From IMG/VR virus record IMGVR_UViG_3300045918_000146, positions 1 to 64,000 of that record: DNA of 64,000 nucleotides; one strand, 5' to 3'. The notes under the pieces are model-generated. The model was given only the letters and a program-made list of their open reading frames with translations, did no database searches and had not been told where the DNA came from. Positions 1 to 64,000 of the stretch are shown here, piece by piece. This stretch comes from a virus. How positions within the stretch are numbered: the first letter of the stretch is position 1; the number at the start of each line of letters is the position of its first letter. The position numbers were made by a program, and so were the translations under genes.

Positions 1-2
1 AG

Positions 3-122
3 CTGCTAGTTGAATTTAAGGGTCGTATTCACACACGTTATCAAGGCGACGAAAAAGACGTAAATATCGCTTATGGTATGGAAATTGTTTATGATGCACT
101 CACACAGGTATTAACAAGATGA
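3..122 (+). CDS. C-terminal fragment of an unknown protein
   Basis: The reading frame enters from the left edge and runs 39 codons to TGA. The fragment ends in DALTQVLTR. It is too short to assign a family. The real start lies outside the window. Confidence 0.55.
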   Translation: MLVEFKGRIHTRYQGDEKDVNIAYGMEIVYDALTQVLTR

Positions 123-187
123 GTACCTGAAAAGTAACAAAAGCAGGTAACAGTTTTTACTGATCGATTGCCATCGAAGAAGTAAAC

Positions 188-210
188 ATGTATCTTAGTT
201 TAGGATACAT
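188..210. other. Hairpin in leader of the acidic-repeat gene
   Basis: ATGTATC and GATACAT form a perfect 7-bp stem around a 9-nt loop, about 27 bases before the next start codon. No strong U-run follows, so a simple terminator is not convincing. It may be a leader hairpin or a protein-binding site. Confidence 0.3.
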
Positions 211-236
211 TGTAAAAATTTGTAGATAGATCTAAT

Positions 237-416
237 ATGCCCGACGATTTGCTAGATCTAGAAGATCTAGAAGATCTAGAAGATATAGTTTTAGAAAGAC
301 TTGATTCTGTTAAATATAAGTTAAAGACCGATCAGGCTTTTAAGAAACAGTATTTTGAACAAACAAATATAGAAAACAACCATAATATTCCTTCTGTGAT
401 CGAGGCCTGCTTATAA
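237..416 (+). CDS. Small acidic protein with Asp-Leu-Glu repeats (59 aa)
   Basis: A 59-codon gene starting with ATG. Residues 7-15 are three copies of Asp-Leu-Glu, encoded by three perfect 9-bp tandem repeats. The rest is charged and probably helical. The stop shares one base with the next start (TAATG), so the two genes are probably translationally coupled. A short acidic protein could be a DNA mimic or a partner of a basic protein, but nothing identifies a function. Confidence 0.6.
   Translation: MPDDLLDLEDLEDLEDIVLERLDSVKYKLKTDQAFKKQYFEQTNIENNHNIPSVIEACL
255..284 (+). repeat. Tandem 9-bp repeat GATCTAGAA (3 copies)
   Basis: GATCTAGAA occurs three times in direct tandem and is followed by GAT. 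The period is a multiple of three, so copy-number change would keep the host gene in frame. Confidence 0.85.
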
Positions 417-697
417 TGATTAGTGAACAAGCAATAATTGGAGATACTCTTTACGATAGCAAACTTTGTACAAAAGTTATCGCAATAACTCAATGTAAAA
501 GAGGAGACTGTATTTATTGGTGTGACGACGGTAGTGATTGGCACCACTACTTGTTTGATGAAAAAAGTATATTGCGTACTACAGATAGCAATCGTATAAA
601 AGCAGCTAAGATAGTTAGTTGGACAGATTTTGCTTGGGTGAAATACCGACGGTTATGGAAACTTGCCGTTCAAAATCAATTCGTATGCAATGAGTAA
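416..697 (+). CDS. Hypothetical protein (93 aa)
   Basis: Starts at ATG, coupled to the preceding gene by TAATG. It is rich in Trp and Cys (a CKRGDCIYWCDDG stretch) with a basic C-terminal third. No family recognised. It looks like a small soluble beta-rich phage accessory protein. Confidence 0.6.
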   Translation: MISEQAIIGDTLYDSKLCTKVIAITQCKRGDCIYWCDDGSDWHHYLFDEKSILRTTDSNRIKAAKIVSWTDFAWVKYRRLWKLAVQNQFVCNE

Positions 698-723
698 TAT
701 TCGCCCTATTACACGGAGACAAA

Positions 724-1137
724 ATGATACAGTTAAAGTACGCTAGTTTAAGTTCAGCTGAACAAAAATGTCTAACAGACGCGAGTATCGTCCTAATGAA
801 AGTAGTAACTGAAATATATGGTTCTGAAAAAGGGATGGATTTGTGGGCTACAATTGTAGATACAATAGATGATAATCTAAAGGGCGATATTTTCTTTGGC
901 ATGATTAGTGGAAAATATGTAGCAAACAGTGTTACAATTACAAAATGCAGCCCGACTGATTTCGTACAAATGATTAAGGTTGTTCGGACTTATACTGGTA
1001 TGGGATTAAAAGACGCTAAAGATCTATGTGACCTTCTAAGAAATAACGGTACAATAAGTAGTGTAAGCGTAATAGAAGGTAAAAAAGCTTCAGACTTTAT
1101 TCGTAATATTAAAATGTGCGGCGGGGATGCCTTATGA
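724..1137 (+). CDS. Ribosomal protein L7/L12 C-terminal-domain-like protein
   Basis: This is a 137-residue protein. Its last 60 residues resemble the C-terminal domain of bacterial L7/L12, the stalk domain that recruits translation factors. The diagnostic helix IKVVRTYTGMGLKDAKDLC matches the L12 pattern IKAVRGATGLGLKEAKDLV, including the Lys, Arg and Gly used for factor binding. The N-terminal half, from residue 1 to about 70, does not look like the L12 dimerisation domain or hinge, so it should not enter the ribosome as a normal L12. An IF-1 homologue lies 4 kb downstream. Homologous CTD-like proteins are known in other large phages. A role in altering factor recruitment or binding another partner is inference. 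Confidence 0.8.
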   Translation: MIQLKYASLSSAEQKCLTDASIVLMKVVTEIYGSEKGMDLWATIVDTIDDNLKGDIFFGMISGKYVANSVTITKCSPTDFVQMIKVVRTYTGMGLKDAKDLCDLLRNNGTISSVSVIEGKKASDFIRNIKMCGGDAL

Positions 1138-1376
1138 AGCCATATACATTAAAACTATTGCCAGATAGTCCTATCTTAAAATATATATTAAAAGAAACTA
1201 GTAATAAACTGATGTTTGGGTTCAAAGGCGTTAAACAGTATATGATGTCGATGCATAATGCTTCTATCGACTTTCAGATTTTAGGTGATTTGACATTAAT
1301 CTCAATCTCGTGCAATATAGACTTTGAAGATAAAAACCAGATGTTACTATTTCTAATGAAGGTAGATCATGTTTAA
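1134..1376 (+). CDS. Hypothetical protein (80 aa)
   Basis: I chose the ATG at 1134 because it gives an ATGA overlap with the L12-like gene. An upstream start would add six residues. The protein opens with a Leu-Pro-Asp-Ser-Pro turn and ends in a hydrophobic MLLFLMK strand. The same two landmarks occur in the gene at 2216, so they may be distant paralogues. Function unknown. Confidence 0.6.
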   Translation: MKPYTLKLLPDSPILKYILKETSNKLMFGFKGVKQYMMSMHNASIDFQILGDLTLISISCNIDFEDKNQMLLFLMKVDHV

Positions 1377-1704
1377 ACAGAATATTAAAGATATTACAAT
1401 AGCAGATACTGACAAAATCGAAGAATATAAAGATATTGCTAAAGATTTCTTAAATAACATCTGTAATACAGATTATAACGAATGTTTTATTAGTGACGAA
1501 TCATGTTTATCTGATTTTGCAGGCTGTTGTTTTCCTGAAGACTTTGATTCTGTGGGTATGACACTCACAGAATTTTATGCACGTGGTAAGGAATTTGCAG
1601 TAGCAAAAGTAAAAGAAAAATATGGAATAGATGTAGATGTTAATGACTATTTTATTACTATCTTTGAGAAAATTAAACAGCAACAATATATGAGATCTCA
1701 ATGA
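1369..1704 (+). CDS. Hypothetical protein (111 aa)
   Basis: ATG start overlapping the previous gene by 8 bases and the next by 4. An acidic N-terminal half carries five Cys, followed by a lysine-rich helical segment. No recognised domain. Confidence 0.6.
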   Translation: MFKQNIKDITIADTDKIEEYKDIAKDFLNNICNTDYNECFISDESCLSDFAGCCFPEDFDSVGMTLTEFYARGKEFAVAKVKEKYGIDVDVNDYFITIFEKIKQQQYMRSQ

Positions 1705-2219
1705 GAAACATTAATTATAATTGGGTTCCGCCGACATACACCGAGTTAAGAACACTTGTTTTTAAAGATCATCCTTTTCATTGTGCAGATTGTAATGCTG
1801 AATTAACATTTAAGCACCCTAATTATGAATATAAGGCAGAAAATAAAAAACGTGTAATGATCTCTTCTCATTACACAGATGCATTATGTAGGACATGTTT
1901 TGCTAAACGGCTTAAACTTTGGTTTGCTACGCCATTAAAATCACTTACTAAACATGGAAAATATAAATTAACTAAATCCGACCGTAAAATAGGAACGTGT
2001 GACACTTGTTATAAAACACGTAAAAAAGTTGCATCTATAATTTGGACAGATTGGTGTAACAGTAGGTTTGGGTCAGACTGGTGGAATGGATTTTGGATAT
2101 GCCGAGACTGTTTGTGTGAGTGTGTATTACTAGGTAAAGATAGTCATACGATGGTAGATTATTCTATCAAAGGAGAGAAGACAACTTATAATGAGGTCGG
2201 AGCTAGAATATTAATATGA
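1701..2219 (+). CDS. Multi-CxxC putative zinc-binding protein (172 aa)
   Basis: Four CxxC pairs are visible: CADC near residue 28, CRTC near 63, CDTC near 101 and CRDC near 134, plus further single Cys. Two zinc-ribbon-like pairs (1 with 2, 3 with 4) are the simplest reading. The protein is basic and Trp-rich between the pairs, which fits nucleic-acid or protein binding. It sits in an ATGA-coupled string of small genes. Function unknown. Confidence 0.65.
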   Translation: MRNINYNWVPPTYTELRTLVFKDHPFHCADCNAELTFKHPNYEYKAENKKRVMISSHYTDALCRTCFAKRLKLWFATPLKSLTKHGKYKLTKSDRKIGTCDTCYKTRKKVASIIWTDWCNSRFGSDWWNGFWICRDCLCECVLLGKDSHTMVDYSIKGEKTTYNEVGARILI

Positions 2220-2497
2220 CATCAATGTTGTTTAGGGAAATTAATCCAGATTCTCCATTCTTTAACAGGTATATATCCAAAAGTATAAAAGAGCGTTGCT
2301 TACGTCTATCGTGTTTATTGGATAAGAGGATAAAGATTATTTATAATGGTTTAGTACCAATTCAGTTTAAAGAGTGGTACGGTTGGCTATTAGAAAATAA
2401 CGGTGGGATAATAGCAAACAATTATGCATTATGTTTTCTGGATATGCAAACAAAAGTTATGTTCCTACTTAAATTTCAACGGGAATATTTTGATTAA
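2216..2497 (+). CDS. Hypothetical protein (93 aa)
   Basis: ATG start in an ATGA overlap with the zinc-binding gene. It contains an NPDSPFFNRYISK segment at the N terminus and a VMFLLKF strand near the C terminus, echoing the gene at 1134. No domain recognised. Confidence 0.6.
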   Translation: MTSMLFREINPDSPFFNRYISKSIKERCLRLSCLLDKRIKIIYNGLVPIQFKEWYGWLLENNGGIIANNYALCFLDMQTKVMFLLKFQREYFD

Positions 2498-2504
2498 TCA
2501 TTAC

Positions 2505-2533
2505 TTGCGGTAACTGTTGCATTCTGTTATAGT
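2505..2533 (+). promoter_or_regulatory. Sigma70-like promoter
   Basis: TTGCGG, a 17-base spacer and TATAGT lie in the gap before the gene at 2558. The predicted start of transcription is about 17 bases before that gene's ribosome binding site. Confidence 0.55.
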
Positions 2534-2557
2534 TAATATTAATAGAGGAATAGAAAT

Positions 2558-2905
2558 GTGGAAACAAGTGTAGATGATACAGTAGAGAATGAGCTATTAG
2601 ATCTTATAGCAGTATTAGATACTGCATTAATAAGTGATCATCCTGCCGTTAAAGATCAGCTAACCAAGTTACTTACAATATCAGCACTTATACGATCATA
2701 TAAAGATATACCTAATAGTTATGGTCCATTTAGAAGATTATTTGAAGATAGTAAAAATCTTAAAAATCGTGTTAGAGATCTAGAAGAAAAAGATCTTAAA
2801 CGCAATATAATAGACACGCATAAAACATTATTTCGAGATGTAAATAAAACAGCATCTATAATTCCATTTACCAAATACGCAGACAAGCAACCAATTAAAG
2901 AGTAA
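2558..2905 (+). CDS. Helical hypothetical protein (115 aa), GTG start
   Basis: The start is GTG, preceded by AGAGGAA. An overlapping ATG two bases upstream reads only five codons before a stop. The protein is predicted mostly alpha-helical, with a charged coiled-coil-like segment around residues 65-95. It is the first gene after a promoter. Function unknown. Confidence 0.6.
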   Translation: METSVDDTVENELLDLIAVLDTALISDHPAVKDQLTKLLTISALIRSYKDIPNSYGPFRRLFEDSKNLKNRVRDLEEKDLKRNIIDTHKTLFRDVNKTASIIPFTKYADKQPIKE

Positions 2906-2920
2906 CATAAGGATCTCATA

Positions 2921-3754
2921 GTGAATAGACATTATAGTAGTTCAAACGTAGTTAACTGGTTACGCGATCGTGTATTTCGCATAGAGAAGCCAACAGCTTT
3001 AAGTTGGGGACAATGGGATGTATGGGAAGACGAGTTAAAGAAATCTAAACCAGTTGCATATTTCTTTACTGAAGTATTACCTGATTGGATAGAGTATATT
3101 CCGAAGTATACCATAGATTACGTGTATGATGCAATTTATTATATTCGTAATAGGTTAGAAGGATCACATAGATTAAGTTCTGAATTAAAAAAAGGTACCT
3201 ATCACGAACTTAGCAGTAGATTACTACATAGCTGTTTTGACTCATACGTAGAATTCATTGAGGTGGAGGAGGCAAATATGCATGTTGCTTTTAGTAGTAA
3301 AGAAGATAGAGAAAAGTATAACGTGCCATGGTGGAGATGGAATAGATTATTTAGGATAAAGACATGGAGAAATGAACAAGCGGCAATCGATCACCTAAAG
3401 TGGGAAATGACTTTAGATAAACCAAATCCAAATGATCCAAATCATCAGTTAAGTGAACATCAAGCAATTAGTGCTAGAGAAAAAATGGCATTATATACCT
3501 GGTGGAAACATATAAGACCCGCAAGAGGTGACGCATGGGATGATTCGGGTTTTGGTGCTTTTTGGATAGAAATGGATAAGTTGCATGGAGAAGATTGGCT
3601 TGGATTGGGCGGAAAAGGTAAAATGACACCCGCACAAAAACGTAAATACGATAAGCTGTGTAAAATAAAAGACGACCTAGATGTTCAACGCGAACAAGAA
3701 GATGAGGATATGCTTATTAGGCTCATCAAGATCCGTAAATCACTTTGGACATAA
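2921..3754 (+). CDS. Conserved Trp-rich phage protein (277 aa)
   Basis: GTG start with AAGGA upstream. The protein is strikingly rich in Trp, including WGQWDVWEDEL and VPWWRWNRLFRIKTW. It has an LPDWIEYIPKY segment near residue 53 and a charged coiled-coil tail. Proteins with this LPDWIEYIP-type segment recur, as far as I know, in large T4-like phages without an assigned role. Nothing suggests an enzyme active site. Confidence 0.7.
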   Translation: MNRHYSSSNVVNWLRDRVFRIEKPTALSWGQWDVWEDELKKSKPVAYFFTEVLPDWIEYIPKYTIDYVYDAIYYIRNRLEGSHRLSSELKKGTYHELSSRLLHSCFDSYVEFIEVEEANMHVAFSSKEDREKYNVPWWRWNRLFRIKTWRNEQAAIDHLKWEMTLDKPNPNDPNHQLSEHQAISAREKMALYTWWKHIRPARGDAWDDSGFGAFWIEMDKLHGEDWLGLGGKGKMTPAQKRKYDKLCKIKDDLDVQREQEDEDMLIRLIKIRKSLWT

Positions 3755-3773
3755 ATCAAATAGGGGAATCAGA

Positions 3774-4145
3774 ATGAATTTTATATTTTGGGCTGCCATA
3801 GCAGTATATTTAAGTTTATACATAGGTATAGTATGGGCATTCTTAACGACGATAGGTATTATAGTTAGTATTGATTTGGTTAATAAGTATTTAGAAATTC
3901 GTAAAGAAGAAAGAATTAAGAAAATCCGAGAAGAAAATGTTTTATTGTCAATAGAAGTAGCTGAGCACAAGGATCAATGGTATTATTTAATTCATGACGT
4001 TACTAAAAACGTAATGGTTAAACAAGCTAATACTTTAGATGAAATAGTTGAATTCTTAGTATTTAGTTATAAAGGTAAAATGGTATTAGTGCAAAAAAGT
4101 AAAGACGATATCGTAACTCTAGCAGACCTAACAGGAGTAGTGTAA
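3774..4145 (+). CDS. N-terminally anchored membrane protein (123 aa)
   Basis: I chose the ATG at 3774, preceded by AGGGGAA, over longer starts inside the previous gene. Residues 4-40 form one long or two short membrane segments, followed by a basic EIRKEERIKKIREE stretch. The remaining 75 residues look cytoplasmic with alternating strands. It is probably an inner-membrane protein of unknown role. Confidence 0.6.
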   Translation: MNFIFWAAIAVYLSLYIGIVWAFLTTIGIIVSIDLVNKYLEIRKEERIKKIREENVLLSIEVAEHKDQWYYLIHDVTKNVMVKQANTLDEIVEFLVFSYKGKMVLVQKSKDDIVTLADLTGVV

Positions 4146-4147
4146 TT

Positions 4148-4573
4148 ATGGATATACAAATACCAGCAGAAGGAATATCAAAAAGAAAAAGTTGGCCAGA
4201 TGCAGATTATTACCAAGTACCATGCGAATGCGGGTGCAATAATTCAATTGATTTTAGTATAGAAATAGATGAGGGTAGTATTGTAACTACCTTTTGTTCT
4301 ACAACTAAAACAAATTACTGGTATAATCTAATAGATGTCAAATATAGCGAAAACTGGATGTTACTAAATACCAAGCTATTCATAAATGATTGGTACAATA
4401 GATTAACTATAGTATGGCATGCGATTGTCCATGGATACTTTAAAACTGAGTCGTGTGTGTTATTAACTCCACAACAAGCTTTGAATTTTTCCGAAGTATT
4501 AAAAGAAGGAATTACAAAATATGAAAAACTCAACGAATCCGGAAAAAAAGAGGTTAGTAACAAGTTTGTGTAG
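4148..4573 (+). CDS. Hypothetical protein (141 aa)
   Basis: ATG start two bases after the previous stop. It has a CECGCNN motif near residue 26, suggestive of a half zinc site. The middle part resembles compact phage proteins of the IVWHAIVHGYF type. No function assigned. Confidence 0.6.
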   Translation: MDIQIPAEGISKRKSWPDADYYQVPCECGCNNSIDFSIEIDEGSIVTTFCSTTKTNYWYNLIDVKYSENWMLLNTKLFINDWYNRLTIVWHAIVHGYFKTESCVLLTPQQALNFSEVLKEGITKYEKLNESGKKEVSNKFV

Positions 4574-4850
4574 ACCACAAGATTATCAAGTTGATAGATC
4601 ATCACTACGGTCTCGTTACGGTGGTAAACCATCAAAAATGGTTTACGCTGGCGGCGGGTATGGTTGGCATAAATCTTATGCTCCTGATACTAGACCGTTC
4701 ATGAAAGATTGGTTAGTTAGATTATTTGGACATCTACATTATTTAACGTCTCATGCTCCTAAAAAAGTTAATAGCCGTTGGAAACAAGCAGATATAAGAA
4801 TGCATAATAGAATGAAGTATAGAAAAAGTGCGTTACACGAAAGATTTTGA
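4521..4850 (+). CDS. Basic hypothetical protein (109 aa)
   Basis: Overlaps the previous gene by 53 bases in another frame, unusually long here. Composition (GGGYGWHKSY, then RWKQADIRMHNRMKYRK) looks like a genuine basic nucleic-acid-binding type protein rather than chance. Its TGA overlaps the next ATG (TGATG). Confidence 0.55.
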   Translation: MKNSTNPEKKRLVTSLCRPQDYQVDRSSLRSRYGGKPSKMVYAGGGYGWHKSYAPDTRPFMKDWLVRLFGHLHYLTSHAPKKVNSRWKQADIRMHNRMKYRKSALHERF

Positions 4851-5314
4851 TGAATCACTGGAACTATTCAATAGCAGAGTTAGCAGACATTGGGTTAACT
4901 AATACAGATCCTTTGGTTCGAGAACTTGCTAGATTAGTAGGAAACATTGTAATTAGTTATCATAGCGTCAAATTTAATAACAACTATACATTAGACGAGT
5001 TCTTCGAAAATCCGTATAAAATGATTATTGATATAGAAGATGATTATAGAATTATCCAAACAGATTTTACGGATTTGAAAGTTGACTACAAAATATTATC
5101 TGAACGTTTAGATGCTTTTAAGTTGGATTTAGATGCTGACGAACAACAATACCAAATCAACAGTTTAAAATCTAGATTACTTGACAAAAACATAATCTTG
5201 AATGATTTACGTACAGATTTGCATGTTAAAGAGCATGAAATATTACGGTTACAAGATAAGGTTAAAGAGCTTGAGGGAAAATTCTCGATGTGGAAAATCT
5301 TAGAAAACGGATAA
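4850..5314 (+). CDS. Coiled-coil protein (154 aa)
   Basis: I chose the ATG at 4850, in a TGATG junction with the previous gene, over a TTG one codon earlier. The last 90 residues show heptad-like spacing of Leu and Ile with charged residues, predicting a long coiled coil. The extreme end is FSMWKILENG, and a related WGILATE-type end occurs in the protein at 54701. Function unknown. Confidence 0.65.
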   Translation: MNHWNYSIAELADIGLTNTDPLVRELARLVGNIVISYHSVKFNNNYTLDEFFENPYKMIIDIEDDYRIIQTDFTDLKVDYKILSERLDAFKLDLDADEQQYQINSLKSRLLDKNIILNDLRTDLHVKEHEILRLQDKVKELEGKFSMWKILENG

Positions 5315-5317
5315 ATA
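5311..5317 (+). promoter_or_regulatory. Candidate T4-type late promoter (ATAAATA)
   Basis: GGATAAATAA lies 29 bases before the IF-1 start codon. The same element recurs at similar distance before six other genes. Confidence 0.45.
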
Positions 5318-5339
5318 ACATACTATTTAAAGGAATCAA

Positions 5340-5552
5340 ATGAAAGAAGAAGCAATGGTTTTTGAAGGTGTAGTCACCGAACTATTACCTAACGCAACTT
5401 TTAGGGTAACATTAACAAATAACATGAATATTCTTGCATATCTAGGAGGAAAGCTACGCAAGAATACTATCAATATTCTACTAGCAGACAAAGTTCGTGT
5501 AGAAGTTTCTGGGTATGATCTTACACGCGGGCGTATTACTTTTCGCCTCTAA
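5340..5552 (+). CDS. infA: Translation initiation factor IF-1 homologue
   Basis: This 70-residue protein matches bacterial IF-1 over its whole length. The OB-fold signature is intact: [18 protein letters not shown], then the ISGKMRKN-type segment as LGGKLRKN, then [11 protein letters not shown] at the C terminus (bacterial YDLSKGRIVFR). IF-1 binds the ribosomal A site during initiation. SD AAAGGA lies 10 bases before the ATG. Bacterial IF-1 is about 72 residues, so this is full length. Together with the L12-like gene it suggests tuning of host translation initiation, perhaps favouring phage mRNA. That role is inferred. Alternative: another small S1-like OB-fold protein, but the identity pattern is specific to IF-1. 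Confidence 0.9.
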
Positions 5553-5621
5553 GATATCATAGACTTAACAAGTTCTAATAACTAGTTAATGATTTCAATA
5601 GCATATATCTAAAAATATGTC

Positions 5622-5650
5622 TTGACTTTTCAACCATTCTCCTGTATAAT
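5622..5650 (+). promoter_or_regulatory. Strong sigma70-like promoter
   Basis: TTGACT, 17 bases, then a perfect TATAAT, 34 bases before the ATG of the gene at 5685. One of the best promoter matches in the window. Confidence 0.8.
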
Positions 5651-5684
5651 GTCTGTATTAAATATAACAGCGGAGTTAATATAC

Positions 5685-6389
5685 ATGAAATCTTTCACTT
5701 ACGCGAAATCTTCTAATAAACACTCCGAAGTGGTTAAGACATTTAATACTATTAATGCTGTTGCGGCAATCTTAATTGCTTTCAATAATGCTAATAACCA
5801 GATTGAGAAAAGAGATTACTGCGACGAGACTGGTAATAAAATAGTTTCAAATAGATCGTTTGCGATACATTTACTTGAACAACCACAATTAATAACAGAA
5901 GAAGATAAAAGCAAAGCAAAAGAAATCATCCAGTATATCCAAGGAGTAGTTACTATGGGTATATTATCTAATAGAAAAATATCACCTTTTACATTAGATT
6001 TAGCTAAACTGTTAGATGAAGAAACAGTTCCGGAGTTCAAGATTGGATTACTTGTATATGCAGCAAACATATACTATCAAGGTAAGAAACGAGAAGAATT
6101 AGATGAACAGACACTCGAAGTACTATATACTTCTCAGCCACTAGGCGAAGAAGGTGATAAAGTAGCAGTTAATTTTAACTGCATTGAATACCGGTTTGTA
6201 TCACAACTAAGTTGTTTTAATGCTTATGGAAAGGATGAGAAAGGTAACCTAGTTAGTTTTCTTACAAAAAAAGAAGAATTATGTAAATCACAAGTATTAA
6301 CAGGGAAGATAAAGAAAGCCGGGCTAGATCAATGGCATAAAAATGCCTGTGTAACTCAGTTGAATTATGTTAAGGGTATTAAGGATTAG
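5685..6389 (+). CDS. Conserved phage protein driven by a strong early-type promoter (234 aa)
   Basis: ATG at 5685, preceded by CGGAG. A longer TTG start would overlap the promoter and is rejected. The protein has a helical N-terminal half and a C-terminal half with FNCIEYRFVSQLSCFNAYG. It is the only gene after this promoter before convergent minus-strand genes, so it is probably highly expressed early. No catalytic motif recognised, and I cannot name a family. Confidence 0.65.
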   Translation: MKSFTYAKSSNKHSEVVKTFNTINAVAAILIAFNNANNQIEKRDYCDETGNKIVSNRSFAIHLLEQPQLITEEDKSKAKEIIQYIQGVVTMGILSNRKISPFTLDLAKLLDEETVPEFKIGLLVYAANIYYQGKKREELDEQTLEVLYTSQPLGEEGDKVAVNFNCIEYRFVSQLSCFNAYGKDEKGNLVSFLTKKEELCKSQVLTGKIKKAGLDQWHKNACVTQLNYVKGIKD

Positions 6390-6882
6390 ACTTATTATCG
6401 GAGCGACGAATAGACGGTACTGCTGAATGTAATCGTTTATCTGATGTTTGTTCTATTATTTCTTCAAGATAAGACACATGGGCAGCAAGTTTTGCGTTGT
6501 CAACGGCAAATCTATGCATTTCTTCACGCGCTAAATCTAAACTAGTGCTTAATTTCTCAACTAAACCTTTAAGTTCTACAACTTGCGAAGATAAAAATTC
6601 TACTTCGGCAGATAATTTACCTACTTTACTCACTGCTTCGTTACGCTCTTGTTCAATAACAAACATGCGTTCCACAACACGATCTCGATCTAATTTAGTT
6701 TCGTCTCGTTCTTTCTTATATGACTCCAACATGTTTTGGTAAGAAGAATCTTCGTGTAAGGCTTTTTGATCAGACGAAACTTTACGTCGTATAATAGATA
6801 TACCGTATGCAATAACTACACTTATCGACGGTAATCCTACTGCCCATGTTACTAGTTCTGTACCGATAGATTCTATTACCAT
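6379..6882 (-). CDS. Inner-membrane anchored coiled-coil protein (167 aa)
   Basis: ATG start with GAGGA seven bases upstream. One transmembrane segment at residues 10-31 is followed by RRK and a long coiled coil (about residues 50-145). The topology resembles an i-spanin, but a better spanin pair exists at 9962-10713 and no lipoprotein gene overlaps this one. It converges with the previous + strand gene, overlapping by 11 bases. Possibly a membrane-tethered scaffold or exclusion protein. Confidence 0.65.
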   Translation of the reverse strand: MVIESIGTELVTWAVGLPSISVVIAYGISIIRRKVSSDQKALHEDSSYQNMLESYKKERDETKLDRDRVVERMFVIEQERNEAVSKVGKLSAEVEFLSSQVVELKGLVEKLSTSLDLAREEMHRFAVDNAKLAAHVSYLEEIIEQTSDKRLHSAVPSIRRSDNKSNP

Positions 6883-7054
6883 ATTTTGTCCTCAGTCTGT
6901 TAAGTTTAATATTAAAATACCCTATTATTAAACATAATATGTTTAGACTGTAATAACATATATTTATGCTCTGTTAATCTAGAGTTATAACGTATGTATA
7001 TTATCAATTACTGGCCACAACCTAAAGTGGTTAACTAAAGACTATGCATTAAAC

Positions 7055-7144
7055 ATGCTGGTCTTATTTATCATGCCTAGTATTATTGGCGGAAGTGCTC
7101 TATTGTATTTCGTCTTCCGCCAATTAGATAATATTACAACATAA
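7055..7144 (+). CDS. Possible tiny membrane peptide (29 aa)
   Basis: A 29-codon ATG frame encodes a nearly continuous hydrophobic stretch (MLVLFIMPSIIGGSALLYFV) ending RQLDNITT. It has no clear ribosome binding site. The open frame extends upstream without a start codon, and a short MYIINYWPQPKVVN frame overlaps it, so a decayed longer gene is possible. It lies in the 264-base gap between two minus-strand genes. Confidence 0.3.
   Translation: MLVLFIMPSIIGGSALLYFVFRQLDNITT
7085..7124. terminator. Perfect 11-bp inverted repeat, putative terminator of phoH
   Basis: ATTGGCGGAAG and CTTCCGCCAAT form an 11-bp stem around an 18-base loop, just downstream of phoH on the minus strand. The stem is far more GC-rich than its surroundings. 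There is no long U-run on either side, so it may act as a bidirectional terminator, an mRNA 3' stabiliser or a protein-binding palindrome. Confidence 0.5.
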
Positions 7145-7146
7145 TA

Positions 7147-7956
7147 TCACTCTTCCCCATATAATTTCAATACTTCTGAAACTAACGGGTGTCTTTGTAC
7201 ATCAGAATGCCCAAATTCCAATGTTACGATAGAATTGCCACGATAATTCTTAAACCGTTTAAAAAAGTCAGATAAACCATTCTCGGTTACAAATTTCTTA
7301 TCCATCTGTTTTAAATCGCCGGTAATAACCATCTTAGAGCCTTCACCTATACGTGTCAATAACATTAAAGTCATGTTAGAACTTGCTGACTGCATTTCGT
7401 CAGCAACAACAAAGGTATTTTTGAAAGTTCTACCACGTAACATAGATAACGCAGCTAATTCTAATACTTCTTCTTCCAATAAACGGTTCAATTCTTGAAT
7501 GGTATAATATTCTTTAAATATTTCCATTATTGGTACTGCCCATGGTAACAGTTTTTCGGTTAACGTTCCAGGTAAGAAACCATGATTTTCGTTATCTACT
7601 GCAACTGCTGGTCTAGTTATTACAATCTTACTTATTTCACCCCCTTTCAGTGCTTTTATAGCTGCCAATACCCCAAGCCAGGTCTTGCCAGTACCCGCCG
7701 GGCCAGTAGCAAATATAACTAATTTATCTGGGTCCATAAGGTAATCTACATATTCTGACTGTTTTTCTGATTTTGGTGTAATAGATACTGTTTTCCTTTG
7801 TTCAACAAATGATTTAAAATTAAAAACATTATTACTTATTGTGCTACTTCTTGGATTACTACTTTGTCTTTTTCCCCCTTTGTTTGAGATTCTATGTTGT
7901 GGTACTTCTGCTACATCATCAAATGCTACTTTACGGGTAGTTCTACGTTTGGACAA
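7147..7956 (-). CDS. phoH: PhoH-like ATPase (269 aa)
   Basis: PhoH-family P-loop ATPase, frequent in large phages and linked to RNA metabolism. Walker A is GPAGTGKT and Walker B is VVADEMQ, followed by the family ITGDLKQMD sensor segment. The N terminus has a basic, disordered 60-residue extension. I chose the TTG at 7956 because AAGGAG lies 8 bases before it and it gives the plausible N terminus MSKRRTTRKVAF. A GTG 39 bases upstream is the alternative (282 aa). It is transcribed against the surrounding genes. Host PhoH works with YbeY-type RNases, but the phage role is unknown. Confidence 0.9.
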   Translation of the reverse strand: MSKRRTTRKVAFDDVAEVPQHRISNKGGKRQSSNPRSSTISNNVFNFKSFVEQRKTVSITPKSEKQSEYVDYLMDPDKLVIFATGPAGTGKTWLGVLAAIKALKGGEISKIVITRPAVAVDNENHGFLPGTLTEKLLPWAVPIMEIFKEYYTIQELNRLLEEEVLELAALSMLRGRTFKNTFVVADEMQSASSNMTLMLLTRIGEGSKMVITGDLKQMDKKFVTENGLSDFFKRFKNYRGNSIVTLEFGHSDVQRHPLVSEVLKLYGEE

Positions 7957-8122
7957 ATTTGTTACTCCTTTTCTGAAAGTGAGTTTAGTACTCACAATGT
8001 ATTTAACAGTTTAACTTTCCAATTTTAACTAGGTGTGATTTTTTTGGTCGATAGACTAAATAAGAACCTTTAGTGAATTACCGAAAATATGTAAGAACAT
8101 TTTAATGTTCTGCTCTAAAAGG

Positions 8123-8129
8123 ATAAATA
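8123..8129 (+). promoter_or_regulatory. Candidate T4-type late promoter (ATAAATA)
   Basis: AGGATAAATAA lies 32 bases before the ATG at 8155 and heads the run of genes leading into the lysis cassette. Confidence 0.5.
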
Positions 8130-8154
8130 AAACATATAGTATAAGGTTATATTT

Positions 8155-8706
8155 ATGACAGTGTCAATCAAAACAGCAATAGAAAACGTAAAAGAAATAA
8201 ATACATCAGATGCAGCGTTATCTACTCTACTAGATATAGAACGAGTTATAGATAATTTAGACATATATGTATTCAAGCACTGGAAACTAGGAGAACTAGT
8301 AGAAGGGCCAATTTTCGAAAAGTATTTCGTAACTACAAAATGGATGTGGGCATACAAGCAAATGCCAGACCCGAGAGGTGGAGAGCAATTACTTAGTTAT
8401 AATTGCGTAGTAACATATAAAAAAGAAAAATTAGAGCATCCAATTAAAATAAAATCCTCTTCGGACTTTAAAGAAGGAACAAAGATCGCAAAGACTACTA
8501 AAATCCCAATTTGGGTCGTAACCATAGTAATGCCTAGAAAATTAATATCTGACATTAGACAAGGTACTATAGAAGTTGAAGGTGAAAAACTAGATATGGC
8601 AGAAATATCTAATTCTTTTGAAGTAGGAATAGACGAAAAAGAATTCAAACAAAACCAAGATAGTATGGAAAAAAATGATACCAATACTGATCAAGGGGGA
8701 TTATAA
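8155..8706 (+). CDS. Conserved phage protein, possible virion component (183 aa)
   Basis: ATG start after a candidate late promoter. The central segment KQMPDPRGGEQLLSYNCVV is distinctive, and I associate it with conserved proteins of large phages of unknown function. An acidic, Asn-rich C-terminal tail follows. It abuts the next gene with no gap. Late position suggests a structural or assembly protein, but no domain shows this. Confidence 0.55.
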   Translation: MTVSIKTAIENVKEINTSDAALSTLLDIERVIDNLDIYVFKHWKLGELVEGPIFEKYFVTTKWMWAYKQMPDPRGGEQLLSYNCVVTYKKEKLEHPIKIKSSSDFKEGTKIAKTTKIPIWVVTIVMPRKLISDIRQGTIEVEGEKLDMAEISNSFEVGIDEKEFKQNQDSMEKNDTNTDQGGL

Positions 8707-9318
8707 ATGCATAACTTACAGGAAGGTTTAAATTCTGGCGATCTTGTTAGACTTATAGAACCTAAATTAGCTATTGATGAATTTCGTTCAAAAATGGGCG
8801 AAGATAAAGATATTGTAGTTGTTGGGTTCACAGTATTTGGTAAAGAACCAGGCGAAGACGTAGTTAACTTTATAGAGAAAAGTTACGATTGGGTATTAGA
8901 TGCTGATCTTAGTTCAGGAGAATTATCTGACGGTAATTATCTAGTTTTTGTGGAATTAAGAAGGGATAACACAGCAGCTAAAAAAATATTCTCTATGTTA
9001 CAGGATATTTTACACTTAACAAAACAAAAGATGACAGACTGGAAGTTTACTTATTATAATAGCAAAGATATATATCAGGTAACAGAAGAAAACTTATATA
9101 AAAAGATTATTAAAACTCCTATAGAGTATGATAAAAAAATAGAAAAAGATACAGCTATAGATAAAGTTGTTAAACAAGCAGAGAAAAACAAAGATAAGAA
9201 CGTTGAGGAAAGTAGAGAATTAAACAAATTACGTGCGTTAGCGAATGTATATGTACAGCCAGTAAAAGTTACAGATCTACCGTTATTAGCACTACAAGTT
9301 GTAGCAGGTATTAGATAA
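8707..9318 (+). CDS. Conserved phage protein (203 aa)
   Basis: The ATG starts directly after the previous stop. The N-terminal half is alpha/beta, with an SYDWVLDADLSSGELSDGNY segment. The C-terminal half is a Lys-rich helix. It is probably co-translated with the gene at 8155. Function unknown. Confidence 0.6.
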   Translation: MHNLQEGLNSGDLVRLIEPKLAIDEFRSKMGEDKDIVVVGFTVFGKEPGEDVVNFIEKSYDWVLDADLSSGELSDGNYLVFVELRRDNTAAKKIFSMLQDILHLTKQKMTDWKFTYYNSKDIYQVTEENLYKKIIKTPIEYDKKIEKDTAIDKVVKQAEKNKDKNVEESRELNKLRALANVYVQPVKVTDLPLLALQVVAGIR

Positions 9319-9327
9319 AGGTATATC

Positions 9328-9957
9328 ATGACAATAACATTAACGGTTGAACAAATAAAAGAGATAGTTCCAACAGCTACACAAGTAGAAGAATGGTGTG
9401 AAGTATTTAACAATAACTTTTCAGATGCAGAAATAGACACTAATGAACGCATTGCGGCATTTATTGCACAATCAGCAGTAGAATCTCAATGCTTTACACA
9501 CTTACACGAGAACTTAAATTACAGAGCTGAATCTTTATTAAAATTGTGGCCTAAACATTTTACCGTGTCTCAAGCTAATGAATGTGCTCATAATCCAGAA
9601 AAAATAGCTAATCGTGCTTATGCGAATAGGAATGGTAATGGAGATGAAACATCCGGAGATGGTTATAAGTATAGAGGTAGAGGATTATTGCAAATTACAG
9701 GCAAAGCAAATTATGCACTGTGTAGTCAATATATGTATGGAGATGATACTTTAGTCCAACAACCAGAGTTACTAGAAACAGATATGGACGTGGCGGTATC
9801 TAGTGCTCTTTGGTTTTGGAGTACGCATAAGTTAAATAATCATGTGGATGCAAATAACTTTAAAATGGTTACACAAAAAATAAATGGCGGACAGACAGGT
9901 GCAGCAGAAAGAGAAGAGTACTTTCATATTGCACTAACTGTATTACAACAAGGATAA
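9328..9957 (+). CDS. GH19 chitinase-like endolysin
   Basis: A 209-residue single-domain muralytic enzyme of the GH19 chitinase/lysozyme-like superfamily, used by phages to cleave peptidoglycan. The catalytic pair is likely Glu52 (QSAVESQ) and Glu61 (HENLNYRAE). The family motif YRGRGLLQITGKANY follows near residue 110, and a C-terminal KINGG segment is present. No signal peptide, so export depends on the holin encoded at 10729. First gene of the lysis cassette, with i-spanin four bases downstream. Confidence 0.9.
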   Translation: MTITLTVEQIKEIVPTATQVEEWCEVFNNNFSDAEIDTNERIAAFIAQSAVESQCFTHLHENLNYRAESLLKLWPKHFTVSQANECAHNPEKIANRAYANRNGNGDETSGDGYKYRGRGLLQITGKANYALCSQYMYGDDTLVQQPELLETDMDVAVSSALWFWSTHKLNNHVDANNFKMVTQKINGGQTGAAEREEYFHIALTVLQQG

Positions 9958-9961
9958 GGAT

Positions 9962-10519
9962 ATGGCACTAATAGATTTAATCCCAACAAATTTACAAGCT
10001 AAAGTTACTGAGTATGCAATATTATCATTTATACTACTAATAGTATTAGTTGGTACTTGGTATTCCGGTTTTCATTATGAAAGTGATAAGTGGAAAGATG
10101 CAATTAATGCTGCAAACATTAAAGGTGTTAAAATAAACTCAGCAGCGTCGGCCATATCTGCAGAAGTTAGAGTAGTATATCTTGATAGAATTAAAACGAT
10201 TACATTGAAGGGGAAGGATATTATTCGTAACGTACCAGTATATGTAGATAATAAATCGGATGCTAACTGTATAATAAATGAAGGAACTGTTACTATTTTA
10301 AATAATGCTGCAAAGAACGAAAATGTAAACGCAGATATATCTGCGTCGGGCATTGCAGCTAATGAAGCACCTGCAAATATTAAACTTAGCGAGCTAAATG
10401 CTGAAATTATAAATAATTATAATACATATAATAAAGTTAAAGAACAACTAATAAGTTTACAAAATTGGGTCATTGAGCAAGAAAAAAATAACCCCCAACC
10501 AAAATCTTTTCTCCCATAA
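9962..10519 (+). CDS. i-spanin (Rz-like)
   Basis: One N-terminal transmembrane segment (about residues 17-38) anchors a periplasmic helical domain. The VYLDRIKTI ... VPVYVDNKSDANCIINEG pattern, ASGIAANEAP stretch and C-terminal EQLISLQNWV are typical of phage Rz-type inner-membrane spanins. It would span the periplasm with the lipoprotein encoded next and fuse inner and outer membranes at lysis. This implies a Gram-negative host. Confidence 0.85.
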   Translation: MALIDLIPTNLQAKVTEYAILSFILLIVLVGTWYSGFHYESDKWKDAINAANIKGVKINSAASAISAEVRVVYLDRIKTITLKGKDIIRNVPVYVDNKSDANCIINEGTVTILNNAAKNENVNADISASGIAANEAPANIKLSELNAEIINNYNTYNKVKEQLISLQNWVIEQEKNNPQPKSFLP

Positions 10520-10530
10520 AGGACGATAAC

Positions 10531-10713
10531 ATGTATAAAATAATCTCAACCATAGTATTGCCGTTACTATTACTTGGATGTAAAACTAATCCAGTTATGA
10601 CACCGTTTCCGATTCCCCCAGCTGAACTCATGGTAAGACCACCTGAGTTAAAATTAATTGACGTACGACCTACATCATCTGTATTAGTATCTATTAATAA
10701 ATCTCCCAAATAA
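10531..10713 (+). CDS. o-spanin (Rz1-like outer-membrane lipoprotein)
   Basis: A 60-residue protein with a signal peptide and lipobox LLLGC, so the mature protein starts at Cys17. The mature part is Pro-rich (FPIPPAEL, RPPEL), as in Rz1 proteins. It lies 11 bases after the i-spanin rather than embedded in it, the separated spanin arrangement. Confidence 0.85.
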   Translation: MYKIISTIVLPLLLLGCKTNPVMTPFPIPPAELMVRPPELKLIDVRPTSSVLVSINKSPK

Positions 10714-10728
10714 CAAAATATAACTATT

Positions 10729-11235
10729 ATGACAGGGCATAAGTATAACAATCCACAACGTAAAGATTATGATAATCATATTATCCAACGTTTCTGGAGA
10801 CCAATGATGGCGTGGATGTACGGTATTGTGTGTTTATGGGATTTTTTATTAGCACCTATATTTTTTGCATGGTATGCATACTTTACGCATACCAATTTAG
10901 TAGTCTGGGTGCCGCTAACAACACAAGGCGGTGGTTTATTCCATCTTTCAATGGGAGCTATAGTTGGTGTAAATAGTTATTCAAAAACACAAGAAAGAGT
11001 AGCTATAACTAATAACCAATCTTCTAATAGTTTTGGACAATCCGGAGGGCTTAGTCAATTTAATCAACCTAGTGGTTTTGGACAATCCGGACAAGTAGTA
11101 GATACAACTACAGTTGAAACATTTAGTCAAAGTGGCAGTAGTCAACAGAGCTCAGTTAATAACTCACCATTGAAGACAGCTACTAAAAAAGTGCGTCCAA
11201 TTCAGCAATCAACCGACCCTGATCCAATACTATAA
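10729..11235 (+). CDS. Holin (three-TM phage holin family)
   Basis: After WRPMMAWMYG come two to three hydrophobic segments (about residues 27-55 and 70-82) separated by WVPLTTQGGGLFH and ending in MGAIVGV. This is the arrangement of the phage 3-TM holin family. The last 75 residues are a Gln/Ser-rich, low-complexity cytoplasmic tail with two FGQSG copies. It completes the order endolysin, i-spanin, o-spanin, holin. Confidence 0.82.
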   Translation: MTGHKYNNPQRKDYDNHIIQRFWRPMMAWMYGIVCLWDFLLAPIFFAWYAYFTHTNLVVWVPLTTQGGGLFHLSMGAIVGVNSYSKTQERVAITNNQSSNSFGQSGGLSQFNQPSGFGQSGQVVDTTTVETFSQSGSSQQSSVNNSPLKTATKKVRPIQQSTDPDPIL

Positions 11236-11251
11236 TTTGGTTAACAAAAAC

Positions 11252-11280
11252 TTGACTGAATGATTATAACAGCTTATAAT
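11252..11280 (+). promoter_or_regulatory. Strong sigma70-like promoter for dnaJ-clpA
   Basis: TTGACT, a 17-base spacer and TATAAT. Transcription would start near 11287, leaving a leader of about 145 bases before DnaJ. This marks the switch from the lysis unit to the chaperone unit. Confidence 0.8.
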
Positions 11281-11286
11281 TAATTC

Positions 11287-11449
11287 ATGCATAGTAGAGT
11301 ATACAAAAACTTACTAATACCTGGTTTGAATAAAACAGGTTACTAAACCAAGATACAGAGGAGTAGATCTATTTGAAAGTAGCTCCCCAAAAATACAAGA
11401 AACATTTAATAAGATTTTACGTAGGATAGAAAATGACAAATCATTATGA
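11287..11449 (+). pseudogene. Possible decayed small gene in the dnaJ leader
   Basis: ATG at 11287 reads 19 codons to TAA at 11344-11346. A second frame, shifted by one base, then reads protein-like sequence (VTKPRYRGVDLFESSSPKIQ) up to TGA at 11449, overlapping the dnaJ start. One frameshift near 11338 would join them. The first ATG coincides with the predicted transcription start, so the upstream half may never have been translated. The leader may instead be purely regulatory. Confidence 0.3.
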
Positions 11450-12290
11450 AACTCTAGGTGTTGATAAAAATGCCTCCACAGAAGAAATTAAAAAAGCTTA
11501 TCGAAAGCTAGCATCAACATATCACCCCGACAAAGCAGGGGGAGATACCGAAAAATTTAAGTCAATTCAGGTAGCATATGACACAATAAGTGATCCACAA
11601 AAAAAGAATCAATATGATCAAGAGTTATCAGGAGTAGGGCATAGACAATTCCATTTCCATGCTAGCGGAATGAATCCAGAAGATATGATGGGCGGAGACG
11701 TATTTGAACATTTACGTAGACAATTTGGGTTTGATCCTTTTGGTCATCATCAACAACAACCTCAACGTCCTCAAAATAGAGATATCCGAGTTATGGTAGT
11801 AGTCGATCTAGTAGATACTTTAAAAGAACAGAAAAAAACATTAAACGTTTCTATTGGAGGTACACATAACGAAACAATTGAGATTACTATTCCAAGAGGA
11901 ATCCATAACGGTGCAACTATAAAGTATCCTGGATTAGGAGATAAATCTATTTCTAATTGTCCTAAAGGAGACTTGTATGTTCAATTTCAAATTAATTCGC
12001 ATCCTAACTTTGAACAATACGGTATTGACTTATATACTAAAACTACAATAAACTGTATTGATGCTATGATAGGATGTGAAAAAGAAGTCGTTGGTATAGA
12101 TGGTAAGGTATTTAAATTAACTATACCTTCTGGTACTCAAGCAGGTACGAAAATGGGAATACCTGACGAAGGCCTATATGCTCCACAACAAGCTATCCGT
12201 GGTAAGTTGATCGTGCATATTGAAATCTTTGTTCCATCGGTAACAAATGAGCAAATATCTATACTTAGAACAGTTCAATCACTAGTGTAA
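11433..12290 (+). CDS. dnaJ: DnaJ/CbpA-type Hsp40 co-chaperone
   Basis: This 285-residue protein opens with a J-domain (about residues 4-65, HPD at 31-33) that stimulates the DnaK ATPase. A short linker rich in Gly, Phe, His and Gln follows. Next are the two C-terminal substrate-binding beta-sandwiches ([32 protein letters not shown]). There is no CxxCxGxG zinc finger, so it is type II, like CbpA. It would recruit host DnaK to phage substrates, probably folding or assembling virion proteins. It is the first gene after a strong promoter, followed 44 bases later by a ClpA-type unfoldase. Confidence 0.92.
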
Positions 12291-12334
12291 TTATTTTTGT
12301 CGAATTAAAAGTTAACTAACTGTAGGAAAATAAT

Positions 12335-14635
12335 ATGATCAATTCAAATCCAGAAATTGAAGTTATAGTATCTAATGCAACTAATAGTGCTAAAAGTTCT
12401 TACCACGAGTATGTAACGTTAGAACATCTAACACTAGCATTGATTAACTATAAACCATTTAACCAACTAATAGTTGATTTTGGTGTAGATGTTCTATCCT
12501 TACAACAAGAATTAAATACATATTTAGCATCTCAACAATATTTAATTAGTAAAAACCCAGATTACGAAACACCACGTAGAACACATGCACTAGAAAGAGT
12601 CTTTAATCGTGCATTTACGCAGGTATTGTTCAGTGGTCGAAATACTATGCAAGTTATAGACGTATTTGTTAGTGTAGCTGGAGAACAACATAGTTTTACA
12701 CAATATCTTTATGCAAAGTATGGACTTGATAGACAAGGGCTAATTGATTTCTATAAGAAAAATTATAACGAAGCAAAAAGTTCAAAAACTGCTATGTCAT
12801 CAAAAGCTGACCAAATACTCGAAGAGTACTGTACTGATCTTAATAAGAGAGCAATTGAAGGTAAAATAGACCCTGTTATCGGAAGAGATAATGAGCTTGA
12901 AGAAATATCAGAGACATTGGCACGTCGAGGTAAAGCTAACGTTCTTATTATAGGTTCCGAAGGCATAGGTAAGACTGCGATCGCAGAAGGCCTAGCACTA
13001 CATATAGTAAATAAGCAAGTTCCTGATTATCTATACGAGTATACAGTATATAATCTTGATATTGGGTCTCTACTTGCAGGTAGTAAGTATAGAGGTGAAT
13101 TTGAAGAAAAGCTAAAAGACGTTTTAAAGGCACTTGATCAAAAAGGAAAAACGATCTTATTCATAGACGAAGCACACCAAATGCGTGGAGCAGGTGCTGG
13201 ATCTGGAGGATCTTCGGTAGACTTTGCAAATATGATTAAACCTGCTTTAACAAAAGGTAATATTAAAGTTATTGCGTCTACTACATGGGCTGAATATACA
13301 CAATCCTTTGAAAAGGATCGTGCTTTAATGAGACGGTTTCATAAACTGGTTATTGAAGAACCTACACCAGCAGTAGCAAAAGACATTTTACGTGGGTTAA
13401 AAACACACTTTGAAAAATTCCATAATGGTACGATAGATGATACAGCAATTGAAGCTGCTGTAGATTTGTCAGTACGCTATCAAACAGATAAGCGTTTACC
13501 AGATAAGGCAATTGATTTGATAGATACCGCATGTGCTAAGATGCGTATTAAGAATGCACCATTTACCATTACAAGATCAAACATTGTTGATACTATTAGC
13601 AAATTTACGAAGATACCAGCCGACCAAATAGGGTCAGAACATACAACAACTTCCCTCGAAGGCTTAGAAGAAAACGTAAAATCACAAGTGTTTGGACAAG
13701 ATAAAACAATAGATGAAATCTTAGAGAAAATCTACGTTGCTAGGGCAGGATTAAAGTCTATTAATAAGCCAGTTGGATGTTTCTTATTTACAGGCCCAAC
13801 AGGAACAGGAAAATCATTGACTGCAAAGGCACTAGCAGAAAACTTAAATATGAAGTTGATCAGGTTCGACATGGGAGAATTCCAAGAACGTCATTCGGTT
13901 GCAAAGTTAATAGGTGCTCCTCCGGGGTATATTGGTTATGAGGACAGTAACCTAGGTGGTGGATTATTAATTAGTGAAATTGAGAAAAATCCTAATTCAA
14001 TTATCTTATTTGACGAGATAGAAAAAGCACACCCTGACGTATCTAATATCTTATTATCGTTAATGGATGAAGGTGTTGTAACTAGCAGTAATGGTAAAAA
14101 AGCAGACGCTAGAAATACAATTATTATATTAACATCTAACCTCGGCGCAGTTGAAAGCGAAAAGCACTCAATTGGCTTTGGACATAATGTAAAAACAGAC
14201 GAAGATGATAAGGCACTCAAGGAATTTTTTAAGCCAGAGTTTAGAAATAGGTTAGATGGTGTGTGTCGTTTTAATAAATTAACGACTACCGATATAAAGA
14301 AAATTGTAGATAAAGGTATACACGAAATTAACGACTTATTAAGTGATAAACATATTAAGATTACACTTACTGACATCGCTATAGAGTATCTAGCCGATAA
14401 AGGATTTGATGCTAAAATGGGTGCAAGACCAATGGCACGTAAGATCAATACGTTAATAAAAGTTCCTTTGAGTAAGAAGATATTATTTGATCACATATCT
14501 AATGGTTCAAGCATAGTAGTAGACATTGTGAACAACGAAGCAACATTTGTAGTTACTGAACCTTTAGTGTCACAAATATTGTTAGGTAATAACACTAAAC
14601 CAACAGTTGATGTTAATGGATATGTGGTTGTTTGA
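12335..14635 (+). CDS. ClpA-type AAA+ unfoldase with ClpP-docking IGF tripeptide
   Basis: This 766-residue Hsp100 protein has a Clp N-domain (about 1-145) and two AAA+ modules. D1 has Walker A GSEGIGKT (207-214, second residue Ser-Glu instead of the usual Glu-Pro) and Walker B ILFIDEAH. D2 has Walker A GPTGTGKS (487-494), Walker B IILFDEIEKAH and the pore motif GYIGYE. No ClpB middle coiled coil is seen, so it is ClpA/ClpC-like. A loop after D2 contains IGF at 613-615, the position of the ClpA IGL and ClpX IGF loops that dock on ClpP. It may unfold proteins for host ClpP. No ClpP gene is in the window. Confidence 0.9.
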   Translation: MINSNPEIEVIVSNATNSAKSSYHEYVTLEHLTLALINYKPFNQLIVDFGVDVLSLQQELNTYLASQQYLISKNPDYETPRRTHALERVFNRAFTQVLFSGRNTMQVIDVFVSVAGEQHSFTQYLYAKYGLDRQGLIDFYKKNYNEAKSSKTAMSSKADQILEEYCTDLNKRAIEGKIDPVIGRDNELEEISETLARRGKANVLIIGSEGIGKTAIAEGLALHIVNKQVPDYLYEYTVYNLDIGSLLAGSKYRGEFEEKLKDVLKALDQKGKTILFIDEAHQMRGAGAGSGGSSVDFANMIKPALTKGNIKVIASTTWAEYTQSFEKDRALMRRFHKLVIEEPTPAVAKDILRGLKTHFEKFHNGTIDDTAIEAAVDLSVRYQTDKRLPDKAIDLIDTACAKMRIKNAPFTITRSNIVDTISKFTKIPADQIGSEHTTTSLEGLEENVKSQVFGQDKTIDEILEKIYVARAGLKSINKPVGCFLFTGPTGTGKSLTAKALAENLNMKLIRFDMGEFQERHSVAKLIGAPPGYIGYEDSNLGGGLLISEIEKNPNSIILFDEIEKAHPDVSNILLSLMDEGVVTSSNGKKADARNTIIILTSNLGAVESEKHSIGFGHNVKTDEDDKALKEFFKPEFRNRLDGVCRFNKLTTTDIKKIVDKGIHEINDLLSDKHIKITLTDIAIEYLADKGFDAKMGARPMARKINTLIKVPLSKKILFDHISNGSSIVVDIVNNEATFVVTEPLVSQILLGNNTKPTVDVNGYVVV

Positions 14636-14640
14636 TAACT

Positions 14641-15396
14641 ATGGAAGATATTAAATGGCACAACTTAGTAGAACCTATTAAGTTACTTAATACCAATAAG
14701 ACTTATTTTGGTAAGTATCTATACAGGGTTGAATTTAAGTCACCCGGCGTTTATTGGCTTAGATACCCATTAGAACATAAGTTAAAGTTCAACACACCTA
14801 AGTTATTTGAAGATTATATTGCAAATAAGCAAACAGTAGTTAAACAACAAATTAAAATTAATAATTATGGCAATGTTTCTTATTATGGTACTAAGGCTTT
14901 ACTGTCGGTAAACATTAGTTTCTTACATGATCTGTTTCAAGTGAGATGCAAATTAGATAATATTAGACATAGAATCGAAGGGGAAAGATTTCAGATCTAC
15001 ACTGAAACAGAAGACCAGCTAACTAAGATTTTAGAAATTTTAAGTCAATATAAAGATACTATAATTTCTGTACATCGTCCTGTATCTGACCATGTTAAAT
15101 TAAAATTAGAGAATAATGTTATCTTCATAAAATATCCTAAGTTTAACTTTAGAGTTCATGTTAAAAGTGAATCATATTCGTTAACCACTAGAAAACAAAT
15201 TTTAAATTACATAAGTAATTTCCCAGATAGTATATCTGTATCTGGAAAAATAGAAAAGCAACTTAATTCAACGAAAGAGAAAGAATATATACGTGGTTAC
15301 TATTATACTAACGATACAGAAAATTTAATTTTTCTTAGGTTAATATCTCATCAATTTGTAGGGAAAATATTTCGCCTGGAGTCGAGCAACGAATAA
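14641..15396 (+). CDS. Hypothetical protein (251 aa)
   Basis: I chose the ATG at 14641, five bases after the Clp stop, over a TTG nine bases upstream. The protein is beta-rich and basic. It has aromatic motifs (YLYRVEFKSPGVYWLRYP) near residue 25 and no recognisable domain or membrane segment. It could be co-transcribed with dnaJ and clpA. The role is unknown. Confidence 0.65.
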   Translation: MEDIKWHNLVEPIKLLNTNKTYFGKYLYRVEFKSPGVYWLRYPLEHKLKFNTPKLFEDYIANKQTVVKQQIKINNYGNVSYYGTKALLSVNISFLHDLFQVRCKLDNIRHRIEGERFQIYTETEDQLTKILEILSQYKDTIISVHRPVSDHVKLKLENNVIFIKYPKFNFRVHVKSESYSLTTRKQILNYISNFPDSISVSGKIEKQLNSTKEKEYIRGYYYTNDTENLIFLRLISHQFVGKIFRLESSNE

Positions 15397-15399
15397 ATA
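15393..15399 (+). promoter_or_regulatory. Candidate T4-type late promoter (ATAAATA)
   Basis: CGAATAAATAT overlaps the end of the preceding gene and lies 32 bases before the ATG at 15425. Confidence 0.5.
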
Positions 15400-15424
15400 T
15401 ATACATATATTTAAGGATACGTAT

Positions 15425-15598
15425 ATGGCACAAATAATTGAAGAAAATATTATTATTAAAATTAGTCAGATTGCTAAAGATGGTATAAAAGCACAAACGG
15501 TTGTTAGTGACGAGTTACTATCTACACTTGAATCTGTAACGCAAGAATTACTAGGAAATAGTGCAGTGGTTGAAGTTGAACAGGTACCGTTGCAATAA
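15425..15598 (+). CDS. Small helical protein (57 aa)
   Basis: ATG preceded by AAGGA. The 57 residues are mostly helical (IIEENIIIKISQIAKDGIKA) and acidic. The TAA shares a base with the next ATG (TAATG), coupling it to the next gene. Late position, unknown function. Confidence 0.65.
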   Translation: MAQIIEENIIIKISQIAKDGIKAQTVVSDELLSTLESVTQELLGNSAVVEVEQVPLQ

Positions 15599-15978
15599 TG
15601 GCTAATATTGCTCTAACACTAATACCAAGTTTAACTCCTGTATCGACAATATCTACCGGACAAACTATTACTTTTCCATATTATGGGGATAAAGTTAAGG
15701 GATCTGGTTATTATGGTCAAACAGACCCGGTTCATACTGTACAATATTCGTCTAGTAACAATTTTACCGGGATGATTAATATTCAAGGTACATTGGAAAG
15801 AGAGCCAACAGATGCAGATTGGTATAATATTCAAGGTACATCATTAGGCAATGGTATTACGCCGGTATTTAACCAAACATTATCTGCAAATTTTTATGGT
15901 AACCATGTATGGGTTAGAGCAGTAATTAATTCGTTTATCTCTGGTGCTATAAATTCAGTACTACTCACACACAATTAA
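15598..15978 (+). CDS. Beta-rich putative virion protein (126 aa)
   Basis: The sequence alternates short strands rich in Thr, Ser, Gly and Asn. It has GMINIQGTLEREPTDADWYN in the middle and HVWVRAVINSFISGAINSV near the end. Composition and location after a late-type promoter fit a structural or decoration protein. No family is recognised with certainty. Confidence 0.6.
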   Translation: MANIALTLIPSLTPVSTISTGQTITFPYYGDKVKGSGYYGQTDPVHTVQYSSSNNFTGMINIQGTLEREPTDADWYNIQGTSLGNGITPVFNQTLSANFYGNHVWVRAVINSFISGAINSVLLTHN

Positions 15979-15996
15979 TTTACAAAAGAGGGAACT

Positions 15997-16890
15997 ATGT
16001 CAACAAAAAAGAAGTCAAAAGGAAACAACGCGGCAGCAACACAAAATACAGCACCAATAGTATTACCTAAATCTGATTACCGGTTAAGTGGGGAATCGAA
16101 GACGCATACTGACGTAGTAGGCGAAATTAGAAAAATCCAAGCAGAACAAGCGGTAGCAAGTGCTAATGCTGCTCCGGGAGTACCATTTGATTTTTCAAAA
16201 GTTCATCTTCATCTTGGAATGCCGTGTTATGGCGGGTTAGTACTCGAATCTACTATGACTTCGTTCATTAAATTTATACTAATGGCAAATAAGATTGGAC
16301 TCTCCTGGTCATTTGATACTATGGTAAATGAGAGTCTTATTACACGTGGTCGTAATAACTTAATGGCAAAGATGATATATAATAAAGCTGCTACGCACTT
16401 TATGTTCATTGATGCAGATATAAAATTCGATCCGGAATCAATATTTCATATGATTGCCGCAGATAAGGATATCATAGCCGGAGCTTATCCTAAAAAGTCA
16501 TTGCCGATCCAAGTGAACCTAAACTTAAAGCAACAAACAAAAATTCAAGGTCCACTATTTACAGTAGATACAGCAGCCACAGGGTTCCTACTTTTCAAAC
16601 GTAAAGTATACGAAGACCTAATCGCTGCACATCCAAATACAAAATATGTAGACGACATTGGTCTCGGCAAACAATACGAACCTTTTATGTATGCAATTTT
16701 CGATTGTTATATCGACGAGAAAGGTCATTATTTGTCGGAGGATTGGGCTTTCTGTCGTAGAGCAGATAAGTTAGGCTATGACATTTGGATGGATAGTCGA
16801 GTTAAACTTGATCATGTAGGAACCTATACATTCTGTGGTGATCTAGATTTAATAGGAAGTCAATTAGGAGGAGCAATACCTAAAGTTTAA
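15997..16890 (+). CDS. GT-A glycosyltransferase
   Basis: The 297-residue protein has a GT-A Rossmann-like core. MPCYGG (about residue 74) opens it. THFMFIDADIKFDPESI contains the DxD motif for metal and nucleotide sugar. DTAATGFLLFKR and SEDWAFCRRADKLGYDIWMD form the acceptor side. The first 55 residues are Lys/Asn/Ala-rich and probably disordered. The likely role is to transfer a sugar to phage DNA or a virion or host glycan; the acceptor cannot be read from sequence. The gene ends in an intrinsic terminator. Confidence 0.85.
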   Translation: MSTKKKSKGNNAAATQNTAPIVLPKSDYRLSGESKTHTDVVGEIRKIQAEQAVASANAAPGVPFDFSKVHLHLGMPCYGGLVLESTMTSFIKFILMANKIGLSWSFDTMVNESLITRGRNNLMAKMIYNKAATHFMFIDADIKFDPESIFHMIAADKDIIAGAYPKKSLPIQVNLNLKQQTKIQGPLFTVDTAATGFLLFKRKVYEDLIAAHPNTKYVDDIGLGKQYEPFMYAIFDCYIDEKGHYLSEDWAFCRRADKLGYDIWMDSRVKLDHVGTYTFCGDLDLIGSQLGGAIPKV

Positions 16891-16903
16891 AGAGTAATTA
16901 GTT

Positions 16904-16930
16904 AAATGCGGGTTTGAAATCCCGCATTTT
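16904..16930 (+). terminator. Rho-independent terminator
   Basis: AAATGCGGG and CCCGCATTT form a perfect 9-bp stem with an 8-base loop and end in TTTT. It closes the unit that ends with the glycosyltransferase gene. Confidence 0.85.
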
Positions 16931-16972
16931 CACGTCGAGAAGAAATATAATGTTAAAGAATGAAAATAAGAC

Positions 16973-17001
16973 TTGACTTTTGCTAGCAACTAATGTATTA
17001 T
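16973..17001 (+). promoter_or_regulatory. Sigma70-like promoter
   Basis: TTGACT, 17 bases, TATTAT, between the terminator and the HNH gene at 17057. Confidence 0.75.
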
Positions 17002-17056
17002 AACTATATTAATTACGTTTGGGTTTAAAGATGTCACAACAGTATTTTCAGAATAA

Positions 17057-17839
17057 ATGAGCCTACAATACTTACATAAACCAGCTTATAGTAATTGGTT
17101 AATGCTAGACCCTAATGGTATAGAAATGTGCCGTTGTGCAGATAAACGAGCAAAATGGTACTTGGATCGAAATCTTGCAGATATAGTAAATGAAGATCCC
17201 CCAACCTTTAAACTTAAATTTGCACCAAATGGAAATGGGAATAAAGACGATGCTTATAGTTTGGCTCAAAAGTTTAATAGATGTGCAGTCTGTGGTACAG
17301 AGGACGAATTAACTAAGCATCATATCGTTCCGTATATGTATAGGAAGTGGTTTCCTACTAAATTAAAAGGACGATCAGCACATGATGTAGTCGTTATATG
17401 TGTAACATGTCATGAGAATTACGAAACTAGTGCAATGATATTAAAGAAGCAGATTAGTTTAGAAATCACAAATAACACACAATTAACTACTAAATTAACA
17501 GCTATACAATCACATAATAAGCGTATAGCACGTTTATGCTCTGCACTGTTAAAAGATAGCGGTTCTATTCCAAACAGTAGAAAAGATGAAATTATTTCAA
17601 ATATAACAGAACATTTAGGTTATAAGCCATCTATAACAGATCTTAATAATCTTATAGAAATAAGTAAAGCTCATACTAAATGTAATCAAGATCCAGGTAA
17701 AGAGATTGTTGAATGTGTGATAAAAGATAATAATCTTGACTGTTTCATACGAAGATGGAGACAGCATTTTATTGACATTGCATGTCCAATGTTCATGCCG
17801 GAACATTGGAGTATAGAAAGGAGAAGTAAAATTGAGTAA
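17057..17839 (+). CDS. HNH-type nuclease domain protein (EXD2-HNH-like)
   Basis: The 260-residue protein carries an HNH/treble-clef domain at about residues 78-125: CAVCG, LTKHHIVPYMYRKWFP, then VICVTCHENYE. The tandem His and the paired CxxC are the metal site. This arrangement resembles the HNH module in the exonuclease EXD2 and its phage and giant-virus relatives. The C-terminal half is helical and unassigned. It follows a promoter and overlaps the NADAR gene, so it is more likely an early accessory nuclease than a homing endonuclease. Cleavage activity is inferred. Confidence 0.75.
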   Translation: MSLQYLHKPAYSNWLMLDPNGIEMCRCADKRAKWYLDRNLADIVNEDPPTFKLKFAPNGNGNKDDAYSLAQKFNRCAVCGTEDELTKHHIVPYMYRKWFPTKLKGRSAHDVVVICVTCHENYETSAMILKKQISLEITNNTQLTTKLTAIQSHNKRIARLCSALLKDSGSIPNSRKDEIISNITEHLGYKPSITDLNNLIEISKAHTKCNQDPGKEIVECVIKDNNLDCFIRRWRQHFIDIACPMFMPEHWSIERRSKIE

Positions 17840-18308
17840 ATATGTATTGTTTTGGGGTGGTAATTTCAGCAATTGGGCAAAGAGCGAGTTCACCTATAAA
17901 GGTATAAAGTTCTATACAGCAGAAGGTGCATTTATGTGGGAGAAATCTGTCTGTTTTGGCGATGTTGAAAACGCAAATGCAATATTAAAGATAAAGCAAC
18001 CAGATGTTCAAAAACAACTAGGTAGATGTATATCTGGCTATAACGAAGAAGTTTGGGCAAATGTTAGGTATAGAGTAATGTTAGACGTATGCCGGGAGAA
18101 ATTTACACAGAATAGAAAATTACTAACTGAATTACTTAATACAGGAAGTAAAATTATCGTTGAAGCGAGTCCATATGATACAATCTGGGGAATAGGACTT
18201 GGTGTAGAAGATCCGCGTGCATTAGACGAAACACAATGGCTGGGTCAAAACCTATTAGGTAAGGTTTTAATGGAACTAAGATCTGAATTTGTTACTAGCT
18301 TAGAGTGA
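17832..18308 (+). CDS. NADAR family ADP-ribose N-glycosidase (YbiA-like)
   Basis: A full-length NADAR protein of 158 residues. FWGGNFSNW, YTAEGAFMWEKS and SPYDTIWGIGLG follow the family layout. NADAR enzymes cleave ADP-ribose from N-glycosidic linkages, including ADP-ribosylated guanine in DNA made by DarT-type toxins, and some act in riboflavin breakdown. In a phage, reversal of host DNA ADP-ribosylation is the most attractive role, but it is not proven here. The start is TTG with AAAGGAG ahead of it, overlapping the HNH gene by 8 bases. Confidence 0.85.
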   Translation: MSKYVLFWGGNFSNWAKSEFTYKGIKFYTAEGAFMWEKSVCFGDVENANAILKIKQPDVQKQLGRCISGYNEEVWANVRYRVMLDVCREKFTQNRKLLTELLNTGSKIIVEASPYDTIWGIGLGVEDPRALDETQWLGQNLLGKVLMELRSEFVTSLE

Positions 18309-18327
18309 TTAATATTTAGGATCAACA

Positions 18328-18540
18328 ATGAAAAAAATTAATGAATTAAACCTTAAAAAAAGTAATGAAGTCAATTTAACTGATTGCTCTAAAGGGCAAA
18401 TCATTGATTGGTATCATACTCATACATCAGGGTCACATATACCTAATGAGATATTGGCTCCAAGCCATGCTGCTTTTAAAGAATGGTTCAATGATGTGCA
18501 TACTCTCGCGACAGAAATTTTAGAGTCTGTTAAACAATGA
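18328..18540 (+). CDS. Hypothetical protein (70 aa)
   Basis: ATG start with AGGAT upstream. It opens MKKINELNLKK, loosely like the capsid-targeting N termini nearby. The middle contains DWYHTHTSGSHIPNEIL, a His-rich loop. It overlaps the next gene by ATGA. Confidence 0.6.
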   Translation: MKKINELNLKKSNEVNLTDCSKGQIIDWYHTHTSGSHIPNEILAPSHAAFKEWFNDVHTLATEILESVKQ

Positions 18541-18881
18541 GAATTTCCGATATAACGAATGAAAAATCTATAGACGAGGTTAATAACGATCTTAATAACG
18601 ATCTTAATATCTTAATTAAAGACTTAACAGATATTAAACAGCATATACCAGAACTTATTAAAGTACATGGCTACGAAGAAGCAAGAGAAATGATTCTATT
18701 ATTAACCAATAAAGTACCTGATCCAATAACTCATTATTATGTATTTTGGTACAAAACAACAGCGAAATTATTAAATAAGTATAGAAACCTTAAAGATCAA
18801 ATAGAAAATAAGATTAATTCTGGCGTCAATGAAGGAATAAACCTCGCACAAGTCAAATATGACGCTCTACAGTGTATTTGA
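18537..18881 (+). CDS. Helical protein with capsid-targeting-like start (114 aa)
   Basis: The N terminus MRISDITNEKS fits the M-[RK]-x-x-[ED]-[IF] pattern shared by many genes here. The remainder is predicted all-helical, with a duplicated NNDLN near residue 20. ATGA-coupled to the gene at 18328. Possibly an internal head protein. Confidence 0.6.
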   Translation: MRISDITNEKSIDEVNNDLNNDLNILIKDLTDIKQHIPELIKVHGYEEAREMILLLTNKVPDPITHYYVFWYKTTAKLLNKYRNLKDQIENKINSGVNEGINLAQVKYDALQCI

Positions 18882-18933
18882 TGTACAGTTAATCTCTACA
18901 TATTAGTGAACTACTACGGCCCTAAAGGGTACT

Positions 18934-18946
18934 GCGGGCTTGCCGC
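18934..18946. other. GC-rich hairpin in intergenic leader
   Basis: GCGG-GCTTG-CCGC is a 4-bp stem with a 5-base loop inside a locally GC-rich patch that also contains CCCTAAAGGG. It may be a weak terminator for the unit ending at 18881. The U-run is missing. Confidence 0.3.
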
Positions 18947-18947
18947 C

Positions 18948-18983
18948 TAAATGACTAAATTCGCATAAATGACTAAATTCGCA
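18948..18983 (+). repeat. Two tandem copies of an 18-bp unit
   Basis: TAAATGACTAAATTCGCA is repeated exactly twice head to tail, followed by a degenerate third start (TAAATAACTAATATG). It directly abuts the candidate late promoter of the gene at 19011 and could be a binding site for a regulator. Confidence 0.85.
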
Positions 18984-18989
18984 TAAATA
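18983..18989 (+). promoter_or_regulatory. Candidate T4-type late promoter (ATAAATA)
   Basis: CGCATAAATAA lies 28 bases before the start at 19011 and begins within the third, degenerate repeat unit. Confidence 0.5.
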
Positions 18990-19010
18990 ACTAATATGTA
19001 GGGGTTATAT

Positions 19011-20459
19011 ATGCGAATTAAGGAAATATACGAAGCTGTTAGTAAGAAAATATTAGTTATCTACCCTGGGAGATTCCAACCGTTTCATAAAGGACACTAT
19101 GCGGTATATCAACATCTGTGTGAGAAATACGGAGAGGGTAACGTAGTTGTAGTAACATCAAATAAAGTAGATCCACCTAGATCACCGTTTGATTTTGGTG
19201 AGAAAATGACTATGATGACACTAACTGGTGTAAATTCAAATGCTATAGTACAAGATGCACAACCATACCAGGCTAAAGAATTAGTTGCTAAATACGATCC
19301 AGATTCTACGATTTTAATATTTGCTGTATCAGAAAAAGATATGGCCGAAGATCCTAGATTTCAATTTAAACCAAAAAAAGATGGCTCTCCTAGTTATTTC
19401 CAACGTTTACCTGACCAACTTAACAAAGCCAAGCCACTAAAATATCACGGGTACATTGCTACGGTCCCAACATTTAATTTCGAAGTATTGGGTCAACCTG
19501 CTAATAGTGCAACACAAATACGTGCCCAATTTGCTAATGCAGATGAAGCTACACAAAAAGCAATAGTAACTGACTTATTTGGAAAATTTAGTACTAGTGT
19601 ATTAAATATAATGCAACGTAAATTAATTATTCAAATTGAATCTATTTACACAGACTTAGTCACAATGCCCGCTTCGGATCTGCAACAAATTAACAAAACA
19701 TTAACAGAAATAAATAATGTCGCATTGACAGGTAATAATAAAAAACCATATGAATTACTAAAACAGTTAAACACGTATATTAATATCATACCTAATCAAA
19801 GATCTGACCAGTTAACTGAATCAATACTAACTATATTTAATAGAGCTATTAAATGTGCAGCACAACTACAGGTTGAGAATTTTGAAAAAGCAGTATTGCT
19901 AAGTGATAATAGTCAAGTATTTCATCCAACTAATGCACAAAAAGCTCATCATACAGTTAAAGAAGCAATAGACGCAGAAACTAATGATAAACGTCAATTA
20001 TTATATCGTACTAATACAGTTATATCAGGATTCCCTAAAGGTACTAAAGTTAGGCGTGTATCAGGATCAAATCGTATGTATGAAGTAATGCAAGATGGTA
20101 AAGTTATAAAGGTTATTCCATTAAGTTTAACTCAGATAACTCCTATATTAATAAGCGGAAATTTAATTGATGGAGAAGTGAAAAACACAAATATCACGTT
20201 ACCTATAAACAGTGTTCGTGAATCCACTACATCCAGTAAAGTATATTACTTCATTAATGTAGATAACTTATTAACAAAGGATCCAAACTTATCATCGGCG
20301 CATCTTAAAGCAAAAGGACTAAGATGTACACAAACTGGGGAATGGTTTTTACCTACAGATACCGAAAACGAAAATAAAACCCTGTTTTTAAGTCAGTTAA
20401 AGCACATAGAAAATATATGTCAAACAAAAGCAAAAAGATGGCATCCAAAAGCTAAATAA
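19011..20459 (+). CDS. Nucleotidyltransferase (NMN adenylyltransferase-like) with capsid-targeting-like start
   Basis: The 482-residue protein begins MRIKEIYEAVS, like a T4 capsid-targeting sequence. A nucleotidyltransferase domain follows (about 12-185): LVIYPGRFQPFHKGHYAVY contains the HxGH site at 26-29, and PANSATQIRAQF resembles the ISSTxIR motif. This family includes NMN adenylyltransferases of NAD synthesis and cytidylyltransferases, so the substrate is uncertain. The C-terminal 290 residues are not enzyme-like and hold short phi-x-E sites (TVKEAID, SVRESTT), possible prohead protease cuts. The enzyme may be packaged and injected. Confidence 0.75.
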   Translation: MRIKEIYEAVSKKILVIYPGRFQPFHKGHYAVYQHLCEKYGEGNVVVVTSNKVDPPRSPFDFGEKMTMMTLTGVNSNAIVQDAQPYQAKELVAKYDPDSTILIFAVSEKDMAEDPRFQFKPKKDGSPSYFQRLPDQLNKAKPLKYHGYIATVPTFNFEVLGQPANSATQIRAQFANADEATQKAIVTDLFGKFSTSVLNIMQRKLIIQIESIYTDLVTMPASDLQQINKTLTEINNVALTGNNKKPYELLKQLNTYINIIPNQRSDQLTESILTIFNRAIKCAAQLQVENFEKAVLLSDNSQVFHPTNAQKAHHTVKEAIDAETNDKRQLLYRTNTVISGFPKGTKVRRVSGSNRMYEVMQDGKVIKVIPLSLTQITPILISGNLIDGEVKNTNITLPINSVRESTTSSKVYYFINVDNLLTKDPNLSSAHLKAKGLRCTQTGEWFLPTDTENENKTLFLSQLKHIENICQTKAKRWHPKAK

Positions 20460-20467
20460 GATTAAGA

Positions 20468-20474
20468 CTAAATA
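20468..20474 (+). promoter_or_regulatory. Candidate T4-type late promoter (CTAAATA)
   Basis: GACTAAATACATATA, one mismatch from ATAAATA, lies 37 bases before the 1,209-residue gene. Confidence 0.4.
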
Positions 20475-20504
20475 CATATACATTATTAAGGATCTAATAG
20501 AATT

Positions 20505-23500
20505 ATGAAGTTTACAGATATAATACCCGAAACACAACAACTAGATGAATTAACCGATGCACAAAAGTATCGTATAGCCCAACTTAATGATGTGGGACAG
20601 AGAATGATAGACGTAAATACCACATTTAATGATGCTAAGAAATTTAACGACAAGGATACGCTATTAGCCGCTAAAAGTAAGTTGGCACAGCTTGCAAAAT
20701 TAAAAGCTAGCATAGAATCACAACCAGTTGACGAAGATATAGAAGAAGTAGTAACATTGGATATATATGATCAAAAGATTGATTCTTTAGAAACAGCAAT
20801 AGTTAAAATGAAAAACCAATTAGCAAATCTACAATCTCCGGTGACCGAAGGAATTAACATGACAAGCAAGCAACTATCAGAAGAACTTACACGTATTAAG
20901 TTAACAATGCTGGATTGTAATAAGATAATTATGCAAGCTAAAAAGGATCTAGATGAGAGTTTAGAATTAGAGGCTCGCGAAAAATTAGAAGAATTAACAC
21001 ATGTAAAAAATCAACTAGAAGCAAGTATTACTAATGAATCTGTGGGGCTTACTGGTCCGGTTGATCGTAAGGCCGGCGCAAAGGCATTTGAGAAGCTAAT
21101 TAAAAAATTCCCTAGTTTAGCTCCTATATATAAAAAACAAGCCGCTAATTTAGGTATACAATTAAAAACACCACGTGTCACAGAAGTTAATGCAAAGGCA
21201 GCAAAGAAAGCAGTTTTGGAATATATCACACGATATCCTAAATTGCGAGAAAAGGTTTTAGCTGAAGAAGGTGGACGTTGGGCATATAATCAGTTTGGGG
21301 AACCAAAAGAAGTTCCTGTACATGCAGAAGTTGCTCGTATAGCTGCAAATAAAAACAAGTATAATAACAACGTATTTAACACCGGTGACGAAGATACAAA
21401 CGTATTCTCTCCTAATAGAGAAGAATCGGAAATTGACGAAAACACCGATATTATTAATCAATATTCAACATTTGCTGCATGGAATTTAGCTGTAAAGCAT
21501 AAAGGATTACGTATTGAAGTACATGCAAATTCATATGGTCCAGACGAGTCAGATCCATATAAAACAGCTTATGCTGTAAATAAAGCTGACGATGTACTTG
21601 GATGCTGCACTGTTCACGAAAACGGCGAAACAGAAGCAGTACTATTTGAGTCGCCGAGCGAATTCGAATCATGGATGCATCAAAATGATAACCAGGTTGA
21701 CGAAGGATCAGACGAAGATGTAATGTCATCAGCTAACTTAGTGTCTGGTCCAGGTGCTCGTGCAGATGAGCCAAAATCACGCGATGATCAAATGATGGAC
21801 CAACATTTTAAACATTCGTATCCTGGTAAATGGAATAAAGAAAACAGTGTAGATCAAGAGACCAAAATTACAGAAGGCGAAAATACCAGAGCACAACTCG
21901 ATGTTACTCGACTTGATCGACGCGAATTAGCTCGATTACAAGACGAGTTAGAAAATGTCGGATTAGTAATAGGAAAAGATTTCTTTATTAAATCGGGTGG
22001 CCCAGCTTGGATTACTTATGCTGCATATGATAGAGAACCATTAGAAATTCTAATGGACTATGGGGTTGGAGAGGAAGAATTAAACGAAGCACCCCGAGAC
22101 CACGCAGTGTCATTTAACGATGATCCTTTAAAAACTGATATTAAATGGTCTATTGATCACGCAAAGTCTAAATTATCATCGAGCATAACTTACGAAGATG
22201 TTAAAACAGCATGGTTACGTGTATTCCCTAATAGTTCTGTTCAAGTTAACAAAGCTGCTTTAAGTAAAGATGCTTATACTTTTAAATTCCGTTTAGCTAA
22301 AGATAAAACAGAAGTTTCTAGTCAAATTATGGATAATGATCCATTAAATTATACTGGAATATTAGAAAATAATACATTTAAAGAATGGTCTGGTTCAATG
22401 CTGGTCAAGCCTCCAGTAGGATCCTATTTAGCGTTTGGTAGTGCTAAGTTTATGAAGAAAACTATTAAGGATGTAACAGTAGAAAAATTACTAAAACGTT
22501 TCGAACAAGTGAAAAAATTTGTATCTGATCATGCCGATGAATTACATAATATAAAGTTTGACATTAACGATAAATTAGATAGTATAAACGAGAGTAAAAT
22601 AGATAATCCGTGGATAGGAATAGGATTTGACATAAGATCAACTAAGTTATGGCCAGCGGAAATATTCGAATCTAAACATCCAGACTTTGCTCGGTGGATT
22701 TCAGCTTATAGAAAAAATTTAACAATGCCAACGGCAGGAAAAAAATGTATTCTTGCAATAGCAATTTGTGATACTTCTGATATCACAGTATTACATGGCG
22801 TTGCAGAATATGTAGGAGAAACTAATACAGATTATATATTAATAAATAGCACTGGAGAACACGAGTACTCTAAAAAGGATCAACTAGTATTTAACTCAAA
22901 GAAGGCGTTTGAACATTTTACAACAATGATTGCTCTAAAATTTGGAGAAAGTACATTAGCTGTTAAACAACAACCTGTAATGGAAGCCTATGGTAAACCA
23001 AACAAAGAAGCCGCAAAAGCAAAGTGGATGACAGAATTTGAGAAGAGTGTAACACGCCTTAATTCAAAATTATCAGGTAAGATAGAATGGGATTCTGCAA
23101 CTTATTTCTTTAACAGTGGTAAAAATCCAACTGATGCTGCCGAGCAATATGTAAACAGTAGATTAGATGAATCTATACCAGAAGAAGATTTTCTTGGCCC
23201 AGATATGACAGTCGACAACGACCCGGTAACTTCTTATCCTAGAAAAACCGTCGAGAATTACAGTGATGAGGAATTAGCGATAGAATGGGATAAACCAAGT
23301 TTTCCTAAAAAGTCCGGAGAGCGTAACACATATCGTAACATAGACGACGATGGCGACGATTATACTGAGTGGTCAATGCGTCAGGGAGAAATGGGGCGTA
23401 TAGGCGTTATTGATGAATATACTGCACAGCCTGGCGTATTGAATCCTTCAAGTAAGAAATTAGATGCTATGTTTGCACAACAAGATAAAGATTATAATGA

Positions 23501-24134
23501 ACGTAAAGGTCATAATATGATTCCTAATTTTAAAAAGGATAATAAGAATTTATCTGACGAAGAGGAAATTTTTTATGAAAATGCAACAAGCGGCGCATGT
23601 TCTTCTGGATCAGTTGCTACTGTAGTAGCTCCATTAGGCGCCACACAACGTAGAACTAAAAAATCTAAGAGCACGTATGCAAATTCAGATTCGAACTATA
23701 AATCTAGTGCTATTGGACAAGGTATATACGAAAGTAGTGTCGCAGAGGAAGAGACTAATTGCGTAATGATGGATATCGCAGCAGCATGTAGTAGAGCTTA
23801 CCCAGATATTGAACCAGATACATATTTAATTCAGTACACTAATAATAACAGCGAATTAAATATAAGGTTGCTTGATAAAGCATGTCGTATTAACCATAAT
23901 GTGGACTATCATACATACGTGAATATGTTTTGGCAAGAACAAACAGCTTCGACTGCATTAGATGAGGGTATTGAAAAATCAGATTACGATAAATATATGG
24001 ATCATTATAATTACAGTCACGAAACTAAATCAAAGAAAAAACCACAGCAAAAGAAGCCATGGGATCAAAAGCAAAAAAGTGAAACAGCATCTGATATTAT
24101 AGCAAGACGTAATCTAGAAAAGAAATTAAAGTAG
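20505..24134 (+). CDS. Giant internal virion-type protein with repeated phi-x-E sites (1,209 aa)
   Basis: It begins MKFTDIIPETQQLDEL, a capsid-targeting-like N terminus. Residues about 15-70 and 120-180 are two related helical-hairpin repeats. More than a dozen short acidic sites of the form hydrophobic-x-Glu-Ser/Gly/Asn are spread along it, such as PVTEGIN, ITNESVG, KITEGEN, SINESK, RLDESIP, IYESSV and ALDEGIE. They resemble T4 prohead protease cleavage sites. The segments between them differ in composition, and the tail is Lys/Gln-rich. I recognise no enzyme domain. It is probably a packaged polyprotein cut during head maturation; the protease gene is not in this window. Confidence 0.7.
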   Translation: MKFTDIIPETQQLDELTDAQKYRIAQLNDVGQRMIDVNTTFNDAKKFNDKDTLLAAKSKLAQLAKLKASIESQPVDEDIEEVVTLDIYDQKIDSLETAIVKMKNQLANLQSPVTEGINMTSKQLSEELTRIKLTMLDCNKIIMQAKKDLDESLELEAREKLEELTHVKNQLEASITNESVGLTGPVDRKAGAKAFEKLIKKFPSLAPIYKKQAANLGIQLKTPRVTEVNAKAAKKAVLEYITRYPKLREKVLAEEGGRWAYNQFGEPKEVPVHAEVARIAANKNKYNNNVFNTGDEDTNVFSPNREESEIDENTDIINQYSTFAAWNLAVKHKGLRIEVHANSYGPDESDPYKTAYAVNKADDVLGCCTVHENGETEAVLFESPSEFESWMHQNDNQVDEGSDEDVMSSANLVSGPGARADEPKSRDDQMMDQHFKHSYPGKWNKENSVDQETKITEGENTRAQLDVTRLDRRELARLQDELENVGLVIGKDFFIKSGGPAWITYAAYDREPLEILMDYGVGEEELNEAPRDHAVSFNDDPLKTDIKWSIDHAKSKLSSSITYEDVKTAWLRVFPNSSVQVNKAALSKDAYTFKFRLAKDKTEVSSQIMDNDPLNYTGILENNTFKEWSGSMLVKPPVGSYLAFGSAKFMKKTIKDVTVEKLLKRFEQVKKFVSDHADELHNIKFDINDKLDSINESKIDNPWIGIGFDIRSTKLWPAEIFESKHPDFARWISAYRKNLTMPTAGKKCILAIAICDTSDITVLHGVAEYVGETNTDYILINSTGEHEYSKKDQLVFNSKKAFEHFTTMIALKFGESTLAVKQQPVMEAYGKPNKEAAKAKWMTEFEKSVTRLNSKLSGKIEWDSATYFFNSGKNPTDAAEQYVNSRLDESIPEEDFLGPDMTVDNDPVTSYPRKTVENYSDEELAIEWDKPSFPKKSGERNTYRNIDDDGDDYTEWSMRQGEMGRIGVIDEYTAQPGVLNPSSKKLDAMFAQQDKDYNERKGHNMIPNFKKDNKNLSDEEEIFYENATSGACSSGSVATVVAPLGATQRRTKKSKSTYANSDSNYKSSAIGQGIYESSVAEEETNCVMMDIAAACSRAYPDIEPDTYLIQYTNNNSELNIRLLDKACRINHNVDYHTYVNMFWQEQTASTALDEGIEKSDYDKYMDHYNYSHETKSKKKPQQKKPWDQKQKSETASDIIARRNLEKKLK

Positions 24135-24135
24135 A

Positions 24136-24609
24136 ATGAGATTCTATGAATTTGTAAGTGATATGCCTATATATGATTCTGAATTAGAACATCTTAAAGA
24201 ATGGTCAGTAGAACATAACAGAAACTTTACTGAATCAGTAGATGACGAAAAAGTTACAGAGATAAAGGACTTCTTTAAAAGATACATAATAGACCCAAGT
24301 AGTTTAACTATAGGTGAAAAATATTTTCCAATTGAACTTGTTACTAGGCCATTCGCTAATTTAATTGAGATGACAATATCAAATCATCCACTTACATACT
24401 TAGGAGATCACGATGAGAAATTTATCTTTAAAGGGGAAAAATTACAAATTAAAGTGCCAATCTATAAAGATTTAGTAAGTGATTTTGGACCCTTTTTAAT
24501 GTTAACTACAATATATACCACCATTGCAGAATGCGAGCATTTTAACATGATATTCTTAATGCAGTTTAAAGGTAGATGGAAAATACAACAGAAGGAGTTT
24601 TTGGTATGA
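24136..24609 (+). CDS. Putative internal head protein (157 aa)
   Basis: Starts one base after the giant gene's stop. The N terminus MRFYEFVSDMP is close to the T4 capsid-targeting sequence MKTYQEFIAEA, with FTESVDD as a possible cleavage site near residue 34. The rest is an alpha/beta domain without recognised motif. It overlaps the next gene by 4 bases. Confidence 0.65.
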   Translation: MRFYEFVSDMPIYDSELEHLKEWSVEHNRNFTESVDDEKVTEIKDFFKRYIIDPSSLTIGEKYFPIELVTRPFANLIEMTISNHPLTYLGDHDEKFIFKGEKLQIKVPIYKDLVSDFGPFLMLTTIYTTIAECEHFNMIFLMQFKGRWKIQQKEFLV

Positions 24610-24944
24610 GATCACATGAATTTATTTTTGAAGATGAAAACGACGAGAACCCGTATGCACGAGTAAACGACGGTCAACCACATTATAAGTTTAATGCTGT
24701 TCCGAAGGAAAAGCCGTCAAAACTACAAGATTTATGCAGACTAAATAATGTAGCAGTTAGAGATATCGTATATAATCCTGATAAAGAAATGTGCCAAATA
24801 ATGCAGATTGGCGAAAAAGGGTTTAAAGTATTTAATTACGAAATACCTGAAGATAAAGTCGAATGGTACGAATTAAAGATGCTAACTAAGCAAGATAAAT
24901 ACGGAAAACTAGTTCCACTAATAGAGAAAACAAATGACAAATAA
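24606..24944 (+). CDS. Putative internal head protein (112 aa)
   Basis: I chose the ATG at 24606 because AAGGAG lies 8 bases upstream and it creates an ATGA overlap. A longer start 30 bases earlier is rejected. The N terminus MRSHEFIFEDENDENP is a good capsid-targeting match followed by an acidic stretch. The remaining 90 residues look like a small beta-rich domain. Confidence 0.7.
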   Translation: MRSHEFIFEDENDENPYARVNDGQPHYKFNAVPKEKPSKLQDLCRLNNVAVRDIVYNPDKEMCQIMQIGEKGFKVFNYEIPEDKVEWYELKMLTKQDKYGKLVPLIEKTNDK

Positions 24945-27900
24945 TACAAATATGAGGAAAATACTTGAGACTATCGACAAGTTTTCTGCTAAGCCAGCTA
25001 TTAATGAGAATAAAACGCCTAGCACTAAACAACTAACTTCTAGGGTTAGTAGGATTAACGAATCCACATCACCACAACTTATAGCAAAATATACAAAAGA
25101 CGAAGATATATATTATCTATGGAGAACAGGAGAATACACTTACCAACTGGATACTAAAGACTTTAAGAAAATAGCTAAATGGACAGAAAAAGATTTAGAG
25201 GATGTGAAAGCAGAGATCAATTCAAAAGGGTATAATGAGGATGAGCTCAGCGAAAACGCAGATAATAAGTTTGTTGGGACAGTATACCATTTAGACGAGG
25301 AAGATAAATCTAACGGCCATATGGAAGACTGCGACTGCGATGAATGTGTACGTAGATACGGATTTAATAGTGAAATAAAAGAAGATCAGACTGATAATAT
25401 TTTAGAACCGTTATCAAAAGCTATCTACATATTAGGTAATAGTAATGCATATTCAAAACAAGCAAAAGATATATTTAGCTTAATTCATCATATGTTAAGA
25501 ACACGTTTAATGAAGAACGATATGGAAGGCTTTACACAGGCGTATAATGATTTACAAGGACGGTACCCAGATGAATTTGATGAATTTATAGATACAGCAT
25601 TTGAAAATGCTGGGCTAACACATCATGCCACAATAGAGGATTTTATAGCACTTATGTCTGAAAATAACGGAATAAGTAGTTCTGGAGACGTTAGTATCGA
25701 AGAATCTATCGACGATATAAAAGAATCGTTAGTAGCTGCATTTGAAGATTATGTAAGCAATGAAAAGTACGACTATCAAAAACTGTACCCAAAGAAAGTT
25801 ACTAAACCGACAACCGATAAGAAAAAACCTAAAATAGAAAAAGCAGTTGATCCTAAATTAATTCAAGATAACTTAACTGAAAGTAGGTCAGAATTACTAG
25901 CTAACTCAATTATTGACCATATTATGGTTGATCATCCAGATCTTATTTCGTATTACGGCAAAAAATATGTAGATGCAGCTATTAAGCGTATAGCAGATAC
26001 TTACGCAAACGCATCAAACCAAATATCTAAAGATATTAATAGTTTAGTAGATCAAGTAAAACATGAACTACAATGTAATATGAAACAAATAGACGAAACG
26101 GGTGCATTAACAACACTAACACCGTCAGGGGAGCGTCCTTGGAAACCATCTTTTGACGTACCTAAAAAGAAAAATCCTGCTATAGGATCTCTTGCGTTTG
26201 AAAAATTATCCAAATATGAGCAAGATAAGTTACGTAAGATAAGTGATGCTCGTGCCGAAAAACGTTATAAAATAAAAGAAGGTGCTGGCGCAAGTACAGA
26301 AGCTGTAGCGAATGCTATAGCAGCACGTTTAGATAGTAGACATCCTGAAATATTCACACGATACGGAGTAGAATATGTTTATACTGCAATTGAAGAAGTA
26401 GCATCTTTTCATGCAGGAACAGAAGAATTAGGTACTAGTGATATTAGCATTATGGTCCGCGAAGTTATTAAAGAGTTAGAGAGTAAGACAGACGCATTAG
26501 ACGAATCTATTAAGGAATATACTGTATATTGTTCGCAGTGCGGTGGGGAATTTAAAAATAATGTACCAACAGGTTTCAGTCACTGTAGAGATCATGCTGG
26601 TCAACAAAACTTAGATGGGGGTGTCTATAAAGGCGACATGGATTTAGATGAGATGTCAATCAATAGAACAAAAAAGCCATCAGAGAATCGCGATCTGTGG
26701 GACAAAATAAATCGTAAGGGCGTGGTACCAAGCATTGATCGTGTCCGCTATACTGATCTATCTCATGAAGGATTAGAAGGTCCGTTCCGCGCAAAGAATG
26801 GCCAAGTATTATATTACGATCCAAAAGAAGGTAAGTATTACGATCGAGATAAAGATATGTATGTTGATCACGGATTAGACGAATCAACAAATAAAAAACC
26901 TAAATCAGACATATTTAATTTACCCATTGCATATACAGAAGATAAAGTTACAGGCGTAAAGCAAACAGATACACCATTTTTCGTTTATCAAAATCGCAAA
27001 GTTGGTTTATCTGGAAGATCAACTAAATCATTAAAAGAAGCAAAAGAATTTATACAGAATCAAACTACTCCAACTAAACATGCAGCAATACAACGACCAA
27101 ATAAGCGTTTTGCAACACGAGACATAGTTGATTCGCGAGAGTTCATTGAATATGTCACCGAATTTCGTAGAAAATTAGGAAACAGTGTTTCTAATAGATA
27201 TGAATCCACTGACGTTAAAAAAATATGTTCAAGTATATTTGCTAGGGCAGAACTAAGAGAATCGGCAAATCTAACTACTGCAAGGAAACAATTTATTGAC
27301 AAATTTACGAGTCGTGATCAATTTGACCAAATGAATATTGCAAAAGGAAAAATGGCTTCTGTTATCGAAACTATGGTTGTTGGCAATTATATAGAATTAT
27401 GGGGGTTTGTAAAGCCCAAAAAGATAACTCAAATTGAATATAAAGATAATGGCGAAATTGAATTTATTATATTTAACAATGATACATCGACTAGATATCC
27501 TAGGATTGATGCTGCATCTTACCAAGGAGAATCGATTGATCATAGTATTTTTCTTAAGGATCAACCTTCTGCAGAGCAAACTATTGTTATGCTCATGCTG
27601 GCAATACCGCACGGATTTAAACCAAAATATAACATTACCGATTACGCTGATCCAACCGATTATTCTAAAGATAATTCTAAAAAGTTAATTCCATCAAAAA
27701 TCAATGAAACAAAAAGTTTATCCAAAAAAGTAAAAATCGTTTCTGGCCAATATTCCGGGCAAACTGGTTGGATAAGAGAAATCAAACACGGCGCCTTTAA
27801 AGGCGCACCAAAGAGATATTATGTCGACTTGGATAACGGAGATCAAGCAAATAACTTGTTAGGAACAGCTCTACGTCTAATTAAAGAGCCTAGCAATGAA

Positions 27901-28629
27901 CCTATTGTCAACGAAGAATCAATTGCTGACGAGTTGTACCGTTTGAAAAGACAATTAAATTCTGCATACGATAAAGCAGTAAGAAGTAAGTTTGAGAACG
28001 ATGTAGAAAATGAACAAGTTCGTATATTAAGAAGAAAAATTCAAGAGTTAAAAGGTGATATAGAACTTCGTGCTCGTGACCAAATGCAAGAGGGCGCACG
28101 TGATATTATCTCTCAAAAGTTAAAACAAATTAATGACAGAAAGAAACCGTGGCCTACACGCCAGCATAGCTCGATGCAATCTGCACTTGATAAACTGGGC
28201 GAAAAACTTGCCGATATTAAGATCGACTTTAATATGGATGATAAAAAGCCAGTTGAAGAAGATGCTCCTATTGATCAGCAAGTTGCACCATTAGTAACTA
28301 CAGGAGCACCTACGCAAACAACTGCCACTAAGCCTACAGGAACTATACCGCCAGGGTCTCCGGCTACTACGCAAACCCAACAAAGTAACACGTCTACTCA
28401 ACCACCGGCAGCAGGATCTACAACACCTAACCCAGCAACCAATGCTAGTACTACACCTACAAATGCTCCTGCAGGAACAACGCAAGCTCCTGCATTAACG
28501 CCAGGGCAATCTCTAGTAGCAGGATTACAAAAAGTAGCAAGCACTTATACTGGTGCTGACTCTAGTGCTCTTAAATCAGGCATAAATACGTTAGCAAATC
28601 AAGTAAAACTACCGCCAGGAATAAAATGA
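24934..28629 (+). CDS. Giant internal virion-type protein with duplicated domain and Pro/Thr tail (1,231 aa)
   Basis: It overlaps the previous gene by 11 bases. A second ATG at 24952 would give MRKILETIDKF, like its neighbours. Two homologous modules lie at about residues 315-380 and 455-520 (HPDLISYYGKKYVDAAI; HPEIFTRYGVEYVYTAI ... ELGTSDIS). I associate this module with large proteins of marine T4-like phages. A CxxC...C zinc-like segment follows (YCSQCGGEF), then a KOW-like segment (KIVSGQYSGQTGWIREI) near 930. The last 110 residues are Thr/Pro/Ala/Gln-rich. Many phi-x-E-S/G sites (RINESTS, NLTESRS, KIKEGAG, ALDESIK) suggest maturation cleavage. Confidence 0.7.
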   Translation: MTNNTNMRKILETIDKFSAKPAINENKTPSTKQLTSRVSRINESTSPQLIAKYTKDEDIYYLWRTGEYTYQLDTKDFKKIAKWTEKDLEDVKAEINSKGYNEDELSENADNKFVGTVYHLDEEDKSNGHMEDCDCDECVRRYGFNSEIKEDQTDNILEPLSKAIYILGNSNAYSKQAKDIFSLIHHMLRTRLMKNDMEGFTQAYNDLQGRYPDEFDEFIDTAFENAGLTHHATIEDFIALMSENNGISSSGDVSIEESIDDIKESLVAAFEDYVSNEKYDYQKLYPKKVTKPTTDKKKPKIEKAVDPKLIQDNLTESRSELLANSIIDHIMVDHPDLISYYGKKYVDAAIKRIADTYANASNQISKDINSLVDQVKHELQCNMKQIDETGALTTLTPSGERPWKPSFDVPKKKNPAIGSLAFEKLSKYEQDKLRKISDARAEKRYKIKEGAGASTEAVANAIAARLDSRHPEIFTRYGVEYVYTAIEEVASFHAGTEELGTSDISIMVREVIKELESKTDALDESIKEYTVYCSQCGGEFKNNVPTGFSHCRDHAGQQNLDGGVYKGDMDLDEMSINRTKKPSENRDLWDKINRKGVVPSIDRVRYTDLSHEGLEGPFRAKNGQVLYYDPKEGKYYDRDKDMYVDHGLDESTNKKPKSDIFNLPIAYTEDKVTGVKQTDTPFFVYQNRKVGLSGRSTKSLKEAKEFIQNQTTPTKHAAIQRPNKRFATRDIVDSREFIEYVTEFRRKLGNSVSNRYESTDVKKICSSIFARAELRESANLTTARKQFIDKFTSRDQFDQMNIAKGKMASVIETMVVGNYIELWGFVKPKKITQIEYKDNGEIEFIIFNNDTSTRYPRIDAASYQGESIDHSIFLKDQPSAEQTIVMLMLAIPHGFKPKYNITDYADPTDYSKDNSKKLIPSKINETKSLSKKVKIVSGQYSGQTGWIREIKHGAFKGAPKRYYVDLDNGDQANNLLGTALRLIKEPSNEPIVNEESIADELYRLKRQLNSAYDKAVRSKFENDVENEQVRILRRKIQELKGDIELRARDQMQEGARDIISQKLKQINDRKKPWPTRQHSSMQSALDKLGEKLADIKIDFNMDDKKPVEEDAPIDQQVAPLVTTGAPTQTTATKPTGTIPPGSPATTQTQQSNTSTQPPAAGSTTPNPATNASTTPTNAPAGTTQAPALTPGQSLVAGLQKVASTYTGADSSALKSGINTLANQVKLPPGIK

Positions 28630-28637
28630 AAAAAATA

Positions 28638-28644
28638 ATAAATA
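28638..28644 (+). promoter_or_regulatory. Candidate T4-type late promoter (ATAAATA)
   Basis: AATAATAAATACAC lies 26 bases before the ATG at 28664 and ahead of AAGGAG. Confidence 0.45.
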
Positions 28645-28663
28645 CACAACAAGGAGTTAAATA

Positions 28664-29302
28664 ATGTTTCTTTTTGAACTGTTTGAGACACAAACTACTA
28701 AGAATAATTTTATAAATATTACGCCAAATACGTTGCGTACATATACTCCTCTAATTAATCAATATAAGAAAATGTACGATATTCAAGATGATATTGACTT
28801 TGCGTATGATGCAAGCTCTCACCAGTTAAAAGCCATCACAGACAAGGCAAATCCTTTTATATCAGATTTAAAAATTAGAACATCTCCTGAATATATGAAT
28901 AGAAGTCGTCTATCCGAAGATGAACCTGTTGTTTCTTTAGATCCAGCAGTAGATACATTAGTTGATCAATGGATTGCCAAGTTATCTGCACAAACACCAA
29001 CACCAACAGCTCGTTCAGTGTCTAGTACTATAGCAAGTGTATTACATCTGAAAGCTAAAATCTCATATAATTCTGCATTAACTGTTGTTGTACAAAAACT
29101 AAGAGATTTAGGAACTGATATATTAGAGGACGAATTAAACGAAACAATAGACTACCAAAAATCTTATAGGTCAGCAATAGCACGGGCGTCTGTTGCAAAG
29201 TCGGAAGCAGAAAAGATACATTGGCGCAAATTAGCTGATAGTTATAAGATGATAGCAACTAAACAGCAACAAAGATTAAAAGAACATTACCTGGACCGTT
29301 AG
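28664..29302 (+). CDS. Putative internal head protein (212 aa)
   Basis: N terminus MFLFELFETQTTK is a looser version of the capsid-targeting pattern. It has a mid region VSLDPAVDTLVDQW, a Thr/Pro linker (QTPTPTARS) and a helical, basic C terminus. LEDELNETIDYQ could be a cleavage site. Strong AAGGAG precedes the ATG. Function unknown. Confidence 0.6.
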   Translation: MFLFELFETQTTKNNFINITPNTLRTYTPLINQYKKMYDIQDDIDFAYDASSHQLKAITDKANPFISDLKIRTSPEYMNRSRLSEDEPVVSLDPAVDTLVDQWIAKLSAQTPTPTARSVSSTIASVLHLKAKISYNSALTVVVQKLRDLGTDILEDELNETIDYQKSYRSAIARASVAKSEAEKIHWRKLADSYKMIATKQQQRLKEHYLDR

Positions 29303-29387
29303 GATACGGTGGTGTAGGCGGCTCCGGCCTTTGAAACACGATTCGCTACCGTAAATTTCAAAAACCGAGCAATAATAAGGAACCGTC

Positions 29388-29816
29388 GTGAATGACTATA
29401 TAGCTCAAGGGAATAATTTGTACGTTAAAATTAATTCGGACGGACATATAACGTTGAGTTATGACGGAATTAACTGGCCTACATATACTTGGCCTCAAAA
29501 TGCACCTGCTCCATTTAAATCTCGAGATGCACACTGGCAATATTATGGAATCGCTTTTGCACAAGGACACTTTGTAGCGTTTGGCAATCACATCGTTATT
29601 ACTAGCACTTGTTTACCAGGTAGCGAATGGTCATCTACACTAACTACTGGTGGAATATGGCAAACAGCCTCATTTAACGGTAGTAATTGGGTATTACAAG
29701 ATAATGAAGGCAGGATTGCAACCTCGGCTGGTGCTTATCCTGCTAACTGGTCGATTACAGCAGCAACTATACCAATACAAGATCTATCCGAAACAGACCC
29801 ATCGACTAATTTCTAA
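29388..29816 (+). CDS. Beta-propeller-like repeat protein, possible virion protein (142 aa)
   Basis: GTG start with AATAAGGA ahead. The chain shows SYDGINWPTYTWP, an Asn-Gly-Ser-Asn-Trp turn and EWSSTLTTGGIWQ. These resemble the xxDGxxW blades of BNR/sialidase-like repeats. At 142 residues it covers only two or three blades. Such proteins are often fibre or decoration components. A GC-richer 85-base gap precedes it, with a weak TACGGT/ACCGTA inverted repeat. Confidence 0.5.
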   Translation: MNDYIAQGNNLYVKINSDGHITLSYDGINWPTYTWPQNAPAPFKSRDAHWQYYGIAFAQGHFVAFGNHIVITSTCLPGSEWSSTLTTGGIWQTASFNGSNWVLQDNEGRIATSAGAYPANWSITAATIPIQDLSETDPSTNF

Positions 29817-30130
29817 ATACTTATTCTTGGATAAAACTGTAATACGTTGTTATCATCAACAATAATAAACTTATCTTGAATTTGTTCATTTAGATATTCA
29901 ACTATGTCAGATGTTGCTTCAAACCATTCTCCATTCGACCGAACTTTCTTAAACCGTTTATGTAATTCCGATTCTAACTCAAAGCCGCCAGGAAAGTAAC
30001 CAAGTAATATCAACTTCTTTGCATTACCAGTAGACAAATTACTTTTTCTTTTATTTGGTCGAACAGATACCCCTATCTTAATATATTGTCCGTCCGTCAT
30101 TGCATAAACAAATGGTTTATTCATAATCAT
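29813..30130 (-). CDS. GIY-YIG nuclease-like protein (T5orf172/MUG113 type)
   Basis: The 105 residues match the T5orf172-like GIY-YIG fold. VYAMTDGQYIKIGVS is the modified GIY-YIG strand pair, with RPNKRKSNLSTGNAK supplying the Arg helix and LHKRFKKVRSNGEWFEAT the Glu motif. These are small endonucleases or DNA-binding proteins in phages. It is encoded on the minus strand, convergent with the gene at 29388 and divergent from the polymerase unit, a placement typical of a mobile or lone accessory gene. Confidence 0.75.
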   Translation of the reverse strand: MIMNKPFVYAMTDGQYIKIGVSVRPNKRKSNLSTGNAKKLILLGYFPGGFELESELHKRFKKVRSNGEWFEATSDIVEYLNEQIQDKFIIVDDNNVLQFYPRISI

Positions 30131-30168
30131 ATTTATGATGATTTTGATATAAAGAAAATAATTTAGTC

Positions 30169-30197
30169 TTGATCTAACAGACTAAGTAATATACAAT
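30169..30197 (+). promoter_or_regulatory. Sigma70-like promoter of the polymerase unit
   Basis: TTGATC, 17 bases, TACAAT, ahead of the gene at 30222. The transcript would run into DNA polymerase. Confidence 0.6.
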
Positions 30198-30221
30198 AAT
30201 TACTTATTAGGAGAAAAATGT

Positions 30222-30482
30222 ATGTCCAATAGAATGTTTTCGGCTGAACAACGTGCTAAATTAACTCAATTATTCAACGAAGGAATTGCCATATCACAGG
30301 AAATAGAGGATTTGTCCGGTGGGTTAAATGATACGATTGCCGCTGTTGCAGAAGAAATGGAGTTAAAACCAGGCTTGCTTAAAAAGGCAATCAAAATTGC
30401 TCAAAAGAGCAAATGGACCGATACACAATCAGCACATTCAGATCTTGAAGATATATTAACCTGTGTAAATAGAACACTTTGA
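30222..30482 (+). CDS. Small dsDNA-binding-like protein (possible DsbA relative, 86 aa)
   Basis: All-helical 86-residue protein with EIEDLSGGLNDTIAAVAEEMELKPG in pieces and a C-terminal acidic helix. The order of helices, the length and the position next to replication genes resemble T4 DsbA and its cyanophage relatives, which bind late promoters. The similarity is pattern-level only. It starts after AGGAG and overlaps the next gene by TTGA. Confidence 0.5.
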   Translation: MSNRMFSAEQRAKLTQLFNEGIAISQEIEDLSGGLNDTIAAVAEEMELKPGLLKKAIKIAQKSKWTDTQSAHSDLEDILTCVNRTL

Positions 30483-30790
30483 TAAAAATTAAAGATGTGC
30501 TGTCTAACATCTTTAATTGGATCAAGAAAGATTATTACTCATACCCGTTACGGTTCACGCTAGAATTAATAGCGTGGATTTTTGGGTTAAGTTGTAGTCT
30601 CACTGTAGCATTAACTATACCAACCTCGCCCTTTGTCATACTTTATCCTATATGGATAATAGTAGATGCCATTTTTTCTTGGTCTGCCTGGTCAAGAAAA
30701 AGTTTTGGTATAATGGTTAATTGTTTGGTATTAGTATCTATTGACATTATAGGGTTGATTCGCGTAGTATATTTACATACAGTGTTTTAA
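30479..30790 (+). CDS. Membrane protein with three predicted TM segments (103 aa)
   Basis: TTG start in a TTGA overlap. Hydrophobic segments are at about residues 26-45, 48-66 and 78-97, with a basic N terminus and WSAWSRK loop, so the N terminus is probably cytoplasmic. No family is recognised with confidence. It lies directly upstream of the DNA polymerase. Confidence 0.6.
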   Translation: MIKIKDVLSNIFNWIKKDYYSYPLRFTLELIAWIFGLSCSLTVALTIPTSPFVILYPIWIIVDAIFSWSAWSRKSFGIMVNCLVLVSIDIIGLIRVVYLHTVF

Positions 30791-30819
30791 TAGTAATTCA
30801 CTATTGATAAGAAAGGTTC

Positions 30820-30835
30820 CCCAGCCATAAGTGGG
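30820..30835 (+). promoter_or_regulatory. Candidate translational operator hairpin before DNA polymerase
   Basis: CCCA and TGGG form a 4-bp stem with an 8-base loop, with AAGGAG immediately 3' and ATG at 30849. T4 gp43 represses its own mRNA by binding a stem with an 8-base loop overlapping its ribosome binding site. The layout here is the same, though the stem is short. Confidence 0.4.
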
Positions 30836-30848
30836 ATAAGGAGAAGTT

Positions 30849-33599
30849 ATGAGTTATATAGATGCGTTTTTAGAAAAAGATAAAGATGTTATTCACATCG
30901 TTGAACGAGATAAAACAGGTAAAAGAATATATAAAGATATATCGGCGCTGTATGAATTTTATTACGATGACCCAAAGGGAAAATATCAAACTATTTATAG
31001 AACATCAGTAAGCAAAATTACCACTAATAGTAATAAAGAATTTCGTAAAGAATTAAAGATGCAAGGAAATAAAAAAACATGGGAAGCAGACTGTAATCCT
31101 GTGTTTAAGTGTTTAGAAAAAAACTACTTGGGAGTAGAGTCTCCCAAGTTACATACGTGTTTTCTGGACATTGAAACAGACTGGAACTCTGGAGAAGATA
31201 CCACGAATCCGATTGGTTATGCCCCAACGGATAATCCATACAACAAAATTACTGCAATTACCATTTACTTAGATTGGATGGATAAGCTAATTACGCTAGC
31301 ATTACCTCCCAAATCATTAACCCGGGAATCTGCTGCAGAAATAGCAGCTAAATTCGATGATACTTATTTATTCCAAAAAGAATCTGAGATGCTTGATACT
31401 TTCTTAACTCTTATTGAGGATGCAGATGTATTAAGTGGCTGGAACTCTGGAGGTTACGATATACCATATATAGTAGGGCGTATCATACGTACCTTAGCTA
31501 AAAACGATTTACGAAGATTATGTTTATGGGATCAAATGCCCAGAGAACGGAAATTTGAGAAATATGGTGCAGAACAAATCACATATGACCTAATAGGCCG
31601 TGTGCATTTAGACTATATGGACCTTTATAGAAACTATACATATGAAGAACGTCATAGTTATTCACTAGATGCAATCGGAGAACACGAACTAGATGAACGT
31701 AAAGTATCTTATGAAGGATCATTAGATCAACTATATAATCAAGATTTTTATAAATTTCTTGATTATAATAGACAAGATGTAGTGTTACTAGCAAAATTAG
31801 ATAAGAAGTTAAAATTTTTAGATTTAACAAACGAAGTAGCACATAGTAACACCGTACTATTACCAACTACTATGGGTACTGTTGCGTTAGTAGATCAAGG
31901 TATTACCAACGAAGCACATCAACTAGGTTATATTGTACCCAATAGACCACAACATAAATCTGTTACGACGTTTGATTCAGACGGTGAAGAAACAACTCAA
32001 CAAGATCGTGCAGCCGGTGCGTATGTTGCATACCCTAAAGTTGGTATGCATGAATATATAGGTGCTATAGACATTAATTCACTATATCCTTCTACTATAC
32101 GTGCATTAAATATGTCACCTGAAACTATCGTAGGTCAATTAAGACCTATAATGACAGATCAATATATTGCCAATAAAGTAGATGCTGGTGCATCTTTTTC
32201 CGGAGCATGGGAAGGTTTATGGGGGTCGTTAGAATATACAGCAGTAATGGAAATGGACCGTAATACAGAGGTTACTATAGATTGGGATAATGGAGATAAA
32301 CCGTCTGTTCATTCAGCTAAAGAGGTATGGAGCATCATCTTTGAGAGTGGTCAAAAATGGATGCTTAGTGCTAACGGTACTATTTTTAAATATAACTACG
32401 AAGGTATTTTACCGTATATGCTTGCTAAGTGGTATTCAGAAAGAAAAGAACTTCAAGCTAAGAAAAAAGCTGCCACCGAAAAAGAAGAAATATTATTTTG
32501 GGACAAAAAACAACACGTAAAAAAAATTCTATTAAATTCGGCATATGGAGCCGCGTTAAACGCACATTTTAGATACCACGATTTTAGAATTGGGCAAAGT
32601 ACTACATTAACTGGGCGTATTATTACTAAACACATGACGTCCTTTATTAATGAATGTTTAACTGGCGTCTATCAATATGACGGCAACGCCGTCATATATT
32701 CGGATACTGACAGTGCATATTTCTCAGTGTGGCCAATTATTAAAGATGATGTTAAAGCAGATAAAATGGAATGGAATAAAGATATATGTGTTCAACTGTA
32801 CGATGGAATAGCTGAGCAAGTAAATGAAAGTTTTCCAGCTATAATGGAAAAACAATGTCATTGTCCAAAAGATCGCGGGTCATTGATTAAGGGTGGACGA
32901 GAACTTATTGCAACAAGTGGAATATATGTAACAAAAAAACGTTATGCTGTGTTAGTATACGATTTAGAAGGTACGCGATTAGATCAACTAGACGAGACAA
33001 CAGCAAAGAAAAAAGGTATTCATTATGGCTTAGGAAAAGTAAAAGCTATGGGTCTCGATTTAAAGCGTAGTGATACTCCGAAGGTAGTACAGGAATTTTT
33101 AAGTCGCATCTTACTTGATACTCTATTACACAAACCGCGAGAGAAAGTAATAGAACATATTATTGAATTCAAATTATCATTTGCTAAACTCCCAGCGTGG
33201 GAAAAAGGTACGCCTAAACGTGTAAATAACTTAACTAATTATATCGAAACAGAAGAGCGCGAAGGTAAGTCGGGTATGCCAGGGCATGTCAGGGCAGCAT
33301 GGAACTGGAATAACTTAAGAAAAATGTATAATGATAATTATTCTCTTAAGATAGTAGACGGAATGAAGATCATCGTATGTAAGTTGAAGAATAATCCACT
33401 AGGATATACAAGTGTTGCTTACCCAATTGATGTCTTGCATATACCAGATTGGTTTAAAGACTTGCCATTTGATAATGCTTTAATGGAAGCAACTATTGTA
33501 GATAAAAAAGTGGAAAACTTATTAGGCGTATTAAAGTGGGATTTGGCAAATTCAACACAAACGAATTCAACGTTTGATTCTTTATTTAGCTTTGTGTAA
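30849..33599 (+). CDS. 43: Family B DNA polymerase (T4 gp43-like)
   Basis: This 916-residue replicative polymerase has an intact proofreading domain: Exo I FLDIETDW (Asp107, Glu109), Exo II SGWNSGGYDIPYI and Exo III NRQDVVLLAKLD. The palm is intact too: motif A DINSLYPSTIRALNMSPE, motif B KKILLNSAYGAALNA and motif C YSDTDS. T4 gp43 has 898 residues, so this is full length. It replicates phage DNA with the clamp encoded next. If the genome carries 7-deazaguanine, this enzyme must copy it. A likely autoregulatory hairpin precedes it. Confidence 0.97.
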   Translation: MSYIDAFLEKDKDVIHIVERDKTGKRIYKDISALYEFYYDDPKGKYQTIYRTSVSKITTNSNKEFRKELKMQGNKKTWEADCNPVFKCLEKNYLGVESPKLHTCFLDIETDWNSGEDTTNPIGYAPTDNPYNKITAITIYLDWMDKLITLALPPKSLTRESAAEIAAKFDDTYLFQKESEMLDTFLTLIEDADVLSGWNSGGYDIPYIVGRIIRTLAKNDLRRLCLWDQMPRERKFEKYGAEQITYDLIGRVHLDYMDLYRNYTYEERHSYSLDAIGEHELDERKVSYEGSLDQLYNQDFYKFLDYNRQDVVLLAKLDKKLKFLDLTNEVAHSNTVLLPTTMGTVALVDQGITNEAHQLGYIVPNRPQHKSVTTFDSDGEETTQQDRAAGAYVAYPKVGMHEYIGAIDINSLYPSTIRALNMSPETIVGQLRPIMTDQYIANKVDAGASFSGAWEGLWGSLEYTAVMEMDRNTEVTIDWDNGDKPSVHSAKEVWSIIFESGQKWMLSANGTIFKYNYEGILPYMLAKWYSERKELQAKKKAATEKEEILFWDKKQHVKKILLNSAYGAALNAHFRYHDFRIGQSTTLTGRIITKHMTSFINECLTGVYQYDGNAVIYSDTDSAYFSVWPIIKDDVKADKMEWNKDICVQLYDGIAEQVNESFPAIMEKQCHCPKDRGSLIKGGRELIATSGIYVTKKRYAVLVYDLEGTRLDQLDETTAKKKGIHYGLGKVKAMGLDLKRSDTPKVVQEFLSRILLDTLLHKPREKVIEHIIEFKLSFAKLPAWEKGTPKRVNNLTNYIETEEREGKSGMPGHVRAAWNWNNLRKMYNDNYSLKIVDGMKIIVCKLKNNPLGYTSVAYPIDVLHIPDWFKDLPFDNALMEATIVDKKVENLLGVLKWDLANSTQTNSTFDSLFSFV

Positions 33600-33616
33600 A
33601 ATATTTACCAAAAGTA

Positions 33617-33646
33617 TTGCTTTTACGTAAGCAAGAAATGTATTAT
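33617..33646 (+). promoter_or_regulatory. Promoter with embedded palindrome before the clamp gene
   Basis: TTGCTT, 18 bases, TATTAT. The -35 box is also the left arm of TTGCTT-TTACGT-AAGCAA, a 6-bp palindrome that a repressor could use. SD AAGGAG and ATG follow at 33682. Confidence 0.5.
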
Positions 33647-33681
33647 TAACAACATAACATAACATATTTAAGGAGAAGTTA

Positions 33682-34419
33682 ATGAGTATTAGAGATTACT
33701 TGCAGGATATAGTTCAACATACGTTTGTATTAGGGAATATTGTATTAGTTAAAATAACAGGAGACGAGAATGAAACTGTCATTTCTGCTCTAGCAGACGA
33801 TCGAAGCGTACTTGTATCTGCAACCACAAAGAAAGTTGTACCTGAGTTTATTGGGCAATTTGGTATGCCCAATCTCAATAAATTAAATGTTATATTAGGT
33901 ATTCCGGAATATAAAGAAAATGCCAAAGTAACAGTAACAAGCCAAGAACGTAACGGAACATCTGTATTATCTGGGTTACATTTTGAGAATAAATCAGGCG
34001 ACTTTAAGAACGATTATCGTTTTATGAGTGCGGAATTGGTTAATGAACAACTTAAAACAGTTAAGTTTAAAGGAGTTAAATGGGACGTTGAGTTTGCACC
34101 AGCAGTACAAAATATTAATAGACTAAAGTTCATGTCTTCAGCTAATAGCGAAGAAACTACGTTTATTGCTAAAACAGAGAAAGATCAACTAAAGTTTTAC
34201 TTTGGTGATCATAGTTCTCATGCTGGCAATTTTGTATTTGCAGACGCTGTTTCGGGAGCTGTATCTAAAGGATATCATTGGCCAGTAGCTGTTATACAAA
34301 GTATTCTTAACCTCCCTGGAGATAAAGTATATCGTATTAGTGACGAAGGTGCAACACAAATAACTGTTGATAGTGGGTTAGTAGATTATTGTTTCACATT
34401 ACCTGCAATGCAAAAGTAA
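33682..34419 (+). CDS. 45: Sliding clamp (T4 gp45-like)
   Basis: A 245-residue protein positioned directly after the polymerase, of the length expected for gp45 clamp subunits (about 228). LAELDD-type strands are replaced by short alternating strands. Segments such as GQFGMPNLNKLNVILGIPEY and the terminal LVDYCFTLPAM fit the two-domain processivity fold of T4-like clamps. T4 gp45 trimers tether polymerase and also activate late transcription, which would fit the ATAAATA elements. The identification rests on context and pattern, not on a catalytic motif. Confidence 0.8.
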   Translation: MSIRDYLQDIVQHTFVLGNIVLVKITGDENETVISALADDRSVLVSATTKKVVPEFIGQFGMPNLNKLNVILGIPEYKENAKVTVTSQERNGTSVLSGLHFENKSGDFKNDYRFMSAELVNEQLKTVKFKGVKWDVEFAPAVQNINRLKFMSSANSEETTFIAKTEKDQLKFYFGDHSSHAGNFVFADAVSGAVSKGYHWPVAVIQSILNLPGDKVYRISDEGATQITVDSGLVDYCFTLPAMQK

Positions 34420-34422
34420 ATC

Positions 34423-34560
34423 ATGATCCATATTAAACAATGGGGTAAAGAGTTTGTGCATAACTGTGTATGTCACCCGTTACTACCGTTCCTGCCAAGA
34501 AAGTTTGCTTATGAATGGCATGACAGGAATGGTAAATGGGCCTTTAATATAAAGGAATAA
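34423..34560 (+). CDS. Small conserved phage protein (45 aa)
   Basis: A 45-codon ATG gene too short for many gene finders. The HNCVCHPLLPFLP ... EWHDRNGKWAF pattern recurs, as far as I know, in small phage proteins of unknown function. It contains two Cys and two His that could bind a metal. Confidence 0.65.
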   Translation: MIHIKQWGKEFVHNCVCHPLLPFLPRKFAYEWHDRNGKWAFNIKE

Positions 34561-34563
34561 TAA

Positions 34564-34821
34564 ATGAGTAATTTAGATTTGCTTAACCCAATAACCGACT
34601 ATAACTTCATAGAAAAGAAAAAGACTTATATGATAAGTGGGATATATTTCAAATTATGATAACAGAGTATATTGCTGACAAAAGTTATTGTCAAACGATT
34701 ATGCTTTGATCGGTGAGATTTATGCTGCAATATCGGACTATGTCTTACAAACCCAAGATACTGAAAATATCAAAACTGGTTAGAAGAGCATAGGATACGT
34801 ATTATGGACGCACATGAATAA
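34564..34821 (+). pseudogene. Frameshifted remnant of a small gene
   Basis: ATG at 34564 gives 31 codons (MSNLDLLNPITDYNFIEKKK ...) ending TGA at 34659. Protein-like sequence then continues in successive other frames: MITEYIADKSY, then NDYALIGEIYAAISDYVLQ, then WLEEHRIRIMDAHE with TAA at 34819-34821. Three one-base shifts would restore a single protein of about 85 residues. SD AAAGGAA precedes the ATG. Confidence 0.6.
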
Positions 34822-34848
34822 GTTACAAAACAATAAAGGTAAAGTAAT

Positions 34849-35124
34849 ATGCCAAGTATTTCTACATACGTAGATGTTGAGTTTGAATTACATAATATTG
34901 ACGTAGATGATTTAATTGATGAGCTTGAATCACGTGGGTTTACTGTGATGGATAAAGATGACAAATTAAAACAAAATGTAATTCCTCTTTTTTATGATAA
35001 AACCGGTAAACCAATGGGCGACTTACTTGAGTTATTGTATTATGCTTACACCACCAAAAAACACGACGTAACAGACGAGCTATTAAAACAACTATTTTAC
35101 GAAACACTAGGACGTATAGCTTAA
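34849..35124 (+). CDS. Hypothetical acidic protein (91 aa)
   Basis: ATG at 34849. Acidic beta-alpha pattern (VDVEFELHNIDVDDLIDELE) followed by a helical C terminus. Adjacent to the DpdA region but with no sign of enzymatic function. Confidence 0.6.
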   Translation: MPSISTYVDVEFELHNIDVDDLIDELESRGFTVMDKDDKLKQNVIPLFYDKTGKPMGDLLELLYYAYTTKKHDVTDELLKQLFYETLGRIA

Positions 35125-35125
35125 T

Positions 35126-35731
35126 ATGATAAGTTATCGAAAAATTTACGAACATCATTTCGGTCATATACCAAAAGAAGCAAACGGAAGAACGTATGAA
35201 ATACATCATATAGATGGTAATCATTATAATGATCTACCTGAGAATTTAATAGCAATGACTATTCAAGAACATTATAACATACATTATGCTCAAGAAGATT
35301 GGGCAGCATGTCTTGCCATTTTAATGAGAATGGATAAAACACCTGAAGAAATATCAAAAGAGTGTAGTGTTTTATCCAGCAAAAATGCACAAAAAAGAGT
35401 TGAAAATGGAACGCATAACTTTTTAAGAGACAAAAATCCTAACAGTAGACGTCTTGCAGACGGAACAAGTTATGCTTTTGACAGAGTTAAGAATGGCACT
35501 CTTCCTTCGTTACGTAGGGCCGACGGTACAAGTTTAACACAAGAACAAGTCGCTAAGGGGATTCATAACTTTCTTGGCGGAGCGTACCAATTAGCTCAAT
35601 TAGAATCTGGAACACACACAACTCAAATAATAAAAACTTGCCCATACCGTAATAGAGAATTTAATGCGCCAATATACGGTCATTTGCACGGCGAAAAATG
35701 TAAACTAAAAGGATTAAATAATGGTAAATAA
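35126..35731 (+). CDS. HNH homing endonuclease-like protein
   Basis: The HNH motif lies near residues 20-55: GRTYEIHHIDGNHYND, LPENLIAMT, then HYNIHYAQEDW. It is followed by three GT/GIHNFL and ADGTSxx repeats of the kind used as DNA-binding NUMOD-like modules. The end has CPYRNREFNAP, close to the cysteine-containing finger common in phage HNH proteins. It overlaps the start of dpdA by 11 bases, so it may have invaded this locus and now targets or protects it. Confidence 0.82.
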   Translation: MISYRKIYEHHFGHIPKEANGRTYEIHHIDGNHYNDLPENLIAMTIQEHYNIHYAQEDWAACLAILMRMDKTPEEISKECSVLSSKNAQKRVENGTHNFLRDKNPNSRRLADGTSYAFDRVKNGTLPSLRRADGTSLTQEQVAKGIHNFLGGAYQLAQLESGTHTTQIIKTCPYRNREFNAPIYGHLHGEKCKLKGLNNGK

Positions 35732-37355
35732 GAATATTGCACAAGTTGATTTAACAGCAAGACAAGAAAGGCCAGACGGGCTACCAAACACTGCGATTTA
35801 TCTGCCAGCTTTGAGCTCATTTTTTTCATCCACGTTAGCAAAATATACTGATGCTATAAATGCAGATCCAAAAAGGATGCCTATCGCTTTTAATAATGGG
35901 TACGAAGGTCTAAATTGGTTAGATAAATCTCAAGGCTATTTCCATTATAAATGGTTACTTTACAGCGCGGGACATGCCAACATTGATATAACCGAAATAA
36001 GCCCAAAAGAAAGTATGATCAGAGATCGTGATAGACAGCATAGCTTTGTTTTGGGCGATAGTGGGGGATTCCAAATAGGTAAAGGAGTATGGGAAGGTAA
36101 ATGGAAAGATCCATCTTGCCCTAAAGCATTATCTAAACGCCAACAAGTATTATCTTGGTTTGACAAATATATGGATTATGGTATGTGTTTAGATATTCCT
36201 GTATGGGCGTGTAACGTACCAGGAGTACCTGAAAAAATTGGAATTTATTCATATCAAGATGCAGTAGATGCAACTATTATTAACAATGACTATTTTATAC
36301 AGCATAGGACCGGAGAATGTAAATTACTTAATGTTATGCAAGGTGAAAGTTTAGATGAAGCCAATGCATGGTATGATACCTTTAAAAAGTACTGTGACCC
36401 AATACAATACCCAGAAAAACATTTTAATGGGTGGGCAATGGGTGGGCAAACTGTAACTGATCCCGAACTAATGTTAACTAGGTTAGTTAACATCGTATAT
36501 GACGGATTATTACAACAAGGAAAACATAATTGGATACACTTTTTGGGTTTAGGTAAATTACCCTGGGCATGTTTTTTAACTGATGTCCAAAATTCATTAC
36601 GTAAGTACCATAATCCAGATGTTACTATTAGTTTCGACTCAGCTTCGCCATTCTTAATGGTAGCTAACGGCGGAATTTACATTAACATGGTTACACATGA
36701 TAGAGGTAAATGGTCAACTATTATGGATAGATCTATTGATGATCGTAAATTTTCGTCAGATACTAGACTCTTCAGCGAAGTATTAAAGGAAGAGAAAAAA
36801 TATAAGCAATTTGATGAATCTCCAATTAGTTTAAGATGTAAGTGTAACGACATCTGTTACTATAAACCAGGAGATGTTAATAAGTTAGGAAAAGTAGGAC
36901 GAACTAGTTGGGATATGATTAGTTATGCAGTACAAATGTGTCATAATGTATTTGCACATGTTGACTCTGTACAACGTGCTATCGTAAAATATTTAACCGA
37001 AGATATTTACCCATCTCAACTAATGCATGAAAAATTTCATTCTAAGGAAATGGTATTTAGAGATGTAGTTGATACTATATTTGCGTGTAAAACTAAAGCT
37101 GAAGCAATGGCTATTGTTAAACATAATCAACCATATTGGATGAAATTGAGTGGTAGCAGAGGGTTTAGGGGTAAAAGGACAATCAACGCCACTACTAAAT
37201 TTAAAACATTATTTGAAGTAATAGATGAATCGCCAAAAGTAAAATCATTATCCTCTGCTGAGGAGTTTGACAATATTGGAGAAGAATCTGATTATAATGG
37301 TGTTTTTGATCAGAATTTGGACAAACTAGAGCATGACTTATTTGAAGAAATGTAG
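35721..37355 (+). CDS. dpdA: DpdA-like DNA 7-deazaguanine transglycosylase
   Basis: This 544-residue member of the tRNA-guanine transglycosylase superfamily fits phage DpdA, which swaps guanine in DNA for a preQ0-type base. LGDSGGFQIGKG (Asp113) is the TGT base-binding motif, GWAMGGQT the GG(L)AVGE equivalent, and SFDSASP carries the nucleophile Asp. CKCNDIC plus a later His forms the zinc site. The C-terminal 150 residues lack a tRNA-binding PUA domain, favouring DNA as substrate. FolE, QueD, QueE and QueC genes for the base lie within 10 kb. The start overlaps the HNH gene. Confidence 0.88.
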   Translation: MVNKNIAQVDLTARQERPDGLPNTAIYLPALSSFFSSTLAKYTDAINADPKRMPIAFNNGYEGLNWLDKSQGYFHYKWLLYSAGHANIDITEISPKESMIRDRDRQHSFVLGDSGGFQIGKGVWEGKWKDPSCPKALSKRQQVLSWFDKYMDYGMCLDIPVWACNVPGVPEKIGIYSYQDAVDATIINNDYFIQHRTGECKLLNVMQGESLDEANAWYDTFKKYCDPIQYPEKHFNGWAMGGQTVTDPELMLTRLVNIVYDGLLQQGKHNWIHFLGLGKLPWACFLTDVQNSLRKYHNPDVTISFDSASPFLMVANGGIYINMVTHDRGKWSTIMDRSIDDRKFSSDTRLFSEVLKEEKKYKQFDESPISLRCKCNDICYYKPGDVNKLGKVGRTSWDMISYAVQMCHNVFAHVDSVQRAIVKYLTEDIYPSQLMHEKFHSKEMVFRDVVDTIFACKTKAEAMAIVKHNQPYWMKLSGSRGFRGKRTINATTKFKTLFEVIDESPKVKSLSSAEEFDNIGEESDYNGVFDQNLDKLEHDLFEEM

Positions 37356-37390
37356 TACAATAATTTAATAACTTTTAAAGGATTAACGTA

Positions 37391-38008
37391 ATGGCAAAAC
37401 GATTTGAAACAACCATGTTTGGACTCCCTATTATTATGCGCCACGATTATGAGGATAAGGTTCTCCAAGAAAAACTTAAAGAATATCAAGGAAAGTCTTA
37501 TAACGCATTTACACATTTCTTAACCAATGTACCAAATTTTAAATATGATAGTTTTTTGGATGTGGGTTGCGGAGACGACTGGGTTGTTAATATGGCAAAA
37601 AACGAGTTTAAGGTGTCAAAAGGTATTGACCTTTTTATCGAAGATAACGAATATGACAACGTAGTGAAGTCGGATTGGAACACTATGTCAAAGGACGTAT
37701 TCAACAGCAATAGGTTTAATGCTATTTTTATTAATCATAGCATGGAACATGCTGCTAATGTATATCAATTAATGGAGCAAGTAACTTCATTACAGAAGAA
37801 GGGCGATAGCTTATTTGTTGCAGTACCTGATGGTAATACACCATTTGGCTATGCTATTACTAGCTCAACGACACATTTTTCGTGTATTACTGAAGGTTAC
37901 TTACGCACTACATTGCAACGTTTTGGGTATATGGTAGAAGTAGAGGTTAAAGAGCTACGCCCAGGTGCTCGAGAACTTTGGAGTTATGCGATTAAGATGA
38001 CAGATTAA
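37391..38008 (+). CDS. Class I SAM-dependent methyltransferase
   Basis: Motif I LDVGCGDDW, motif II GIDLF and motif IV-like FNAIFINHSMEHA give a Rossmann methyltransferase of 205 residues (Methyltransf_11 type). It has no DPPY or PC motif of ordinary DNA base methylases. The acceptor is unknown. Its place between dpdA and queC suggests it could methylate the inserted 7-deazaguanine or a precursor. Capping, protein or metabolite methylation are alternatives. SD AAAGGA precedes the ATG. Confidence 0.75.
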   Translation: MAKRFETTMFGLPIIMRHDYEDKVLQEKLKEYQGKSYNAFTHFLTNVPNFKYDSFLDVGCGDDWVVNMAKNEFKVSKGIDLFIEDNEYDNVVKSDWNTMSKDVFNSNRFNAIFINHSMEHAANVYQLMEQVTSLQKKGDSLFVAVPDGNTPFGYAITSSTTHFSCITEGYLRTTLQRFGYMVEVEVKELRPGARELWSYAIKMTD

Positions 38009-38077
38009 TAACCAATTATCTTGTAATTTAATACTATAAACTTGTAATATTAACTATATAACTAATTGGAGTAACGA

Positions 38078-38827
38078 ATGAGCAACACCACAGTATCTCT
38101 TATGTTTTCTGGAGGTTTGGATTCTTTAATTTCTTATCATTTTGCGTTAAAAACTGGACATATACCGCAAGCAATACACGTAGATTTAGGGCATCCGTAT
38201 TCAAGTTTTGAAAATGAAGCTATTAAGGTAGCAGAAGAGAAATTTAAAATAGATGTCACACGTATTGATATGAAGTCGCTGTATCCTGCTATTGAAAAAA
38301 GGTTATCTAATCAAATAATTCCGAGTCGTAACGTATTACTTGCTACTATAGGATCTATGTTTAATTCTACAGTATGGATTAATGCTCTCGACGGCGAAGC
38401 CAATGGTAAGGAGCATGATAAATCTTATCGTTTTTTTGCAGATAGTTCAGAACTACTTAGCTTTACTAATTCGTTTTTTCAAGATCATACTAATGTAACA
38501 AGTCCATTCTTACATCTATCTAAAGCAGAAACGATTAAGTGGGCTTTAGAAAATAGTTTATCTAAAGAAGATTTATTTAATACCGTAACTTGTTATTCAG
38601 GAACACATAAGAAATGTGGACGTTGTCTTACTTGCGTAAAACGGTATATGGCATTTAAATTAAATGGTGTTGAAGAACCAGGTTATGATTTTAACCCTTT
38701 AGAATCTCCGTATGCAGAAGAACTTGCTATAGAAATGCAAAAAGCAATTGATAATAATGACCATAGTAGGTTTAATCAAAAACGTATTGCTGAATGGTTA
38801 ATGTTAAAAAATAACCAAGTATATTAG
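38078..38827 (+). CDS. queC: QueC, 7-cyano-7-deazaguanine synthase
   Basis: Converts 7-carboxy-7-deazaguanine to preQ0 using ATP and ammonia. The PP-loop SGGLDS lies at residues 11-16. The C-terminal zinc site CYSGTHKKCGRCLTCVKR holds the four Cys of the family. At 249 residues it is a normal QueC without an added glutamine amidotransferase domain. Next gene starts one base after its stop. Confidence 0.93.
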   Translation: MSNTTVSLMFSGGLDSLISYHFALKTGHIPQAIHVDLGHPYSSFENEAIKVAEEKFKIDVTRIDMKSLYPAIEKRLSNQIIPSRNVLLATIGSMFNSTVWINALDGEANGKEHDKSYRFFADSSELLSFTNSFFQDHTNVTSPFLHLSKAETIKWALENSLSKEDLFNTVTCYSGTHKKCGRCLTCVKRYMAFKLNGVEEPGYDFNPLESPYAEELAIEMQKAIDNNDHSRFNQKRIAEWLMLKNNQVY

Positions 38828-38828
38828 T

Positions 38829-39047
38829 ATGGAAAAAGTATTATACATTACTATTCCTTTAGATATTTCACATGCAAATTCAGAAATAATACTTAAATTT
38901 ACAAAAGAGATAAACGAAGAATATTGGATATGTAAAGCAACCGACGAATGTATAACTGATATGAATAGGTTATTAACTTTTGAAAAACAAAAAAGAGAGA
39001 TAGAGTTTAATATTAAGAGTGGTCAAAGTAAAAATAAGTTCATTTAA
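38829..39047 (+). CDS. Hypothetical protein (72 aa)
   Basis: ATG directly after queC. Short beta strand MEKVLYITIPLD, then a helical segment with two Cys, and a basic C terminus. Probably co-translated with queC. Function unknown. Confidence 0.55.
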   Translation: MEKVLYITIPLDISHANSEIILKFTKEINEEYWICKATDECITDMNRLLTFEKQKREIEFNIKSGQSKNKFI

Positions 39048-39083
39048 CGTGTAATAATTTAACCAAGTAATAGGAGAGTAACA

Positions 39084-39317
39084 ATGAATGACAAAACAGT
39101 GCATCGTGCAAAAGTAGCAAGTTATAATGTGAAGTACTTACGGATGAAACCAGAAGTAAATCAAATTTTTAACGATCTTGAGGAATTTAGAGATTTTGTG
39201 CGTATGCAATACCCACAAATTGCATTTAACGAAGCAGACTTGTATCGAAATTCAAGTCCGGTTTGGCAGAAGTTTATCCGTCGGAAAAATAAACCAGCTC
39301 ATCTACTTAGAAAGTAA
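39084..39317 (+). CDS. Hypothetical basic protein (77 aa)
   Basis: ATG after AGGAGAG. Basic and helical, ending KFIRRKNKPAHLLRK. Three bases separate it from the Acb1-like gene. Could be a small nucleic-acid-binding protein. No family recognised. Confidence 0.6.
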   Translation: MNDKTVHRAKVASYNVKYLRMKPEVNQIFNDLEEFRDFVRMQYPQIAFNEADLYRNSSPVWQKFIRRKNKPAHLLRK

Positions 39318-39319
39318 GT

Positions 39320-39775
39320 ATGGCAGGAACGTATGCTAAAGTTATACCTGATGTAGCAACTACTCATCGAATAGCTGCTATATTAGATCTATTTAATATA
39401 GAAAATGCCGCAGCTCCATGCGATCTACATGTTACCGTTGTCTATAGTAAACAGGAATGTGCATCAGTTAAAGATATTAGTGTGCCAACACCAATAAAAG
39501 CATCTGGTGCATCTCTTCAATTATTTCCAAATGCTGATGGATCAAAATGTTTAGTGGTGGAATTAGATAGTCCTGCATTGCAGGAATTACATTGGTTATG
39601 TAGAAATGAACATAATGCATCGCACGATTATCCAACTTATAGGCCACATATTACACTAAGTTATGACTATTCTGGCGAAATAATACCAAATAGTTCTTTA
39701 CTTGGACACTTTCATACATTATACTTTAATCAATATGTAGTAGAACCATTAAATGTAGACTGGGAATCATATTGA
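39320..39775 (+). CDS. 2H phosphoesterase, Acb1-like anti-CBASS protein
   Basis: This 151-residue protein has the two HxT motifs of the 2H phosphoesterase fold: HVTVVYS at His37 and HITLSYDY at His110. T4 Acb1 (gp57B, about 152 residues) uses two such HxT motifs at near-identical spacing to degrade cyclic oligonucleotide messengers of CBASS defence. The N terminus GTYAKV and the end EPLNVDW also recall Acb1 as I remember it, including a C-terminal Trp that stacks on the nucleotide. A general 2',5' or cyclic phosphodiesterase is the alternative. Confidence 0.78.
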   Translation: MAGTYAKVIPDVATTHRIAAILDLFNIENAAAPCDLHVTVVYSKQECASVKDISVPTPIKASGASLQLFPNADGSKCLVVELDSPALQELHWLCRNEHNASHDYPTYRPHITLSYDYSGEIIPNSSLLGHFHTLYFNQYVVEPLNVDWESY

Positions 39776-39852
39776 AGTTATGCGAGGTTCGCCTGTGATG
39801 GAGAGAATGACCAACCAAGTGTTTAAGAATAATTTTTATACTAAGGAATAAC

Positions 39853-40542
39853 ATGTTAATATCAGATCAAATTAAAAATAGGATTATAGAAGCAGGTGCA
39901 GACTTCCATGCTAACAATAACATATCTGCTTATATTAAAGATGGAGAACTTGATCAACTAAAGCACGAACTAACTGAAAAATTTCAAGCGGTATTAAAAA
40001 GTTTGGTTATTGATGTCGAAAATGACCCTAATTCCAAAGGAACAGCAAAGCGTCTTGCTAAAATGTATGTTGATGAAATTATGTCAGGACGTTATAATGC
40101 CCCGCCAAAAGTTACATCATTTCCAAATACCGAAAAACTCAAATATGAAGGTATGCTTGTAGTTAGGTCAGAAATAAAATCAATGTGCAGTCATCACCAT
40201 CAACCAGTAACTGGGATTGCTTATATTGGAATTATCGCAGCTCATAAGTTAATTGGACTTTCAAAATACACACGACTAGCACAATGGTGTGCAAGACGCG
40301 GAACATTACAAGAAGAATTGTGTAATGATATTGCAGATGAGATTGCTAAAGCAACAGGAAGCGAAAATGTTGGGGTATATTTACAACTTCAGCATGGGTG
40401 TTGCTCCAATAGAGGAATTATGGCACACGATAGTACGACTCAAACAACAGTATTGCGCGGAGATTTTTTTAATAGACCAGAGACACGAAAAGAGTTCTTT
40501 GATAATATTCATTTACAAGCAATACATAACAACAAATATTAA
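39853..40542 (+). CDS. folE: GTP cyclohydrolase I
   Basis: Makes 7,8-dihydroneopterin triphosphate from GTP, the first step to preQ0. A 229-residue full-length FolE: zinc ligands in MCSHHHQPVTG (Cys112, His115) and in QHGCCSNRG (Cys183/184). HKLIGLSKYTR is the conserved core. A phage with QueD, QueE and QueC needs it only if host supply limits. Confidence 0.95.
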   Translation: MLISDQIKNRIIEAGADFHANNNISAYIKDGELDQLKHELTEKFQAVLKSLVIDVENDPNSKGTAKRLAKMYVDEIMSGRYNAPPKVTSFPNTEKLKYEGMLVVRSEIKSMCSHHHQPVTGIAYIGIIAAHKLIGLSKYTRLAQWCARRGTLQEELCNDIADEIAKATGSENVGVYLQLQHGCCSNRGIMAHDSTTQTTVLRGDFFNRPETRKEFFDNIHLQAIHNNKY

Positions 40543-40550
40543 GGAGCATA

Positions 40551-40934
40551 ATGTTTATTAAGTTACGAAAGAAATTTATTAATTGGTTACGTATATCAGA
40601 TGAATATAACGAGGAAGGATATCGTTATAATATTCGTTCACTTGATGAAGACACTATAAAGAAAGTATCTAAATATAATGTCAAAGTTAAAACTAGATCA
40701 TCGACTCATGGTATGGTTAGTAAGACACAGTCTGACACAGATCAAGTAAACATAGACTCACGAGGCATTACTTTTTCAGTGTATCCTGGAATAGGAGGCA
40801 TTGCAGTTGAATCTAAGACATATAACACACATAGTGATGAATGGGAAACTTCTTTGCATATAGTACCCGACGGTGCAGAATTAAGTGATACACTAGCACA
40901 TATTATTACTATGCAAGCTTTAAGACACAAATGA
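40551..40934 (+). CDS. Hypothetical protein (127 aa)
   Basis: ATG eight bases after folE. Basic N terminus, then a beta-rich middle with ITFSVYPGIGGIAVESKTYN. No domain recognised. ATGA overlap with the next gene. Confidence 0.6.
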   Translation: MFIKLRKKFINWLRISDEYNEEGYRYNIRSLDEDTIKKVSKYNVKVKTRSSTHGMVSKTQSDTDQVNIDSRGITFSVYPGIGGIAVESKTYNTHSDEWETSLHIVPDGAELSDTLAHIITMQALRHK

Positions 40935-41212
40935 GTTGTTACACTGTAACTATGTTTGAATCGATAAAGTTTGATCAAGGCACCGTATTTTGGTTAATTA
41001 ACTCTGGTGCAAAGTTTGATGTAGACAAAGGTAAACTAGAATCTATACCAATATGTACAGGATATGCAACTACCTACGTTTGCGGGAAAGTAAATCCAAC
41101 CCGCGTAACTATATACGATGAACAAGTTTCTCTATTATTCCGTTTGAAATATACAGAAGCAATAGTAACAGCTATTCACATTTTTGACGAAAAGATATGT
41201 TATGACCTTTGA
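40931..41212 (+). CDS. Hypothetical protein (93 aa)
   Basis: ATGA-coupled to the preceding gene. Beta-rich. A VTIYDEQVSLLFRLKY strand near the end resembles the C-terminal strands of the small proteins at 1134 and 2216. Function unknown. Confidence 0.55.
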   Translation: MSCYTVTMFESIKFDQGTVFWLINSGAKFDVDKGKLESIPICTGYATTYVCGKVNPTRVTIYDEQVSLLFRLKYTEAIVTAIHIFDEKICYDL

Positions 41213-41384
41213 AGAGTTCGAGAAAATAGTAACAATATGTTATGCCTGTAGTGTAGAGGTTGAGATGAGAAGAAAAAAACGTGTATTGGTAGAAAAACCA
41301 ATAACAGCAGAACAGGCTTTGCATCTTATTGCTGCAGAGTTTGGTTTTGAACTCGTACCCGTTCCAACAGAGGCAGACAAATAA
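41202..41384 (+). CDS. Hypothetical protein (60 aa)
   Basis: I chose the ATG at 41202 (MTFEEFEKIV) over a TTG 18 bases upstream, giving an 11-base overlap. A basic KRV segment and a helical AEQALHLIAAEFG follow. TAATG joins it to the next gene. Confidence 0.55.
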   Translation: MTFEEFEKIVTICYACSVEVEMRRKKRVLVEKPITAEQALHLIAAEFGFELVPVPTEADK

Positions 41385-41572
41385 TGCACCATCATAGTCT
41401 ACATAACATACCAAAGGACGGCGAATGGCATCATTTTGTTACAACTGTTAATACCACATTTGTACGTTGGGATCTAAAATTATCATCTTGGATTGTTAAA
41501 GAAGTGGATGAGGATAGCAAATTACCATTAATAGCTCAATACTTAGATAAGGAAATATATGCCAAAAAGTAA
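41384..41572 (+). CDS. His-rich hypothetical protein (62 aa)
   Basis: Begins MHHHSLHN and has two Trp-containing strands. It is bracketed by a TAATG start and a 14-base overlap with the next gene. Unknown role. Confidence 0.5.
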   Translation: MHHHSLHNIPKDGEWHHFVTTVNTTFVRWDLKLSSWIVKEVDEDSKLPLIAQYLDKEIYAKK

Positions 41573-41834
41573 ACTAATAGATAATAGTATTGACGACGAC
41601 GATGATAAAAATGAAGATTCAACACCAAAGAAAGTTATTTTTGCACCCAATTGTTTTGATGAGTTTGAAGGAACGCAGGAAGAATTAGATAGTTTAATAG
41701 CTCATATTACTCAATTAGCAGAAAGCGGGGAATTAGAAGCTAATTTAGATGAAGTATCAGATGATGTTATAAACGATTTACGTGAGCTCATAGACCAAAA
41801 GTCTTCACTTGATAATAAACGTACAGTACATTAA
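41559..41834 (+). CDS. Acidic hypothetical protein (91 aa)
   Basis: Strongly acidic (DNSIDDDDDKNEDS near the start), followed by a helical acidic domain. It could be a DNA mimic or a small binding protein, but no known inhibitor family is recognised. Confidence 0.55.
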   Translation: MPKSKLIDNSIDDDDDKNEDSTPKKVIFAPNCFDEFEGTQEELDSLIAHITQLAESGELEANLDEVSDDVINDLRELIDQKSSLDNKRTVH

Positions 41835-41849
41835 GAAAGGAACACAAGC

Positions 41850-42362
41850 ATGAATGTTAAAAAAGAATATATTTCATTTGATGAAGTAAAAGGTTACTGC
41901 CTTGATATCGCAGTACAAATGATTGAGGACAACTGGAAACCAGAACTCATTATTGGTATAACTAGAGGGGGAGCATTACCGGCTGTTTTACTTAGTCAGT
42001 TTTTTAAGTGTAAAATGATAGGACTCGATGTTTGTTTAAGAGATAATGCAGACTTTGATATGGGTCCTGAATCAAATTGCTGGGCAGCAGAATTAGCTAT
42101 GGATAGCAAGAAAATACTTATCGTCGACGACATAAACGATACTGGGGCAACTATTAATTGGATTATCAACGACTGGGATTACGATAAATCGTATAATGCC
42201 ATGTGGGGAGACAATGTTCGTTTTTCTACTATTGTACAAAACGAGAGTAGTAAAGCAATGGTTACTCCGCAATATTACGGGTACGAGGTTAATAAAGCAG
42301 AAAATGATGTTTGGATTGAATTTCCTTGGGAAAATTGGTGGAGAGTAGATCAAAAAGTATGA
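41850..42362 (+). CDS. Type I phosphoribosyltransferase (Gpt/Hpt-like)
   Basis: The PRPP-binding signature ILIVDDINDTGAT near residue 93 and IIGITRGGALPAVLLS near residue 31 define a type I phosphoribosyltransferase. The length (170) fits xanthine/hypoxanthine/guanine salvage enzymes. Purine salvage would feed GTP for FolE as well as DNA synthesis. The exact base cannot be read. Confidence 0.85.
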   Translation: MNVKKEYISFDEVKGYCLDIAVQMIEDNWKPELIIGITRGGALPAVLLSQFFKCKMIGLDVCLRDNADFDMGPESNCWAAELAMDSKKILIVDDINDTGATINWIINDWDYDKSYNAMWGDNVRFSTIVQNESSKAMVTPQYYGYEVNKAENDVWIEFPWENWWRVDQKV

Positions 42363-42553
42363 TTTCCGCAGATTATTATGCTAAACGGCTAATGTGTGCA
42401 GTAAATAAAACATTAACACCCACAAAACAAGAACAAATGTGGTTAGTGTTAAATGGAAAATGCCCGCATAATAAAGGTTGGAAGTATGAAGGTCATAGCC
42501 ATAACGACGATGCATATAGATGTAATAGATGTGGCGAAATAGAATGGTATTAA
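42359..42553 (+). CDS. Small zinc-binding-like protein (64 aa)
   Basis: I chose the ATG at 42359 in an ATGA overlap over a TTG 33 bases earlier. CPH at residues 37-39 and CNRC near the C terminus form a plausible treble-clef or ribbon zinc site in a 64-residue protein. Function unknown. Confidence 0.6.
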   Translation: MISADYYAKRLMCAVNKTLTPTKQEQMWLVLNGKCPHNKGWKYEGHSHNDDAYRCNRCGEIEWY

Positions 42554-42575
42554 AAGTATATCGAGGAGTTAATAT

Positions 42576-43172
42576 ATGTCAAATAGAATAGTTGTGGGTA
42601 AAGAAGTATCTAAATTAACAACAGAACAAAAAAAAGCAAAAACATTTATACAAAAGGTTATAGGAAGTGCCAAAGAAGAACTCTGTGGCGATGAATATAG
42701 TGCAGTATATAAAATGCTTGAATTAATAGAACCAATAGAAGTATCTAATAATCAACGAAATATAACATCAAAGTACCGTATAGGAGATATTGAATACCAT
42801 TTATACGATTTATCCGACGGCAGTAAAGAAATATATAAGATTATCTCAGAAGAAGCTAAAGAAGAACGAGAAGATGAATTACCTAGAACACTAGCTGATG
42901 CTATAGAAAACAACTTAGTGCCGTGGACAGAGTACTTACGTAAAGACTTTCATGTAGCAGTCTTCATAGATAATAAAAAAAATAATAAACTTATCTTTGC
43001 ACCGCAATATAATACGTATGGTGTATTACGTGACTGCTTTAGTGATGCTACTAATATGGGTCAAGCCAAAGTTGAAAGTAAAGAATGGAAGTCATTTAAG
43101 ATTAAACATGGGGTTACTCCAGGGAAAAAGAATATTGATTGGCCACATGTTGTATTGACATGGAAAGATTAG
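42576..43172 (+). CDS. Hypothetical protein (198 aa)
   Basis: ATG after GAGG. Charged helical N-terminal half, then a beta-containing C-terminal half with KLIFAPQYNTYGVLRDCF. The next gene, MazG, starts one base after the stop. No domain recognised. Confidence 0.6.
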   Translation: MSNRIVVGKEVSKLTTEQKKAKTFIQKVIGSAKEELCGDEYSAVYKMLELIEPIEVSNNQRNITSKYRIGDIEYHLYDLSDGSKEIYKIISEEAKEEREDELPRTLADAIENNLVPWTEYLRKDFHVAVFIDNKKNNKLIFAPQYNTYGVLRDCFSDATNMGQAKVESKEWKSFKIKHGVTPGKKNIDWPHVVLTWKD

Positions 43173-43173
43173 T

Positions 43174-43470
43174 ATGATTACACCTTATCAAGATGAAGTT
43201 CTAACTATATTAACAGAAGAGTGTGGAGAAACTATTCAAGAAATATGTAAAATTAAACGTTTTGGTTTATCTAATCATAGTCATCATGTAGAAGGAAAAA
43301 CTCATTTAGAGTGTCTCACACAGGAATTGGGAGATCTACTAGCAATGATACAGATGATTAAGGAATCAAATATTGGCATAACAGACGAAGGACTAGCAAT
43401 ATGTAAACAGAAGAAATTAGATAAAGTAGTTAAATGGATGACGCATAAAAACCAATTAATCCAATTTTAG
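43174..43470 (+). CDS. MazG-like NTP pyrophosphohydrolase (98 aa)
   Basis: All-alpha NTP-PPase: EECGETIQEICKIKRFG carries the first metal Glu pair and ELGDLLAMIQ the second Glu-x2-Asp. Likely hydrolyses (d)NTPs or alarmones. It is one of two MazG-type proteins in the window (the other is at 53667). Confidence 0.8.
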   Translation: MITPYQDEVLTILTEECGETIQEICKIKRFGLSNHSHHVEGKTHLECLTQELGDLLAMIQMIKESNIGITDEGLAICKQKKLDKVVKWMTHKNQLIQF

Positions 43471-43544
43471 ACGAAATACATCGATCAAAGGTACATTACG
43501 GTGAAAATAAAGTTGCATTGGCCATAGAAAAACGTTATACTTAG
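43434..43544 (+). pseudogene. Remnant of a small gene with an in-frame stop
   Basis: Overlapping the end of mazG, ATG at 43434 reads MDDA, then TAA at 43446-43448, then 31 protein-like codons (KPINPILDEIHRSKVHYG ...) to TAG at 43544. The next frame reads LAQQQLGNYKI into the denV start. One stop and one frameshift would have to be repaired. It could equally be a leader for denV. Confidence 0.35.
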
Positions 43545-43573
43545 CACAACAACAGTTAGGTAACTACAAAATT

Positions 43574-43975
43574 ATGACAAGAATAAACGCTGATATAGAT
43601 CCAACCACATTAAAACGCCCACATTTGTTAGCAGAGTTGCGTGAAATAACTATGATCCCTGCTTCGTTACGTAGAAGTTTAAGGACAAAAACTATACAAA
43701 AAATATTGATTAGTATTCCCGATAAATTCACACTAGGAAGTGGGCATGTCCTTTATTTCTATAATAAATTAAAATTTTTACAGAAAAGATTTAATAGATT
43801 AGCAGATGAAATGGAACGTAGAGGCTATAATCCGGATAGATCTCGCATTGCTGCTTTCGATGGGTTTGATAAAATTTGGTATGGTGTGTGGATCGCAACA
43901 GATGAGGATAATGCTATAATTGTAAAACGTATAGCCGAAAGAATAGCTGCAAAACCTCATCTATATAAAGACTAA
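43574..43975 (+). CDS. denV: Pyrimidine dimer DNA glycosylase (T4 endonuclease V-like)
   Basis: The 133 residues match T4 DenV (138 residues) from the first residue: MTRIN supplies the catalytic alpha-amino Thr2 and Arg3. AELREI supplies the catalytic Glu24 (T4 Glu23), and GHVLYFYNKLKFLQKR is the conserved core. The enzyme repairs UV-induced pyrimidine dimers by glycosylase/AP-lyase action. Catalysis requires removal of Met1, possible with Thr next. The C terminus ends AAKPHLYKD, as in the T4 RPTWYK region. Confidence 0.92.
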   Translation: MTRINADIDPTTLKRPHLLAELREITMIPASLRRSLRTKTIQKILISIPDKFTLGSGHVLYFYNKLKFLQKRFNRLADEMERRGYNPDRSRIAAFDGFDKIWYGVWIATDEDNAIIVKRIAERIAAKPHLYKD

Positions 43976-43978
43976 ATA

Positions 43979-44083
43979 ATGATTTCTTCAGAAAACATAC
44001 ATAAGTTCTGTCGGAACTACTATGTTGCGACGTTCGATATAGATTATTCAACCTATAAACAAAGCCAAGTCTCATATCAATGA
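43979..44083 (+). CDS. Tiny hypothetical protein (34 aa)
   Basis: ATG two bases after the denV stop codon. Its TGA overlaps the next ATG. The sequence (CRNYYVATFDIDYSTYK) is aromatic-rich and not membrane-like. Real status rests on the tight coupling. Confidence 0.4.
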   Translation: MISSENIHKFCRNYYVATFDIDYSTYKQSQVSYQ

Positions 44084-44253
44084 GAAGCGAAGGTATGGAT
44101 AAGCTTATTAACCAATTAACGACGGTAGATCTAGTGCTAGCGAAAAAAGAAAAAGAAAAAGAAAAAGAATTAAGGAACTTATATACTGCGGTGCAAAAAG
44201 CGTATGACGAGTATCAATTATTATTAGCAATTACAATTAAGGAGAATATATGA
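44080..44253 (+). CDS. Small coiled-coil protein with KE repeats (57 aa)
   Basis: ATGA junctions at both ends couple it to its neighbours and to queD. Lys-Glu is repeated four times, encoded by GAAAAA hexanucleotide repeats, giving a charged helix. Function unknown. Confidence 0.6.
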   Translation: MRSEGMDKLINQLTTVDLVLAKKEKEKEKELRNLYTAVQKAYDEYQLLLAITIKENI

Positions 44254-44801
44254 GTTACAAATGGGTTATTGATAAATCATTTACGTTTGAGGCCGGACAC
44301 AGAGTTTGGAGCCAACAGCTAAATAATCCCGAGTTAAGTATTAGTACAGAATGTGCCTGTAAACATTTGCATGGACATTCGTATGTGATTAAGGTATTCT
44401 TAGGTGCAAATAGACTTGATGATAGTCAAATGGTTACAGATTTCAAAAACTTAAACTTTATGAAAGAATTTTTAGATGACGTATTGGATCATAAATTTAT
44501 AATTGATGTGAACGACCCACTTTTTAAGAGGATAACTGGTAAGATAGCACCAAGTAGTATTAAAGACTTTACAAATTTTGGCTCTTTCTTAAGAGGTAGT
44601 ATAGATGAAGATGGTACTATATGCTTACTCAATGAAGATCAACTATTAGATAGTTTTGTATTAGTAAATTTTGTACCCACCTCTGAAAATATTTGCAAAT
44701 ACCTGTTTGACTATGCACGCGATATTATTGGTAATGTAGCTACAGTAACAGCAGTTGAATTATGGGAAACCAAAAAATCGCATTGCAGATACGAAGTGTA
44801 A
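44250..44801 (+). CDS. queD: QueD, 6-carboxytetrahydropterin synthase
   Basis: PTPS-fold enzyme converting the FolE product to 6-carboxy-5,6,7,8-tetrahydropterin. Zinc ligands are His17 (EAGHRVW) and His41/His43 (HLHGHSY), with the Cys of ECACKH just before. PTSENICKYLFDY and the terminal ELWETKKSHCRYEV are also typical. At 183 residues it is longer than bacterial QueD (about 120) because of an insert around residues 75-125. Part of the preQ0 route. Confidence 0.9.
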   Translation: MSYKWVIDKSFTFEAGHRVWSQQLNNPELSISTECACKHLHGHSYVIKVFLGANRLDDSQMVTDFKNLNFMKEFLDDVLDHKFIIDVNDPLFKRITGKIAPSSIKDFTNFGSFLRGSIDEDGTICLLNEDQLLDSFVLVNFVPTSENICKYLFDYARDIIGNVATVTAVELWETKKSHCRYEV

Positions 44802-44803
44802 TT

Positions 44804-45081
44804 GTGAACAAGTATATTAACACATACGAAACCTTTTATCGTACTTTCTTAGTGGCGATGATACATTAAGTAATGACGGTGAGCGTTTATGGCAAGGGTT
44901 AGTGAACAGAGGAAACACTGTATCTGTATTTGATACCATGCAGAACCAATACGTATTAGATTATGTAAAAGATAAACAAGAACTAGAACAGTATTTAGGC
45001 AATGCTGATAAAAGAGGTACGTATTTGTATTATCAGAAACAGTATTATCGTCTAGAGAAATATTTACAACCTTTGGAATAA
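44804..45081 (+). pseudogene. Frameshifted small gene (about 92 codons)
   Basis: GTG at 44804 reads MNKYINTYETFYRTFL, then runs to a stop after 21 codons. From 44856 another frame continues convincingly (LSGDDTLSNDGERLWQGL ... YLQPLE) to TAA at 45081 without its own start codon. A single missing base in the CTTTCTTAG stretch explains it. A programmed -1 shift at this site is the alternative. Confidence 0.55.
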
Positions 45082-45140
45082 TGGAAATTAAGCGTAAAGC
45101 AAATTGGCCGTTATTTGATCATCTGTTAGAAAGGAAATAA
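45081..45140 (+). CDS. Possible 19-codon peptide
   Basis: A TAATG-coupled ATG reads MEIKRKANWPLFDHLLERK and stops just before the next gene, with its end supplying the next ribosome binding site (GAAAGGA). It may only be a coupling leader. Confidence 0.25.
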   Translation: MEIKRKANWPLFDHLLERK

Positions 45141-45141
45141 A

Positions 45142-45381
45142 ATGTTTGGATTAAGAATAACAATATCTGGACCCGGGCAAACGTTTGATGTTGAAATAGA
45201 ATACATTAAACGTGTGCTAGAAGAAATGGGTTGGGAAGTAAGTGTAAAAGATGAATTTAGAAAATCTTTGTCTGATGTAGAATTCGAACACGGAATTTCA
45301 CTTAGAAAAGACATTAACGTAAATTCAACAATAGAGCATCATGCAGAGATTATAGCAGATCATTGCTGCTGGGGAGGATAA
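45142..45381 (+). CDS. Hypothetical protein (79 aa)
   Basis: ATG after GAAAGGA. Alpha/beta pattern with an acidic middle, ending HCCWGG. It lies three bases upstream of queE. Function unknown. Confidence 0.6.
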   Translation: MFGLRITISGPGQTFDVEIEYIKRVLEEMGWEVSVKDEFRKSLSDVEFEHGISLRKDINVNSTIEHHAEIIADHCCWGG

Positions 45382-45384
45382 CTA

Positions 45385-46266
45385 ATGAGTAAAATAAAAG
45401 TATCAGAAATTTTTCGTGCACTTCAGGGTGAAGGCAAATATATGGGGGTTCCAAGTGTATTTGTACGAACGTTTGGATGTAACTTTCGATGTAGGAACTT
45501 TGGAAGATCAGGTGTAGATTACTTAGATGATACAGTTAAACGGAATCCAGAAGTAAACAACATAATAAAGAATATTAATATATATAAGTCATATAGTGAT
45601 CTACCTTTAGTTAAGTCGGGATGCGATTCTTACCCTGCTGTATATCCAGAATTTAAGAATCTAAGTCCGTCTTTTACAACAACAGAATTATCGGAGAAGA
45701 TAGTTGATATACTTCCAAATAAACAATGGAAAGACGAGCATTTAGTTATTACCGGAGGAGAACCATTACTTGCAGGATGGCAGAACTCTTATATAGATTT
45801 ACTAGAAGAGAAGACGATGCTATCTTTAAAGGAACTCACATTTGAAACTAACGGAACACAGGGTTTATCAACAAACCTACGTGACTATTTAATTAACTGG
45901 GGTAGAGATAACGAGTATAGAGGTATCAATGCTATGACCTTTTCGGTAAGTCCAAAACTAAGTTGTAGCGGCGAAAGTAAGATAGAAGCTATAAATCCGG
46001 ATATCGTATGTTCTTATGAAGAAGTTGGTGCTACTTACTTAAAGTTTGTTATTGCCACTAATTTAGACGCGGAAGAAGCATTAGAAGCAGTTTATATGTA
46101 TAGACAAGCAGGTTTTGAAGGTCCGGTATATTTTATGGCTGTGGGCGGAGTAACAGACGTATATAACTTAAATAATAAAAATGTTGCAGAGTTAGCATTG
46201 AAACTTGGAATTAGATATAGTTCTAGAATTCAAGTTGAGCTATTCAAGAATGCATGGGCAACTTAA
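45385..46266 (+). CDS. queE: QueE-like radical SAM enzyme with altered cluster motif
   Basis: 293-residue homologue of 7-carboxy-7-deazaguanine synthase, which rearranges the QueD product. RALQGEGKYMGVPSVFVRTFGCNF is split family sequence, followed by GGEPLLAGW (SAM site). The usual CxxxCxxC cluster motif reads Cys32-x3-Cys36-x2-Phe39, so the third Cys is missing. An insertion of about 50 residues ends in SGCDSYPAVYP with Cys80, a likely replacement ligand. This is longer than bacterial QueE (about 220). I associate this variant with phages. It completes FolE-QueD-QueE-QueC. Confidence 0.85.
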   Translation: MSKIKVSEIFRALQGEGKYMGVPSVFVRTFGCNFRCRNFGRSGVDYLDDTVKRNPEVNNIIKNINIYKSYSDLPLVKSGCDSYPAVYPEFKNLSPSFTTTELSEKIVDILPNKQWKDEHLVITGGEPLLAGWQNSYIDLLEEKTMLSLKELTFETNGTQGLSTNLRDYLINWGRDNEYRGINAMTFSVSPKLSCSGESKIEAINPDIVCSYEEVGATYLKFVIATNLDAEEALEAVYMYRQAGFEGPVYFMAVGGVTDVYNLNNKNVAELALKLGIRYSSRIQVELFKNAWAT

Positions 46267-46289
46267 TTTAATACAAGGAGTTAATCAAA

Positions 46290-46463
46290 GTGCTTAAATT
46301 ATCATATGACGAATGGCGTAAACATTATACTGTCGATATAACAGAGGATGCTATTGAAGACTTGCAACGTCTACATAAAGTCGACGCAAAATTTGAAATA
46401 GAAAAAGCAATGCAATTTGAGTATGACTTATATCTAAGTAAACAACAAAAGGATTCTAAATGA
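46290..46463 (+). CDS. Small helical protein (57 aa), GTG start
   Basis: GTG preceded by AAGGAG, ATGA overlap at the 3' end. All-helical acidic protein (DEWRKHYTVDITEDAIEDLQ). Unknown function. Confidence 0.6.
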   Translation: MLKLSYDEWRKHYTVDITEDAIEDLQRLHKVDAKFEIEKAMQFEYDLYLSKQQKDSK

Positions 46464-46696
46464 AAACACTAAAGTTTGTAAAACCAGAGTTAGTTACAAC
46501 AGAGTTTCGATGGCCAAACGACGTAACACGTATCGTAAATATATGTGCTAACCAGGGATATATTATCTCACGTGCAGATGCACAAGCAGCATGGGAAGAA
46601 TACTCAGATGGATTAGCGGCATGTTGGCTTATGTTAGACGATAGCGACAATGCTGTTTTAACTACTGTAATGGAATACTGTAAGGCGGAGGGATAA
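46460..46696 (+). CDS. Hypothetical protein (78 aa)
   Basis: ATGA-coupled. The pattern ICANQGYIISRADAQAAWEEYS recalls small helical phage proteins that bind partners. No family assigned. Confidence 0.6.
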   Translation: MKTLKFVKPELVTTEFRWPNDVTRIVNICANQGYIISRADAQAAWEEYSDGLAACWLMLDDSDNAVLTTVMEYCKAEG

Positions 46697-46697
46697 A

Positions 46698-47165
46698 ATG
46701 GGTTTATTTGATAAAATTTTTAAAAAGAAAAATGTAACTCCTATCATACAAACGGAGCCTATATTACCTGTACCAATAAAAAAACCTCGGGCTAAAAAGA
46801 AAAAAGTTTCTACCGAAACTACTGCTAAGGCTAATAACAAGCAAAAGAAAAAAGTAGAGTTTGATCCTATACCAAAGCTAACAAGCAAGGAAATTGAAAA
46901 AGCAGAAGCTACACAAAAAGGGGAACCGTGGGTAAGTGTATTGGACTTTGAAATTAACATAGATAATTTATCAGACGGGTCATTTGAGCTTGATTGGAAT
47001 GAAATTTTTATTGCAAAGTTGATTAGAGCAGGATATGCAGGAAAAACTGATCACGATATTGTTGACCTTTGGTTTTCTGACGTATGCCGTAATATAATTC
47101 AAGAGAATTTCGAACAAGCAATGAGCGACCCACTTAATCGGTCCGAAAAAGGGCGCGAATACTAA
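46698..47165 (+). CDS. Conserved phage protein with basic N terminus (155 aa)
   Basis: Residues 1-60 are Lys-rich and disordered. Residues 75-150 form a compact domain with FELDWNEIFIAKLIRAGY and LWFSDVCRNIIQENFEQ. I have seen this domain pattern in hypothetical proteins of large phages. The basic tail suggests nucleic-acid binding. Confidence 0.65.
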   Translation: MGLFDKIFKKKNVTPIIQTEPILPVPIKKPRAKKKKVSTETTAKANNKQKKKVEFDPIPKLTSKEIEKAEATQKGEPWVSVLDFEINIDNLSDGSFELDWNEIFIAKLIRAGYAGKTDHDIVDLWFSDVCRNIIQENFEQAMSDPLNRSEKGREY

Positions 47166-47169
47166 CAGA

Positions 47170-47277
47170 ATGAGAGCGCACGAATTTATTGACCCATACG
47201 ACTTCCGACAACGTATCAAAGATAACTGGAAATTCCTCACTGCACCCCAAATTGGATCTGTCATCTATGGGCAATGA
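47170..47277 (+). CDS. Short capsid-targeting-like protein (35 aa), possibly truncated
   Basis: MRAHEFIDPYDFRQRIKDNW is a good capsid-targeting-like start. TGA ends it after 35 codons, but the same frame stays open and protein-like for 18 more codons to 47334. Either a tiny protein or a gene truncated by a premature TGA. Confidence 0.45.
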   Translation: MRAHEFIDPYDFRQRIKDNWKFLTAPQIGSVIYGQ

Positions 47278-47321
47278 TCCGGTCTAACTGTTTATGATAC
47301 TAGTGTGCGAACAAGAAAGAA

Positions 47322-47465
47322 ATGGGTCAAATAAGTAAGATGTGGAGCGATCATCGTCACGAATATGTATTTGTTGCATTAAATGGGGATGTGTCCACAA
47401 ACCGAAAAGCAGAAGGCCGAACGTATCGTGAAGTGTTGGACGAAGCGATAAGTGAATACCCATGA
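47322..47465 (+). CDS. Small protein (47 aa), possibly truncated
   Basis: ATG at 47322 reads 47 codons (WSDHRHEYVFVALNGDVSTN in the middle). After the TGA at 47463-47465 the frame remains open for 23 protein-like codons (GNDPKGEVAPYYLTTVPPKE) to TAG at 47537. No clear ribosome binding site. This stretch is noticeably more GC-rich than its neighbours. Confidence 0.4.
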   Translation: MGQISKMWSDHRHEYVFVALNGDVSTNRKAEGRTYREVLDEAISEYP

Positions 47466-47566
47466 GGGAACGACCCCAAGGGGGAGGTTGCGCCGTACTA
47501 CCTGACAACGGTACCGCCGAAAGAATGCAGTATTTAGATACCGAGACATATTAATAACCAATCCGC

Positions 47567-47595
47567 TTGCCCTTTACCTGATTTCTTACTACAAT
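47567..47595 (+). promoter_or_regulatory. Sigma70-like promoter of the exonuclease gene
   Basis: TTGCCC, 17 bases, TACAAT, ending 6 bases before the ATG at 47602. Transcription would start at or next to the ATG, so the message may be leaderless, unless an upstream promoter is used. Confidence 0.5.
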
Positions 47596-47601
47596 TATAA
47601 T

Positions 47602-48600
47602 ATGACACAACGATACTTACTCATCGACACGATGAACACTTATTTTCGCTGCCTCCACATATCAAATCATTCAACTGATATTGAAGAGCGCGTAGCTTAC
47701 GCGATACATTCTATGTTGCAATCTATAGCAGCAGCATGGCGTGACCAAAACGCAAACCACATAATTTGCTGTTTGGAGGGACACAGTTGGCGTAAAGGTT
47801 TTTATCCTAGATATAAAGCACATCGAGAAGTTGCAAGACAAGCTACTACGGTCAAGGAACAACAAGAAATGAGGGCTTTTCTCGACGGATACGCAACACT
47901 TGTAACTTTTCTAGAACAAAAAACTAATGTATCTATGTTACAACATGATCAATTAGAAGCAGACGATCTTATTGCAGGTTGGATACAAAACCATTTAGAT
48001 GACCATCATACTATCGTAAGTTCAGATTCCGATTATCATCAGTTACTAGCAGATAATGTCAATCAATATAATGGTGTTGCGAGCGAACTTCATACTATTA
48101 CTGGTATTTACGACAAGAAAGGTAAGTTAGTTATTGACAAGAAGACGAAACTACCTAAAAAAGTACCTAACCCTAAGTTTATACTGTTCGAAAAACTGGT
48201 TAGGGGAGATCCAGGAGACAATGTGTTTGCTGCTTATCCTGGTGCTAGGATAAAAGGTTCTAAGAATAAGATAGGTATCACAGAAGCATTTGAAGATAGA
48301 GATAATAAGGGTTTTAATTTCAACAACTTTATGTTACAACGTTGGGTAGATCACGAGGGTAACGAGCATAAAGTAATTGATGATTTTTATCGTAATGAAA
48401 TTCTTATTGATTTAACAAAACAACCAATTGAAATAAGAAAAATTATCGACGATACAGTATTATCAGTGAGATCAAAGAGTAACCCCATGATAGGAGCACA
48501 GTTTCTTAAATTTTGCGGAACACATAATTTAACAAAGTTGTCAGAGCAAGCAACTACTTATGCTACGATATTAGGATCTCCATATCTAGGGAATAGATAA
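47602..48600 (+). CDS. rnh: 5'-3' exonuclease / RNase H (T4 Rnh-like, FEN family)
   Basis: 332 residues with the FEN-family acid clusters: LLIDTMNTYFR, CCLEGHSWRKGFYPRYKAHR, QLEADDLIAGWI, SSDSDYHQLL and GDPGDNV. It removes RNA primers and flaps during lagging-strand synthesis, working with polymerase and clamp. T4 Rnh has 305 residues, so this is full length. Confidence 0.92.
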   Translation: MTQRYLLIDTMNTYFRCLHISNHSTDIEERVAYAIHSMLQSIAAAWRDQNANHIICCLEGHSWRKGFYPRYKAHREVARQATTVKEQQEMRAFLDGYATLVTFLEQKTNVSMLQHDQLEADDLIAGWIQNHLDDHHTIVSSDSDYHQLLADNVNQYNGVASELHTITGIYDKKGKLVIDKKTKLPKKVPNPKFILFEKLVRGDPGDNVFAAYPGARIKGSKNKIGITEAFEDRDNKGFNFNNFMLQRWVDHEGNEHKVIDDFYRNEILIDLTKQPIEIRKIIDDTVLSVRSKSNPMIGAQFLKFCGTHNLTKLSEQATTYATILGSPYLGNR

Positions 48601-48685
48601 CTATAATGATTAGAGCTTTTCTCTTAGGTAGTGAAGATTATTTAGGTTTCATTTGTTCGAAAAGCAAGATAAAAGGAGTTCAATA

Positions 48686-49256
48686 TGAGAGTAAATGAAA
48701 TAGTTCAACCGTTAGACGAGTATAAAATAGTTGTTACGCTAGAAAAACCTTAGAAGAAAAAATTTATCATTGCGGGAAATATCCCGTAAAGTCGAAACTG
48801 GAGAAATAGTGTTATCTGAAGAAGATATAAAAGAAGGACAAAAATCATTAGGTGAATTAAATCAAGCACTATATAGCGATATGTGAAAGCCTTTATCATA
48901 AGATTGATACCCTTAAACGACAATTAGACAACGATAATATTGCTTTGGTTGAAATGTATTTAGGAAACCTGTTACTTACCGCTACCGAAGATGAAATAAT
49001 ACGAGATGCAAACTCAAGTGATGCTGAGACTATTATTAATTTGAGAAAATATCACAGTAGAATGAAAGCAAACGTAAAAGATGTTCGCTTATATGTTTTA
49101 AAAAAGAAAGAATGTAGCGGATTATCAAATGTCGATCTGTTAAAAAGACTTAGTCATATTGAAGCTAAAATACTACAAATGTGTGAACAAGCATGTGTTC
49201 AGCATTACCAAGATATGACCGGAAGGGTTAGTTTTCCAGGAAAGAAACAAGGATGA
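48686..49256 (+). pseudogene. Frameshifted gene with capsid-targeting-like start
   Basis: Strong AAAAGGAG precedes ATG at 48686. The first frame gives MRVNEIVQPLDEYKIVVTLE and stops at 48754. Coding-like sequence continues in other frames: TLEEKIYHCGKYP, then RKVETGEIVLSEEDIKEGQ, then CESLYHKIDTLKRQLDNDN. This joins an open frame of 100 further codons to TGA at 49256. Three one-base shifts (near 48747, 48790 and 48880) would restore about 185 residues. The first lies in an A-run. The last part (from TTG 48945) could still be translated alone. Confidence 0.6.
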
Positions 49257-49296
49257 AAATAGTGCGTAATTAGTTGACTTACGCTAACCAAAATAA

Positions 49297-49325
49297 TTGA
49301 CATACAATAACATTAGTGTTAATAT
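49297..49325 (+). promoter_or_regulatory. Sigma70-like promoter
   Basis: A perfect TTGACA, 17 bases, TAATAT, 44 bases before the ATG at 49369. Confidence 0.75.
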
Positions 49326-49368
49326 ATTATTATCAAATTTAACAGTAACTTTAAGAAAGGATTTTAAA

Positions 49369-50064
49369 ATGAAACTTAACGAGTTTTTGTCTGTGTCAAA
49401 TAGTCAAGTGTGCGGCGGCTCTGATTATTTATGGAATTGCTACCCAAATGCACGTTATATGGATATTGCCGATATCGATGGTGCCGAGATTGGATCTTGT
49501 GTGTTTAATACCAACACACAAGAAGTATACGAAGCAGAAGCCTATGTATATAACGACGATATTGCATTTAGGTGGCAAAATGCAGCGTATACTAATGCTT
49601 ATTTTGAAGAATCTAACAAAAGAGAATTAGATCCGGACAACGCATACGACGATGTACAATTTACAGATATTGATGATGAACAAGACTTCTTAGCTGTTTT
49701 ATTTAAAATCGTACATAAATCGTATGTACATACACATTATCACGACGTAGAGACAACGGATACATGTTGCGGGTCATGTACTGGTAAATGTGATAATTCA
49801 AAAAAGGATTCCAACGAAGCAGACGCTATCCCAGTAGTATTAAAAGACGTTACTAATTATACAAAATACGAAGTTAAGTTATCCGTTACACATCGTTTTA
49901 GTATTCTCGCATGTAATATGGAAGAAGCTCTTATTAAAGCTAGAACATTTACAAATAGTATGTCTCCTGCTAAAGATTGGGGTTCCAGAGTATGTTGGGA
50001 AGATAAATACATATCAAAAGAAGAAGTAGCTCGTACTTTAGCATACGATCATATTGAGGAATAA
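49369..50064 (+). CDS. Acidic Cys-rich protein with capsid-targeting-like start (231 aa)
   Basis: I chose the ATG at 49369 after AGAAAGGA; a longer TTG start would begin at the -35 box. It begins MKLNEFLSVSNSQ. A CCGSCTGKC cluster near residue 140 could bind metal. The C-terminal 70 residues (VKLSVTHRFSILACNMEEA) look like a separate alpha/beta domain. It is expressed from its own promoter, so capsid packaging is less certain than for the 19-29 kb proteins. Confidence 0.65.
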   Translation: MKLNEFLSVSNSQVCGGSDYLWNCYPNARYMDIADIDGAEIGSCVFNTNTQEVYEAEAYVYNDDIAFRWQNAAYTNAYFEESNKRELDPDNAYDDVQFTDIDDEQDFLAVLFKIVHKSYVHTHYHDVETTDTCCGSCTGKCDNSKKDSNEADAIPVVLKDVTNYTKYEVKLSVTHRFSILACNMEEALIKARTFTNSMSPAKDWGSRVCWEDKYISKEEVARTLAYDHIEE

Positions 50065-50067
50065 GAT

Positions 50068-50181
50068 ATGGATAGGCGTAAAGGTCCATGTTCAACGTTA
50101 TTTTATATAATAATCGCTATAATTGGTCTAGTAGTTGCTTTAGCAGCAAGTTTTATTCGTAATGGGATAGTATGTAATTAA
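50068..50181 (+). CDS. Tiny single-pass membrane protein (37 aa)
   Basis: ATG three bases after the previous stop. Basic start MDRRKG, then a hydrophobic segment (FYIIIAIIGLVVALAASF), then a polar end: N-in topology. First of three tandem mini-membrane proteins. Confidence 0.6.
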   Translation: MDRRKGPCSTLFYIIIAIIGLVVALAASFIRNGIVCN

Positions 50182-50200
50182 CAAAACACGGAGATGAACA

Positions 50201-50293
50201 TTGGGGAATATTTTTATTCAAGTAATGGCAATGATTCAGTTTATCAGCGTCGTAGTAATATTATTAATATTTGTTAGGGGAAATAAGCGATGA
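50201..50293 (+). CDS. Tiny single-pass membrane protein (30 aa), TTG start
   Basis: TTG preceded by GGAG. Nearly all hydrophobic (MIQFISVVVILLIFV), ending RGNKR, so the C terminus is cytoplasmic by the positive-inside rule. ATGA overlap with the next gene. Confidence 0.45.
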   Translation: MGNIFIQVMAMIQFISVVVILLIFVRGNKR

Positions 50294-50388
50294 ATATAAA
50301 AGATGCAAGTAAGATACTAGGATTTGCAATAGTATTTATTTTGTTTATTGAACCGAGAATTATTGTATCCTCGTTTGCGTTAGATTAG
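50290..50388 (+). CDS. Tiny membrane protein (32 aa)
   Basis: ATGA-coupled. MNIKDASK precedes a hydrophobic segment (ILGFAIVFILFI), then a short polar tail. Two further coupled frames of 17 and 18 codons (50390-50443, 50440-50496) link it to the next gene and may be translated too. Confidence 0.45.
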   Translation: MNIKDASKILGFAIVFILFIEPRIIVSSFALD

Positions 50389-50495
50389 CATGATACGAAA
50401 ATATACAAAACAACAAGCATTACGAGAATGCTACCTCAAATGAAAACGCAAATTTCTAATATGGCGTATATCAAAGAAATAATTACGAGGACATA

Positions 50496-50735
50496 ATGAA
50501 TACCTTTAAGGTTGATATTGTAGTTACTGGTTTAGCAGGATCAGGCAAGTCACGTATTGCACAACTTATTGCAAATACGTTACGAGAACACAAAGTTAGA
50601 GTATTAGTTAACCACGAAGACGGGGAAACTGAAGATATATATTCTGATGGATTAGCTAATAGTGTAAAAAACATTGCAAAACATTCAGTTGTTACTATAT
50701 CAGAACAATCCAAAATTCCTAGGAGAAGATCATGA
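50496..50735 (+). CDS. Minimal P-loop protein (79 aa)
   Basis: VDIVVTGLAGSGKSRIAQLI is a textbook beta strand, Walker A (GLAGSGKS) and helix. No Walker B or lid fits in 79 residues, so it may bind nucleotide without full kinase activity or work as a subunit. SD GAGG, TAATG start, ATGA-like overlap with the next gene. Confidence 0.7.
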   Translation: MNTFKVDIVVTGLAGSGKSRIAQLIANTLREHKVRVLVNHEDGETEDIYSDGLANSVKNIAKHSVVTISEQSKIPRRRS

Positions 50736-51193
50736 CTACAGAGACATTCTATAAAAAGATTGGTGGGAAATATATCCCGTGCAAATATTATGACGATGTT
50801 GTGATGAATGCTTTTCCAATGGGCGCTACGTTAGTAGTAGTCGACAAAAACACATCTAGTAGACGCTACGGTATTAGGCCAGAATTTGCTGCTACACTTG
50901 CGGCTTCAATAGTAATAGAAGATGCCATAACAAAAGTTATACACGATGCCAGTGCGGCTCGTCCAAAAACAACACCGGTTACACAGGAACAACGTGATGC
51001 ATGGGACAAGTGCGAAGAAGCATGGGGCGACGATAGATTTTATGTGGAATATCCAGCATCTGTTGATTCTGCTCATGCCGCGTCAAATGCATTATCAAAA
51101 GAAGTTGAAAAAATGATGTTAAACGAAACAGTGCGAGACGCATACCAGCAGTTTTTAATGGTCTACCAATTATCTAAGAAGCACGAATTATGA
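50732..51193 (+). CDS. Hypothetical protein (153 aa)
   Basis: Overlaps the P-loop gene by 4 bases. N-terminal beta-rich part (FPMGATLVVVDKNTSSRRYG) followed by helices. Could be the partner of the P-loop protein given the coupling. No family recognised. Confidence 0.6.
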   Translation: MTTETFYKKIGGKYIPCKYYDDVVMNAFPMGATLVVVDKNTSSRRYGIRPEFAATLAASIVIEDAITKVIHDASAARPKTTPVTQEQRDAWDKCEEAWGDDRFYVEYPASVDSAHAASNALSKEVEKMMLNETVRDAYQQFLMVYQLSKKHEL

Positions 51194-51387
51194 GACGTTG
51201 TAATGGCGAAACTTGGCTATTAGGTACTACGTTCGCATACTTCTTTATCGGGTGCTTCGATCTTTTTGTATATAGATTCACTGATCCTGATTATATATTA
51301 GCTGCTTGGCTAGTAATACTCGGTTTGCCATTATGGATTAACCCGTTAGCACAATATTTAGGTATGAGAACATTTCGGGAGAAATAA
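51190..51387 (+). CDS. Two-TM membrane protein (65 aa)
   Basis: ATGA-coupled. Two hydrophobic segments (residues 9-28 and 35-55) with a short FTDPDY loop and basic ends. Unknown role. Confidence 0.6.
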   Translation: MRRCNGETWLLGTTFAYFFIGCFDLFVYRFTDPDYILAAWLVILGLPLWINPLAQYLGMRTFREK

Positions 51388-51388
51388 T

Positions 51389-51892
51389 TTGAAAAAAGAA
51401 TATGACGAATATTTATGTAGCACTTACCCTAAGCTATATAAAAACAGGAACCTAACTCCTCAACAATCGTGCTTTAGCGTTGGATTTGAGATTGGGAATG
51501 GGTGGTACAACATCATTAAAGGGCTATCTTTATGTATACAGGGAACGATAGACGCTAACACCAAAGAAAGGTGGCGTATTCGTAAAGAGAAACGCTTATG
51601 GGAGAAAATGCCACACGATGATCAAGCTAAAAACCATTGGCTCAATAGAGTAATGCCAGAAAAAATTCCACAAGTAACTGTTGATCAAGTTAAAGAGAAA
51701 TTTGGAACTCTACGCTTTTATTATTCTGGCGGTAACGATGCAATAGAACACTTTGTAAGCTATGCCGATGTTATGAGTTCTCTTACGTGCGAGCGTTGTG
51801 GTGGTGTTGCAGAAACTGACTATAGTAAAAATTGGGTATCTACTATTTGTCCAGGTTGTAAAGATAAACGTCAAGAGGATTACAACTCATGA
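51389..51892 (+). CDS. Conserved phage zinc-ribbon protein (167 aa)
   Basis: TTG start with GGGAGAAA upstream. The C-terminal half [20 protein letters not shown] followed by CERCGG and CPGC is a pattern I associate with small phage proteins of unknown function. The four Cys form a zinc ribbon. It overlaps thyA by 4 bases. Confidence 0.65.
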
Positions 51893-52740
51893 AAGAATAT
51901 TTAGATTTATGTCAGCGAGTTATAAATGAGGGAGAATGGATAGAAAATACTCGAACAAAGAAGCGTTGCCTTACTGTCATTAATGCAGATTTAACCTACG
52001 ATATGACAAAAATAAAGTTACCAGTACTTACTACAAAGCAACTCTATTGGAAACCAGCTATTGCAGAAATGTTAGGTTATCTACGAGGTTATAATAGCGC
52101 AGCACAATTCCGATCTATTGGATGTAATACATGGAATGATAACGCAAACAAAAACGAAGCATGGTTGAACAATCCATATCGGTCTGGGTTGGACGATATG
52201 GGGCGTGTATACGGAGTACAAGGGCGTAGATGGGCGAGTCCAGAAGGTGCAATAATAGACCAACTTAAAAAAATCGTAAATGATTTAAGCAAAGGGATTG
52301 ACGATAGACGTGAGATATTAACGTTCTGGAATCCTGGAGAATCAGATAGAATGTGTTTGGCAGCATGTATGCATACACATACCTTCAGTATTCTCAATGG
52401 TAAATTATATTTAACAAGTTATCAAAGATCTGACGACTTACCACTTGGGCATGGATTCAACCAAGTTCAAGTAGCATGGTTACTAGCAATTATGGCACAA
52501 ATTACTGGGTTAGCACCAGGTAAAGCATACCATAAGATAGTAAATGCCCATATTTACGAAGATCAATTAGATTTAATGCGCGATATACAATTAACACGTA
52601 CACCATACGAGTTACCTACATTGGTCATAAACCCAGATATTAAGACACTAGAAGATTTAGAAACTTGGGTAACAGTTGACGATTTTGAGTTACACAATTA
52701 TATCCATCATCCTGCAATTAAATACCCATTCTCGGTGTAA
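51889..52740 (+). CDS. thyA: Thymidylate synthase (ThyA type)
   Basis: Makes dTMP from dUMP and methylene-THF. 283 residues. Catalytic Cys160 sits in [10 protein letters not shown]. Arg180-Ser181 and Asp183 in [10 protein letters not shown] and Asn191 in HGFN keep the exact spacing of E. coli Cys146, Arg166, Asp169 and Asn177. Asn191, not Asp, marks dUMP specificity, so this is not a dCMP hydroxymethylase. The Cys after YQRS is Asp here, as in some phage enzymes. Consistent with normal thymine in the genome. Confidence 0.95.
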
Positions 52741-52762
52741 TCTATACAAAGGAAAATTAGAA

Positions 52763-53026
52763 ATGTGCAAAGTTCGATATTTATTAAACGACGAAGAAAA
52801 AGCAATAGTAGATACGCATACGGGGAAATTGTCTAGACCAAGTTGCTATGATACATTGGCGCCATACCATTGTTACTTATATGGTTTAAAGGGACATAAA
52901 AAAGATGCTCAACACTTATTACGTGATATATTTAATGGTGAACAAGTCATCTCCAACATGATTAGAGATTCGCAACAATTAAATCAAGAAGGCTACATAT
53001 CAACACGCGAGGATAACGATGAATAA
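52763..53026 (+). CDS. Hypothetical protein (87 aa)
   Basis: I chose the ATG at 52763 after AAAGGAAAA over a longer start inside thyA. Mixed alpha/beta, three Cys, acidic end. It overlaps the lipoprotein gene by 8 bases. Confidence 0.6.
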   Translation: MCKVRYLLNDEEKAIVDTHTGKLSRPSCYDTLAPYHCYLYGLKGHKKDAQHLLRDIFNGEQVISNMIRDSQQLNQEGYISTREDNDE

Positions 53027-53651
53027 AACCAATATATTTGTACTATTACTAGTATCTACTGTATTATCAAGTTGTGCTTATGTTAATAACTTAAAGATGC
53101 CTAATAGAACATATGACCCCGTTGAGTATAATTACGCAATTCAGCTTACAGTAAATGCAACTCATGCCGTACATAGATGTAATGCTATGGAAACTACAGA
53201 ATTTGATAATTATGTACAAAAATTGAACTCAGACAGTTTTACGTTAGTTGAATATGTTAGTAATAAATCTAACGCTGGGCAAATTCTGCCAGAGGCAAAA
53301 CAATTACGTATGTTAGTTGAAGAATTTACAAGTAAAGATGCAAAAAGCGAAATGTATTGTAAGCATAAGTTAAGTAACATTCAAGCTGGTTCTAGAATAT
53401 TTGCAAGAGTAGATAATAACAATACTGGGGGTTTTAATTACTGTCAAGATGACCTAAAGAATAGGTATGTTTTATTTGAACAAAGTTTTAATAAACAACT
53501 AATAAGTCAAACTGAATTTAAAGAATTATCCGACGATTTACTTAAACTGAAAACAGTAGATACTAGAGGCTGTGTTATTCAAATACGTAACAAAATGCAA
53601 GAAGATATTAAATATATAGAAAAAGCATTATCAATAATTAAATTACTTTAA
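53019..53651 (+). CDS. Lipoprotein (210 aa)
   Basis: Signal peptide with hydrophobic core (IFVLLLVSTVL) and lipobox LSSC, giving a lipidated Cys19. The mature protein is helical with four Cys that could form disulfides in the periplasm. Not linked to the lysis cassette. A phage lipoprotein made away from lysis genes often blocks superinfection, but here that is only a guess. Confidence 0.75.
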   Translation: MNKTNIFVLLLVSTVLSSCAYVNNLKMPNRTYDPVEYNYAIQLTVNATHAVHRCNAMETTEFDNYVQKLNSDSFTLVEYVSNKSNAGQILPEAKQLRMLVEEFTSKDAKSEMYCKHKLSNIQAGSRIFARVDNNNTGGFNYCQDDLKNRYVLFEQSFNKQLISQTEFKELSDDLLKLKTVDTRGCVIQIRNKMQEDIKYIEKALSIIKLL

Positions 53652-53666
53652 AACATAAGGAGTGGT

Positions 53667-54029
53667 ATGGATACATTAGACTTAGAACATAATGAAATGG
53701 TTAAAGCTTTGGCAAAGCCTGGCGATGATATACTAGTGTCATTGACAGCTTCGCAGTGTCATTTATTACATATGGCTATTGGTGTTAGCGGAGAAGCGGG
53801 AGAGTTGATTGACGCCATAAAGAAAAATGCAATATATGAAAAGCCGCTCGATTTAGAAAACGTAATCGAAGAATTGGGGGATTTAGAATTTTATATGGCA
53901 GGTTTGAGACACGGGCTTGGTATCACTCGAGAGCAATGTCTTAACGCTAATATAGAAAAATTAGCAAAGCGTTACTCAGATAAAAAATATAGTAACGCAC
54001 AAGCACAAGATAGAGCAGATAAACAATAA
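53667..54029 (+). CDS. MazG-like NTP pyrophosphatase (120 aa)
   Basis: GVSGEAGELIDAIKK and EELGDLEFYMAGL are the two metal-binding halves of the all-alpha NTP-PPase fold. It differs clearly from the MazG at 43174 in sequence and length. Likely degrades (d)NTPs, alarmones or damaged nucleotides. TAATG joins it to the next gene. Confidence 0.87.
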   Translation: MDTLDLEHNEMVKALAKPGDDILVSLTASQCHLLHMAIGVSGEAGELIDAIKKNAIYEKPLDLENVIEELGDLEFYMAGLRHGLGITREQCLNANIEKLAKRYSDKKYSNAQAQDRADKQ

Positions 54030-54469
54030 TGAACATTAATGAGCCAGTAGAAATTGAAATCAACAATAAGAATCTTATTGTATCTATTACAGACGAAGAT
54101 GTTGCTAACGTAATTAAGAATCACAAACAAGCAACGTTAGATTCTATGTCTGATGCAATTGATCGTGTAAAGGTTGATACAATTAAAAACGACATGCTTG
54201 ATAAAATTCAAGATATGTTTAATAAACGTACTGAGGTAGATACAGTAAAAGTTCCTGAAGTTATACCTCCTCTTGAAGAAGCATTAATACGAGCATTGTA
54301 TACATTAAATGAAATTGTTATATATGCATCATATAATAGAACAGAAGACGTACAACGCGAAGCTAAGGAAGCGTTTGATGTTCTATGTGAACTAAAAACT
54401 AAACACGACAATCAAGTTAAAATGTGGGATGCACTTAAAAATACACCTAACGAAGAGGTAAAACCATGA
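54029..54469 (+). CDS. Helical hypothetical protein (146 aa)
   Basis: Short beta start (VEIEINNKNLIVSITDEDV), then two long helices with a VPEVIPPLEEAL linker. No known family. ATGA overlap follows. Confidence 0.6.
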   Translation: MNINEPVEIEINNKNLIVSITDEDVANVIKNHKQATLDSMSDAIDRVKVDTIKNDMLDKIQDMFNKRTEVDTVKVPEVIPPLEEALIRALYTLNEIVIYASYNRTEDVQREAKEAFDVLCELKTKHDNQVKMWDALKNTPNEEVKP

Positions 54470-54708
54470 ATACTGACGGCATGAGTTATACGTTTATACT
54501 TAAAGATATAGATCCTTTGGAATCAGACCCTGATATTGCTGTTAGGAGAGAAATCAAGCATGTTGTTTCTAATGAGCAAACGTGGGACGAGTTATTATGT
54601 CACTTTGAGGAATGGCTAACAAGTTGCGGATACATCTTACCGGAAGGTCATCTAAAATTTGTTGAAGGAGAACAAACAATAACATGTATAACAGGACACC
54701 ATGAGTAA
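54466..54708 (+). CDS. Hypothetical protein (80 aa)
   Basis: Acidic beta-alpha-beta protein with TWDELLCHFEEWLTSCGY, a pattern I associate with small conserved phage proteins of unknown role. Coupled at both ends. Confidence 0.6.
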   Translation: MNTDGMSYTFILKDIDPLESDPDIAVRREIKHVVSNEQTWDELLCHFEEWLTSCGYILPEGHLKFVEGEQTITCITGHHE

Positions 54709-55177
54709 CTTATATTCATTAAATCCAGAATTTGTCGTGTGTAGTAATGTGTCAAATTGTTATGTTCCTGCGGGTTCTTCAAATACAACAGGGTCTGTAC
54801 GTTATAATTTTAACTATCAAGCATTTGAGGTTGATAACGGGTGTTCATGGACAGTGTGTTATCCTACAGTGCAGAATATCTCATTAACTACGGAGGCCCA
54901 AAATATATTATATTGGGCACGCACCAAAATGGTAGAAGAAGCACGTGACGAACTATTATGTTCAACTAATCCAGAACTAAAATCTGCAAAAGAACAATAT
55001 GATGCTATTAGGTTGCTTGCTATTCGTAACGAAGAAGACAGATGTAAATATGTCGAAAAACTAAAAGTAGAACAAAGCTTCGTTAAATCGTTAACTACAG
55101 AGTTAGAAAAAGTCAAAGTTGAGTGTTTGGATGCTAAAAATAAACTTAATATGTGGGGCATATTAGCTACAGAATAA
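54701..55177 (+). CDS. Small protein with coiled-coil C terminus (158 aa)
   Basis: N-terminal beta-rich domain (about residues 1-60), then ARDELLCSTNPELKSAKEQ and a coiled coil ending LNMWGILATE. The gene at 55180 repeats this layout, so the two look like tandem paralogues. Trimeric fibre-like assembly is possible. Confidence 0.6.
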   Translation: MSNLYSLNPEFVVCSNVSNCYVPAGSSNTTGSVRYNFNYQAFEVDNGCSWTVCYPTVQNISLTTEAQNILYWARTKMVEEARDELLCSTNPELKSAKEQYDAIRLLAIRNEEDRCKYVEKLKVEQSFVKSLTTELEKVKVECLDAKNKLNMWGILATE

Positions 55178-55179
55178 CT

Positions 55180-55503
55180 ATGACATTTAATAATTTCGCA
55201 ACTTACATGGGACAACAATTTACTTATTGTATCTCAAAACCAACAAACCCAACTATAGGGATGTGTTATGTTGATTCTGTCGATTATATACCATACATAT
55301 TTACTGCGTCGGGCTGGACTACTTTATCTTCGGTATCAACGCATATACCTCCATTACCGTACAGTACAGTTAGTAATATAAGAGAAGAAGAGTTATGTAA
55401 GCAACATCCAGGCCTAGCAGATCTTAAAAAGGAATTAGACAAAGCAAAAGAAAGATTTGATATGTATAAGGAGTTATGCAATACATATTATGATATACGA
55501 TAG
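55180..55503 (+). CDS. Small protein with C-terminal helix, paralogue of its neighbour (107 aa)
   Basis: I chose the ATG at 55180, two bases after the previous stop. A beta-rich N-terminal part is followed by REEELCKQHPGLADLKKELD, aligning with the same region of the gene at 54701. Function unknown. Confidence 0.6.
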   Translation: MTFNNFATYMGQQFTYCISKPTNPTIGMCYVDSVDYIPYIFTASGWTTLSSVSTHIPPLPYSTVSNIREEELCKQHPGLADLKKELDKAKERFDMYKELCNTYYDIR

Positions 55504-55527
55504 CACGCCTAAAAGGGGAAAGAATTT

Positions 55528-56007
55528 ATGAGTAACTTATTAGCAAAACCCATTGTTAAAAATAAATATTGGATTGTTGAACAAGATGGAGAACAAGTAG
55601 GCACACTACAGGCATCTCCATCCGGAATTTCATTTGTTAAAGGTAACGACCGGGAGAAGTTTGTGAGTATTAAATTATTAAGAACTAAGTATAATATTAC
55701 ATTTGCAAAAGAACAAAGATTAAAGAAAATTTCGGATATATCGTTTGATGTATATGGGTTTCCGTGTGATCATAAGCCGTTCAACGTGTTAATAGATATT
55801 ATTAAAAAAATACCAATTTATACAAAAGCTAATAGAAGTAAGAGTTTTTTTTGTGCTGGACATTATTTAGTTCATAATGGTGTTAATTACGCATACACAT
55901 TTTGTCCTAAATTAATAACACTAAATAGGTACGACTTCTTTGGACCTTTTCAAACAAAGGTTGCAACAAAATCATACGAAAAAACTCTAAAGAATATTAA
56001 AGTATGA
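55528..56007 (+). CDS. Conserved phage protein (159 aa)
   Basis: KNKYWIVEQDGEQVGTLQAS, VYGFPCDHKPFN and FCPKLITLNRYDFFGPFQT are segments I recognise from conserved proteins of T4-like cyanophage genomes with no assigned function. Compact, basic, two Cys/His pairs. SD GGGGAAAG. ATGA overlap with the next gene. Confidence 0.7.
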   Translation: MSNLLAKPIVKNKYWIVEQDGEQVGTLQASPSGISFVKGNDREKFVSIKLLRTKYNITFAKEQRLKKISDISFDVYGFPCDHKPFNVLIDIIKKIPIYTKANRSKSFFCAGHYLVHNGVNYAYTFCPKLITLNRYDFFGPFQTKVATKSYEKTLKNIKV

Positions 56008-56141
56008 TATCTTCAACTGCTATATTTCTAACAGGTATGGTATGCGGTTATGCCTGGTATTCGGTTTGGGGAGTTATTTGCAAAATCTATACTAGTGCGT
56101 ATAACAAAACTTACGGAAAGCCTCCTACTTATGACTTATAA
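56004..56141 (+). CDS. Tiny membrane protein (45 aa)
   Basis: ATGA-coupled 45-codon gene. Residues 4-28 are hydrophobic and aromatic (FLTGMVCGYAWYSVWGVI), followed by a Tyr/Lys/Pro-rich tail. It overlaps the next gene by 11 bases. Confidence 0.6.
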   Translation: MISSTAIFLTGMVCGYAWYSVWGVICKIYTSAYNKTYGKPPTYDL

Positions 56142-56349
56142 TATTACAGCATTTGCTGAAAAAGTTCGTGTAATGAACCAATCTAATAGTAAATCTCTTA
56201 CATTAAAAGCAGAAGAAGCACGTAACTTAGAATCGGATATATTAGAGTTATTAGCTAAATCTTTTGAATTATCCACTAAAATTATCGAATCTACGCTAAT
56301 ACAGTCACAAACACCATCTAACATAGAGGTCGATGGCGGTACATTTTAA
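56131..56349 (+). CDS. Conserved small helical phage protein (72 aa)
   Basis: I chose the ATG at 56131, giving MTYNITAFAEKVRVMNQSNS, over a longer frame starting inside the membrane gene. The LTLKAEEARNLESDILELLA segment is typical, to my knowledge, of a small conserved protein of T4-like marine phages. Role unknown. Confidence 0.7.
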   Translation: MTYNITAFAEKVRVMNQSNSKSLTLKAEEARNLESDILELLAKSFELSTKIIESTLIQSQTPSNIEVDGGTF

Positions 56350-56400
56350 CGAAACGGCAACATTAAATATATAGTTAATTCTTATTTTCTTGCATAAAGG

Positions 56401-56407
56401 ATAAATA
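56401..56407 (+). promoter_or_regulatory. Candidate T4-type late promoter (ATAAATA)
   Basis: AGGATAAATAA lies 36 bases before the ATG at 56437. A weaker TTGCAT/TATAAC pair with a short spacer overlaps it. Confidence 0.45.
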
Positions 56408-56436
56408 AAGTATAACTATATCGTAGGAGTATTAAA

Positions 56437-56724
56437 ATGAGTCGACCTAAACCACAAATTTTATTAGAGCACATTAATAAGACGACTTATGTCTCAGAAC
56501 AAGTTTTGGCCTCCGAAGGTGTTTGGGCTATATTATATGACAACAAACCTATAAATCTACGTACACAAAATATACTAGTTAGTTATCCTGGACCTAAATA
56601 TAAATCAAGTAGCTATGCAAATATTGGACATGCTATTAATCATTGTAAGAAATTAAACGCATTGTATAAAACTGATAAGTTTACTGTGGTTAAATTCTCT
56701 GAAAGCATCATAGTCTATCCATAA
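56437..56724 (+). CDS. Conserved phage protein (95 aa)
   Basis: MSRPKPQILLEHINKTTYVSE, split here, and EGVWAILYDNKPINLRT with VSYPGPKYKSSSY are segments I associate with a conserved hypothetical family of T4-like phages. ATG after GTAGGAG. Three bases separate it from the next gene. Confidence 0.7.
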   Translation: MSRPKPQILLEHINKTTYVSEQVLASEGVWAILYDNKPINLRTQNILVSYPGPKYKSSSYANIGHAINHCKKLNALYKTDKFTVVKFSESIIVYP

Positions 56725-56727
56725 ATT

Positions 56728-57096
56728 ATGTTCGGTAAGAGAGAATTAACGGCTTTATTTCTTACTCAAGCAGGTATTGATACATCAGAGTTAAATATTA
56801 AAACTCATATGCAACAATTATGGGCAACTCCTTACAGTCCAATTGGTTATCGCCTTAGTTCAGAAGGTAACCATTTCTTACATGATATACTTAAACTTAA
56901 ACGCTATACATATAAAGTAAAAGTAGATACAACAAGAAGCTTAAAGTTATATTTACAACTTAACCAAAACATACAGTATCCATATTATCTTCAAGGGCAA
57001 AATAGCATTGTGCTATATGGCGAACAAGAAGCAATGATGATCGCTTTAATGGATGGAGATATCCAACAATATATGAATAACTTTTGTCGAAGCTAA
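56728..57096 (+). CDS. Conserved phage protein (122 aa)
   Basis: Alpha/beta protein with SPIGYRLSSEGNHFLHDIL and RYTYKVKVDTTRSLKLYLQL. It travels with the 56437 gene type in related phages as far as I recall. No enzymatic motif. Confidence 0.65.
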   Translation: MFGKRELTALFLTQAGIDTSELNIKTHMQQLWATPYSPIGYRLSSEGNHFLHDILKLKRYTYKVKVDTTRSLKLYLQLNQNIQYPYYLQGQNSIVLYGEQEAMMIALMDGDIQQYMNNFCRS

Positions 57097-57133
57097 TCAA
57101 ACAGTTACATACTTCTAAAAATCATAATATACC

Positions 57134-57162
57134 TTGACTTTTGGTTAAAATACATGTATAAT
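57134..57162 (+). promoter_or_regulatory. Strong sigma70-like promoter
   Basis: TTGACT, 17 bases, TATAAT, 35 bases before the ATG at 57197. Confidence 0.8.
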
Positions 57163-57196
57163 GCATTTATTAAATAACATTACGGAGTAAGCTAAG

Positions 57197-57448
57197 ATGG
57201 ACGCAGACAAAATAAATAAACTTGACAAGCAAGCCGGATGCTATCAAAATCAAAAATTTGACGGTACAAGTTTTTTATCAATAGGTGCAAGAAAACCCAC
57301 GTGATCTTTAGACGTGCGGCAGTTGACTGTACAGGAATGCAATAAAGTTTTAGATCGTGAACAATGGAATAAAGGCCAAGATTGGGTTTGCGAGGACGGC
57401 ACTAGAATTATTGCGAAGATTAACGAACACTTTGGAACAGGGGATTAA
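57197..57448 (+). pseudogene. Small gene interrupted by an in-frame TGA
   Basis: ATG after GGAG and a strong promoter. It reads 35 codons to TGA at 57302-57304. The same frame continues with clearly protein-like sequence (SLDVRQLTVQECNKVLDREQ ...) to TAA at 57448. Read through, it would be 83 residues. No frameshift is needed, only one stop, so a point mutation, a readthrough or two coupled products are possible. Confidence 0.5.
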
Positions 57449-57518
57449 AGTGACACAGGAAAGATGTTTGACATTAATTTTTCCAAAGATGTAAAATAAT
57501 ACTAAATTAGGGGAACTG

Positions 57519-57719
57519 ATGAAAAAAGATACTATGCTAGTTAAAATGAACAAGAAAGCAATGATTGCACGTAAAAAGGCTTTAGCTCATGACATACGTA
57601 ATCTAAAAGACGATTATAGCGGAGTATTGCTAGAAGATTTGCCACAGGACGTGATAGACGAAGTAAATATTATGATGACAGAGTTAAAAGAACTACGCGA
57701 ACTATTAGGCAATGTTTAA
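57519..57719 (+). CDS. Small helical protein (66 aa)
   Basis: ATG after AGGGGAAC. Basic N-terminal third (MNKKAMIARKKALAHD), acidic helical remainder. No family recognised. Confidence 0.6.
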   Translation: MKKDTMLVKMNKKAMIARKKALAHDIRNLKDDYSGVLLEDLPQDVIDEVNIMMTELKELRELLGNV

Positions 57720-57730
57720 CATGGTGGATT

Positions 57731-57938
57731 ATGCAGTTAGACTACACAGCTATCAATACAGACTGGTCTAAAAGAACCGAGGCTGTTAATTGGTGCAAAG
57801 ACACATTTGGAGAACCACAACAGCCTGTGGTATTTCCTAGAGGGTCAGGGCGCTGGTGTTTTAGCTTGAACGAATTTTCGGTTCAAAGATAACAAAGATG
57901 CCATCTTATTTGCATTGAGGTGTTATGATGGGCATTAG
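57731..57938 (+). pseudogene. Frameshifted small gene
   Basis: ATG at 57731 reads 53 codons (DTFGEPQQPVVFPRGSGRW inside) to TAA at 57892. From the TTTT run at 57874 a shifted frame reads FRFKDNKDAILFALRCYDGH to TAG at 57938. One extra T explains the break. The first 53 codons may still make a truncated protein. Confidence 0.5.
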
Positions 57939-58221
57939 AGTTGATGTCTTACAAAAACATGAGATTTTCACATTATCAAGACATACTAATGTTAAAACAG
58001 ATAAGAAGCATTACAGTATTAAACTTACCGTTTGGAGTAATACTACGATACTAATAGAAACTCGAAATCTTATGGACCCATTTAGAAAATGTAAAAGTAT
58101 GTATTATATCACTACGTGGAAATTCAAAACACGAAAAGAAGCTGTACAGATGCTAACAATGACAACATTAAATGTTGTTGAAGTTACAACCTCAAGAAAG
58201 AGGCAAAACAATGTTAAATAG
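57928..58221 (+). CDS. Hypothetical basic protein (97 aa)
   Basis: Two adjacent ATGs; I chose the second (57928) because GAGG then lies seven bases upstream. Beta-rich and basic, ending RKRQNNVK. Overlaps the next gene by 11 bases. Unknown role. Confidence 0.55.
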   Translation: MGIRVDVLQKHEIFTLSRHTNVKTDKKHYSIKLTVWSNTTILIETRNLMDPFRKCKSMYYITTWKFKTRKEAVQMLTMTTLNVVEVTTSRKRQNNVK

Positions 58222-58567
58222 TGATGATCAATCTCCAGCAAATAACTTTATTATAATGTTTTGCTGCGAAGGTTTAGAAAGTATAGTTCATGTAACCGAA
58301 CTAGAACACCAAAGAATATTAAATATTTTAGCTGGTAAACCTGCATCACAAACAGTACCCAGAATAGTACATTTTTTAGAACTACGAGCAAGATATAATC
58401 CTCAACGTTTCTATGAAATTTGGGCTATAAATGCAGTTGAAGGAATCACTACAGAAGATATTTCTGAAATGTTTGAGAACTGTCCACAAACTGCCGCTGA
58501 TACTATACGAGGAATTGGGACACTAATATTCGGCGAGAAAAGATCCAAAAAGAATGCCATAGTATGA
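58211..58567 (+). CDS. Hypothetical protein (118 aa)
   Basis: I chose the ATG at 58211, preceded by AAAGAGG, over a longer frame. Helical. DISEMFENCPQTAADTIRG looks like a helix-turn-helix-type segment, so DNA binding is possible but weakly supported. Confidence 0.55.
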   Translation: MLNSDDQSPANNFIIMFCCEGLESIVHVTELEHQRILNILAGKPASQTVPRIVHFLELRARYNPQRFYEIWAINAVEGITTEDISEMFENCPQTAADTIRGIGTLIFGEKRSKKNAIV

Positions 58568-59409
58568 TGTGGGCAGTATGTGATAATAGAAGTAACAAAA
58601 TAGTCGGCAAATATTGTTTAACAAGACATGCTATAGATTCCACATATGGAGTAAGTAAGAAAACGTTCACTATAGATAAGATTGATGTTAATAAGATCGA
58701 TGAATATAATGTGAAAAATTCTACAGACAAAGGATCCGGTATAACACAAATTATTGCATGGGAATGTAATTTAACCGGCGAAATATTTAAATCCAAAGAA
58801 AAATACAAGAGGCATTTGTGCGGAATCGCTTCAAAAAGAAGACAAGATAAGGTACTTATAGAACATGCACGCCAAAGAGATGTATTCTTCGCTACTATGC
58901 GAGAAACGTGTCGTTCTACAGACGATATCACGCAGTTTATTATTAATAACTGGACGAAATTTTGCAACAATGCAATTGACAACAGTTGGCAAGCTAATGC
59001 ATATACAAAACCCTACCCTACTTTAGAGGCAATTGAAATAAATGCTAGATGGAGGGAAAATGTAAGTAATTCTCATTGTTCTCCATTAACCGGTGTTACT
59101 AACTGGTCAGGAGAAGTTAAATCAGCACCCACATCATACTCTGGGTGGTATGGTAAAATCACGTATCAAACATCCGATACTAATACTTATGAATATGAAT
59201 TCGATAGCAAGATGTGGAAACACACTGGAATAAATACTGGTACTGGAGGTTATGCTGGGGGTTATTATTACGAGTTTAGCATATTTGAGGATGACTGGCC
59301 TGCTATGGCAGAGATTAACAACAAAGCACGAGTATGGAAACAGTTAAAGAATGATACCCGCAGTATTGAAGAGATAGCAAGAGACTTAATTAAGGAAGAA
59401 AATGAATAA
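58564..59409 (+). CDS. Conserved phage protein with Cys/His finger-like segment (281 aa)
   Basis: ATGA-coupled. Near residue 68, WECNLTGEIFKSKEKYKRHLC looks like a zinc-finger-like segment (split here). Around residue 178, SHCSPLTGVTNWSGEVKS and SYSGWYGKITY are landmarks I associate with conserved proteins of large phages. C-terminal helices. It may bind nucleic acid. Function unknown. Confidence 0.65.
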   Translation: MMWAVCDNRSNKIVGKYCLTRHAIDSTYGVSKKTFTIDKIDVNKIDEYNVKNSTDKGSGITQIIAWECNLTGEIFKSKEKYKRHLCGIASKRRQDKVLIEHARQRDVFFATMRETCRSTDDITQFIINNWTKFCNNAIDNSWQANAYTKPYPTLEAIEINARWRENVSNSHCSPLTGVTNWSGEVKSAPTSYSGWYGKITYQTSDTNTYEYEFDSKMWKHTGINTGTGGYAGGYYYEFSIFEDDWPAMAEINNKARVWKQLKNDTRSIEEIARDLIKEENE

Positions 59410-60004
59410 GAAAGGAAATAGACGAGAGTATTACTTTACATCAGATCTTCACCTGAGTCACAGAAATATTATCAAATACTCAAATAGACCGTTTGCCAAC
59501 GCCGCCGAAATGAATGAGGTTCTAATTAAAAATTGGAACAGTGTAGTCTCTCCAGATGACATAATTTATATACTAGGGGATGTAGCTTTTGAAAAAGATA
59601 TTGAAAAACTTGATTGGTATTTATCTAGACTTCAAGGAGAAAAACATATAGTTTGGGGTAATCACGACACCTTATTACAAAATAACATTCCTCTTCGTAA
59701 GAAACACTTCAAGACAACACATGACTTAGTAAGGATTTTTGTTCCTCCAGAATCCAATAATGACAAAGGTCAAGGTATTACATTATGTCATTATGCTATG
59801 CGCACCTGGCCTAGTTCGCATTGGGGGGAATTTGCGCTTCACGGGCATTCGCATGGTACATTACTAGATGATCCGAATCTATTAAGTGTAGACGTAGGGG
59901 TTGATTGTTGGAACTACACGCCAGTATCAATGAAACAGATCAATGAAGTAATGAGTAAGAAAACATTTAAACCTATAGATCACCCTGTTAATTCTAGAGA
60001 GTGA
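59402..60004 (+). CDS. Calcineurin-like metallophosphoesterase
   Basis: All five metal-site motifs are present in 200 residues: SDLHLSH, LGDVAF, WGNHDT, LCHYAM and HGHSHG. Family members hydrolyse phosphodiesters or nucleotides. In phages they act on nucleotide or nucleic-acid ends, but the substrate here is open. It overlaps the previous gene by 8 bases and converges with the topoisomerase operon. Confidence 0.9.
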   Translation: MNKKGNRREYYFTSDLHLSHRNIIKYSNRPFANAAEMNEVLIKNWNSVVSPDDIIYILGDVAFEKDIEKLDWYLSRLQGEKHIVWGNHDTLLQNNIPLRKKHFKTTHDLVRIFVPPESNNDKGQGITLCHYAMRTWPSSHWGEFALHGHSHGTLLDDPNLLSVDVGVDCWNYTPVSMKQINEVMSKKTFKPIDHPVNSRE

Positions 60005-60010
60005 TACTTA

Positions 60011-61303
60011 CTATTTTAAGTCATGTAAGTACATCTTTTGAGCTGACATTTTATCAAGTTCAACTATCTTAGCTTCTATCTTAACAATTTCATTCTCTAA
60101 ATCTTGTATTTCTTCAAACTGTAAATTATAGATCCGTATAGATAATAAATCTGTAATATTTACAAATTTTTCTTTCTCTAATCGTAAAATAATATCTGCC
60201 TTTTTAGTCTCACTAAACCATTTAGTGTTCTTCAAGAAAAATTTAATAAACCTAATTTTTTCTTCGGCCCACGCATACTCTTCTGCTAATATATCAAGCT
60301 GTTTTAATCTACGATCTTCATATTTAGCTAAACGAACAGCAACAAAATGTTCTATTAATTCTTCTGGCTGTTCAAAATATTTAATCTTGTTATTCTCTGT
60401 CCATACTGTTATGTTTTCTGACTCTCTCGTTACTAACTTTAATTTGTCAAGTAAAGTATCGTCGTCTTGTGCAATCCATGCTCTAGATGCATAAATTAAT
60501 ATCTCCCATCCCTGATCTGTTGAGTTATCGTCGTAGTCTTTAATTTCATCCTTATCGATTAACTTAGCTAATTCTACTTTATACGACTCAATGTTGTGTC
60601 CTATAGGTAATGCTGTTATTTTAATAGTAGTTGAACTATTACGAATAAATTTTCCTATAAAGGTAGTTTGACAGTTTTCTTTACTTACGGTGCCCGTGTA
60701 ACCGTTATACCAAGGAGTCATCTTCTTTTGTTTCTTATTAGCTAACACTAATTTTACGTTAGCTACTATATCGTCTGGATTATAGTTTAGTATTTTACAT
60801 GCGTATCCCGTAGCAATACCTGATATGCCATTAAATAGAATAGTAGGTACTATAGGAATATAAAACTTCGGTTCTATTTTTTCTCCATCTTCGTATTCAT
60901 ATTCAAGTATTAGATCATCTTCTTTCTTAAACCATTTACGAAAATTTGGGTTTGACTCAACAGAAATGTAACGTCCTGATGCTGCCGAAGCATTTAATAA
61001 GTTTCCAAACTGCCCAATAGGTGTAATAAAATTTACGTTATTTGATGTAGGAAAATCCTGTGCTAACCCAACTAATACTCCTTCTAAATTCACCGATCCA
61101 TGATGGAAACAAGTAAACCCTGCTATCTCACTTGCGTAACGTTCAACGGTATTTTTCTTATTCTTAACAATAAGAGTATATATTGCTTTGCGCTGACTTA
61201 TTTTAAATCCATCCATAAGGTTTGGTATATTAATTTTACAGTCATACGTTGAAAATGACTTAAACCCTGTATTTAAAAAATTCTTAATCTGTAACTTATT
61301 CAA
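60011..61303 (-). CDS. 52: Type II DNA topoisomerase medium subunit (T4 gp52-like)
   Basis: DNA-cleaving (GyrA-like) subunit of 430 residues. The catalytic Tyr112 lies in NASAASGRYISVES, matching T4 gp52 Tyr116. Arg-rich winged-helix sequence and a C-terminal coiled-coil gate (EEYAWAEEKIRFIKFFLK) follow. T4 gp52 has 442 residues. The start is TTG with GGAG eight bases upstream. It lies 16 bases after the large subunit gene, so the two form one operon. Confidence 0.93.
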   Translation of the reverse strand: MNKLQIKNFLNTGFKSFSTYDCKINIPNLMDGFKISQRKAIYTLIVKNKKNTVERYASEIAGFTCFHHGSVNLEGVLVGLAQDFPTSNNVNFITPIGQFGNLLNASAASGRYISVESNPNFRKWFKKEDDLILEYEYEDGEKIEPKFYIPIVPTILFNGISGIATGYACKILNYNPDDIVANVKLVLANKKQKKMTPWYNGYTGTVSKENCQTTFIGKFIRNSSTTIKITALPIGHNIESYKVELAKLIDKDEIKDYDDNSTDQGWEILIYASRAWIAQDDDTLLDKLKLVTRESENITVWTENNKIKYFEQPEELIEHFVAVRLAKYEDRRLKQLDILAEEYAWAEEKIRFIKFFLKNTKWFSETKKADIILRLEKEKFVNITDLLSIRIYNLQFEEIQDLENEIVKIEAKIVELDKMSAQKMYLHDLK

Positions 61304-61319
61304 AATTAGTTCTCCAATA

Positions 61320-63185
61320 TTATTCTAAATCTAACCATACCTTACGTTTATCGCTAAATCCCGTATCTTTAAGGAAACACAAATCTAAAGTTTCCCCGTC
61401 TTGATCATCTTTATATTCAAACTGTACTAAATATTGATCAATATTTTTCATGTAATTTTTAAACATAGCTGTAGTAGATGAACCCAATCCTTTCAAAAAA
61501 GCATATTCGTATTTTTCTCCTGGATGCTTATTGCGCCATTCTTCAAACTCATGTTCTGTGAAAAACTCAAGATTTTGTTTTTTATACTGCACCGAGACTA
61601 CAGGTGTAATTAACCTATATAGTTTACCGGACGATATTATTTCAGGCCATAGACGATAAAACATATTAATAATTAACCCTGCAATAGAATGCCCAAATTC
61701 GTCTGCATCAGACGCAATAACAATAGCACCAAAGTTTAAATTATTAACATCTGCCTTCTCTCCATACTTTAGGCCAATTAACATTCTTACGTTCTCAAAT
61801 TCTTCGTTTTCTTTAACTTTTGCAAAGGTAGTCGCTGATACGTTAATTGGTCTACCACGTAAAGGAAACGCTGCATGTAACTTTGGATCTCTTGCACCTA
61901 GTATAGAACTACACGCCGAGTCTCCTTCTGCAAGTAATAACATAGTTTTACTGCGATCTTTCTCTGTTGCATCATGAAACTTCTTAACTTTCTTAAGATT
62001 AATCTTGTCTGTATCTTTGTTTAGTTTCCTCATATCGGCTAATTGTACGGCATGTTGTTTAGCTTCTACCCAGTCTAATACGGATTGTATTATTGGGGAT
62101 TTAATAATCTTATTGACGATACGCTCAGATACTTCATATGTAGTACCAAATGATTTTGATTCAGTAATTAGATCTTCTTTTGTTTGCGAAGAATATCTAG
62201 GTCTAATGATAGTTGCATTAATAAACAGCATAAAATGTTGACGAATTTGACTTGGCGTAATATCAATTTTATTCTTTTTCTTAAAATACTCACGTAATTT
62301 AAGAGTAATTTGATCTGAGATATACGATACATGATTACCGCCTATGCTTGTTTCCGTCCCATTTACAAATGACACATGCTCGAACCCATCTGACGCATGT
62401 GAAATACCAATCTTCCAATTATCATTCTCGTCATATACGAACTCGTTAGTATACATAGAAATATAATCTTCAAATGCTTTAATTTTAATATGTGTACCAT
62501 TCAAATATACTTTGAGATTAGGATTACATCCCGCAACATCATATACACGCTTAACTAATTTGTCATAATTTCCAGTATCTAACTTAGTTAGGCCAAATTT
62601 AGAATAATCGGGGGTCCAAGTAATCTCTGTATAATGTTTATCAGACAGTTTAATTTTTGGTGTAGTCTTTTTACGTGAATTTTCTAAATGTACTTGATCA
62701 AATGAATTCTTTCCGTCTGCTGTTTTAACATGGAACGACGTACTAAAAATACAAGTAAGTCCTGCACCCTCCCCGTTCTGACCCGTGGTAACTGAATCTT
62801 CATCGTCGTTAAAATTAGAGCCTGCACGTAGCTCAAATATCATCTCTGGAATCCATTGATCGTGTTCTTTATGTTTCACAACATGTATTCCACCATTATC
62901 CCATATAGACATTTCACCAGTTGCTTGGTTTAATGTTACTTTAATAGTATTTAGATGTTTACCGTCTGTTGTTTTTGCGAAGTCAACTGAATTAGAAATG
63001 ATTTCGTCAAACGTTTTAATTAATGCAGGACACCAAGTAGCATCGCGCTTTGAGATTGTGTTATCTGAATTCACCAAATAAGTATTAGCTGTATGCGGGG
63101 CAATAGACCCTAGATACCTGCCTGGTCGTAATAAGCAATGTTCTATTTCGTCTAATTTTTGGAAACGTTCTTCTATAGTTTTCAT
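61320..63185 (-). CDS. 39: Type II DNA topoisomerase large subunit (T4 gp39/gp60-like, unsplit)
   Basis: GyrB-like ATPase subunit of 621 residues. The GHKL ATP site appears as DEIISNSVDFA and NQNGEGAGLTC, and the Toprim metal site as LAEGDSACSSI and ASDADEFGHSI. In T4 this protein is split into genes 39 and 60; here ATPase and Toprim lie in one unbroken frame, the ancestral state. ATG with AAAGGA upstream. The enzyme relaxes phage DNA and supports origin-initiated replication. Confidence 0.95.
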   Translation of the reverse strand: MKTIEERFQKLDEIEHCLLRPGRYLGSIAPHTANTYLVNSDNTISKRDATWCPALIKTFDEIISNSVDFAKTTDGKHLNTIKVTLNQATGEMSIWDNGGIHVVKHKEHDQWIPEMIFELRAGSNFNDDEDSVTTGQNGEGAGLTCIFSTSFHVKTADGKNSFDQVHLENSRKKTTPKIKLSDKHYTEITWTPDYSKFGLTKLDTGNYDKLVKRVYDVAGCNPNLKVYLNGTHIKIKAFEDYISMYTNEFVYDENDNWKIGISHASDGFEHVSFVNGTETSIGGNHVSYISDQITLKLREYFKKKNKIDITPSQIRQHFMLFINATIIRPRYSSQTKEDLITESKSFGTTYEVSERIVNKIIKSPIIQSVLDWVEAKQHAVQLADMRKLNKDTDKINLKKVKKFHDATEKDRSKTMLLLAEGDSACSSILGARDPKLHAAFPLRGRPINVSATTFAKVKENEEFENVRMLIGLKYGEKADVNNLNFGAIVIASDADEFGHSIAGLIINMFYRLWPEIISSGKLYRLITPVVSVQYKKQNLEFFTEHEFEEWRNKHPGEKYEYAFLKGLGSSTTAMFKNYMKNIDQYLVQFEYKDDQDGETLDLCFLKDTGFSDKRKVWLDLE

Positions 63186-63340
63186 TCGTCGTTAATCCTT
63201 TAATGCTAATATATATTATTTACTCGAAAGAGCAGAAAGCCCAAATAATCTTTAGTCCTTGGGATGAATGCGACAGGTTTTTTAATCAAATTATCTCACA
63301 ATTGAATTGTTAACCATTTGAGTTGATTATTACGGTAACC

Positions 63341-63539
63341 AGTAGTAATATAATACTACTTAGGGATAGTTACAGCAATTAAAAACCTACTCAAATGCTA
63401 TAGACGGTAGATAGAGATATCGTGTAATCTACCAATAGAATAGCTATTGTTAGCCAGAAGAACTAGCGGTGTGGGTGACTCAAACCCAATAGTGTTCAGG
63501 CGAAAACTGAACTATAGCGGCAGGGATGATGAAAGCCGC
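63341..63539. ncRNA. Hairpin-rich region, candidate structured RNA or origin-like element
   Basis: Six perfect hairpins lie in 199 bases with no intact gene. AGTAGTA/TACTACT (63341-63360, 7 bp). GGTAGAT/ATCTACC (63406-63433, 7 bp). CAATAG/CTATTG (63433-63449, 6 bp). TGGGT/ACCCA (63472-63488, 5 bp, 7-base loop). GTTCAG/CTGAAC (63494-63512, 6 bp, 7-base loop). GCGGC/GCCGC (63517-63539, 5 bp). Strand is undecided. The surrounding 63186-63600 holds no other feature I can support. Confidence 0.45.
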
Positions 63540-63614
63540 AAGAAACAATAATTAAAACATTTACCCTAACCTAACCTATCCTATCCCGCACATTATGATT
63601 TAGAAAGGCCTACT

Positions 63615-63895
63615 ATGTTTCAATGGGTTAAAAAACTTATACCATCAAAGAGATCAAAGAGATCAAAGAGATCAAAGAGATCAACGAGTTAGCGTTAGGC
63701 AAAAACGAGATACACGTAATTAAACTTAAAAGTAATAACATGCCAAACAGCACATGGCAGGAACATGCAACCGATGTTAAAAATATGTTCCAACTATTAC
63801 TGTTGTCATAACAAATAATAGTTATTAGCGAAGATGTGGAATTATCAACAATTAAGAAAGATAAGTTACCAGGTAATTTACATCCAATTGGTTAA
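63615..63895 (+). pseudogene. Decayed small gene with basic/KEI repeat region
   Basis: ATG at 63615 after AGAAAGG reads 25 codons (MFQWVKKLIPSKRSKRSKRS ...) to TAG. In the -1 frame the same DNA reads repeated IKE, then LALGKNEIHVIKLKSNN up to TAA at 63808-63810, and the same frame resumes as QIIVISEDVELSTIKKDKL to TAA at 63895. One shift at the AAAAAA run (63630-63635) plus one stop would restore about 90 residues. The 25-codon frame could be a real short basic peptide. Confidence 0.45.
63644..63688 (+). repeat. Tandem 9-bp repeat ATCAAAGAG
   Basis: Four perfect head-to-tail copies of ATCAAAGAG and a fifth with one change (ATCAACGAG). Period nine, as for the GATCTAGAA repeat at the other end of the window. 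Confidence 0.9.
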
Positions 63896-63903
63896 TTAAT
63901 GTA

Positions 63904-63932
63904 TTGACACACAGACATTATTAATGTACTAT
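63904..63932 (+). promoter_or_regulatory. Sigma70-like promoter with hairpin at the transcript start
   Basis: TTGACA, 17 bases, TACTAT. The expected transcript would begin near 63939, exactly at a 7-bp hairpin (ACTTAAA/TTTAAGT, 63939-63959), which would protect the 5' end or attenuate. The controlled gene lies beyond the right edge. Confidence 0.65.
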
Positions 63933-64000
63933 TAATACACTTAAACAACAGCTTTAAGTTTTAAGAGTGGTTACAGCAACAAATACATATTAGAGTCAGC

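What the first reader, a model, noticed from the sequence alone, without database searches (positions are those of the whole stretch)
12335..14635. Phage ClpA-type unfoldase that keeps a ClpP-docking IGF loop
The tripeptide IGF (613-615) stands where ClpA has IGL and is the sequence used by ClpX. A phage unfoldase able to plug into host ClpP would redirect host proteolysis. Its N-domain lacks obvious similarity to ClpS-binding ClpA residues, so the substrates may be phage-chosen.
Basis: partly seen in the sequence, partly recalled or inferred. Interest (0 to 1): 0.7.

Follow-up and report, generated by a model that had tools for sequence, protein, structure and literature searches.

The report
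Phage ClpA, likely with phage ClpP
A giant-phage relative carries a complete ClpA protein-unfolding motor with an intact docking loop for the ClpP protease, and its larger relatives usually carry their own ClpP and ClpS too, so it more likely drives a phage-made protein shredder than one borrowed from the host.

Summary
The ORF at 12335-14635 (+) is a full-length, motif-complete ClpA-type unfoldase (766 aa), with IGF at residues 613-615 exactly where E. coli ClpA has IGL. The tripeptide is IGF in 78 of 81 close viral relatives while its neighbours vary, and AlphaFold leaves this stretch disordered, as expected of a peptidase-docking loop. Observation confirmed; interpretation only partly right. 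IGF is not a ClpX-like oddity: 37 of 51 readable cellular ClpA-type proteins have it. The N-domain does keep the four ClpS-contact residues. Relatives long enough to tell usually encode their own ClpP (8 of 11, catalytic triad intact) and ClpS (10 of 11), and all ten named jumbo phages tested encode ClpP. The 79-kb window record is truncated before those genes would appear. Across these phages the ClpA loop changes together with the phage's own ClpP pocket; in SCTP-2, ClpA and ClpX both read IGY. So the likelier partner is a phage ClpP, host ClpP second. A DnaJ gene lies directly upstream in 76 of 76 relatives. Phage ClpA, DnaJ, ClpP, ClpS and ClpX were each reported before in jumbo phages. 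No interaction was tested.

The parts
12335..14635 (+). ClpA-type AAA+ unfoldase, 766 aa: Clp_N domain, D1, D2, no M-domain
   Evidence: Pfam AAA_2 2.5e-51, AAA_lid_9, ClpB_D2-small, Clp_N 1.3e-4; TIGR02639 ClpA 805 bits, below its 993-bit equivalog cut-off; PHROG 4871 ATP-dependent protease 796 bits; E. coli ClpA 1ksf E 8e-184
14171..14179 (+). IGF tripeptide (residues 613-615), predicted ClpP-docking loop of D2
   Evidence: aligned to E. coli ClpA IGL; IGF in 78 of 81 sequences; pLDDT below 50 at 613-617
13943..13954 (+). four-residue phage insertion (about residues 537-540, DSNL) just after the D2 pore loop GYIG
   Evidence: segment length 21 in 81 of 81 close relatives, Phosso, Atu_ph07 and PA5oct; 17 in 80 of 80 cellular ClpA/ClpC
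12335..12757 (+). N-domain (residues 1-141) with ClpS-contact residues E25, E30, T83, R88
   Evidence: E. coli contacts E23, E28, T81, R86 (PMC12493166 citing Zeth 2002); conserved 72, 80, 81 and 81 of 81
11433..12290 (+). DnaJ/CbpA-type J-domain co-chaperone, 285 aa, HPD motif, no zinc finger
   Evidence: DnaJ 2.3e-23, DnaJ_C 2.3e-30; directly upstream of clpA in 76 of 76 relatives with enough sequence
7147..7995 (-). PhoH-like protein, start of the conserved block PhoH / two virion proteins / DnaJ / ClpA
   Evidence: PF02562 1.9e-60; same block in PA5oct
8155..8706 (+). virion structural protein (PHROG 12928)
8707..9318 (+). virion structural protein (PHROG 13138)

Best explanation
The gene encodes the unfoldase of a phage-encoded Clp protease. 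Six subunits form a two-tier ATPase ring. The ring takes substrates through its N-domains, probably via a phage ClpS and perhaps helped by the adjacent DnaJ. It pulls them through the D1 and D2 pore loops and docks by its IGF loops onto a ClpP ring that, in this lineage, the phage usually supplies itself. Shown here: full-length gene, intact ATPase and pore motifs, conserved loop predicted disordered, conserved ClpS-contact residues, fixed DnaJ-ClpA gene pair, and ClpP and ClpS genes with intact key residues in most sufficiently long relatives. Inferred: that the window phage has ClpP and ClpS beyond its truncated end, that its loop binds that ClpP, and what is degraded.
For: Walker A/B, arginine fingers, sensor and pore loops of both ATPase domains are present. 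Fold matches ClpA in ClpAP (6uqe, 7uiy, target-normalised TM about 0.84-0.87). Loop conservation and predicted disorder. Among 11 relatives with at least 88 kb upstream of clpA, 8 carry ClpP and 10 carry ClpS; ClpP lies 48-89 kb and ClpS 67-108 kb upstream of clpA, while the window record has only 12.3 kb there. All 10 named jumbo phages have ClpP; 9 have ClpS over the cut-off. All 18 main ClpPs keep Ser-His-Asp and those of the window's lineage are 52-62% identical to E. coli ClpP. The ClpS of those relatives keep E79, E82, K84, the partners of the ClpA contact residues. Loop-pocket co-variation: 11 of 11 IGF/IGL phages have an aromatic at ClpP position 82, against 1 of 7 with other tripeptides; SCTP-2 ClpA and ClpX both carry IGY with an altered ClpP pocket.
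Against: No ClpP, ClpS or ClpX gene is in the 79-kb record itself. Three long relatives (G010, G018, G019) show no ClpP, and G018 no ClpS. The co-variation is mostly one clade (RaK2-like) plus SCTP-2, and the Fisher test ignores relatedness; G002/G003 and G004/G005 are close to duplicates. The IGF loop would also fit ordinary host ClpP. No interaction data.
Confidence: 0.6

Rival explanations
1. Host hijack: the phage ClpA docks by IGF onto host ClpP and redirects host proteolysis to phage-chosen substrates.
For: IGF is the commonest tripeptide of the cellular ClpA sampled, so it should fit a generic bacterial ClpP pocket; three long relatives have clpA but no detected clpP, and two of these keep clpS.
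Against: Most informative relatives bring their own ClpP and ClpS; in RaK2-like phages and SCTP-2 the loop departs from the cellular consensus along with the phage's own ClpP pocket, which is hard to explain if host ClpP were the partner.
Confidence: 0.22
2. ClpP-independent chaperone: with DnaJ it remodels or helps assemble virion proteins, as suggested for phage ClpA in PMC7824862, and the loop is only inherited.
For: Fixed DnaJ neighbour; gene next to virion structural and tail genes in the window and in PA5oct, RaK2, Munch and GAP32.
Against: I and G invariant and F kept in 78 of 81, in an otherwise variable loop, among proteins 61-74% identical to the window's, points to selection for docking.
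Confidence: 0.15

Closest known systems
ClpA of Agrobacterium phage Atu_ph07 (gp292, with DnaJ gp293, ClpP gp676, ClpS gp708, ClpX gp2; PMC6102473)
   Same: 40% identical, IGF loop, four-residue D2 insertion, DnaJ directly upstream, own ClpP and ClpS
   Different: window record is a fragment without the partner genes
ClpA of Pseudomonas phage PA5oct (NC_071039)
   Same: IGF loop, same insertion length, same PhoH / virion / DnaJ / ClpA block; ClpP, ClpS and ClpX elsewhere in the genome
   Different: 40% identity; N-domain contact residues partly changed
ClpA of RaK2-like phages (RaK2, Munch, GAP32)
   Same: phage ClpA of the same tree clan, own ClpP and a ClpS-like gene
   Different: docking loop IGV, MNM or LGM; no ClpX detected; ClpS contact residues largely lost
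E. coli ClpA (PDB 1ksf, 6uqe)
   Same: domain order, motifs, loop position, four ClpS-contact residues
   Different: IGL loop; no D2 insertion; clpS, not dnaJ, is the neighbour (general knowledge)

Membership tests
ClpA | Clp_N domain plus two AAA+ domains, no M-domain | tested here: met
ClpA | NCBIfam equivalog model TIGR02639 over its cut-off | tested here: not met
   805 bits against 993 required; still the best of all NCBIfam models, so it is ClpA-type but outside the curated cellular equivalog
ClpA | intact Walker A/B, arginine fingers, pore loops in D1 and D2 | tested here: met
ClpA | xG[FL] peptidase loop in D2 | tested here: met
ClpA | ClpS-contact residues on the N-domain | tested here: met
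   E25, E30, T83, R88
ClpA | ClpP-dependent degradation | not testable with these tools
   needs protein biochemistry
PHROG 4871 (phage ATP-dependent protease) | profile match over the full length | tested here: met
   796 bits, residues 5-742 of 766
ClpB/ClpC | M-domain coiled coil in the D1 lid region | tested here: not met
   the segment scored for it (window residues 401-446) has 46 residues against 104-105 in ClpC-type proteins; ClpB itself was not scored
phage-encoded ClpAPS system (in this phage) | clpP and clpS in the same genome | tested here: inconclusive
   absent from the 79-kb fragment, present in most long relatives at positions the fragment does not reach

The most novel reading that the evidence does not exclude
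A large lineage of jumbo phages runs a self-contained Clp protease (ClpA, ClpP, ClpS, often ClpX) with a DnaJ tied to ClpA as a gene pair, and in some clades the docking code between unfoldase and ClpP has drifted so far (IGY/IGY in SCTP-2, MNM in Munch) that the phage machine is insulated from the host's.
Probability: 0.35. Interest if true: 0.65.

Novelty: new member of a known kind. Interest (0 to 1): 0.45.

Why it matters
A phage that brings its own unfoldase, peptidase and adaptor could set protein turnover in the infected cell independently of the host's Clp proteases. The joint variation of docking loop and ClpP pocket gives a direct way to test whether phage and host machines mix.

Tried and rejected
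IGF as a ClpX-like signature: rejected by the survey of cellular ClpA. N-domain without ClpS residues: rejected. Recent capture from the host: not supported; the 29 phage ClpAs sampled form one side of a supported branch apart from the 77 cellular rows (quick method, long branches for PA5oct and SCTP-2). ClpP, ClpS, ClpX and HSP70 in the window's own record: none. My first recollection of R131 as a ClpS contact was replaced by R86 after reading PMC12493166. Secondary PF00574 hits in four named phages (22-31% identity to E. coli ClpP) were kept apart from the main ClpPs as possible head-maturation-type proteases; not tested further. Promoter scan gave no more sites than shuffles. A literature search for pocket residues by L48/F49 found nothing; only Y62 and F82 are literature-supported, the rest of my pocket list is from memory, as are the E. 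coli ClpP, ClpS and ClpX reference sequences used in the scripts.

Full report
The observation. The ORF 12335-14635 (+) reads without a stop as 766 residues. Pfam finds AAA_2, the ClpB_D2-small domain, AAA_lid_9 and a weak Clp_N. The best NCBIfam model is ClpA (805 bits, below the 993-bit equivalog cut-off), the best PHROG is 4871, ATP-dependent protease, and the best solved structure is E. coli ClpA (E 8e-184). IGF lies at residues 613-615 (DNA 14171-14179), exactly on the IGL of E. coli ClpA.

Is it more than chance? In an alignment of the window protein with 80 close relatives from viral contigs (61-74% identical), I and G are invariant and F is kept in 78; the exceptions are IGM, IGI and IGL. 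The neighbours vary: position 612 is N, A, T, S or Q, and 617 and 618 vary likewise. AlphaFold (mean pLDDT 85) gives stretches of confidence below 50 only at 613-617 and 751-755, so the loop is probably exposed and mobile rather than buried. PMC7707817 describes the IGL of ClpA and the IGF of ClpX as the part docking into hydrophobic clefts of ClpP.

What is not special. Among 52 cellular ClpA-type proteins from one genome scan, 37 carry IGF, 7 MGF, 2 LGF, 2 FGF, 1 PGF, 2 IGL, and one is cut off. IGL is the minority form. IGF is therefore ordinary for a ClpA. The scan kept the 80 best matches to the phage protein and is not an even sample of bacteria.

The N-domain. The E. coli ClpA residues that contact ClpS are E23, E28, T81 and R86 (PMC12493166, citing Zeth 2002). 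The phage protein has E25, E30, T83 and R88 in these places; across the 81 sequences they are kept in 72, 80, 81 and 81.

A phage-specific trait. Directly after the D2 pore loop GYIG the protein has four extra residues (GYIGYEDSNLGGGLL). The same length occurs in all 81 sequences and in Phosso, Atu_ph07 and PA5oct; it is absent from 80 of 80 cellular ClpA and ClpC proteins. Its role is unknown; it might alter substrate grip.

Neighbourhood. A DnaJ/CbpA-type gene (11433-12290, HPD motif, no zinc finger) ends 44 bases before clpA, and a DnaJ gene lies directly upstream in 76 of 76 relatives with enough sequence. PhoH, two virion proteins, DnaJ and ClpA occur in the same order in PA5oct; the window has further genes between the virion proteins and DnaJ. 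Phosso has dnaJ, peptide deformylase, clpA; Atu_ph07 has dnaJ, clpA. The DNA polymerase also places the window nearest Phosso and Atu_ph07.

Partner genes. The window's record is a 79,029-base viral fragment without ClpP, ClpS, ClpX or HSP70. In relatives, ClpP lies 48-89 kb and ClpS 67-108 kb upstream of clpA; the window record holds 12.3 kb there, so absence tells nothing. Of eleven relatives with at least 88 kb upstream, eight have ClpP and ten have ClpS; two pairs of these are close to duplicates. ClpX was found in five of the nine tested for it. All ten named jumbo phages tested have ClpP, nine have ClpS above the cut-off (one weak), four have ClpX.

Are the partners intact? All 18 main ClpPs have the Ser-His-Asp triad. 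Those of the window's lineage are 52-62% identical to E. coli ClpP and are hydrophobic at ten of the ten pocket positions I examined. Of these, Y62 and F82 are supported by the literature (mutants lose caseinolytic activity and ADEP binding; PMC11005422); the others are from memory. Their ClpS keep E79, E82 and K84, which pair with the ClpA contact residues, and N34, D35 and H66, recalled as part of the N-degron pocket.

Loop and pocket vary together. Eleven phages with IGF or IGL have F or Y at ClpP position 82; of seven with other tripeptides (VGF, IGV twice, MNM, LGM, MGM, IGY) one does (Fisher p 0.0004, but relatedness is ignored and six of the seven are one clade). In SCTP-2, ClpA and ClpX both have IGY and the ClpP pocket has V44S, F82M, I90T and M92T. 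This fits unfoldases tracking their own phage's ClpP, not the host's. The RaK2-like phages tested lack ClpX, and most have also lost ClpS contact residues.

Known before. PMC6102473 lists ClpA, ClpX, ClpP, ClpS, ClpB and DnaJ in Atu_ph07 and states that ClpA is highly conserved in most RaK2-like phages. PMC7824862 reports ClpP, ClpS, ClpA, ClpX and DnaJ scattered among jumbo phages and proposes that phage ClpS serves the host ClpAP. I found no paper that reports the joint occurrence across the lineage, the loop-pocket co-variation, the fixed DnaJ-ClpA pair or the D2 insertion, within an open-access library and few searches.

Verdict. The protein is a ClpA-type unfoldase very likely able to dock a ClpP. 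Its most probable partner is a phage ClpP (0.6), then host ClpP (0.22), then none (0.15). All functional steps remain inference.

Noticed in passing
window 11433-14635: DnaJ-ClpA gene pair fixed in 76 of 76 relatives; why a J-protein is tied to ClpA is unexplained.
   Followed up: partly
window 13943-13954: Four-residue insertion after the D2 pore loop, absent from all 80 cellular proteins examined.
   Followed up: partly
L223 and L091 (Salicola phage SCTP-2): ClpA and ClpX of one phage share the unusual tripeptide IGY, with an altered ClpP pocket.
   Followed up: partly
window 17832-18308 and 19011-20459: NADAR-domain protein (PF08719, 1.1e-43) and a large protein with an N-terminal nucleotidyltransferase domain (PF01467), possibly NAD-related.
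   Followed up: no
window 9328-9957: Glycoside hydrolase 19 protein, probably an endolysin.
   Followed up: no
window 38078-38827: QueC-like queuosine-pathway protein (PHROG 1550).
   Followed up: no
L082 (CAKLQF020000008.1): Record named Acinetobacter phage MD-2021a carries argC, clpS, clpA and aroF and looks like bacterial chromosome.
   Followed up: no

What the first reader, a model, noticed from the sequence alone, without database searches (positions are those of the whole stretch)
18537..29302. Shared capsid-targeting-like N terminus on a series of proteins
MRISDI, MRIKEI, MKFTDI, MRFYEF, MRSHEF, MFLFEL (and MRKILE at an alternative start) begin consecutive genes here. MRAHEF (47170), MRVNEI (48686) and MKLNEF (49369) occur elsewhere. 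T4 targets internal proteins to the prohead with the N-terminal MKTYQEFIAEA sequence. The repeated pattern M-[RK]-x-x-[ED]-[FI] points to a whole set of packaged, injected proteins, including an enzyme (the adenylyltransferase).
Basis: partly seen in the sequence, partly recalled or inferred. Interest (0 to 1): 0.75.

Follow-up and report, generated by a model that had tools for sequence, protein, structure and literature searches.

The report
Phage cargo proteins with head-targeting leaders
A run of neighbouring genes in a large uncultured phage makes unrelated proteins, one of them an NAD-making enzyme, that share a short removable leader very like the tag phage T4 uses to load proteins into its head, so they are probably packed with the DNA and some are probably cut into pieces there.

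Summary
Five consecutive genes (18537-24944) start M-[RK]-x-x-[ED]-[FI], about 17 times more often than internal methionines would give. In about 80 related phage contigs the same leader often caps an orthologous NMN adenylyltransferase (NMNAT) and its neighbours, in a conserved block between ClpB and DNA polymerase. A Glu at position 8 or 9 follows, giving a T4 gp21-type site ([ILV]-x-E|). The layout is T4's capsid-targeting sequence moved one residue: hydrophobic 3, 6 and Glu 9, against 4, 7 and 10. Related contigs encode the gp21 protease, and their major capsid proteins carry a matching predicted site (LxE|[NS]). Published virion mass spectrometry found the homologous NMNAT in cyanophages S-CREM2 and S-SCSM1; I find that both start with a T4-type leader, as do S-CREM2's virion SAM hydrolase and kinase. 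New here: the two ~1,200-aa proteins (20505-24134, 24934-28629) look like polyproteins. They carry 9 gp21-type sites each (about 2.5 expected), and modules shared with other phages tend to end at such sites. Packaging is well supported by homology. Cleavage and injection in this phage are inferred.

The parts
18537..18881 (+). 114-aa protein, leader MRISDI; paralogue at record position 64428 (leader MRYQEILE|A), beyond the window
19011..20459 (+). NMN/NaMN adenylyltransferase (NMNAT), 482 aa, with leader and three further predicted sites (LTE270|S, VKE318|A, VRE404|S)
   Evidence: Pfam PF01467 1.8e-9; nearest PDB sequences archaeal NMNAT 1f9a/1ej2; Foldseek NadD/NadM; AF2: residues 270 and 318 lie in pLDDT<50 segments, 404 between two of them
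19011..19034 (+). leader MRIKEIYE of the NMNAT; predicted cut after Glu8, 5 residues before the first Rossmann strand
   Evidence: E8 at least 90% conserved in 30 leader-bearing homologues; residues 1-10 mean pLDDT 51, strand from 13; orthologues MFVSELFE|G, MRLYDLFE|N, MFISELFE|A
20505..24134 (+). poly1, 1209-aa predicted polyprotein, leader MKFTDI; sites e.g. VTE115|G, LDE151|S, ITE457|G, LNE528|A, INE696|S, VME827|A, LDE889|S, IYE1076|S, LDE1154|G
   Evidence: 9 [IL]xE[AGS] vs 2.5 expected, p=0.0005; control motifs not enriched
20538..20735 (+). poly1 module, residues 12-77, ending at VDE77|D; found inside a different protein of the nearest relative, ending there at VAE|G
   Evidence: blastp 45% identity to L006:11359
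22185..22577 (+). poly1 module, residues 561-691, followed by INE696|S; in the nearest relative it lies in the poly2 counterpart
   Evidence: blastp 55% identity to L006:13904
23580..23732 (+). poly1 module after FYE1025|NATSGACSSGSVATVVAPLG..RRTKKSK: resembles the first residues of the mature capsid protein (E|NATAGAT..GNVA) and small basic IP-like proteins of relatives
   Evidence: sequence; MCP N-termini; 68-aa basic proteins
24136..24609 (+). 157-aa protein, leader MRFYEF
   Evidence: no Pfam match
24606..24944 (+). 112-aa protein, leader MRSHEFIFE|D, start with good ribosome site
24934..28629 (+). poly2, 1231-aa predicted polyprotein (alternative start 24952, MRKILE|T); sites, numbered from 24952: INE37|S, LTE310|S, IDE382|T, IKE443|G, LDE518|S, LDE644|S, LRE770|S, INE919|T, MQE1047|G
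   Evidence: 9 [IL]xE[AGS] vs 2.3 expected, p=0.001
25882..26097 (+). poly2 helical module, residues 311-382, between two sites; related to the module at 444-518
26281..26505 (+). poly2 helical module, residues 444-518, between IKE443|G and LDE518|S; recurs in proteins of many other contigs
26734..26865 (+). poly2 module, residues 595-638 (PHROG 13298; present in KVP40-like Vibrio phages), followed by LDE644|S
27709..27888 (+). poly2 KOW-like module, residues 920-979, starting at INE919|T; 71% identical copy in another contig
28664..29302 (+). 212-aa protein, leader MFLFELFE|T, the same form as MFISELFE of NMNAT orthologues
49369..50064 (+). 231-aa protein beginning MKLNEFLS; fits the 6-residue motif but has no Glu at 8-10, membership uncertain
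48685..48753 (+). 22-codon frame MRVNEIVQPLDEYKIVVTLEKP behind a good ribosome site; isolated leader or gene remnant

Best explanation
These genes encode cargo of the phage head. Each protein starts with a removable 8-10 residue capsid-targeting leader of the T4 type (basic residue at 2, hydrophobics at 3 and 6, Glu at 8 or 9). The leader is thought to bind the prohead core during assembly. The gp21-type (S77) protease then cuts after the leader Glu, leaving the mature protein in the DNA-filled head, from which it enters the host with the genome. The NMNAT would deliver NAD-synthesising activity at the first moment of infection. Poly1 and poly2 are string-of-domains precursors that one leader loads and the same protease cuts into several small proteins; the modules between sites recombine among phages. 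Shown: the leader, its position-specific constraint, synteny, protease and capsid protein in relatives, leaders on NMNATs found in virions, excess of sites and their coincidence with module ends. Inferred: packaging in this phage, actual cleavage, injection, and the purpose of each cargo.
For: Motif 17-fold enriched at starts and confined to positions 5-6; clustered from the NMNAT to about six genes downstream, before DNA polymerase, in many contigs. In non-NMNAT genes chosen only on positions 1-6, Glu peaks at position 9 (32%) and 8 (10%) against 5-8%, with I/L/V two before, and position 3 is hydrophobic in 79% vs 43%. Synonymous codons vary. Leader absent from some NMNAT orthologues. Protease in 11 of 16 and gp23 in 12 of 16 records searched; MCP propeptides end LxE|[NS]. 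T4 control: IPII/III MKTYQEFIAE|A, gp24 MAKINELLRE|S. Virion proteins of S-CREM2 and S-SCSM1 (PMC10665884, PMC9602691): NMNATs MKNFSSFLTE|A and MKSFLQFLKE|A, SAM hydrolase MKDFDSFLEE, kinase MKRFDAFLTE. Sites in poly1/poly2; module boundaries near [IL]xE[AGSNTD] 128 vs 47.5 expected, none for xD, xK, xQ.
Against: The 79-kb record has no protease match and no capsid gene was seen in it, so the window's own protease specificity is unknown. Not every member has the Glu (24136, 49369), and some orthologues have no leader. Internal-site enrichment is not general: over all leader proteins of relatives it is 1.4-fold against 1.2-fold in other genes, and no higher than in other genes for the stricter motif. 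Glu-rich linkers alone give some boundary enrichment (Ex[ILVMF] 295 vs 184). The cyanophage authors note that NMNAT could be carry-over in CsCl preparations.
Confidence: 0.83

Rival explanations
1. The leader is a genuine prohead-core tag, but the proteins are core or scaffold parts (like T4 gp22, gp67, gp68) that shape the head and are degraded, not delivered effectors.
For: T4 core proteins are cut at many sites by gp21 (PMC5694885), as poly1 and poly2 appear to be; T4 gp24 and gp22 have similar N-termini.
Against: The NMNAT keeps an intact conserved enzyme fold; cargo in relatives includes PolyA_pol/CCA-adding, HD_4, NT5C, Zeta-like kinase and amidoligase domains; a gp22-like scaffold gene lies at the head locus of relatives.
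Confidence: 0.2
2. The shared start is a translation-initiation or codon bias, or the relic of gene duplication, with no targeting role.
For: AAA/AGA second codons are common; two of the genes (18537 and 64428) are paralogues.
Against: Constraint is on amino acids with synonymous codons varying, at fixed positions, extends to positions 3, 8 and 9, and is shared by otherwise unrelated proteins.
Confidence: 0.04
3. The leader docks the proteins elsewhere, for example on the adjacent replication machinery.
For: The cluster lies next to DNA polymerase and clamp genes.
Against: The polymerase and other replication genes lack it; the T4-type version occurs on virion proteins encoded elsewhere in S-CREM2; in relatives leader genes also occur far from the polymerase.
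Confidence: 0.04
4. Poly1 and poly2 are ordinary multidomain proteins; the apparent sites are Glu-rich linkers and the proteins enter the head uncut, like polyvalent proteins.
For: Reverse and non-canonical Glu motifs are also somewhat enriched at module ends.
Against: The canonical motif shows the largest excess (2.7-fold), and D/K/Q analogues none.
Confidence: 0.25

Closest known systems
T4 capsid-targeting sequence (CTS) of IPI, IPII, IPIII and Alt
   Same: Short N-terminal leader on unrelated proteins; basic residue 2; two hydrophobics three residues apart; Glu three residues later as gp21 site; protease and gp23 in relatives.
   Different: Register one residue shorter (3-6-9 against 4-7-10), position 5 mostly Glu/Asp, sometimes Glu8; many more client genes in some genomes (16 strict matches in one 318-kb contig); clients include NMNAT and predicted polyproteins.
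NMNAT/cytidylyltransferase found in cyanophage virions (S-CREM2, S-SCSM1; S-CBWM1 and S-SZBM1 as cited there)
   Same: Homologous enzyme domain; T4-type leader on the two examined; neighbours also virion proteins in S-SCSM1.
   Different: The papers proposed packaging from mass spectrometry without naming a signal in the passages read; the window enzyme is longer and has further predicted sites.
Polyvalent proteins (PMC5512222; P1 DarB, N4 vRNAP)
   Same: Large multidomain, mosaic, predicted head-delivered conflict proteins.
   Different: Those often carry a built-in metallopeptidase or enter uncut; here a T4-type leader and prohead-protease sites between modules are predicted.
Processed head and ejection proteins of giant phages phiKZ and SPN3US (PMC5694885)
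   Same: Cleavage after Glu by a gp21-related protease; propeptides proposed to target.
   Different: Propeptides there are mostly over 100 residues, motif AxE in SPN3US; here leaders of 8-10 residues.

Membership tests
T4-type capsid-targeting sequence (CTS) | short N-terminal leader shared by otherwise unrelated proteins | tested here: met
T4-type capsid-targeting sequence (CTS) | hydrophobic residues three apart at the positions known to matter for targeting in T4 (4 and 7) | tested here: met
   Met in shifted register: position 3 hydrophobic 79% (not selected for) and 6 by definition; T4 facts PMC9026906
T4-type capsid-targeting sequence (CTS) | gp21-type cleavage site ([IL]-x-E|) directly after the leader | tested here: met
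   Met statistically (Glu9 32%, Glu8 10%) and in NMNAT; missing in some members (24136, 49369)
T4-type capsid-targeting sequence (CTS) | phage encodes an S77 prohead protease of matching specificity | tested here: inconclusive
   In 11 of 16 records searched, with matching MCP sites; not in the 79-kb fragment itself
T4-type capsid-targeting sequence (CTS) | leader is sufficient for encapsidation of a foreign protein | not testable with these tools
   needs a fusion experiment
T4-type capsid-targeting sequence (CTS) | clients are found in virions | tested here: inconclusive
   Homologous NMNATs and other leader-bearing proteins found in S-CREM2 and S-SCSM1 virions (PMC10665884, PMC9602691); no data for this phage
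NMN/NaMN adenylyltransferase | nucleotidyltransferase fold with GRFxPxHxGH and SxTxIR motifs | tested here: met
NMN/NaMN adenylyltransferase | NAD-forming activity | not testable with these tools
   needs an enzyme assay
Polyvalent proteins | known polyvalent domains (zincin MPTase, ArdC-N, MuF) in the same chain | tested here: not met
   poly1 and poly2: no such Pfam match

The most novel reading that the evidence does not exclude
A widespread T4-superfamily cargo system: one 8-10 residue leader loads enzymes and multi-module polyproteins (NMNAT, CCA-adding enzyme, HD hydrolase, nucleotidase, kinases, SAM hydrolase) into the head, and the capsid protease cuts polyproteins at sites that also mark where modules are exchanged between phages, so each particle carries a ready-made, evolvable first-response kit.
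Probability: 0.55. Interest if true: 0.85.

Novelty: new variant of a known kind. Interest (0 to 1): 0.72.

Why it matters
It would turn a vague class of hypothetical genes into a readable list: a 9-residue start predicts which phage proteins are loaded into the particle. It offers a mechanism for the repeated, unexplained finding of NMNAT, kinases and SAM hydrolase in cyanophage virions. It also suggests that capsid proteases process polyproteins, a route by which phages could deliver many proteins with few genes. The prediction can be tested by re-searching existing virion mass-spectrometry data for cut N-termini.

Tried and rejected
Homology of whole poly1 or poly2 in GenBank phages and IMG/VR: none, or only a 44-aa module. 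T4 late promoter TATAAATA as evidence of late expression: not seen upstream of the leader genes and depleted overall (4 vs 17.9 expected). Synteny with Phosso and Atu_ph07: the ClpB-to-polymerase interval there holds other annotated genes, and the Phosso proteins read show no leader cluster. A general excess of internal sites in all leader proteins: not found. The sites at 47170 and 48686 as full genes: rejected. PA5oct and P-HM1 cytidylyltransferases: no clear leader. Microcystis phage Mel-JY01 and LR756508: no leader.
Full report
SETTING. The window is the first 64,000 bases of a 79,029-base IMG/VR virus record. Its DNA polymerase is nearest to Sinorhizobium phage Phosso (47%), Agrobacterium phage Atu_ph07, Vibrio phage 2.275.O and the 121Q-like jumbo phages, that is, jumbo members of the T4 superfamily. 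The record is a fragment; it has no S77 protease match and I saw no capsid gene in it.

OBSERVATION. The named starts exist. Five consecutive genes, 18537 to 24944, fit M-[RK]-x-x-[ED]-[FI] exactly. MFLFEL (28664) fits a wider form. MRKILE (24952) is an alternative start of the gene at 24934. Of the sites elsewhere, 49369 is a full gene, 48685 opens only 22 codons behind a good ribosome site and 47170 only 35 codons. A further member lies at 64428 of the record, beyond the window, and is a paralogue of the 18537 gene. Against internal methionines the strict motif is about 17 times enriched at starts (63/1,566 vs 19/7,824). Among genes starting M[RK], the dimer [ED][FI] occurs 63 times at positions 5-6 and about 4 times at any other position. 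Caveats: genes were called by a simple script, and loci are related to each other, so P values are indicative.

RELATIVES. A search with the NMNAT gave 80 IMG/VR loci, on contigs from about 9 kb to 354 kb. In many of them the enzyme starts with MFVSELFE|G, MFISELFE|A, MRLYDLFE|N, MNLSELLE|D and the like, directly before the Rossmann strand (LVIYPGRFxPFHxGH). Glu8 is at least 90% conserved among 30 leader-bearing homologues, alongside catalytic residues. Other orthologues start at the fold itself (MNHLVIYPGR, MDLGKKIFVIYPGR), and in a third group an ~88-aa extension ends SLTE|A at the same junction. The leader is thus an optional add-on. A structure model of the window enzyme gives residues 1-10 a mean pLDDT of 51 and the fold from residue 13 about 90. 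Foldseek and sequence searches agree on NMNAT/NaMNAT.

CLUSTER AND REGISTER. Leader genes concentrate from the NMNAT (44 of 77 loci with the wide motif) over the next six genes, up to the DNA polymerase, and are rare upstream. In four larger contigs they also occur elsewhere, with 3 to 16 strict matches each; the 318-kb contig is richest, with MRVNEVVTE|D, MRVNEVVNE|G, MKATEFLTE|K. In non-NMNAT genes selected only on positions 1-6, Glu stands at 9 in 32% and at 8 in 10%, against 5-8% in other genes, with I, L or V two residues earlier; position 3 is hydrophobic in 79% against 43%. Codons at positions 5 and 6 vary synonymously. T4 IPII and IPIII (MKTYQEFIAE|A) have hydrophobics at 4 and 7 and Glu at 10. 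T4 genetics assigns targeting mainly to residues 4 and 7 and processing to 8 and 10 (PMC9026906). The present leader has the same spacing one residue earlier.

PROTEASE AND CAPSID. Of 16 records searched, 11 have PF03420 (gp21 protease) and 12 PF07068 (gp23). Their capsid proteins show a predicted cut LxE|[NS]A: ALNE|SATAG, MLAE|NASAG, QLVE|NATGG, YLSE|NATAG, the same form as the leader and internal sites.

VIRION EVIDENCE FROM CULTURED PHAGES. Published mass spectrometry lists a cytidylyltransferase/NMNAT in virions of S-CREM2 (ORF154, PMC10665884) and S-SCSM1 (ORF91, PMC9602691), and those papers cite the same for S-CBWM1 and another estuarine phage. I read the N-termini: S-SCSM1 MKSFLQFLKE|A, S-CREM2 MKNFSSFLTE|A. 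Other S-CREM2 virion proteins start MKDFDSFLEE (SAM hydrolase), MKDLHSFLTE (gp13) and MKRFDAFLTE (kinase), and the Cas9-like nuclease has RFASFMAE|A about 17 residues in; undetected neighbours do not. A rule taken from T4 (hydrophobic 4 and 7, Glu 10) matches five ORFs in the stretches of both genomes read, four of them virion proteins (P about 0.006 against the ~19% of proteins that are virion proteins). In the stretch of T4 scanned the same rule matches two ORFs, IPII and IPIII. In S-SCSM1 the NMNAT's neighbours 89, 90, 92 and 93 are also annotated virion proteins, though they lack a clear leader; virion protein 93 matches (66% identity over 56 aa) a domain of a protein that starts MKSQEFINE|A in one of the related contigs. 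Methylophilales phage Melnitz has MKKFSEIIE|A before its cytidylyltransferase. The original authors caution that such enzymes might be carry-over.

POLYPROTEINS. Poly1 and poly2 each hold nine [IL]-x-E-[AGS] sites against 2.5 and 2.3 in shuffles (p 0.0005 and 0.001); [IL]xD, [IL]xK, [IL]xQ and reversed forms are not enriched, and other large proteins of the window are not either. Parts of both recur in different arrangements in other contigs: a poly1 piece is in the poly2 counterpart of the nearest relative, another piece is internal to a different protein. Among 264 non-redundant cluster proteins, 128 of 793 module boundaries lie within 6 residues of [IL]xE|[AGSNTD], 47.5 expected; D, K and Q analogues give no excess, though Glu-rich sequence in general gives a weaker one. 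In the NMNAT, the sites after 270, 318 and 404 lie in or beside low-confidence segments between modelled domains. Over all leader proteins of relatives internal sites are only slightly enriched, so this applies to the large proteins, not to the class. A 1,216-aa leader protein in another contig combines HD_4, poly(A) polymerase/CCA-adding head and NT5C domains.

MECHANISM. Most likely the leader helix joins the prohead core, the capsid protease removes it and cuts the polyproteins, and the products travel in the head and into the host. The NMNAT would support NAD supply early in infection, possibly against NAD-depleting defence; this last step is speculation.

NOVELTY. The tag and the idea of packaged enzymes are known from T4. 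New are the shifted register, its spread over a large uncultured jumbo-phage group, the link between leader and the NMNATs found in cyanophage virions, and the predicted protease-cut polyproteins. A full-text search for capsid targeting with cyanophage found only a T4 review; most subscription journals are not covered.

Noticed in passing
17832-18308: NADAR-domain protein (PF08719, 1.1e-43) three genes upstream of the NMNAT: two NAD/ADP-ribose-related genes close together.
   Followed up: partly
window, whole: The T4 late-promoter octamer TATAAATA is depleted: 4 occurrences against 17.9 expected, suggesting selection against stray sites.
   Followed up: partly
18940-19000: Short direct repeats (aaatgactaaattcgcat) with CATAAATA just upstream of the NMNAT gene; possible promoter region.
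   Followed up: no
L001:2382-3794 (record 65381-66793): Protein with DUF7788 and DUF2828 (vWA, TROVE-like appearance) in the phage record.
   Followed up: no
L077:12640-16287: A 1,216-aa leader-bearing protein joining HD_4, poly(A) polymerase/CCA-adding and NT5C domains; its first part looks ParB-like by eye (DGHHRWLAA).
   Followed up: partly
L055:15774-15974, L083:15422-15625, L064:10305-10508: Tiny lysine-rich proteins of about 68 aa (MKIYEVIGE|TTAGAIATVASPLGG...KKKKSKKKK), look like T4 internal proteins.
   Followed up: partly
L008:17915-19681, L135:4164-5063: Leader proteins whose cargo starts (VFHYTRVTTALKIL, VLFHYAGITSARDIL) recall ADP-ribosyltransferases by eye; Pfam did not confirm.
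   Followed up: partly
L184:7704-10313 (S-CREM2 gp12): A Cas9-like nuclease reported in phage virions appears to carry a capsid-type leader about 17 residues after its annotated start.
   Followed up: no

What the first reader, a model, noticed from the sequence alone, without database searches (positions are those of the whole stretch)
63341..63539. Six-hairpin noncoding region upstream of the topoisomerase operon
Six perfect stems of 5-7 bp lie within 200 bases, most separated by short linkers and two with 7-base loops. No intact gene explains them. Possible roles are a stable phage RNA, a replication origin or packaging element, or a long leader. The position between a divergent operon and a promoter-bearing region fits an origin or a regulatory RNA.
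Basis: partly seen in the sequence, partly recalled or inferred. Interest (0 to 1): 0.7.

Follow-up and report, generated by a model that had tools for sequence, protein, structure and literature searches.

The report
Y-RNA-like RNAs beside phage Ro60 gene
The hairpin-rich stretch is the first of four small structured RNA genes that a phage keeps near its own version of the Ro60 RNA-binding protein, and they belong to a large, apparently unrecognised family of Y-RNA-like phage RNAs, many of which copy parts of tRNAs and some of which resemble the unexplained 'Class I' RNAs of social amoebae.

Summary
The six hairpins are real. Five lie inside one structured + strand unit, u1 (63363-63587): a 7-bp terminal stem (P1, GGGATAG/CTATCCC), one spacer base, the motif TACAGCAA, a variable interior, and G after P1'. 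Three more units follow (63964-64039, 64050-64152, 64162-64224). Downstream lies a DUF2828/DUF7788 gene (about 65381-66793) whose AlphaFold model has Ro60/Rsr/TROVE structures as its top eight PDB hits. In 80 IMG/VR loci around homologous genes, 122 of 221 motif sites on the gene strand have an exact 7-bp partner downstream, 120 followed by G; controls give 1 of 75 and 1 of 42. A covariance model of short units matches 12 of 13 phage records with this protein and 0 of 11 without. Units often carry tRNA parts (anticodon arms, T-arms, permuted tRNA-like folds; two weakly hit Rfam YrlA) or sit inside tRNA genes. Short ones match Rfam Dictyostelium Class I RNA just below threshold. Best reading: Y-RNA-like partner RNAs of a phage Ro60-like protein. 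'Stable phage RNA' was right; origin or packaging has no support. Expression, binding and function are inferred, not shown.

The parts
63363..63587 (+). unit u1: Y-RNA-like noncoding RNA (the finding), about 225 nt
   Evidence: P1 + motif + following G as in relatives; P1 closes the minimum-free-energy fold
63363..63369 (+). P1 5' strand GGGATAG
   Evidence: exact complement at 63581-63587
63371..63378 (+). conserved motif TACAGCAA, one base after P1
   Evidence: invariant T, CAGCA in 49 aligned units
63406..63433 (+). internal hairpin, 7 bp
63433..63449 (+). internal hairpin, 6 bp
63472..63488 (+). internal hairpin, 5 bp, 7-nt loop GACTCAA
63494..63512 (+). internal hairpin, 6 bp, 7-nt loop GCGAAAA
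63517..63539 (+). hairpin GCGGC/GCCGC; tentative stem S1 of a 3' pseudoknot
   Evidence: counterpart in long relatives
63522..63567 (+). tentative pseudoknot stem S2: AGGG 63522-63525 with CCCT 63564-63567 (4 bp)
   Evidence: coordinates; own case weak, relatives stronger
63581..63587 (+). P1 3' strand CTATCCC, followed by G 63588
63904..63932 (+). promoter-like TTGACA-17-TACTAT upstream of u2
   Evidence: 10 of 12 matches; number of such sites in the region no more than chance
63964..64000 (+). unit u2, continues past the window to 64039; u3 (64050-64152), u4 (64162-64224) and the Ro60-like gene (65381-66793) follow outside the window
   Evidence: model R1: u2 E 2e-5, u4 E 8e-4; gene

Best explanation
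The region encodes a small structured noncoding RNA, one of four in a row, that works like a Y RNA. Its paired ends (P1) and the adjacent CAGCAA motif probably form a docking site for the phage's Ro60-like ring protein, while the variable interior is the working domain. In relatives that domain is often a tRNA part (anticodon arm, T-arm, or a permuted tRNA with closed acceptor stem), so the likely job is to gate or tether the Ro60-like protein, or to offer it or other enzymes a tRNA look-alike, within the phage's RNA repair and tRNA metabolism. Shown computationally: the P1-motif architecture, its recurrence, its co-occurrence with the protein, the Ro60 fold, and tRNA parts in relatives. Inferred: transcription here, protein binding, and function.
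For: Unbiased helix test: 122/221 motif sites with an exact 7-bp partner versus 1/75 and 1/42 in controls, 3.9 on average with swapped strands. Strand bias 125:2 and presence in 70 of 80 loci. Protein: DUF2828/DUF7788; top eight PDB fold hits are Ro60/Rsr/TROVE. Model R1 in 12 of 13 records with the protein, 0 of 11 without; 0 hits below 0.01 in 324 kb of controls. A record found only by the tRNA-embedded DNA pattern also encodes the protein. Own u2 and u4 match R1. Anticodon-arm and T-arm enrichment. Two permuted-tRNA-like units are the best YrlA hits. A P100-like Listeria phage, CKA15, makes abundant transcripts upstream of an Rsr-like gene (PMC12282133); P100 has a unit 174 nt upstream of its gene.
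Against: No expression or binding data for this phage. u1 itself reaches only E 0.72 with R1, over part of the model, and u3 0.68. u1 shows no tRNA part. No Rfam match in the own region. The gene is 1.8 kb from u1 with small ORFs between. The antisense folds better.
Confidence: 0.7

Rival explanations
1. The P1-CAGCAA element is a mini-intron or processing element: inside tRNAs it is cut out and the halves are joined by phage RNA ligase; free-standing units are permuted versions that yield circular RNAs or permuted tRNAs.
For: Inserts in tRNA genes of KVP40, 1.081.O, S13, phiAS5 and others; removing some leaves a perfect anticodon stem, e.g. KVP40 CG+TGC/GCACG; RNA ligase in the neighbourhood.
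Against: Shuffled flanks restore stems as well under the same search freedom, so the test is inconclusive. Many units have no exons resembling a tRNA. The link with a Ro60-like protein is not predicted.
Confidence: 0.15
2. Cis-acting leader: the element in the mRNA lets the Ro60-like protein bind and control its own operon; no separate RNA is made.
For: Several units end 20-30 nt before the gene's start codon.
Against: Up to several units per locus, many kilobases away among tRNAs, and inside tRNA genes; abundant separate transcripts in CKA15.
Confidence: 0.08
3. u1 alone is a decayed or chance unit; only u2 and u4 are real.
For: u1 is weak with R1.
Against: Exact P1 at the fixed offset, motif, following G, same array; R1 models only short units.
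Confidence: 0.05
4. Replication origin or packaging element.
For: Intergenic position and hairpins only.
Against: Relatives' pattern fits a transcribed RNA near a Ro60-like gene and tRNAs. Not tested directly.
Confidence: 0.02

Closest known systems
Bacterial Y RNAs, Rfam YrlA (RF02553), partners of Rsr/Ro60
   Same: Ends form a stem; Ro60-like gene nearby; some relatives have a tRNA-like domain and hit YrlA at E 1e-4 and 3e-4
   Different: Hits are below the gathering score; own units do not match; constant CAGCAA motif; many interiors are only an anticodon arm; tRNA-embedded forms
Dictyostelid Class I RNAs (Rfam RF01414; PMC7919456)
   Same: About 60 nt in the short class, end stem with covariation, 5' G, CAGCAA-type motif beside the 5' strand, variable interior
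   Different: Phage, not amoeba; best score 39.6 against a threshold of 41.5; u1 is about 225 nt; known protein partner of Class I RNA is the RRM protein Rnp1A
Putative Y RNAs of Listeria phage CKA15 (PMC12282133)
   Same: Abundant transcripts within 2 kb upstream of an Rsr-like gene, same direction; related P100 has a unit there
   Different: No motif or family was defined in the passages read; coordinates were not compared here
T4 stable RNAs rnaC and rnaD
   Same: Small stable phage RNAs beside tRNAs
   Different: No P1-CAGCAA element; T4 lacks the protein

Membership tests
Y RNA (as a kind) | 5' and 3' ends pair in a stem | tested here: met
   exact 7-bp P1 in u1-u4; helix test in relatives
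Y RNA (as a kind) | Ro60-like protein encoded in the same genome | tested here: met
Y RNA (as a kind) | bound by the Ro60-like protein | not testable with these tools
   needs EMSA or CLIP
YrlA (RF02553) | tRNA-like domain | tested here: inconclusive
   present in several relatives, not recognised in u1-u4
YrlA (RF02553) | match at the Rfam gathering score | tested here: not met
   own region none; relatives 37.7 and 35.9 bits against 69
Dictyostelid Class I RNA (RF01414) | end stem plus conserved motif beside its 5' strand | tested here: met
   architecture and motif as in PMC7919456; the full 11-nt motif was not scored in u1
Dictyostelid Class I RNA (RF01414) | match at the Rfam gathering score | tested here: not met
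   best 39.6 against 41.5; own region none
Ro60 / TROVE protein | HEAT-like ring plus vWA fold | tested here: met
   Foldseek top eight hits, E 2.5e-8 to 2.6e-6
Ro60 / TROVE protein | Pfam TROVE or PDB sequence match | tested here: not met
   Pfam gives DUF2828 and DUF7788 only; no Ro60 by sequence profile
tRNA intron / permuted tRNA | removal of the element restores a tRNA | tested here: inconclusive
   shuffled controls score as well
Replication origin / packaging site | origin activity or genome terminus | not tested
   needs two-dimensional gels or end mapping

The most novel reading that the evidence does not exclude
The phage RNAs and the dictyostelid Class I RNAs are one RNA family, ancient or transferred: the Y RNAs of DUF2828-type Ro60-like proteins. 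That would give Class I RNAs, reported as unique to social amoebae, a candidate protein partner and relatives in phages that carry tRNA mimics.
Probability: 0.3. Interest if true: 0.9.

Novelty: new variant of a known kind. Interest (0 to 1): 0.74.

Why it matters
It defines a large phage RNA family by a simple rule (7-bp end stem, one base, T(T/A)CAGCAA, G after the stem) and ties it to a Ro60-like protein with relatives in 682 of 50,697 phage records, including KVP40, P100 and S13, and it gives a reason for some of KVP40's 'pseudo' tRNAs. The tRNA-like interiors make a role in tRNA repair, decoy or quality control directly testable, and the resemblance to Class I RNAs offers a lead on an amoeba RNA class whose mechanism is unsettled.

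Tried and rejected
Rfam on the window at gathering score: nothing. ARAGORN: no tRNA. Early lead that 63231-63271 is an IS605 end or omega-RNA: 41-bp match to Helicobacter phage IS605, but no OrfB_IS605 domain (PF01385) match in the record; left aside. Exact-DNA and topoisomerase peptide searches for close relatives: none. Phage X1, the closest topoisomerase relative, has neither protein nor RNA. Mini-intron idea: kept as a rival after an inconclusive test. T4 rnaC/rnaD: not members. Covariation counts on A3, A5 and A6 are partly circular, because rows were chosen or laid out by pairing; one search is the unbiased test. An automatic pseudoknot finder did not separate real from shuffled well.

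Full report
Observation. The six stems exist where reported. Hairpin density is in the top 2.5% of 199-nt windows, and the + strand folds better than shuffles, though the antisense of 63300-63560 folds better still. Energy alone would not settle the matter. Neither Rfam at gathering score nor ARAGORN finds anything in the window.

What it is. Between the divergent topoisomerase gene and small + strand ORFs, the motif T(T/A)CAGCA followed by an A-rich stretch occurs four times. Each copy lies one base 3' of a 7-mer whose exact reverse complement follows downstream: GGGATAG 63363-63369 / 63581-63587 (u1, the finding), AGAGTGG 63964-63970 / 64033-64039 (u2), AGGATAG 64050-64056 / 64146-64152 (u3), AGGTTGC 64162-64168 / 64218-64224 (u4). 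Five of the six reported hairpins lie inside u1; 63341-63360 lies just upstream.

The neighbour. About 1.1 kb after u4 is a 470-aa protein with Pfam DUF2828 and DUF7788. Its AlphaFold model (mean pLDDT 82.8) has eight PDB hits below E 0.001, all Ro60, Rsr or TROVE structures. Sequence profiles do not show this. tblastn finds relatives in 682 of 50,697 phage records.

Relatives. Eighty IMG/VR loci around related genes were fetched. Searching for a motif beside a helix gave 125 units on the gene strand, 2 on the opposite strand and 2 in reversed sequence; 70 of 80 loci have at least one. The cleanest test takes all 221 A-rich motif sites, fixes the seven bases ending one base before the motif, and asks for an exact partner within 300 nt: 122 have one, 120 followed by G. 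Controls: 1/75 opposite strand, 1/42 reversed, and 3.9 on average (largest 9) when helix strands are swapped among sites. Many units lie 20-400 nt upstream of the gene.

Model test. A covariance model, R1, of 28 short units from IMG/VR finds own u2 (E 2e-5) and u4 (8e-4), but u1 and u3 only at about 0.7. It finds nothing below 0.01 in 324 kb of control loci. In records not used for training it matches 12 with the protein (KVP40, 1.081.O, S13, phiAS5, BF, XbC2, Munch, five IMG/VR records) and none of 11 without it, T4 and X1 included. Listeria P100 has the protein but no R1 match at 0.01; it does have a unit, AGGAAGC-A-CACAGCAA...GCTTCCT-G, 174 nt upstream of the gene. Most of the 12 records were reached through the protein, so they test the RNA given the protein. 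One was reached without it: a DNA pattern for the tRNA-embedded form over 2.9 million contigs gave 34 hits, of which one (L035) sits in a real tRNA, and that record encodes the protein.

Interiors. Of 34 distinct short units, 20 contain a hairpin with a 7-nt loop, U33 and purine 37, like an anticodon arm; shuffles give 2.2%. Of 72 longer units, 14 contain a T-arm; 0.15 expected. Some hold D-arm, T-arm and acceptor stem in permuted order (L108:1212-1328, L111:770-881, L131:9618-9725), and two of these are the best YrlA hits, full length, E 1e-4 and 3e-4, below the family threshold. The same element, closed by a GAYA-type tetraloop, lies inside tRNA genes of KVP40, 1.081.O, S13, phiAS5 and others, some annotated as pseudogenes. 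The longest units, which u1 resembles, appear to end in a pseudoknot with an A-rich linker; for u1 this rests on S1 and a 4-bp S2, on an alignment laid out by hand, and is tentative.

Amoeba link. Short units match Rfam Dicty_Class_I_RNA at E 4.6e-4, 0.0088, 0.019 and 0.029; all four hits to that family in six loci fall on short units. The alignment shares the 5' G, the stem, the CAGCAA motif and the 3' CUG. Kjellin et al. (PMC7919456) describe Class I RNAs as about 60 nt, with a 6-bp end stem that covaries, an 11-nt motif beside its 5' strand and a variable rest, found only in dictyostelids. A-rich composition and a short motif leave room for convergence; homology is not shown.

Mechanism. 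Best supported: partner RNAs of a Ro60-like ring protein. P1 and CAGCAA are the constant part, hence the probable docking site; interiors are the variable working part. [quoted passage not shown] For jumbo phages a ROT/TROVE protein has been placed with RNA repair (PMC7824862). This phage carries an RNA ligase in the neighbourhood. Indirect support for expression comes from Listeria phage CKA15, where abundant transcripts lie within 2 kb upstream of an Rsr-like gene in the same direction and were proposed as possible Y RNAs (PMC12282133); coordinates were not compared.

Rivals. A spliced mini-intron is attractive for the embedded form, but shuffled flanks restore stems as well under the same search freedom, so this stays open. 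A cis-acting leader, a decayed u1, and an origin are less likely.

Verdict. The finding is real and part of a structured RNA array. Membership in YrlA or Class I RNA is not claimed, because the defining scores are not met. It works most like a Y RNA, and is classed as a new variant of a known kind.

Noticed in passing
63231-63271: Hairpin-like stretch with a 41-bp, 90% match to the left end of IS605 in Helicobacter phages (E 7e-5); no OrfB_IS605 (TnpB) domain match in the record.
   Followed up: partly
63644-63688: Tandem 9-base repeat ATCAAAGAG, four to five copies, between u1 and u2.
   Followed up: no
63564-63587: CCTAA/CCTAT repeats run into P1', so P1 of u1 has a second, G-U-containing partner register at 63576-63582.
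   Followed up: partly
63300-63560, - strand: The antisense folds markedly better than shuffles (z -5.9), better than the sense strand; cause unknown.
   Followed up: no
L007:7140-7310 (Cronobacter phage S13): A tRNA 3' half precedes its 5' half inside a long helix with the CAGCAA motif: looks like a permuted tRNA.
   Followed up: partly
L012:11003-11120 (KVP40) and L013:13812-13920 (1.081.O): Permuted tRNA-like RNAs with the acceptor closed by a TTGGTA loop, between tRNA-Gln and tRNA-Thr.
   Followed up: partly
L004:8864-9874 (record 71864-72874): RNA ligase with PHA02142 OB-fold domain in the neighbourhood of the Ro60-like gene.
   Followed up: no
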